Part shown: positions 1-20,713 of the stretch, piece after piece
How the letters are laid out: every line of letters starts with the position of its first letter
How positions within the stretch are numbered: the stretch's first letter is position 1
Source: a virus
Reading direction: 5' to 3' (one strand)
DNA length: 20,713 nt
IMG/VR virus record: IMGVR_UViG_3300029908_000179
Span: 1 to 20,713 of that record
Translations under genes and position numbers: made by a program
The notes under the pieces: generated by a model
What the model saw: the letters and a program-made list of their open reading frames with translations, nothing else
What the model was told of the DNA's origin: nothing
Database searches by the model: none

Positions 1-1224
1 TTCAAATTCAAATCACTGCGCGTACTCGACGATATGGAGAACGCAGACCTCAGGCTCAAGGTTGCGCAAGCCGACGACATTTACATGACCCACAACGTGA
101 TCGACCCGACTGAGGTCGCAGAGTCGCGTTTCAGCAACGATGAGTATTCGATCGAAACTAAACTCGACTGGGAAGGCCGGGAGAGCGGCGACCTCATTCC
201 TGGCGGTCAGATGCCGGGCATGGAAGGCAATGATCCAGGCGAAGGGATTCCAGGCACGGGCGATAAGCCCCCGGAAGGCGAGTCGACGACCTCGTCCACT
301 AGCGGCACCGGAGAGAAATCGCTGAAAGGTGAGCCACCTCCGTCCGAGCCCGAGCCTGGGAACGATGTGCGTAACCCCGAAGGCGAAGACAAGAACCTGA
401 AGGGCAAGCCTAAAAAGAAGTTCCCGATGGCCAACTCTAAAGGCGACGCGGATGTAGGCAACCCGACCGTAGAGGGACGCGGAGTTGAGGGTCTGTTTCA
501 GGGCGAGAATAACCCCGGGCTTGCGTTCTACCCGAAGAACCAAAAGCTCGAAGTCGAGAACCCAGTGCCTAAGGTCGAGTCGTTCATCTCGCAGACCATG
601 AGCGAACCGATGCGCGATCCGCGCACTGACCCGCATATCAAGGGTCCGGGAATCCCGAATAAGCCTCGGACGTTTCTGCCGACACGCGGAAACGGAATGA
701 CCTCGCCAAGTGGATTTGACTTCGAGAAGGACGCAGGCAGTGCAGGTGTCGCGCGCGAAGGGTCGTCGAAAGCAGTCGAGGGCGGCTCGTACTACGCGTA
801 CGATTCAGCCGACAAGCCAGAGCCAACACGCGCTGCGACCATCGTCGTACGTGATGGCGACATGATTCTGATGGGTAAGCGGAAGGACGGTCGATGGGCG
901 CTGCCTGGCGGGCACATCGAGGCAAAGGAGAGCGCTCATCAAGGCGGCGTACGGGAGCTCGACGAAGAGACCGGACTCAAGGCCAAAAAGCTCAAGTTCC
1001 TTGGCTCTCGGCTTGTCGAGCCTGAGATGGGGAAATCCGTCGCGGTCCATATGTACGAACATAAGCATGACGGCGAGACCAAGCCAACGTTCAAGAAAGA
1101 CCCCGACAAAGAGTTCGACGAGTTCCGCTGGGTCAACACGAAAGAAAAGTTACCCGATGAGATCGAAGGGAATCTCGCGCATCCGAATAATGTGGCTCTA
1201 TCACATCTCGGAATGATTCGGTGA
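1..1224 (+). CDS. Portal protein C-terminus (DUF1073/Acb1-N-like) fused to a Nudix hydrolase domain, 5'-partial
   Basis: The frame is open from base 1, so the Met codon at 34 is internal and the gene begins upstream; 407 residues are visible. Residues 1 to about 58 resemble the C-terminal end of DUF1073-type portal proteins (a helix rich in A/D, then D-P-T-E-V-A-E-S-R-F). The portal forms the dodecameric DNA gate at the capsid vertex. Residues about 60-275 are a low-complexity linker rich in G, P, E and K with repeats such as EKSLKGE and DKNLKGK. Residues about 278-407 form a Nudix fold with a complete Nudix box at 304-326: G304, E310, R318-E319, E322-E323 and G325 all fit G-x5-E-x7-R-E-U-x-E-E-x-G-U, so metal-dependent hydrolysis of a nucleoside-diphosphate-linked substrate is expected. 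The substrate cannot be read. The portal assignment rests on a short visible piece plus gene order; the Nudix call is firm. The stop overlaps the next start as GTGA. Confidence 0.85.
   Translation, partial: FKFKSLRVLDDMENADLRLKVAQADDIYMTHNVIDPTEVAESRFSNDEYSIETKLDWEGRESGDLIPGGQMPGMEGNDPGEGIPGTGDKPPEGESTTSSTSGTGEKSLKGEPPPSEPEPGNDVRNPEGEDKNLKGKPKKKFPMANSKGDADVGNPTVEGRGVEGLFQGENNPGLAFYPKNQKLEVENPVPKVESFISQTMSEPMRDPRTDPHIKGPGIPNKPRTFLPTRGNGMTSPSGFDFEKDAGSAGVAREGSSKAVEGGSYYAYDSADKPEPTRAATIVVRDGDMILMGKRKDGRWALPGGHIEAKESAHQGGVRELDEETGLKAKKLKFLGSRLVEPEMGKSVAVHMYEHKHDGETKPTFKKDPDKEFDEFRWVNTKEKLPDEIEGNLAHPNNVALSHLGMIR
910..978 (+). other. Nudix box of the portal-fused hydrolase
   Basis: This stretch encodes the 23-residue Nudix signature with every defining position present: the first Gly, Glu at position 7, Arg-Glu at 15-16, Leu at 17, the Glu-Glu pair at 19-20, Gly at 22 and Leu at 23. 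In the family these Glu residues bind the catalytic Mg or Mn ions. The intact motif argues for an active enzyme and not a decayed domain. Confidence 0.95.
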
Positions 1225-1424
1225 ACACGAACGATTTCACGGTTTTTACTGTGAAAGCAGGAATCTATGACGACCCTCCGATCAAAGCGGTTTGGCTCGG
1301 GAATCATCGCTACCAGTGCGGGCATTGCATGAAGGGCTATTTCAACGTGTTCACCGAAGACCGCTACGACATCAGTTGTCCGTCGTGCGGGTTTTACATC
1401 GTCGTTAGGTACACTGGACGATGA
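1221..1424 (+). CDS. Small zinc-ribbon protein
   Basis: A 67-residue protein that starts with GTG inside the portal stop (GTGA, four-base overlap) and itself overlaps the next gene by ATGA. It has two Cys-x2-Cys knuckles, C33/C36 and C53/C56, separated by 16 residues, which is the layout of a zinc ribbon. The rest is a short beta-rich chain with many aromatic residues. The double overlap with portal and minor head genes makes it likely to be translated with them. No function is recognised: such ribbons in phage head operons may be structural or may bind nucleic acid. The reading is supported by spacing and Cys pattern, not by a family match. Confidence 0.72.
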   Translation: MNTNDFTVFTVKAGIYDDPPIKAVWLGNHRYQCGHCMKGYFNVFTEDRYDISCPSCGFYIVVRYTGR

Positions 1425-2248
1425 GACGCCGCCTACCTGAGCCATCACACCCGGCCTCAGCCGAGCGCGAGTATCACCGTTACCTCCGGAAGTACGCGCA
1501 GACCTACGCACTGCTCATGAGCAAAGGCCTGAAAGAGATCCTCCCCGACATGCGCGAGGTCGCAGCGCTCGAGCAGCCGCGCATGGACGAGAACATCGAG
1601 GCGAAGCTGAAACGCCTTTTTGGATGGGTTGAAAAGAATCTCGCGCGCATTTTCCCAGATCCAATGCTCAGGGGCTGGGCGCTTGCGATGATTTCAAAAG
1701 TCAGCCGCAACTCGAAGTCGAACACGAACCGCACCATGAAGGCCGTCTACAAAGAAGCCGGGGAGCCCGCTCCCGACTTCGAGCCGTTCATGCATGACAG
1801 AAAACTGACGCCGTACTACCAGAACGTGGTCGACGAGAACGTTGGCCTGATCCGTTCGATTCCGCTCGAGAAGCTCCCGGTGTTCAAGAATCAGCTCGTG
1901 GCCATGATCACGGCCGACGCTCCCTCGTCGCAGATTCAGGAAGCCATTCTGAAGAACTTCGCGGTAACGCGAAACAAGGCCGCTCTCATCGCGCGCGATC
2001 AGATTGGCAAGGTCAATGGAGCCCTCGAAGAGCACCGACAGAAGCAACTCGGATTCACGCGCTATCGCTGGAGAACTTCAGAGGATTCGCGCGTTCGGAA
2101 GGACCATAAAGAACTCGACGGCCAGATTTTTGACTGGTCCAAACCCCCCATCGTCGACAAGCGGACTGGGCGGCGCGCGCATCCGAAGCGCGACTTTCAG
2201 TGCCGTTGCTGGGCCGAGCCGATCATCGAAGACGTGATCGAAACTTGA
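1421..2248 (+). CDS. Mu F-like minor head / head morphogenesis protein
   Basis: A 275-residue protein starting at an ATG within the preceding stop (ATGA). The C-terminal half carries the hallmarks of the phage Mu gpF-like domain (PF04233): A-R-D-Q-I-G-K-V-N at 191-199, a R-W-R-T-S-x-D-S-R-V-R-x-x-H motif around 216-229 with L-D-G just after it, and H-P..D-F-Q-C-R-C-W at 254-264. In SPP1 and Mu the homologue sits inside the head near the portal and affects DNA packaging or ejection. The N-terminal 180 residues are mostly helical and less conserved in the family. Its place directly after the portal gene is the standard one. No catalytic role is assigned. Confidence 0.92.
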   Translation: MRRRLPEPSHPASAEREYHRYLRKYAQTYALLMSKGLKEILPDMREVAALEQPRMDENIEAKLKRLFGWVEKNLARIFPDPMLRGWALAMISKVSRNSKSNTNRTMKAVYKEAGEPAPDFEPFMHDRKLTPYYQNVVDENVGLIRSIPLEKLPVFKNQLVAMITADAPSSQIQEAILKNFAVTRNKAALIARDQIGKVNGALEEHRQKQLGFTRYRWRTSEDSRVRKDHKELDGQIFDWSKPPIVDKRTGRRAHPKRDFQCRCWAEPIIEDVIET

Positions 2249-2278
2249 CGCGTTATTCCACATAGAGGAAACTTTTAA

Positions 2279-2413
2279 ATGTTCAGGGAAGAGCGGCGAA
2301 GCTCACGGATGAAATATGGTCTGACTAGTCTCCCAGACCAACAGGTGGCGGCGATCAGGGTTTTATCGGTTGGCCTTGATCGCCGCCCGCCTTACGGCTT
2401 GCGCTATGCTTAA
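2279..2413 (+). CDS. Possible 44-codon small ORF in the gap before the protease gene
   Basis: ATG at 2279 follows a fair Shine-Dalgarno sequence (AGAGGA, about nine bases upstream) and runs 44 codons to TAA at 2411. The predicted peptide is basic, rich in Arg, with no recognisable motif. It contains both inverted repeats described below, so the base sequence may be constrained as RNA structure and not as protein. It could be a leader-type peptide, a small phage protein or a chance ORF; the ribosome-binding site is the only positive evidence. Confidence 0.3.
   Translation: MFREERRSSRMKYGLTSLPDQQVAAIRVLSVGLDRRPPYGLRYA
2317..2340 (+). repeat. Inverted repeat / hairpin 1 in the gap upstream of the protease gene
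   Basis: TGGTCTG at 2317-2323 is the exact complement of CAGACCA at 2334-2340, leaving a ten-base loop. It stands six bases upstream of a second, longer hairpin. No T-run follows, so it is not a classical intrinsic terminator. Confidence 0.6.
2347..2387 (+). repeat. Strong GC-rich hairpin 2 in the gap upstream of the protease gene
   Basis: GGCGGCGATCA at 2347-2357 pairs perfectly with TGATCGCCGCC at 2377-2387; a G-T wobble and two further G-C pairs (2358-2360 with 2374-2376) extend the stem to 14 pairs around a 13-base loop. No T-run follows on the + strand, so a Rho-independent terminator is not supported. The stem ends about 53 bases before the protease start and could act as a processing site, pause site or translational control element. 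Confidence 0.7.
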
Positions 2414-2440
2414 ACTTTTGTCAGAATTTGGATCATTGAC

Positions 2441-4033
2441 ATGAAAAAGTCTGGCACGTCTGTAAAACGGTTCGACTTCGGTGAGATGCGAAGCGTAGAG
2501 AAGACGCCGCAGGGCTTTTTGAAGATCCCTGGGTTCGCTACGCGTGTCGGTGTTTTTCCGTATCTGACCGGCAGTGGTGAAATTCGCCGAGAGCTGAGGC
2601 ATCCAGATGACGTGTTCGATCCACAGTCGATGAAAACTCTTCAGTACGCTCCCGTCACGATCGAGCACCCGCCCGTCATGCTGACGCCTGCGAACGTCGG
2701 CCAATATTCGGTCGGTCACACCACGGAACGCGTGGAAGTGAATCGCGATCTTCTCGACACCGACCTCATCGTCGAGGAGCAAGAGGGAATCGACGCCGTC
2801 GAGAAAGAAGGAATTCGCGAGCTCTCGAGCGGTTACCTCTGCGACGTCGTTGAAGAGGAAGGCGTGTACAACGGCGCTCCGTATAATTATCGCCAGAAAA
2901 ATATCAAGTACAACCATCTCGCGATGGTCAAGCGCGGCCGGGCCGGACCTGAAGTTCGCATGCGCCTTGACAGCGCTGACGCCGTGATGCGTAGTGATGA
3001 GGATTCGATCCCTAATCGCAGTGAGTTCGCTCAGGAAGCAGCGACCGACTCCGAAGGCCCATCGACGAAGAAACTTGTGATCTTAGGCAAGGAGATTGAA
3101 CTCCCTGCCGACGAAGCGGACACGATGCAGGACCTCCTGGATCGTTACGATGAAATGAGAGCGAAACTTTCCGAACTGGAGGAAAACATGGCAAAGCGAC
3201 AAGACAAAGCAGACGTGGACATCAATCAGAAGGGTATTTCTCCACAAGTGAAAGTGGAGCAAGGCGGCCCAGACGGCCGCTCTTCCGGCGCGAAGACTGG
3301 CCCTAAGCCAGGCTCGATGACCGGCGGCGGATCCCAAAAGACCGACGACGAAGAGGAAGAGGGCAAGAAAGAAGACGGCGATGAGCACGGAGTCATCGGT
3401 GGCGTCACCAAGGGCGGCAAGGCCGACGAAGACATGGGCGACGAGGAAGAGGAAGGGAAGAACCCTTTCGCAAAGAAAGACTTTGAAGGCGGAAACGCTG
3501 CCGAAGGCGGCGGAGCTGCGATGTCCCCAGTTGATCAACTCAAAAAGGATTTCGCTGAGATGAAAGACAAGTACGACGCCGCAATGGGCAAGCTCGACGC
3601 CATGGCCTCGGCCTCCATGGGTGCTGGCGAAGCGAAGCCAGATCGCATGGACTCCACCGAGAAGCGCATCCGGGCTCGCGTGAAGCTTGAACGCCAGGCC
3701 GAAAAACTCGTCCCATACGAACTCGCTAAGAAGTTCGATTCGATGACGGACGACCAAATCCGCGCCACCGTGATCAAGCACCGCCACTCAAAGGCTGATC
3801 TCGAAGGCAAATCCTCGGTCTATCTCCAGAGCCGTTTCGACAGCATTCTGGAATCGAACGAAGAGGAAGGTTCTGAATCTCGCAAGAACGCTGGCCGGGC
3901 AATGCTCGGACTCGTTGACGAGAACGGCAACCGCATGGACTCCGCCGAAGTTGACCCGACCTCCGCTCGCCAAAAGATGATCAGCTCGACTCGGGCTCTT
4001 TGGCAGTCTGATTTGTCCGCGAAACGTAAATAA
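2441..4033 (+). CDS. Prohead protease (DUF2213) fused to internal scaffold
   Basis: A 530-residue protein. Residues 1 to about 180 match the DUF2213 capsid maturation protease pattern: the E-H-P-P segment with H76, the E-L-S-S-G-Y segment with S129/S130, and N-H-L-A-M-V with H159, which suits a His-Ser-His triad like that of herpesvirus assemblin. From about 190 the chain is a scaffold: a helix with coiled-coil character (about 205-255), an acidic Gly-rich middle with E/D runs, and a helical C-terminus. R/K-x-D-S motifs recur at 175, 402, 431, 465 and 498. In known systems such a fusion guides shell assembly and is then cleaved and lost. The start at 2441 has only a weak ribosome-binding site (GGAT), unlike the internal start at 3188. 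The cement and major capsid genes follow at once. Confidence 0.88.
   Translation: MKKSGTSVKRFDFGEMRSVEKTPQGFLKIPGFATRVGVFPYLTGSGEIRRELRHPDDVFDPQSMKTLQYAPVTIEHPPVMLTPANVGQYSVGHTTERVEVNRDLLDTDLIVEEQEGIDAVEKEGIRELSSGYLCDVVEEEGVYNGAPYNYRQKNIKYNHLAMVKRGRAGPEVRMRLDSADAVMRSDEDSIPNRSEFAQEAATDSEGPSTKKLVILGKEIELPADEADTMQDLLDRYDEMRAKLSELEENMAKRQDKADVDINQKGISPQVKVEQGGPDGRSSGAKTGPKPGSMTGGGSQKTDDEEEEGKKEDGDEHGVIGGVTKGGKADEDMGDEEEEGKNPFAKKDFEGGNAAEGGGAAMSPVDQLKKDFAEMKDKYDAAMGKLDAMASASMGAGEAKPDRMDSTEKRIRARVKLERQAEKLVPYELAKKFDSMTDDQIRATVIKHRHSKADLEGKSSVYLQSRFDSILESNEEEGSESRKNAGRAMLGLVDENGNRMDSAEVDPTSARQKMISSTRALWQSDLSAKRK
3178..3190 (+). promoter_or_regulatory. Internal ribosome-binding site and in-frame ATG for scaffold-only product
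   Basis: GGAGG at 3178-3182 lies five bases before an in-frame ATG at 3188-3190 (Met250 of the fusion). This is a near-ideal Shine-Dalgarno arrangement and much stronger than the one in front of the full-length gene. Confidence 0.6.
3188..4033 (+). CDS. Probable nested scaffold protein (internal start of the protease-scaffold gene)
   Basis: Initiation at Met250 would give a 281-residue protein lacking the protease and keeping the acidic middle region, the helical C-terminus and four of the five R/K-x-D-S motifs. Known parallels are lambda Nu3, made from inside gene C, and herpesvirus UL26.5, made from inside UL26; both supply more scaffold than protease. The evidence here is the GGAGG-AAAAC-ATG start alone, supported by the domain boundary falling at the right place. 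It remains an inference that both products are made. Confidence 0.55.
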   Translation: MAKRQDKADVDINQKGISPQVKVEQGGPDGRSSGAKTGPKPGSMTGGGSQKTDDEEEEGKKEDGDEHGVIGGVTKGGKADEDMGDEEEEGKNPFAKKDFEGGNAAEGGGAAMSPVDQLKKDFAEMKDKYDAAMGKLDAMASASMGAGEAKPDRMDSTEKRIRARVKLERQAEKLVPYELAKKFDSMTDDQIRATVIKHRHSKADLEGKSSVYLQSRFDSILESNEEEGSESRKNAGRAMLGLVDENGNRMDSAEVDPTSARQKMISSTRALWQSDLSAKRK

Positions 4034-4064
4034 TTGCCGGATAGGCGAAAGGAAAGGATGACTT

Positions 4065-4595
4065 ATGGCTCCACAAACTAGCTATGCAATCAACATCCCG
4101 GCGGTTTCGTACCCCGGCCAAATCGCGGACAGCGGAGAGGTTCTCGACATTTTGTCGGCTGCCGCTTACGCCGCTGCGATGACGTACGGTACGCTCGCGA
4201 TCACGGACGAAACGAACACGACCACGTTTGAGTTCCTCGCGGCGCGTGCACCGTCTGCGTCCGGTGACATCACTGTCGTCGGCGCTCAGCTCGGTATCGT
4301 CGTAGCCGACCAGGCCCGGGCTCAAAACCCAGCCTTCACGCTTCCAGTGTATCCTCAGTACTTTTCGGTGCCATGTATGCGCCGTGGTCGTATCTGGGTC
4401 AACGCTGAGACGGCGATGACGGACGGATCCAGCCCATACGTTCGCTTCGCCTCTGGCGCTGGCGGAACTACGCTCGGGAACTTCCGCAATAGCGCTGACA
4501 CGGCAACCGCCGTGCAAGCTGCTACCGGCCAGTTGCTCGTTCGCGGAACCACGACCGGCGCAGGCTATGCGGTCATTGAAGTCAACATCGCTTAA
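4065..4595 (+). CDS. Capsid cement / decoration protein (Gp24-like)
   Basis: A 176-residue beta-rich, Ala/Gly/Thr-rich protein preceded by a good Shine-Dalgarno (GGAAAGG). The opening Y-P-G-Q-I-A-D-S-G pattern, the short repeated Gly-Thr segments and the ending G-Y-A-V-I-E-V-N-I resemble structural cement proteins of the Gp24/DUF2190-like group. Position between the protease-scaffold and the major capsid gene is the usual place for a decoration protein, which binds the outside of the expanded shell and stabilises it against internal DNA pressure. The family call is by pattern and position. Confidence 0.75.
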   Translation: MAPQTSYAINIPAVSYPGQIADSGEVLDILSAAAYAAAMTYGTLAITDETNTTTFEFLAARAPSASGDITVVGAQLGIVVADQARAQNPAFTLPVYPQYFSVPCMRRGRIWVNAETAMTDGSSPYVRFASGAGGTTLGNFRNSADTATAVQAATGQLLVRGTTTGAGYAVIEVNIA

Positions 4596-4614
4596 TCGAA
4601 GAAAGGAAAAACAC

Positions 4615-5565
4615 ATGGGAAATGCAATGAAACAGATGCCTCACTTCGATGCCGGCGAATCGTTGTTCTTGAATCGTCAGCTCGACTACATCAAGCAACA
4701 AACGTACGACATCAAGTATGCGGAACTGAAGGCCCGTAAACTCATCCCCGTCAGCTCCGAGGCTGACCCAGGCGCTGAGAACATCTTCTACCGCCAGTAC
4801 GACCAATCGGGTCTTGCGAAGATCATCAGCAACTATGCTGACGACCTTCCAGACGCGGATGTGTCCGGTAAGGAATACTCGGCGGCTGTGAAGACGCTGG
4901 GCGCTTCTTACAAGTACAACCTCCAAGAAATGCGCGCTGCCGTCTACGGCAACGTTCCTCTTGAGCAACGCCGGGCGAATGCTGCTCGCCGGTCGATTGC
5001 CCAAAAGGAAAACAAGATCGCATTTTACGGCGACACCCTCACCGGTCTCGTCGGCCTGTTCACCGCTCCGAACGTGACCTCGGTCACGATTCCAGCGACC
5101 GGAACCGGCACGACGACTCAGTGGGTGAACAAAACCCCAGACCAAATTCTCTACGACATGAACCTCGTAGCGAACACGGTCGTCAGCGTCTCCCTTGGCG
5201 TTGAGAATCCGGACACGATGCTCCTCCCACTTGCGCAGTATAACTACGTCGCAAGCACGGCACGGTCGGATTTCAGCGATAAGACGATCCTGAACTACTT
5301 CCTTGAGAACAACCCCTACATCAAGCAAGTGGAATGGGTTAACGAACTGGCGTCGGCTGGGGTCACCGGTAGCGGCTCCGCTCCGTACGCACGGATGTAC
5401 GCTTACCGTCGTAGTCCGGAGGTTCTGACGCTTGAGATCCCAAGCGATTTCGAGCAACTCGAGCTCCAAATCAGGAACCTCATTTACAAGACCAACTGCA
5501 TCGAACGATGCGGCGGAGTCTTGGTTTACTATCCGTTGGCTCTTGCTTACGGCGACGGAATCTGA
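4615..5565 (+). CDS. Major capsid protein (DUF2184, HK97 fold)
   Basis: A 316-residue protein. The ATG at 4615 is chosen over an upstream in-frame ATG at 4567, which lies inside the cement gene; 4615 is preceded by GAAAGGAAA. Features fitting DUF2184 capsid proteins are the N-terminal F-L-N-R-Q-L-x-Y-I helix, the N-I-F-Y-R-Q-Y-D-Q-S-G segment (E-loop region), the N-P-D-T-M-L-L-P stretch in the middle, and a C-terminal beta segment ending with Y-K-T-N-C-I-E-R-C-G-G-V-L-V-Y-Y-P. It would form the shell hexamers and pentamers. A perfect hairpin lies 27 bases after the stop codon. Confidence 0.92.
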   Translation: MGNAMKQMPHFDAGESLFLNRQLDYIKQQTYDIKYAELKARKLIPVSSEADPGAENIFYRQYDQSGLAKIISNYADDLPDADVSGKEYSAAVKTLGASYKYNLQEMRAAVYGNVPLEQRRANAARRSIAQKENKIAFYGDTLTGLVGLFTAPNVTSVTIPATGTGTTTQWVNKTPDQILYDMNLVANTVVSVSLGVENPDTMLLPLAQYNYVASTARSDFSDKTILNYFLENNPYIKQVEWVNELASAGVTGSGSAPYARMYAYRRSPEVLTLEIPSDFEQLELQIRNLIYKTNCIERCGGVLVYYPLALAYGDGI

Positions 5566-5592
5566 TCGATTCTTAGACACACTCACGGAGTG

Positions 5593-5627
5593 GCCGGGTT
5601 GTAATATATTTTGTATTACAACCCGGC
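5593..5627 (+). repeat. Perfect 14-bp hairpin just after the major capsid gene
   Basis: GCCGGGTTGTAATA at 5593-5606 is the exact complement of TATTACAACCCGGC at 5614-5627, around a seven-base loop. It is 27 bases past the capsid stop and 28 bases before the next start. The next bases are ACTTCGCG, with no T-run, so it is not a standard intrinsic terminator. A stable stem here could protect the 3' end of the capsid message, mark an RNase site or partly attenuate transcription, each of which would raise capsid yield relative to downstream genes. Confidence 0.75.
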
Positions 5628-5655
5628 ACTTCGCGATCAATCTAAGGAGTAATAA

Positions 5656-6018
5656 ATGGCCAAAGGCAATCGATTCCCATCCCCTGCGAACGTTCAAATG
5701 AACAAAGGCAAGCCCGTTGTTCGTCCAGTCACCCCGGAGCCAGAAAAGACTTTTGAAGGAAAGAAGCCGAATCTGATCCAAGTTCATTCGTATTTGAAGA
5801 ATACGGTCGTTCTCCCTAATGGAGTTCACTCGATCGCTCCCGGCCTGAATCACATCGGCAAGGAAGAGTTCGAGTCGGCGTCAAGCCATCCTTCGATTGC
5901 AAAGCACATCAAAGACGGTTCGATTACAATCGAATCCAAGGGCTCTAAAATCGAACCAAAGTCTGAGCCAAAAGCCGAAGCTCAGGACTCTACTAACGAA
6001 GACAACGAATCGGCTTAA
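5656..6018 (+). CDS. Small head-region protein, paralogue of the next gene's product
   Basis: A 120-residue protein with a consensus-like Shine-Dalgarno (TAAGGAGT). The N-terminus is basic and Pro-rich, the centre (about 40-92) is a small alpha/beta segment, and the tail is low-complexity Lys/Glu/Ser. The centre, A-P-G-L-N-H-I at 61-67 followed by P-S-I-A-K-H-I-K-D-G-S-I at 79-90, lines up with R-P-G-W-N-E-F and P-S-I-Q-A-M-L-K-D-G-T-I in the next protein. Position between capsid and head-tail connector suggests a minor head or completion role. No named family is recognised. Confidence 0.7.
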   Translation: MAKGNRFPSPANVQMNKGKPVVRPVTPEPEKTFEGKKPNLIQVHSYLKNTVVLPNGVHSIAPGLNHIGKEEFESASSHPSIAKHIKDGSITIESKGSKIEPKSEPKAEAQDSTNEDNESA

Positions 6019-6048
6019 CCCTCATACTCGGCTAGGAGACACCGAAAT

Positions 6049-6549
6049 ATGTTCATCAAATACGGCGGGACGAATGTTCATTCGCTCCCATACGTGACCC
6101 AAAAAGCGGTCACTCTACGAAACAAGAAAACCGGAAAGACGCGCACCGAAATGCGCGTCGACAGTCGTCAGTCGCCTCAAGAGGTTCACTGGCTTCGCCC
6201 GGGTTGGAACGAGTTCCCTTCGCACATCTGGGAGCAGAACAAGGCCGCGCCGAGCATCCAAGCGATGCTCAAAGACGGAACGATTGAGCTCATGAAAGAG
6301 CGCACCAAGGTCAAGGACCCGAAGACCGGAAAGCTCGTCGAGAAAATCATCGGCGCTGATGACCGCGAAATTTCTCTCTCGTTTTTCGATGACAAGAAAG
6401 CCATCGACATCGTGAAGAACACCTATAATCGGGACATCCTGCAACGATGGATCGACGAGGAAACGCGCCACAAAGTGAAGCGCGTTCTCACTAAGCAAAT
6501 CGAGCCACTACTGAACAACACGATTAAAGAAGACGACGACGAGGATTAA
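6049..6549 (+). CDS. Head-region protein with the shared PGxN...PSI...KDG(S/T)I motif
   Basis: A 166-residue protein preceded by TAGGAGA. Residues 1-45 are basic with many beta-prone residues; 50-81 carry the motif shared with the upstream protein; residues 110-155 form a charged helical region with W134 and many Lys/Arg; the end is a run of acidic residues (E-D-D-D-E-D). The extra C-terminal helix distinguishes it from its neighbour. It may attach to the shell or portal vertex, but that is only inferred from position. No named family is recognised. Confidence 0.7.
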   Translation: MFIKYGGTNVHSLPYVTQKAVTLRNKKTGKTRTEMRVDSRQSPQEVHWLRPGWNEFPSHIWEQNKAAPSIQAMLKDGTIELMKERTKVKDPKTGKLVEKIIGADDREISLSFFDDKKAIDIVKNTYNRDILQRWIDEETRHKVKRVLTKQIEPLLNNTIKEDDDED

Positions 6550-6567
6550 TCCAGGGGTGGATGAGAT

Positions 6568-6972
6568 ATGGCGGTGAACATCGACAGACAGTATTTTCTG
6601 ATTCTCTTTAGCGAATTCAGCAAAATTGATTCTGCCGTGGTCGCCGCCTATATCGACATCGCGTCGAATCGAGTTCCGGCCTCCGTATGGGGTGGCAATG
6701 TCCAGTACGCTACTGCGCTGATGACGGCGCACATGCTCTGCTCACGCGGGCACACTGGATCCGGATCGGCCGGAGGCGCAATCACGGCCGAACAAGTTGG
6801 CGACCTTTCCCGGTCGTACGAGACGGTTGCCGAGAAGGGGTCTGGCGACGCCTGGCTTTCCTCCACTCGGTACGGCGTCGATTTCATCGCACTCAGGAAC
6901 GAGACCATCGTCGCCATGGGCGTGACGGGCGCGCCTCCGTGTGGCCCATGGTCCGGTGGATGGTGCCCGTAA
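6568..6972 (+). CDS. DUF4054 family head-tail connector protein
   Basis: A 134-residue protein. Typical of DUF4054 (PF13262) are the N-terminal helix with F-x-x-F-x-x-I, the V-x-A-S-V-W-G-G-N-V-x-Y-A-T-A-L-M-T-A-H segment and the later S-T-R-Y-G-V-D-F-I-A-L-R stretch. Family members are small helical adaptors docking under the portal, comparable in role to HK97 gp6 or SPP1 gp15. The start at 6568 follows GGGGTGG. The stop codon abuts the next ATG directly. Confidence 0.85.
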   Translation: MAVNIDRQYFLILFSEFSKIDSAVVAAYIDIASNRVPASVWGGNVQYATALMTAHMLCSRGHTGSGSAGGAITAEQVGDLSRSYETVAEKGSGDAWLSSTRYGVDFIALRNETIVAMGVTGAPPCGPWSGGWCP

Positions 6973-7497
6973 ATGGGGAACTTTTTCGACAAAGACAGAG
7001 GCTGGAAGGAGTTCATGTACGACATGAAAAAGAACTCCGGCGAGACCGCTGTCTTCGCGGGCTACCTGCGGTCTTCTGGCGAGTATAAGCCAAAGGCCGG
7101 GCATCAGCCGAGTCTTCCGGGCCTTGGCGGATCGACCGAAGCGGCACCAATCACGATGGCCCAGCTCGCGGCCGTTCACGAGTTCGGGTCACCTAATCAG
7201 GGCATCCCCGAGCGGTCCTTCATGCGGTCCGGGATGTCCGAAATCAATAAGCAGCTCATCCGGATGTGTAAGACGGCGTCCCTCCAGGTTGCGCTCGGGC
7301 GCACGGACAAGAAAAAGGCGCTCGGACGCATCGGAGAATTTCTCGTCACGACGTTCAAGAATAAGATTCAGGAAGGCATTCCGCCTCCGAACACGCCAGA
7401 GACCATTAAACGAAAGGGCTCTTCGCACACGCTCATCGACACCGGACAGCTCCGCGATACCATTGATTGGGAGATCAAAGAGGGGAAGGACGATTGA
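6973..7497 (+). CDS. HK97 gp10-like / phage virion morphogenesis (neck) protein
   Basis: A 174-residue protein starting immediately after the DUF4054 stop. The V-H-E-F-G segment at 68-72, I-P-E-R-S-F-M-R at 78-85 and the closing I-D-T-G-Q-L-R-D-T-I at 155-164 are the signature of the gp10/gpG-like tail-completion group. These proteins act at the neck, at the junction between head connector and tail. The last codons overlap the next gene, and the purine-rich AGAGGGGAAGGA near its end is the likely ribosome-binding site for that gene. Confidence 0.87.
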   Translation: MGNFFDKDRGWKEFMYDMKKNSGETAVFAGYLRSSGEYKPKAGHQPSLPGLGGSTEAAPITMAQLAAVHEFGSPNQGIPERSFMRSGMSEINKQLIRMCKTASLQVALGRTDKKKALGRIGEFLVTTFKNKIQEGIPPPNTPETIKRKGSSHTLIDTGQLRDTIDWEIKEGKDD

Positions 7498-7811
7498 GGG
7501 CCGAGTGCAGCTCCAGAGAATGCACGAGCGGTAAGCCCGGCCTTTGGGAGCCTGTAATTTTACTTTGGCCTGAGGGCGCGAACCCGAAGGTGTGGCAGCC
7601 CGCTTCGGCGAACTTGATCGGAATTGTCGTGTGTGACGACTGCACAAAAACTACGAAAGTCATTCACCTCATCCCTGATCTGGAGCACTGGAAAAAAATA
7701 ACCGATGTTTTCGCAGAAAACGGGAAGATCATGCCGTCTCTTAAAACCGCGAAACTCACTTTCGTTATTCCTGAGACTCATCACCTACCTTCCGGGACGG
7801 TGTTCGTATGA
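7494..7811 (+). CDS. Small Cys-rich, possibly zinc-binding protein
   Basis: A TTG start at 7494 is preferred: it overlaps the preceding stop as TTGA, matches the coupling pattern of the neighbours and sits just after a strong GGGGAAGGA. This gives 105 residues; a longer version from 7467 would run inside the neck gene. Four Cys residues, C5 and C10 then C47-x2-C50, could form one zinc site. The rest is a beta-rich chain with several Trp and Pro. It overlaps the next gene by ATGA. No family is recognised; it is the second small Cys-pair protein in this head operon. Confidence 0.65.
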   Translation: MRAECSSRECTSGKPGLWEPVILLWPEGANPKVWQPASANLIGIVVCDDCTKTTKVIHLIPDLEHWKKITDVFAENGKIMPSLKTAKLTFVIPETHHLPSGTVFV

Positions 7812-8188
7812 GTCTTATCGGCAGATTCTTGACGGGAGAATACGCGGTCACCCGCACGACGATTGGCTCGTACGTTCGCGGCCGGTACACCCCCGGACCG
7901 GTCGAAACGATTCAAGTATGCGGTTCGATGCAGCCCACCTCTGCGCGCGAGCTCAAGCTTCCGGAAGAAGGCAACCGGATTAAGCAGTGCTACAAATTCT
8001 ACACCGACGCCCCGATCCTAGTCGACAGTGAGCAGACTCTGGCCACCGGGGACCGCATCACGGTGAATGGCGACGTCTTCCGCGCGATGGCCGTTACGAA
8101 GTGGGAGAACGTCGATTTACCGTACTACATGACGATTATTTGGCGCGAGCCTGAGCAATCGACCGATCAAACGAGGTCCGCCCCATGA
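7808..8188 (+). CDS. Head-closure / head-tail joining-like protein
   Basis: A 126-residue, mostly beta-rich protein coupled on both sides by ATGA overlaps. A run of short strands with Y-V-R-G-R-Y-T-P-G-P, then I-L-V-D-S-E-Q-T-L-A-T-G-D-R-I-T-V-N-G-D-V-F-R and W-E-N-V-D-L-P-Y-Y-M-T-I-I is like small barrel stoppers and adaptors of the SPP1 gp16/HK97 gp7 type, and its position between neck and tail-terminator genes agrees. The assignment is by shape and order, not a firm family match. Confidence 0.65.
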   Translation: MSLIGRFLTGEYAVTRTTIGSYVRGRYTPGPVETIQVCGSMQPTSARELKLPEEGNRIKQCYKFYTDAPILVDSEQTLATGDRITVNGDVFRAMAVTKWENVDLPYYMTIIWREPEQSTDQTRSAP

Positions 8189-8775
8189 GCTATCCGGCCG
8201 GGACTTTAAACCTTGTTCTGATCCAGGACGCAATATACGATTGGATCGAAGGTATTACTCAAGGCGTTTTCCCCGAAGGCGAGGAGGGGGAGCATATCCA
8301 ATGGATGGATCAATCTGCACCGCTACAGGCACGCCCGCTCGTTACGTTGAAAATCATCGACGGTCCGCGCCCAATCGGGCGTTCGGCGAATCTCTTTTTC
8401 AACCCCGACGAGAGCACCAAGCTGAATCCGTTCTCGGTAGGCATGCAGATGGAAATGACGCTATCCGTGCAGGTGTTCGGAAACACCAACATTCACCGGC
8501 CGATGGCTATGCAACTCTCGATGGACCTGAACTCGTCGCTGATGCGGCAAAGCGTCTTGGACAAACTGAAAGCGGCCGGGATCTCTGTTCAGGAAGTGGG
8601 TCGGCCTCGGAATCTTACGGCGCTCGAAGAGACGGCCTACGAGGAGCGCAGCGGGTTCGAACTTACGCTCGGACTGGCTCAGAACCTAAGCGATCAACCG
8701 GGCGTGATCGAAACCGTGAACCTGGAAATCGAAACGCCTTCCGGAAACAGAACCAAAAGCATAGTTTTACCCTAG
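8185..8775 (+). CDS. Tail terminator / neck protein-like
   Basis: A 196-residue protein coupled to the preceding gene by ATGA. It opens with a helix (I-Q-D-A-I-Y-D-W-I), continues with R-P-L-V-T-L-K-I-I-D-G-P-R-P-I-G, an E-M-T-L-S-V-Q-V-F-G strand, a helix with residues around L-D-K-L-K-A-A-G-I, then E-R-S-G-F-E-L-T-L-G-L-A, and ends near V-N-L-E-I-E-T. This order matches phage neck-terminator proteins that cap the tail tube and join it to the head. It lies directly before the sheath gene, as expected. Confidence 0.75.
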   Translation: MSYPAGTLNLVLIQDAIYDWIEGITQGVFPEGEEGEHIQWMDQSAPLQARPLVTLKIIDGPRPIGRSANLFFNPDESTKLNPFSVGMQMEMTLSVQVFGNTNIHRPMAMQLSMDLNSSLMRQSVLDKLKAAGISVQEVGRPRNLTALEETAYEERSGFELTLGLAQNLSDQPGVIETVNLEIETPSGNRTKSIVLP

Positions 8776-8786
8776 GAGGGTTTTAA

Positions 8787-10124
8787 ATGGCATCGCCAGC
8801 ACTTATCGTAAACGTCACCATCACGAAAAGCACCCGGACGGTGCAGGTCGCTTCGTTCAACATCCCCGTCATCTTTGGACCGTCTGATCGGTTCTCGGAC
8901 GTGTACCGAGTTTACGACAGCACGGACGGAATGACTTCCGACGGGTTCATGTCGAGCGACCCTGAGTTTATTGAAGCGGTTGCGCTGAGTTCGCAAGCCA
9001 TCGTCCCTGCTCAGTGGCTGATCGGTAAGTTTACGGCCGCCGTTGATCAGGTCGATACCTTCCAAGTCGGAACCCTGACCCCTTCGCACGCGTACAAATT
9101 CACGATGAATAGCACCGTGATTCAGTACACGTCGCAGCCAAGCGGCGATACTCAGCAATCGATTTTGGCGGCTCTCCTCGCCGCGATTGCTACCGCATTC
9201 CCGACCAACTCGCCAGTGACCGGCGCGGTGACCGGAAGCGGTTCCGGCGCAACGCTGACCCTCACGTCCTCGACTCCGGGCCTCGGCATCAGCTACACGG
9301 CGGTCGACTCGGATCTGACCCACGTGAACACGACTCCGAACCACACCATCGTCCAGGACATCGAGGCTCTCTACGCGGTCGTGACCCCGAACGTTTACCC
9401 GTACGGCGTCATTTGCACGAGCCACGTCGCATCGGACATTATTCAAATCGCGACCTACATCGAGACTCAGCTTCTCGTGTACGTCACGGCGACGCTTGAT
9501 TCCGCTGTGCTTTCAAACTCGGCCGGAAACGTCATGGCCACTCTCATGGGCCTCGCGTTCGACCGCACGCTGATCCTGTACTCCGCTCAGGCGAATACGA
9601 ACGGTCCGGACGGGGCGTGGATGGGCTACATGCTTTCGACGACTCCGGGAACGGGTAACTGGGCGATGAAAACCCTGGCCGGAGTTACTCCGGACAATCT
9701 CAACCCAACTCAGATCGCAAATATCCTCGCGAACAACGGGAATATTTACGTCACGATCGGCGGGAACGGAACCACGCTGTACGGAATCACGCCGGCCGGA
9801 GAGTATTTCGACGTTACGATTTTCCTCGACTGGCTCGCCTCTACGATTCAGACGAATATCATTGCGATTGAAACCGACCCGCTCAACCTCAAAATCCCTT
9901 ACACGAATCAAGGGATCGCGATGTTGGAAAGCGGAATCGCTTCGGCCATGAAGCAAGGTCAGAATCAAAACGGACTCGCTCCCGGCTGGGACGTGTTCGC
10001 TCCAGACGTGTCGCAAGTCACTTCGGCCGATAAATCGAACCGTGTGTTGAATGGAATCGGAGCGAATGGCGAGCTTGCCGGCGCGATCAACAAAATCAAC
10101 GTGCAAGTCTACGTCACGAGCTAA
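8787..10124 (+). CDS. Contractile tail sheath protein (DUF3383)
   Basis: A 445-residue protein after an AGGAGG ribosome-binding site. The opening V-N-V-T-I-T-K and S-F-N-I-P-V-I-F-G-P-S-D-R-F match DUF3383 proteins, which are the tail sheaths of a group of myoviruses. Residues about 90-180 form an inserted beta domain (F-T-M-N-S-T-V-I-Q-Y-T-S-Q-P-S-G-D-T, then G-A-T-L-T-L-T-S-S-T-P-G), usually exposed on the sheath surface. The C-terminal third, with P-Y-T-N-Q-G-I-A-M-L-E-S-G-I and the final beta strand, would form the core that meshes with neighbouring subunits. The tail-tube gene follows after 25 bases. This gene is the main evidence for a contractile tail. Confidence 0.9.
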   Translation: MASPALIVNVTITKSTRTVQVASFNIPVIFGPSDRFSDVYRVYDSTDGMTSDGFMSSDPEFIEAVALSSQAIVPAQWLIGKFTAAVDQVDTFQVGTLTPSHAYKFTMNSTVIQYTSQPSGDTQQSILAALLAAIATAFPTNSPVTGAVTGSGSGATLTLTSSTPGLGISYTAVDSDLTHVNTTPNHTIVQDIEALYAVVTPNVYPYGVICTSHVASDIIQIATYIETQLLVYVTATLDSAVLSNSAGNVMATLMGLAFDRTLILYSAQANTNGPDGAWMGYMLSTTPGTGNWAMKTLAGVTPDNLNPTQIANILANNGNIYVTIGGNGTTLYGITPAGEYFDVTIFLDWLASTIQTNIIAIETDPLNLKIPYTNQGIAMLESGIASAMKQGQNQNGLAPGWDVFAPDVSQVTSADKSNRVLNGIGANGELAGAINKINVQVYVTS

Positions 10125-10149
10125 CCAAAGAATTTAGGAGGAATTTACG

Positions 10150-10611
10150 ATGCCTAGTGGAATTACCCGAAAATATGCGCCGGATGACGTAACAGTCACG
10201 ATCGGAACCCAGACCGGAAGCGGCTTCTTAGAAGGAACTTTCGTCGAGTGCGAACGCGATAACGATACCGGCGAAATCAGCACTGGATCCGACGGAGAAG
10301 CGACGCTCGTGATCAGCCCCGTTCAAAAGGGCAAAATCAAGCTGACCTTCCAGCAAGCGAGCCCGCTGAACGACTACTTGAACACTCTGTTTCAAGCCCT
10401 TCAGCAAAAAAACCTCTCCGTCGCCGTTGTGCCTTTTCGGCTCAGCGACAAAAACGGAACGACCGTCGTGCAAGCGAGCCAGGTCGTCGTCAATAAGCCG
10501 GTGAAAGTCGGCTTCGGCGACAAACCTGAGGGCCGTGAATGGACTCTGATCACCGGATACCTCGACATCGAAGCCGGCGGCGAGTTCAACGTGAGCACTG
10601 GCGCTCTTTAA
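10150..10611 (+). CDS. Tail tube protein (DUF3277)
   Basis: A 153-residue beta-rich protein after TTAGGAGGAA. The pattern Y-A-P-D-D-V-T-V-T-I-G, followed by E-C-E-R-D-N-D-T-G-E-I-S-T-G-S-D-G-E-A-T and W-T-L-I-T-G-Y-L-D-I-E-A-G-G, is that of DUF3277 tube proteins, which stack as hexamer rings inside the sheath and carry the DNA. The place right after the sheath gene and before the tail chaperone is diagnostic. Confidence 0.9.
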   Translation: MPSGITRKYAPDDVTVTIGTQTGSGFLEGTFVECERDNDTGEISTGSDGEATLVISPVQKGKIKLTFQQASPLNDYLNTLFQALQQKNLSVAVVPFRLSDKNGTTVVQASQVVVNKPVKVGFGDKPEGREWTLITGYLDIEAGGEFNVSTGAL

Positions 10612-10645
10612 GTTCTAAAACCTGAGATGAGGAGACTAATCTCAA

Positions 10646-11101
10646 ATGAGTGAAATGCACAAAGAAGTAACAGTTGATGGGTTCAGATATCTGGTCTCCC
10701 ACGCGCAAGTTGAACTCGCGTGGGAGATCGGTGTTGATCTCATGAAAATGATTGGTGGTTCGGCAGCTTCGATGGCTGGGGCGTCTGGTTCAGATGCAAG
10801 CCTGTCCTCGGCGCTCACTGCGGCCACGACTCTTTTTCTGTCCAAGCTCGATCCGAAAGAATCGATGAAACTCATGAAACGGATTCTATCCACGATTGAG
10901 GTTCAGGGGACGACTGACGGTGAGAACAAGAAAATCCTCCTGAACGAAGTCGGCATCAAAACCCACTTTCACGGCCGGATTGGATCGATGATGCGAGTCG
11001 TGGGCGAGGCGGTTGCCTTCACGCACGAGGATTTTTTCGATGCTATTGGGGACGGGATAGCGACGATGATGCAGAAAGCGACGGAGAAAGCGGCGGCGTA
11101 A
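10646..11101 (+). CDS. Tail assembly chaperone, short (0-frame) product
   Basis: A 151-residue protein located between tube and tape-measure genes, the standard place of lambda gpG-like chaperones. The start follows GATGAGGAG. The chain is helical, with an unusual Gly/Ala/Ser stretch (about 37-55) and a compact C-terminal part around F-D-A-I-G-D-G-I. Codons 130-131 (F-F) lie on a slippery heptamer at 11032-11038 where a fraction of ribosomes is expected to shift back one base. The 0-frame product ends at the TAA at 11099-11101. In studied systems the short form and the extended form bind the tape measure and tube protein during tail assembly and are absent from the virion. Confidence 0.82.
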   Translation: MSEMHKEVTVDGFRYLVSHAQVELAWEIGVDLMKMIGGSAASMAGASGSDASLSSALTAATTLFLSKLDPKESMKLMKRILSTIEVQGTTDGENKKILLNEVGIKTHFHGRIGSMMRVVGEAVAFTHEDFFDAIGDGIATMMQKATEKAAA

Positions 11102-11298
11102 CTGTCCCGGTTCCGGACGGCATGTGCTGGCCGGTCATGAGATTGGTGAATGAGGGCCACGACTACGGATTGATTCTGAAGGGGTGGACCCTCCCGATGG
11201 TTCTAAGGGCGAATAAGGCTCTGGACGTTCAAGAGAAGGCCAATACGTTGTCAGCCAGAAAGGCTAGGTCTCAAAGTGGGTCTGGGTCAGGTTCTTAG
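10646..11298 (+). CDS. Tail assembly chaperone, -1 frameshift product (join 10646..11038, 11038..11298)
   Basis: After T TTT TTC at 11032-11038 the -1 frame stays open from CGA at 11038 to TAG at 11296, adding 86 residues in place of the last 20; total 217 residues. The extension starts with an acidic, Gly-rich linker (D-S-D-D-D-A-E-S-D-G-E) and then has a protein-like block: P-V-M-R-L-V-N-E-G-H-D-Y-G-L-I and W-T-L-P-M-V-L-R-A-N-K-A-L, and a charged helix ending in a Ser-Gly repeat. It fills the whole gap between the 0-frame stop and the tape-measure start and overlaps the latter by 23 bases, exactly as lambda gpGT-type fusions do. A stimulatory structure was not identified. Confidence 0.78.
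11032..11038 (+). promoter_or_regulatory. -1 ribosomal frameshift slippery heptamer T TTT TTC
   Basis: The 0-frame codons are GAT TTT TTC, so the heptamer T TTT TTC is in the correct phase (X XXY YYZ) for tandem slippage of two Phe-tRNAs. It is the only classical heptamer I see in the region where the two frames overlap (10924-11101). Confidence 0.8.
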
Positions 11299-12781
11299 AG
11301 AGTTTGGAGTCAAGGTCTCGCTGTCATTTGACGGCAAGGCAGTGGACCAAGCTGAGAGCCGAATCAAGAAATTCTCTTCCGAGATGAAAAGTTTCGCGCT
11401 CGAAGTCGCGGGCGTGAGCGCTGGACTTTTCGCTACTGGGAAAAGCTTTTCTCACTTTAGTCGCGAGGTAGTGGACCAAGCGGACGGACTCGGAATCACG
11501 ACTGACGCCCTTCAGGAGTACGAATACGCGGCCGGCGTCGCGGCCGACGCGACTCGCGAAGACGTCGTTGGTGCGTTTAAGAACTTAGGCGACACGCTCG
11601 ACAAGGCTCGCGCGGGCGTGCCCGAGGCGTCGCAAGCGCTCTACAATATGGCTGCGGCGGGCGGAAAAACGAAAGAGATGCTCGCCGCCATTCAGAATCC
11701 GATGACGAAAGTCAGCGACGTGGCGTTGCTCCTTTCGAGCGGAATTCAAAAGATGTCGGAGAAAAACCCGCTCGCCGCTCGTCGTATGACGGAGCTCGCG
11801 TACGGGAGCGACAAGCTTTATAACCTCTGGCGAAAAGGTCCTGACGCCATCAAGGCTCTGAACTCCGAGGCGGATAAGAACTCAGTACTCAATGAAAAGA
11901 TGCTTCGCGAAGGCAAGCTCATGGATCAGCAAATCACCAAGCTGTGGTTTGTCTTCCGTAAGTTTGGTCTTGAAATCGGCGCTAAAATCATGCCTCACGT
12001 GATGAAACTCGTGGGGCAATTCGAGAAATGGTTTAAGGCAAATCAAAAACTTATCGCGTCCGGAATCACCGGGTTCTTAGACACGCTCGCGAATGTTCTC
12101 GAGGGCGTGTTCGATGCCGGCGTTGGAATCATCAAGTTTCTCGAGCCAATGATCGCGGCTCTTGGCGGCGCTTCACAAGTGGTGAAGGACTTAGTCTACG
12201 CTTTCGTTGCGTTCAAGACGATCAGCATCGCCTCTTCTTTTCTTTCGATGGGGTTCGCGATTGCGAAGTTCGCGGCGACACTCCTCGGAATTGGTCCGAC
12301 GTTCTCCACTATTGCGAGTTCAATCGGCGGACTCGCAGGGACGATTGGAAGTTTCCTTGGCGGACTGACCGCTGTAGTCGCGGCCGGATGGGCAGGGTAC
12401 GAGCTTGCGACGAAGCTGAACGACTACATCGATAGTAAAACCGGCGGTCAGGGTATCGGCGGGAAACTCTACGATCTGATTCATCCCGATGAACAAAAAG
12501 AAATCCTGAATCAAGCGGGTCCGAAATCAAAAGTTGCAAGCGCCCCGCGCGTGGCTCCTTTCAGCCAGGTCGGCCCGACCGCTGCGTACGCTGGCGGAGG
12601 CACTAGTCAAGGTCCGGTCGTGAACCAAACTCACAACGTCGTGAATAACTTGACCGTATCCACTCCAGAGAAAGCGACCGTTTCTGACACAGCGACTGCC
12701 GCTAAGAAGGCTCAAACCGACGCGAATGAAATGGCGATGAGAAAAGCCAAGGCCGACGCGGCCCGGACGAGGGTGTACTAA
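11276..12781 (+). CDS. Tail tape measure protein
   Basis: A 501-residue protein starting with GTG at 11276, inside the end of the chaperone extension. It has the expected plan: an N-terminal beta segment (V-K-V-S-L-S-F-D-G-K-A-V-D-Q-A-E), long helices, a hydrophobic region at about 300-385 with several membrane-like stretches, and a C-terminal Gly/Thr segment followed by an Ala/Lys-rich helix. It sets tail length and is ejected with the DNA; the hydrophobic part is thought to insert in the host membrane in related phages. It is short for the family, which implies a short tail if the usual length relation holds. The stop overlaps the next start (TAATG). Confidence 0.88.
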   Translation: MGLGQVLREFGVKVSLSFDGKAVDQAESRIKKFSSEMKSFALEVAGVSAGLFATGKSFSHFSREVVDQADGLGITTDALQEYEYAAGVAADATREDVVGAFKNLGDTLDKARAGVPEASQALYNMAAAGGKTKEMLAAIQNPMTKVSDVALLLSSGIQKMSEKNPLAARRMTELAYGSDKLYNLWRKGPDAIKALNSEADKNSVLNEKMLREGKLMDQQITKLWFVFRKFGLEIGAKIMPHVMKLVGQFEKWFKANQKLIASGITGFLDTLANVLEGVFDAGVGIIKFLEPMIAALGGASQVVKDLVYAFVAFKTISIASSFLSMGFAIAKFAATLLGIGPTFSTIASSIGGLAGTIGSFLGGLTAVVAAGWAGYELATKLNDYIDSKTGGQGIGGKLYDLIHPDEQKEILNQAGPKSKVASAPRVAPFSQVGPTAAYAGGGTSQGPVVNQTHNVVNNLTVSTPEKATVSDTATAAKKAQTDANEMAMRKAKADAARTRVY

Positions 12782-13563
12782 TGGCGGTCATCAACTCACT
12801 CGCAAGCGGAGTAGGCCAGATTCTAGGAAGGACGGTGCTCCTTCAAACGAACACGGCGAACGGCGTGCCCGTTCCGCTGGCGGTCCTCGACGTCGTCAAA
12901 GACGAGTCGGTGGACTACGACGCCGAAGTGACCGAGTTCCCGGTCGAGGCTGGGCCAGAGGTCACCGACCACATTCAGCTTCTCAATCCTACGATTCGGC
13001 TCAAGGGAACTATTTCGGCTACGCCGCTTGACCTATCGGTCGCGCTCGCGAACATCGCGGCCGGCGCGCTCGCCGCCTATTCCAGTTCTCAGGCGCGCTC
13101 GAACTTGCTCAACAGCGGCCTTTCGCAAGCGACCGGAATCGTGGGCTCTGCCCTTCAGGGGAATGCGAGTAGCATCGGCTCGTCGGCCATCACTGGCGCA
13201 GTCGACGCCGTCTCGCGGACCATCCTTCTAAACGCTTACCAGTCAAAGACTCCGTTCACGCTCATCACCAAACGCATGACCTATCCGAACGTCGTGATCA
13301 AAAAGCTCAGGTTCCCCCGAAACGAGGAGACCGGATATGCTCTCGATTTTGAAATGGATATCAAGCAAATCACTATTACTAGTACGCTTAGTGTTCAGAA
13401 AACACAGACGAGTGAAGACGTCATCAACTCGGCGTCGAGCTCCACGAACCTCGGAAGCCAAACGACGGCGCAAGCGAGCTCGCAAATCCAAAGCGGTGTC
13501 CAAAACTCGTCGTTAGGAAGTGCCCCGGGAATGGCCGCTAAATTCCCGAGTTTGGTGGCATGA
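12781..13563 (+). CDS. Dit-like baseplate protein
   Basis: A 260-residue protein overlapping the tape-measure stop by one base. The N-terminal part (V-D-Y-D-A-E-V-T-E-F-P-V-E-A-G-P-E-V-T-D-H) and the later P-F-T-L-I-T-K-R-M-T-Y-P-N-V-V-I-K-K-L-R-F-P-R segment match the Dit-like N-terminal domain of phage tail proteins (PF21821-like). Between them is a hydrophobic Ala/Ser stretch (about 97-145). It probably links the tail tube end to the baseplate hub. The C-terminal 60 residues are Ser/Gln-rich and probably flexible. Confidence 0.82.
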   Translation: MAVINSLASGVGQILGRTVLLQTNTANGVPVPLAVLDVVKDESVDYDAEVTEFPVEAGPEVTDHIQLLNPTIRLKGTISATPLDLSVALANIAAGALAAYSSSQARSNLLNSGLSQATGIVGSALQGNASSIGSSAITGAVDAVSRTILLNAYQSKTPFTLITKRMTYPNVVIKKLRFPRNEETGYALDFEMDIKQITITSTLSVQKTQTSEDVINSASSSTNLGSQTTAQASSQIQSGVQNSSLGSAPGMAAKFPSLVA

Positions 13564-13564
13564 G

Positions 13565-13906
13565 ATGGCACTTCTTGAGGTCCCAACAGATAACAGTCTA
13601 CCGATTTACGAGCAGAATGTTCAGCTCGACGGAACTCAGTACATAATCGCGCTTTATTTCAACCCAAGGATTAATAACGGCCAGGGGAAGTGGTGCCTCA
13701 CGCTTGCCGATCAGAACCGGAACATGCTCGTAGGGCCGGTTCCCATCGTCGTTAATTGGCCTCTCTTCGACCGGTTTGTTGACCTTGTCGATTTGCCCGG
13801 GACTCTTTTCGCGTTCGACACGAGCGGAAATAACGCCGATCCAGGGCAATTCGATTTAGGCGCGAACGTAAGACTCTACTACCTTGAGGCGGGGACCGTC
13901 TTATGA
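13565..13906 (+). CDS. Small baseplate plug-like protein (Pam3 gp18 / DUF6983-like)
   Basis: ATG at 13565 is preferred to the upstream in-frame ATG at 13520, which lies deep in the previous gene; this gives 113 residues. The pattern Q-N-V-Q-L-D-G-T-Q-Y-I-I-A-L-Y-F-N, then W-C-L-T-L-A-D-Q-N-R-N-M-L-V-G-P-V-P-I-V and the final R-L-Y-Y-L-E is that of a small beta-rich baseplate protein described as a plug in cyanophage Pam3. It is coupled to the hub gene by ATGA. Confidence 0.75.
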   Translation: MALLEVPTDNSLPIYEQNVQLDGTQYIIALYFNPRINNGQGKWCLTLADQNRNMLVGPVPIVVNWPLFDRFVDLVDLPGTLFAFDTSGNNADPGQFDLGANVRLYYLEAGTVL

Positions 13907-14862
13907 TGGCGGGGAGTAACTTTGGCCGTATCGTAAAGGTCAGGGTCTACGCCACGAGCTTGAGTGACGTTGGTCTGGGCGCTTCAAAAATAGACTACTC
14001 GAATTCATACACCGAGTTCTCGTCGGTTCAAAAAGACGGGTCGCAGGGCTTCAGGATCAAGGGCAACATCGTGCAGGTCATGCCGACGGTTGCTTTCAAT
14101 ACGAATCAAATACATCTGACGCTCTACAATCTCGGTAAGAATTCGAGATCTATTCTTCAGTCTCAAATCGGGACAAAGATCGAAATCTTTGCTGGGTACA
14201 ATAACGTCGCGGTCCGGATTGGCGCTGGGAACATCCTATGGTGCGTGACTCATAAGAGCGGTCCTGATTACATCACCGAAATCATCGCGGGCGACGCACA
14301 ATCTGCGCTCGTGAACGGGACCATCAACAAAAGCTTTAAGGGCGCTGTCACTTATCAGCAAATAATAAACGCGTGCATCGCAGCGATGGCCGAAGACGGA
14401 ATCACGGCCGGGAATATTCAAGACGTTCCGAGCGGGGGCTTTAACCAAGGCCACGTCCTGAGTCGCAGCCCAATGGTCGAACTGTTCGAGGTCTGTCAGT
14501 CGATTGGCTTAAGCGCCACGATAGTCGACGGAAAAGTGAACGTCCTTAAGGTCGGAAACGGAACGCCGGCCCCGCCAATAACCATTTCGGTAGACACTGG
14601 TCTTATCGGGATTCCGGAAGTTCAGCCTCCGGGCGTGATTGGTTTTCAAGACGCCGCGTCCCCCGTTACCGCGAGCCCGCAAAACAACGTTTCGTTCACT
14701 CATCTGCTCAGGTGCGACCTGACTCTTTGGCAGCAAGTGAATATCGTCAGCAAGTTTATAAACGGGATCTACGTGATTCAAAGCGTGACCCAGGATTTTG
14801 ATTCCTGGGAAGGAAACTTCTTTTCCAAGTGCGAGGCGTCCAGGCCTCCGGCGGCTGCATGA
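13903..14862 (+). CDS. Baseplate hub protein (gp27 / gpD-like)
   Basis: A 319-residue protein coupled to both neighbours by ATGA. It has two beta-barrel-like halves: R-I-V-K-V-R-V-Y and Q-I-H-L-T-L-Y-N-L-G early, I-E-I-F-A-G-Y and V-A-V-R-I-G-A-G-N-I-L-W in the first half, then a helix (Y-Q-Q-I-I-N-A-C-I-A-A-M), the P-M-V-E-L-F-E-V-C-Q helix and D-G-K-V-N-V-L-K-V-G. The C-terminal Y-V-I-Q-S-V-T-Q-D-F-D-S-W-E-G-N-F matches the common ending of hub proteins. It would form the trimeric hub joining the tube to the spike, whose gene comes next. Confidence 0.83.
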   Translation: MMAGSNFGRIVKVRVYATSLSDVGLGASKIDYSNSYTEFSSVQKDGSQGFRIKGNIVQVMPTVAFNTNQIHLTLYNLGKNSRSILQSQIGTKIEIFAGYNNVAVRIGAGNILWCVTHKSGPDYITEIIAGDAQSALVNGTINKSFKGAVTYQQIINACIAAMAEDGITAGNIQDVPSGGFNQGHVLSRSPMVELFEVCQSIGLSATIVDGKVNVLKVGNGTPAPPITISVDTGLIGIPEVQPPGVIGFQDAASPVTASPQNNVSFTHLLRCDLTLWQQVNIVSKFINGIYVIQSVTQDFDSWEGNFFSKCEASRPPAAA

Positions 14863-15503
14863 GCTTAGGGAATTTAAAACCCACACTCTACGACACGATT
14901 CAGTCAGTGGTTCAAACGCTGATGTTAGACTTGAATTTTTGCTTGCCCGCGAAAATCGTCGCCTACGATAAGGCCACGCAGTACGCGGACGTCCAGATTC
15001 AACTCTACCAAAAATTCAGCGATGGCTCGCTCGTGCTCCCGCCAGTGATTCCGAACGTTCCCGTGAAGCACCCGCGCGCGCAGGGTGGGGCCGCCTTCAT
15101 GCATATGCCGCTGACGGCGGGCGACGACGTGACCTTGGTCTTTTCTCAGCGGTCCTTGGACAACTGGAAGACGCAGGGCGGCGAAAGCGATCCAAACAGC
15201 ACTCGGAAGAGTCATATCACTGACGCTTACGCCTTGATCGGCGGCTCAGCTATACCGGACGCCTTCTCTCCGGCCACCGACGATGCGATTGAAATCGTGA
15301 ACGGAACGGCTGCGATCAACATATACCCGAGCGGGAAATTTAAGATTACAAATGGGACCGACGACTTGATATCCTTGGTCCAACAGGGTTTCCAAACGCT
15401 TTCCGAAGACACGGTAAACACCATGCTTGGGCCTCAGCCCTTGAATGATTTTGAAACGTATTCTCAGATCGCGACCAAAATAATGAACCTCCAGGAATCT
15501 TGA
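14859..15503 (+). CDS. Baseplate central spike protein (gp138 N-terminal family)
   Basis: The ATG at 14859 overlaps the hub stop by four bases and is preferred to 14829 within the hub gene; length 214. The segment A-K-I-V-A-Y-D-K-A-T-Q-Y-A-D-V-Q-I, followed by P-P-V-I-P-N-V-P-V-K-H-P and L-T-A-G-D-D-V-T-L-V-F-S-Q-R-S-L-D-N-W is the OB-fold domain of gp138-type spikes (PF18352). A short C-terminal beta part (I-N-I-Y-P-S-G-K-F-K-I-T-N-G) precedes a helical end. The protein lacks a long needle domain, so any tip protein would be separate. Confidence 0.87.
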   Translation: MSLGNLKPTLYDTIQSVVQTLMLDLNFCLPAKIVAYDKATQYADVQIQLYQKFSDGSLVLPPVIPNVPVKHPRAQGGAAFMHMPLTAGDDVTLVFSQRSLDNWKTQGGESDPNSTRKSHITDAYALIGGSAIPDAFSPATDDAIEIVNGTAAINIYPSGKFKITNGTDDLISLVQQGFQTLSEDTVNTMLGPQPLNDFETYSQIATKIMNLQES

Positions 15504-15504
15504 G

Positions 15505-15801
15505 ATGGCACTGAACCCAACACCGCCAGGAAAAGCGATTGCAGATTTGTTTTTCAACTCTGCTCCCACTCCGGGAACTCCGGTCACGGTTTCCCAGTTA
15601 GAGGCGCTCTGGGAGAGCGCCATAGCCATTCTTTACGCCGACATCGTGGCGAACATGGACGTACTCCCGGCCGGACACGCCGGACCGGGGCTTCAGACTC
15701 CTATCGGAATTCCAGGCGAGGTGTTCACGGGGGCCGGCGCAGGCGGAACGACTCAAACGAATGCCGCTGAAACTATTATCGGGATGGGAAGCGTTCAATG
15801 A
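15505..15801 (+). CDS. Unrecognised 98-residue baseplate-region protein
   Basis: Starts one base after the spike stop and overlaps the next gene by ATGA. The first 50 residues contain a Pro-rich start (N-P-T-P-P-G-K-A-I-A-D-L-F-F) and a helix (Q-L-E-A-L-W-E-S-A-I-A-I-L-Y-A-D-I-V); the second half is Gly/Pro/Thr-rich and probably extended. Position between spike and gp25-like wedge suggests a virion or assembly role. I do not recognise its family. Confidence 0.7.
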   Translation: MALNPTPPGKAIADLFFNSAPTPGTPVTVSQLEALWESAIAILYADIVANMDVLPAGHAGPGLQTPIGIPGEVFTGAGAGGTTQTNAAETIIGMGSVQ

Positions 15802-16196
15802 GCGATCTCGGAATGAACCTCGTGACAAACGATTTAGATATCCGAAACGGAGACCTTTATCTCGTCACCGGCACCGACGCCATCGCTCAGAACCTTCAAC
15901 AGACGCTCCAGCTCTGGCTCGGCGAGTGGTTCCTAGACACGACCAAGGGCATTCCGTTTAAACAGCAAATCCTGATCAAGAATCCAAACTTAGACGTCGT
16001 ACAGGCGGACATTGTAAACGCGGCCGTCGCGGTTCCGGGCGTAACTCAGGTCATGAACGTGACCTTCAACTACTCAAATCAAAGCCGGACCTTTTCGATT
16101 TCAGTGGATGCTCAGACCAGTACGGGGGAGATTATAACCGTGCCAGCTCAAATTACTTTACCAACTAACTCTACGATCCAAGGGACGCCATCATGA
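15798..16196 (+). CDS. Baseplate wedge protein, gp25-like
   Basis: A 132-residue protein coupled on both sides by ATGA. It shows the gp25/GPW pattern: an N-terminal D-L-D-I-R-N-G-D-L-Y-L-V-T-G, A-I-A-Q-N-L-Q-Q-T-L-Q-L-W-L-G-E-W-F-L-D, then G-I-P-F-K-Q-Q-I and P-G-V-T-Q-V-M-N-V. The acidic E in L-G-E-W-F is part of the core conserved in this family. The wedge links the sheath to the J-like protein and starts sheath assembly. Confidence 0.87.
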   Translation: MSDLGMNLVTNDLDIRNGDLYLVTGTDAIAQNLQQTLQLWLGEWFLDTTKGIPFKQQILIKNPNLDVVQADIVNAAVAVPGVTQVMNVTFNYSNQSRTFSISVDAQTSTGEIITVPAQITLPTNSTIQGTPS

Positions 16197-17689
16197 GCGC
16201 TGGCACTGGGTATGGCGTAACGGTCCAAGGCTTCGTTCTTCCGCTGCTCACCGATCTTCTTACCGATCTAAATAATGCGGTTCAGGCTCAATTCGGGGCC
16301 GACGCGAACGTAGCCCCTCAAGCTTTTTTTGGTCAGCTCAATGGCATCATTGCAGAGCGCCTGTCGCTCGTGTGGCAAGCCATGCAGGATACCTATTTCT
16401 CTGCCGTCCCTGACGAGGCTTCCGGCGCGTCTCTGGACAACGTGGGCGCGCTCCGGGGGATTCCAAGACTTCAGGCGTCTGCATCCGTTCAGCAAAATGA
16501 AAAGCTTTTTGGTGTCAGTGGCACCCTGATCCCTGCCGGGACTCAGTTCTCGGTTCAGAACGCGCCAGCGAGCGTGTTCGCGACTGCGGCCGATGCGACG
16601 CTTGGACCTGGGGCGAACTGCATTCAGACGCTCACATTTTCCGGAACGCCGGTCAGTGGTGTTTGGACGGTTGCGAACGCTGAGCAATCCACCGGAAATC
16701 TCGCGTACAACATCACGGCGTCTGTTCTTCAATCTGCGATTCAGACTCTTCCTTTTTGCTCTGGGTGCACCGTCACCGGAAGCTATACCGCAGGATTTAC
16801 TGTCAATTTCAATGGTGCCGGAACCGGCGGCCTCATGGTTCAGCCTCAGTTCACATCAACATCGACGATGGTCACTTCGGGAAGTACGCCGGTCACCGTC
16901 GCCACCGAAATCACACAAGCCGGTGTCGATCAGCTTTCCGTCACGCTCACGGCTACCGACACCGGTCCGATCATCGCGAACGCAGGAACGCTTACCAACA
17001 TCCTGACTCCCGTATCCGGCCTCACGAACGCGCTCAACATCACCGACGCCACTGTGGGCTCGAATGTCGAAACGGATACCGCCTACCGCGCGCGTATGGC
17101 GGAAGAGCTTCAAATCGCTGGCGCAGGCACCGTGGAAGCGATTCGGGCGAAATTGCTAGCAACTACCGGCGTTGAATCCGCGCTCGTTTACGAAAATGTG
17201 GACGACGTTCCAGACGGAGACGGAAGACCTCCGCATTGCTTCGAGTGCGTCGTCAACGGCGGGACCGACGCGGCGGTTGCGGAAGCCATTTGGCTTGCGA
17301 AGCCGGCCGGGATCGAAACTTACGGGTCGAGCAATTATACGATCACCGATTCGCAGGGGCAGACTCACGTCATTTACTTCTCACGGCCGACACTCGTTGA
17401 CGTCTACATCACGGCCAACCTGCTCGTGAACTTGAATTTTCCATCGAACGGTCAGGCGCTCATTCAAACGATTTTTGACACCTACATCAACAGCCTGAAT
17501 CAAGGTGTGAGCGTTATCGTGGATCCGTACCTGACGGCACAACTCGCGAGTATCCCGGGCATCGACTACGCGACGATTTACGTCTCGACCACGCCGGGGC
17601 CAACGGAGTCGAACAACATTCCGATCGCGGCTTACGAGCAGGCGTTCACTCAAACTGATTTCATCATCATCAACAAGAGCGCGGGGTGA
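16193..17689 (+). CDS. Baseplate wedge protein J / gp47-like with an inserted beta domain
   Basis: A 498-residue protein coupled to the gp25-like gene by ATGA. Family landmarks are the N-terminal helix region with A-V-Q-A-Q-F-G and S-G-A-S-L-D-N-V-G-A-L-R-G-I-P-R, the G-T-L-I-P-A-G-T-Q-F segment, G-P-I-I-A-N-A-G-T-L-T-N-I-L-T-P-V-S-G-L, D-T-A-Y-R-A-R-M at about 295-302 and G-V-E-S-A-L-V-Y-E-N. Residues about 141-245 are an extra Thr/Gly-rich beta domain with C189-x2-C192 that the common family form lacks. The C-terminus ends in a typical I-P-I-A-A-Y-E-Q-A-F stretch. With gp25 and the I-like protein it forms the wedge unit of the baseplate. Confidence 0.88.
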   Translation: MSAGTGYGVTVQGFVLPLLTDLLTDLNNAVQAQFGADANVAPQAFFGQLNGIIAERLSLVWQAMQDTYFSAVPDEASGASLDNVGALRGIPRLQASASVQQNEKLFGVSGTLIPAGTQFSVQNAPASVFATAADATLGPGANCIQTLTFSGTPVSGVWTVANAEQSTGNLAYNITASVLQSAIQTLPFCSGCTVTGSYTAGFTVNFNGAGTGGLMVQPQFTSTSTMVTSGSTPVTVATEITQAGVDQLSVTLTATDTGPIIANAGTLTNILTPVSGLTNALNITDATVGSNVETDTAYRARMAEELQIAGAGTVEAIRAKLLATTGVESALVYENVDDVPDGDGRPPHCFECVVNGGTDAAVAEAIWLAKPAGIETYGSSNYTITDSQGQTHVIYFSRPTLVDVYITANLLVNLNFPSNGQALIQTIFDTYINSLNQGVSVIVDPYLTAQLASIPGIDYATIYVSTTPGPTESNNIPIAAYEQAFTQTDFIIINKSAG

Positions 17690-17692
17690 TGA

Positions 17693-18373
17693 TTGTTTAC
17701 TCCGATTAATAACCACGTAGAGCAGGCAATTGCGAGACTGGTCACCCAGTACAAAAACGCGCCTAATTTGCAGGGTTTAATCACTGCTATCGTTGAGCAG
17801 ATTCAGATCATCGAGAACTCGCTCACCGACATGAACACGCTTCGGTATTTGCCGGACGCGCAAGGACAGCAACTCGACAATATCGGTCAAATCGTTGGCA
17901 TCGCCCGCCCGGCCGGCATGAGCGATGCGCTTTACCTGAACCTCATTCTTGGCCAGATTAAAATCAACACGTCCCAGGGTCAGCCCGAACAGGTCATCCA
18001 GCTTTTCCTGCTTTTGACCGGAGCTCCGTTCGTGATCCTTTACGAAGGCGCGAACGCGGAAATTCTGCTCGAGTCTTCATTTCAAGTCCCTGACCAACCG
18101 ACTGCGGACAATCTGATCGAAACAATATCTCAGGCCACTCCGGCCGGGGTCCGTGTCGACGGAATCGTGTCCTTCGATCCAACCATGGCGTTCGCCTATG
18201 ACGGCCCGCTGCCCGGGTTCGGGTACGACGATGGAAGTCAAACGGTTGGCGGGAAGTACGCGGAACTTTGGGAGTATGCCGGTGGTGGATTCGCCTATGA
18301 CGGAAGCGATCCATCAGGGCTCGGGTACGGAAGCCTTTCAGATCCATTGTGTGGAGGGACGTACTTAACATGA
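17693..18373 (+). CDS. Baseplate protein I-like (DUF2612)
   Basis: A 226-residue protein beginning at TTG 17693, four bases after the J-like stop, with GGGGTGAT as ribosome-binding site; the nearby ATG at 17689 is out of frame and stops after six codons. The helical N-terminal half with L-P-D-A-Q-G-Q-Q-L-D-N-I-G-Q-I-V-G-I-A-R is the DUF2612 signature. The C-terminal region has two copies of F-A-Y-D-G followed by G-F-G-Y/G-L-G-Y and a C-G-G-T-Y end, as in related tail proteins that connect wedge to fibre. Its stop codon overlaps the start of the HNH gene. Confidence 0.85.
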   Translation: MFTPINNHVEQAIARLVTQYKNAPNLQGLITAIVEQIQIIENSLTDMNTLRYLPDAQGQQLDNIGQIVGIARPAGMSDALYLNLILGQIKINTSQGQPEQVIQLFLLLTGAPFVILYEGANAEILLESSFQVPDQPTADNLIETISQATPAGVRVDGIVSFDPTMAFAYDGPLPGFGYDDGSQTVGGKYAELWEYAGGGFAYDGSDPSGLGYGSLSDPLCGGTYLT

Positions 18374-18867
18374 CCCCAATAGAAGAAATCGAACTTATAA
18401 AAGATTTTGAACGATACTTTGAATATCACTCTGATGGTTATTTGATTAGAAAAAAGTCTCTTCCTGGGAGTGGGCCATCTGGTTCTATAGTTAAAAGCCA
18501 TCCTAATAAGAAAACTGGACATTCAACGATTGGGTTTAAGAAAAAAAATTACTACGTTCACAGGGTGATATTCGCCATTGTGAATGGTTATTTTCCTGAT
18601 CAGGTCGATCACATTGATCGAAATCCACTTAATAATAAAATTGAAAACCTAAGAGAATGCACAGCTCTTCAAAATATGTGGAACCGGACTAGGAACAAAG
18701 ACGGAAACATTAAAGGTCTGGATTTTCACGGTGCGACAAATAGGTGGCGCGGTAGAATAAAGGTTTCTGGGGCGGTTCATTTCTTTCAATCTAAAGACAA
18801 AGAAAAAGTGATCCTGTGGCTAGCTGAGAGTCGATCTAAGCTACACGGAGAATTTGCATGCGCGTAA
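18370..18867 (+). CDS. HNH homing endonuclease with AP2-like domain
   Basis: A 165-residue protein. ATG at 18370 is chosen since it overlaps the DUF2612 stop (ATGA), though a TTG at 18349 is in frame. Residues about 60-106 form an HNH motif: H64-R65, D80-H81-I82-D83, N88-N89 and the N-L-R at 93-95. Residues 116-160 (G-L-D-F-H-G-A-T-N-R-W-R-G-R-I) look like a small AP2-type DNA-binding domain, a common pairing in phage homing nucleases. The gene is clearly more A+T-rich than its neighbours and uses AGA, ATA and AAA often, suggesting separate origin. It is freestanding; I see no intron or intein signs in the flanking genes. Confidence 0.9.
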   Translation: MTPIEEIELIKDFERYFEYHSDGYLIRKKSLPGSGPSGSIVKSHPNKKTGHSTIGFKKKNYYVHRVIFAIVNGYFPDQVDHIDRNPLNNKIENLRECTALQNMWNRTRNKDGNIKGLDFHGATNRWRGRIKVSGAVHFFQSKDKEKVILWLAESRSKLHGEFACA

Positions 18868-18894
18868 TTTTAACGTAGAGTTAGGGGAGAAAAG
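18370..18894 (+). mobile_element. Likely mobile HNH gene unit inserted between baseplate and fibre genes
   Basis: The AT-richer stretch begins at the stop codon of the DUF2612 gene and ends by the ribosome-binding site of the fibre gene (GGGGAG just before 18895). Removing it would leave the two structural genes directly adjacent, as elsewhere in this operon. Exact borders cannot be fixed from one sequence, and no terminal repeats are seen. Confidence 0.5.
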
Positions 18895-19920
18895 ATGTCA
18901 AATCCAACGCAGCCAAACGTTTTACCGGCGTGGACCCAGGGGAATAACTCCGTCAGGCAACAGCCGACGGATGGCGAGCAGCTCACCGGGTTTACTCCGA
19001 ACTTTAGACCTCCTTCCGGATGGCATAACTGGTTGTTTGGTATCCTATCCGACTGGATCGCATGGCTGAATTTCATCACGGCGAACCCGGGCTATTTCCC
19101 GGTCAGTAATGCCGGCCACCACGTCGCGACCGCAGGAAACCTTCAGGGTCAGCTCGACCAGCTCGACGCCGTTATGTCGACGCTCGGTTTGGTCGTCATC
19201 CCGACCGTTCAAGGCAACGGAACTCAAGTCGCCTTTCCTCTCCCGCAGGCTCCGATCAACGCGAACTCCGCCGTTCCTACCCTGGACGGAGTCGAGTGCC
19301 AAGAGTCAGAATATACGGTCGAGCAGATCAGCGGAACGTGGAATGTCGTTTTCGGTACGGCTCCAGCGGCTGGTCAGCAAGTAAGCGGATTTATTTTGAC
19401 CGGCTCTTCCGGGGTCGGTGTGGGCGGCGGCGTCGGCGCGATTGAGAACGCTCCCGGCGGAGTAGGTATTTTTTATCAGAACGACGTAAACGTTGCGGTT
19501 CTGAAGTCACTTATCGCCGGCACGAACATGACCATCACCGACGACGCCGATGGGAACATAACCCTGTCGTCTACTGGCGGCGGTGGCGGATCGATCGAAG
19601 TGCATGGCTCTGCATCTGCTCCTGTTTCGGTCGTTCCCGGGACTGGCGTCGTGCCTACTACTGCGGCCGAGCAGGTTTGGTGGATTCAGCCAAGCGCTGG
19701 ATCGGGAGCGGTGCCGATCACGGCGACTCCTCCTATCGCTGCGGGAACCACGGTCGGGCAGCGCTTGAAACTTAAATCGGTAGCGGCTGCGAACTACCTT
19801 ACGATTCCCAATGTGTCCGGAGTGGACATGAACGGCCCGATCAACATGGGGACGTATGGTCAGGCGATTGACTATACGTGGGATGGCACTAATTGGTCTG
19901 AAGACTCTCGGAGGGTCTAA
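18895..19920 (+). CDS. Tail fibre / receptor-binding-like protein
   Basis: A 341-residue protein after TTAGGGGAG. The N-terminal 60 residues contain F-R-P-P-S-G-W-H-N-W-L-F-G-I-L-S-D-W-I-A-W, a recognisable attachment-type start of phage fibres. The middle is beta-rich and Gly-rich, with V-Q-G-N-G-T-Q-V-A-F-P-L and a Gly-Val-Gly hinge. A Gly run (about 227-231) precedes the last 100 residues, which match the C-terminus of the next protein: A-T-P-P-I-A-A-G-T-T-V-G-Q-R-L-K-L, a D-M-N-G-P motif and W-D-G-T-N-W-S-E-D-S-R. The shared end is probably a head domain for binding or trimerisation. Confidence 0.7.
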   Translation: MSNPTQPNVLPAWTQGNNSVRQQPTDGEQLTGFTPNFRPPSGWHNWLFGILSDWIAWLNFITANPGYFPVSNAGHHVATAGNLQGQLDQLDAVMSTLGLVVIPTVQGNGTQVAFPLPQAPINANSAVPTLDGVECQESEYTVEQISGTWNVVFGTAPAAGQQVSGFILTGSSGVGVGGGVGAIENAPGGVGIFYQNDVNVAVLKSLIAGTNMTITDDADGNITLSSTGGGGGSIEVHGSASAPVSVVPGTGVVPTTAAEQVWWIQPSAGSGAVPITATPPIAAGTTVGQRLKLKSVAAANYLTIPNVSGVDMNGPINMGTYGQAIDYTWDGTNWSEDSRRV

Positions 19921-19922
19921 TC

Positions 19923-20660
19923 ATGAAACGGATTTCACTTCTTTTACTGGCTTTTATTTTCACTGCTCAGGCTTTTGCGTCCAGCACTACGATTAAGCAG
20001 GCAGACACGATTCAGAACTCGACCGGCGGTAGCGCTCTTTCTGTTCCGAGCACGGGTACGACGTTCGCGACCGACACTAATACGCTTACTCTGACGAGCA
20101 AGACGATTTCTGGGGCAAGCAACACGCTCTCGAATATCCCTGTCAGCGCGCTGAGCACGGGGACTGCAATCGGAGTGAATACGGGCGGCACGGGCCTCGC
20201 CACTCTGACGGCTGGATACCTCCTATCCGGTAACGGGACCTCGTCGGTTAACCTTATCGCGCCTGGCTCGAGCGGGAACGTTCTGACCTCGAATGGTTCG
20301 ACTTGGTCGAGTTCCGCTCCGTCTTCGAGCGCCCCTACGGTCGTCTCAACCTTCGCTTCCCCGTCTTCGGTCACGGCTGTCGGCGGCGTCACGTTCACTT
20401 CCACCAACGCTTTGACGGTCAACTATATCGCCGGCAGCGGCGGCGCGGTAACGGTCACGGCCAGCCCTCAAATCGCGGCCGGAACGGTCAACGGTCAGAT
20501 GTTGACCCTGGTCGGAACGAGCGCAACGAATACCGTTAAAATTCAAGACGGCACCGGGCTCGCTTTGAACGGTCCGTGGGTCGGCGCTCTCAGCTCGGTC
20601 ATCAACCTTGAGTGGGATAACGGGGCTTCCGTTTGGCGCGAAACCTCCCGAAATAACTAA
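19923..20660 (+). CDS. Signal-peptide-bearing fibre-like protein
   Basis: A 245-residue protein that starts two bases after the fibre stop, with GGAGG in the end of that gene. Residues 1-19 are a textbook Sec signal: K2-R3, a leucine-rich core, and A-F-A before S-S. The rest is a Ser/Thr/Gly-rich beta chain with G-G-T-G-L-A-T-L-T-A-G-Y-L-L-S-G-N-G and G-S-S-G-N-V-L-T-S-N-G-S-T-W units often seen in phage fibres and environmental phage structural proteins. The C-terminal 85 residues are related to the fibre's. Export of a virion protein is unexpected, so it may be a periplasmic or surface protein, or the hydrophobic start may serve another purpose. No function is assigned. Confidence 0.7.
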   Translation: MKRISLLLLAFIFTAQAFASSTTIKQADTIQNSTGGSALSVPSTGTTFATDTNTLTLTSKTISGASNTLSNIPVSALSTGTAIGVNTGGTGLATLTAGYLLSGNGTSSVNLIAPGSSGNVLTSNGSTWSSSAPSSSAPTVVSTFASPSSVTAVGGVTFTSTNALTVNYIAGSGGAVTVTASPQIAAGTVNGQMLTLVGTSATNTVKIQDGTGLALNGPWVGALSSVINLEWDNGASVWRETSRNN

Positions 20661-20671
20661 GGGAACCTGCG

Positions 20672-20713
20672 ATGAAACTCAGAGAGCTATTGTGGCTGTT
20701 TTTTCTTCCGGGG
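20672..20713 (+). CDS. Start of a further gene, cut by the window edge
   Basis: ATG at 20672 follows AAGGGAA with suitable spacing, eleven bases after the preceding stop. Only 14 codons are visible: a basic start (K2, R4) then a hydrophobic L-L-W-L-F-F-L-P run, which may be a signal peptide or membrane segment. Nothing more can be said. Confidence 0.5.
   Translation, partial: MKLRELLWLFFLPG

Follow-up and report, generated by a model that had tools for sequence, protein, structure and literature searches.

A cassette of fibre-like proteins with predicted Sec signal peptides beside the tail fibre gene of uncultured phages

Tailed-phage fibres are held to be produced and assembled in the cytoplasm, and an export signal is usually absent from tailed-phage virion proteins. 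Why, then, does a gene directly behind a phage tail fibre gene begin with what looks like a Sec signal peptide? The gene, here called A, lies near the end of the window, the whole stretch of 20,713 nucleotides that was analysed. The window, a virus record of 20.7 kb, contains the tail region of a phage with a contractile tail and has the following features.

8787-10124: sheath gene (phrog_205)
16193-17689: baseplate J gene
17693-18373: baseplate protein gene
18895-19920, + strand: gene F, the upstream virion-type fibre, 341 aa, without signal peptide
19615-19914, + strand: residues 241-340 of F, its C-terminal domain, paralogous to the A end
19910-19914, + strand: ribosome-binding site GGAGG of gene A
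19923-20660, + strand: gene A, predicted exported fibre-like protein, 245 aa
19923-19979, + strand: predicted Sec signal peptide of A (residues 1-19, AFA then S)
20355-20657, + strand: residues 145-245 of A, the predicted C-terminal beta-sandwich and a paralogue of the F end
20673-20713, + strand: start of gene B, with signal peptide MKLRELLWLFFLPG..., interrupted by the end of the window

Between the baseplate protein gene and F sits an HNH endonuclease gene (phrog_99; 18371-18867), which is apparently AT-richer than its flanks and is a likely homing insertion. Residues 261-335 of F match Phage_depo_C weakly, under the curated cut-off. A scan of the window for promoters and terminators gave results no better than shuffles.

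The start ATG of A lies 2 bases past the stop codon of F, with GGAGG upstream at normal spacing, and the protein opens with a Sec-type signal peptide, MKRISLLLLAFIFTAQAFA, followed by SSTT. Two positive residues, an 8-residue core with a mean hydropathy of 3.4 and AFA at residues 17-19 provide the n, h and c regions in a rule-based test. The signal-peptide calls given here rest on this simple rule, not on SignalP, and 3.7% of shuffled N-termini pass it. The test bears out the clear N-terminal signal with an A-F-A site that the first-pass annotation had described. A start codon just downstream of the signal, which the same annotation had raised, is ruled out: codons 2-84 contain no ATG, GTG or TTG, the first after codon 1 being codon 85, so that such a start is unavailable in the sequence.

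Behind the signal peptide, A consists of a 45-aa linking motif, a Gly-rich shaft repeat and a C-terminal beta-sandwich. Neither Pfam nor PHROG assigned a family to A, and in a sequence search of the PDB (E ≤ 1) A1 had no match and A3 a single unrelated weak one. The structure model is good solely for residues ~160-245 (block pLDDT 60-88), where the predicted fold is like those of phage tailspike and T4 gp10-type beta-sandwiches. Fold matches include the tailspike Solidus_gp83 (Z 8.7) and TSP4 of CBA120; further resemblances of the model are to StcE and to a domain of 6o38, a chaperone-substrate complex (Z 10.2). Such middling Z values for a modelled domain indicate fold, not function. The proposed kinship of the C-terminus with the upstream fibre holds, with 40% over 103 aa, and with E 3.7e-7 in the window's own record.

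Is A a single curiosity of one phage? A is present at 100% identity in four other viral contigs. Contig L003, identical to the window, continues the row past A with B (148 aa; L003:2283-2729), C (683 aa) and then small membrane proteins, and both B and C have signal peptides. Downstream of the cassette in this phage lies a further signal-peptide gene (L003:6164-7507; 448+ aa) without a PHROG match. Relatives of A, ~42-57% identical, were found in 11 further viral contigs, with the signal kept in all. The order F, A, B, C, with A-B-C directly 3' of F, is common to nearly all of them; L017 breaks off inside A, L013 inside C, and L007 stops shortly past B. In the deviating contig L012 the third gene is of mixed type and the F-like gene, too, bears a signal; the 175-kb contig L193 has four cassette-type genes. 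Queries with B and C singly matched few loci.

Across 12 distinct contigs every cassette protein has a signal peptide, all cassette genes start with ATG and most have a clear Shine-Dalgarno sequence, whereas F lacks a signal in 11 of the 12 phages. Among proteins with homology to mature A, the signal is present in 21/21 cassette members, as against 1/11 F proteins and 5/98 other fibre relatives. The average identity of the signal sequence is 32%, compared with 44-50% for the rest of A (50% for the end domain), which indicates that the signal property is kept though the letters change; hydropathy and AxA-type sites persist despite the divergence. The lipobox rule flagged none of A, B or C, and no outer-membrane sorting signal was found in the cassette proteins. 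Judged from these sequences, A is the first gene of a multi-gene cassette of predicted exported fibre-like proteins, and the original observation is larger than stated.

The cassette occurs in phages of two or more contractile-tail lineages, with sheaths of the families phrog_205 and phrog_165, and in one 175-kb contig. The latter also carries a tRNA with a CTA anticodon (L264:4045-4119), called Pyl by ARAGORN, which may be an amber suppressor, and a cluster of five other tRNAs. Four cassette phages have a second family of large predicted exported proteins (535-1318 aa; a signal, then ADTPP.G.V), at L254:10632-13571 (-), L257:5953-9909 (-), L268:5471-7078 (-) and L135:3807-6689 (+). In three of these phages it lies near head-side genes, far from the cassette, and in L135 it lies beside the cassette.

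Are these proteins really exported? Even cysteine counts are favoured in exported proteins of disulfide-forming Gram-negative bacteria (PMC7678975). The counts in mature A, B and C are even in 21 cases, odd in 3 and zero in 7 (21:3, p 1.4e-4), as compared with 33 even and 35 odd in the control, non-signal-peptide ORFs of at least 100 aa from the cassette loci (Fisher p 7e-4); both p-values are optimistic because the relatives are not independent, the six phages that bear the end-domain cysteine pair being one clade. That pair, with a spacing of ~49-53 residues in the end domain of A, is complete in six phages and wholly missing in five, and the matching positions in F hold no cysteines. The window's own A, B and C have 0, 2 and 14 cysteines, respectively. 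Export is thus strongly supported by the conserved signals and start sites and the even cysteine counts, in agreement with what had been proposed for A, and we consider it very probable that export of the cassette proteins is real.

The domains of A and B recur within the fibre: F ends in an A-type domain and has a B-type one in its middle. A tree of the end domains has a branch (99/96) that separates the A ends from the F ends, and the A end shows no co-variation with the F end of the same phage (Mantel r 0.02, p 0.45). The split in the tree and the absent co-variation suggest that A and F most likely diverged a single time, long ago, after which A most likely moved or evolved on its own. Since the tip of A does not track the tip of its own F, A need not bind the same receptor. 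Coating of the host surface with superinfection exclusion, as the first-pass annotation suggested, may still apply, but the prediction of simple receptor mimicry failed in this comparison, and plain mimicry of the phage's own receptor is weakened as a candidate.

The cassette was not found in 50,697 phage records. Among the deposited phage records, the A query gave one match, C-terminal only, in a Manatee Spring podovirus; there was no match to C, nor to A of L011, and with the B query the tail-fibre domain alone was matched, in signal-less proteins. In the Manatee Spring podovirus record MW202898, a gene annotated as 'caprin-2 domain protein' (L188:8227-10947) directly follows a tail fibre gene and would, with the ATG at 8227 as its start, encode a signal peptide. 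In bacteria, the C module had no match among ~1,480 genomes of five phyla (340 + 195 + 398 + 296 + 247), and the same search recovers 9/10 cassette virus records. A scan of bacterial genomes with A1 returned the generic fibre repeat only, and a baseplate profile gave weak generic matches only. Bdellovibrio as the host, a candidate prompted by its MAT proteins, was not supported by the searches. Short signal peptides fit a diderm host.

What might exported paralogues of a fibre do? The sequences establish conserved signals, even cysteine counts, domains shared with F and an operon-like order. The explanation that we prefer, and put forward tentatively, is that the cassette proteins are Sec-exported fibre-type proteins, adhesin-like on the host envelope, which limit re-adsorption or loss to debris. 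The Sec machinery of the host would export A, B and C, with a fourth protein in some phages, probably at a late stage of infection. The signal would be cleaved after export, and the proteins would fold in the periplasm, with disulfides in many members, the window's A being without cysteine. At the host envelope the adhesin-like fibres would most likely have surface or nascent glycans as their target, and would thereby keep progeny virions or sister phages from re-adsorbing to the infected cell or debris; for the debris role, release at lysis would suffice. Such a role in limiting re-adsorption or progeny loss to debris is uncertain, and we suggest it as perhaps applicable because of the precedent of T5 Llp, an exported phage protein whose gene lies beside that of the receptor-binding protein and which stops re-adsorption and non-productive binding to debris (PMC9586334). 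No integrase was found in 11 contigs, several of them fragments, which is in line with a lytic, late function.

The proteins could instead be virion fibres that acquire their disulfides in the periplasm after export and are attached via F or the baseplate at lysis, which we regard as possible but doubtful. The genes are located where extra fibre subunits usually sit, and the domains are common to F. Within a phage, two co-variations are what docking parts would be expected to show: that of the A N-module with B (r 0.54; p 0.0007, without correction for the 21 pairs tested) and that of B with the end of F (r 0.45, p 0.01). Both correlations, however, come from ~10 phages and may be explained by gene conversion. 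The lack of co-variation between the A end and F also speaks against attached fibres, and no tailed-phage precedent was found in the literature searched. That tailed phages secrete fibre subunits, oxidise them in the periplasm and join them to virions at lysis would amount to a new assembly route and is, in our estimate, unlikely.

We also think it improbable that the cassette serves another task in the envelope, such as adhesion of the infected cell or, during lysis, binding of capsule, peptidoglycan or outer-membrane parts. Holin-like small membrane-protein genes adjoin the cassette in most contigs, and C, which has a conserved N-module, ends variably with weak C1q/PA14-like or carbohydrate-module-like resemblance, both of which would suit such a task, as would PblB, a pneumococcal prophage tail protein with a putative signal peptide that has been described as an adhesin (PMC4508584). 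A search for an enzymatic or lysis domain, however, found none, and the absence of an integrase gives no sign of lysogenic conversion.

That the signal does not work, and that A, B and C are ordinary fibres assembled in the cytoplasm, is very unlikely. The fibre repeats and the ends look like those of typical virion proteins, and most fibre relatives are signal-less, but the signal is conserved at three gene positions in 12 phages, cysteine parity is unlike that of the non-signal-peptide ORFs, and F is signal-less in the same phages. Capture by the phage of a host surface-adhesin gene, for example that of a predatory-bacterial mosaic adhesive trimer protein, is hardly credible and the earlier idea of a host-type surface protein is not upheld, for although bacterial secreted fibres in many genomes have the GGTG...LTSNGSTW repeat together with a signal peptide, and the MAT proteins of Bdellovibrio resemble phage fibres and have signal peptides (PMC10769870), it is the generic repeat alone that matches bacteria, the ends match the phage's own F, and the C module is absent from the ~1,480 bacterial genomes searched.

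Our analysis suggests that a group of uncultured phages delivers fibre proteins to the host envelope, within it or on its surface, beyond building them into particles. Exported fibre paralogues would be either a new kind of phage adhesin that affects adsorption to the infected cell or a new route of assembly, and both readings are testable with reporter fusions and purified proteins.

How do the cassette proteins compare with known systems? The C-terminal beta-sandwich, the B-type middle domain and the genomic place are common to A/B and tail fibres, here the window's F, whereas A, B and C have a signal peptide and even cysteine counts and F is signal-less. As far as the predicted signal goes, A is not an ordinary virion fibre. 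The Bdellovibrio MAT proteins also combine a signal peptide, a phage-fibre-like shaft and varied adhesive ends (PMC10769870). They are, however, encoded by bacterial genes and have a conserved ~130 aa domain directly after the signal. A continues after its signal with the 45-aa motif and the shaft repeat, and the PDB sequence search (E ≤ 1) with A1 and A3 gave no match to the solved MAT parts. Lambda Lom (PMC12309495) and PblB (PMC4508584) are likewise products with a signal peptide, encoded by phage genes near tail genes, but Lom forms a barrel in the outer membrane, PblB belongs to the tail of a prophage with a monoderm host, and an A-B-C set of fibre paralogues is seen with neither. T5 Llp/Cor is likewise a host-exported phage protein with its gene beside that of the receptor-binding protein (PMC9586334). 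By the lipobox rule, A, B and C are not lipoproteins of the Llp type: Llp is a small lipoprotein and no copy of the receptor-binding protein, whereas A-C are larger, lack a lipobox and are paralogues of the fibre itself.
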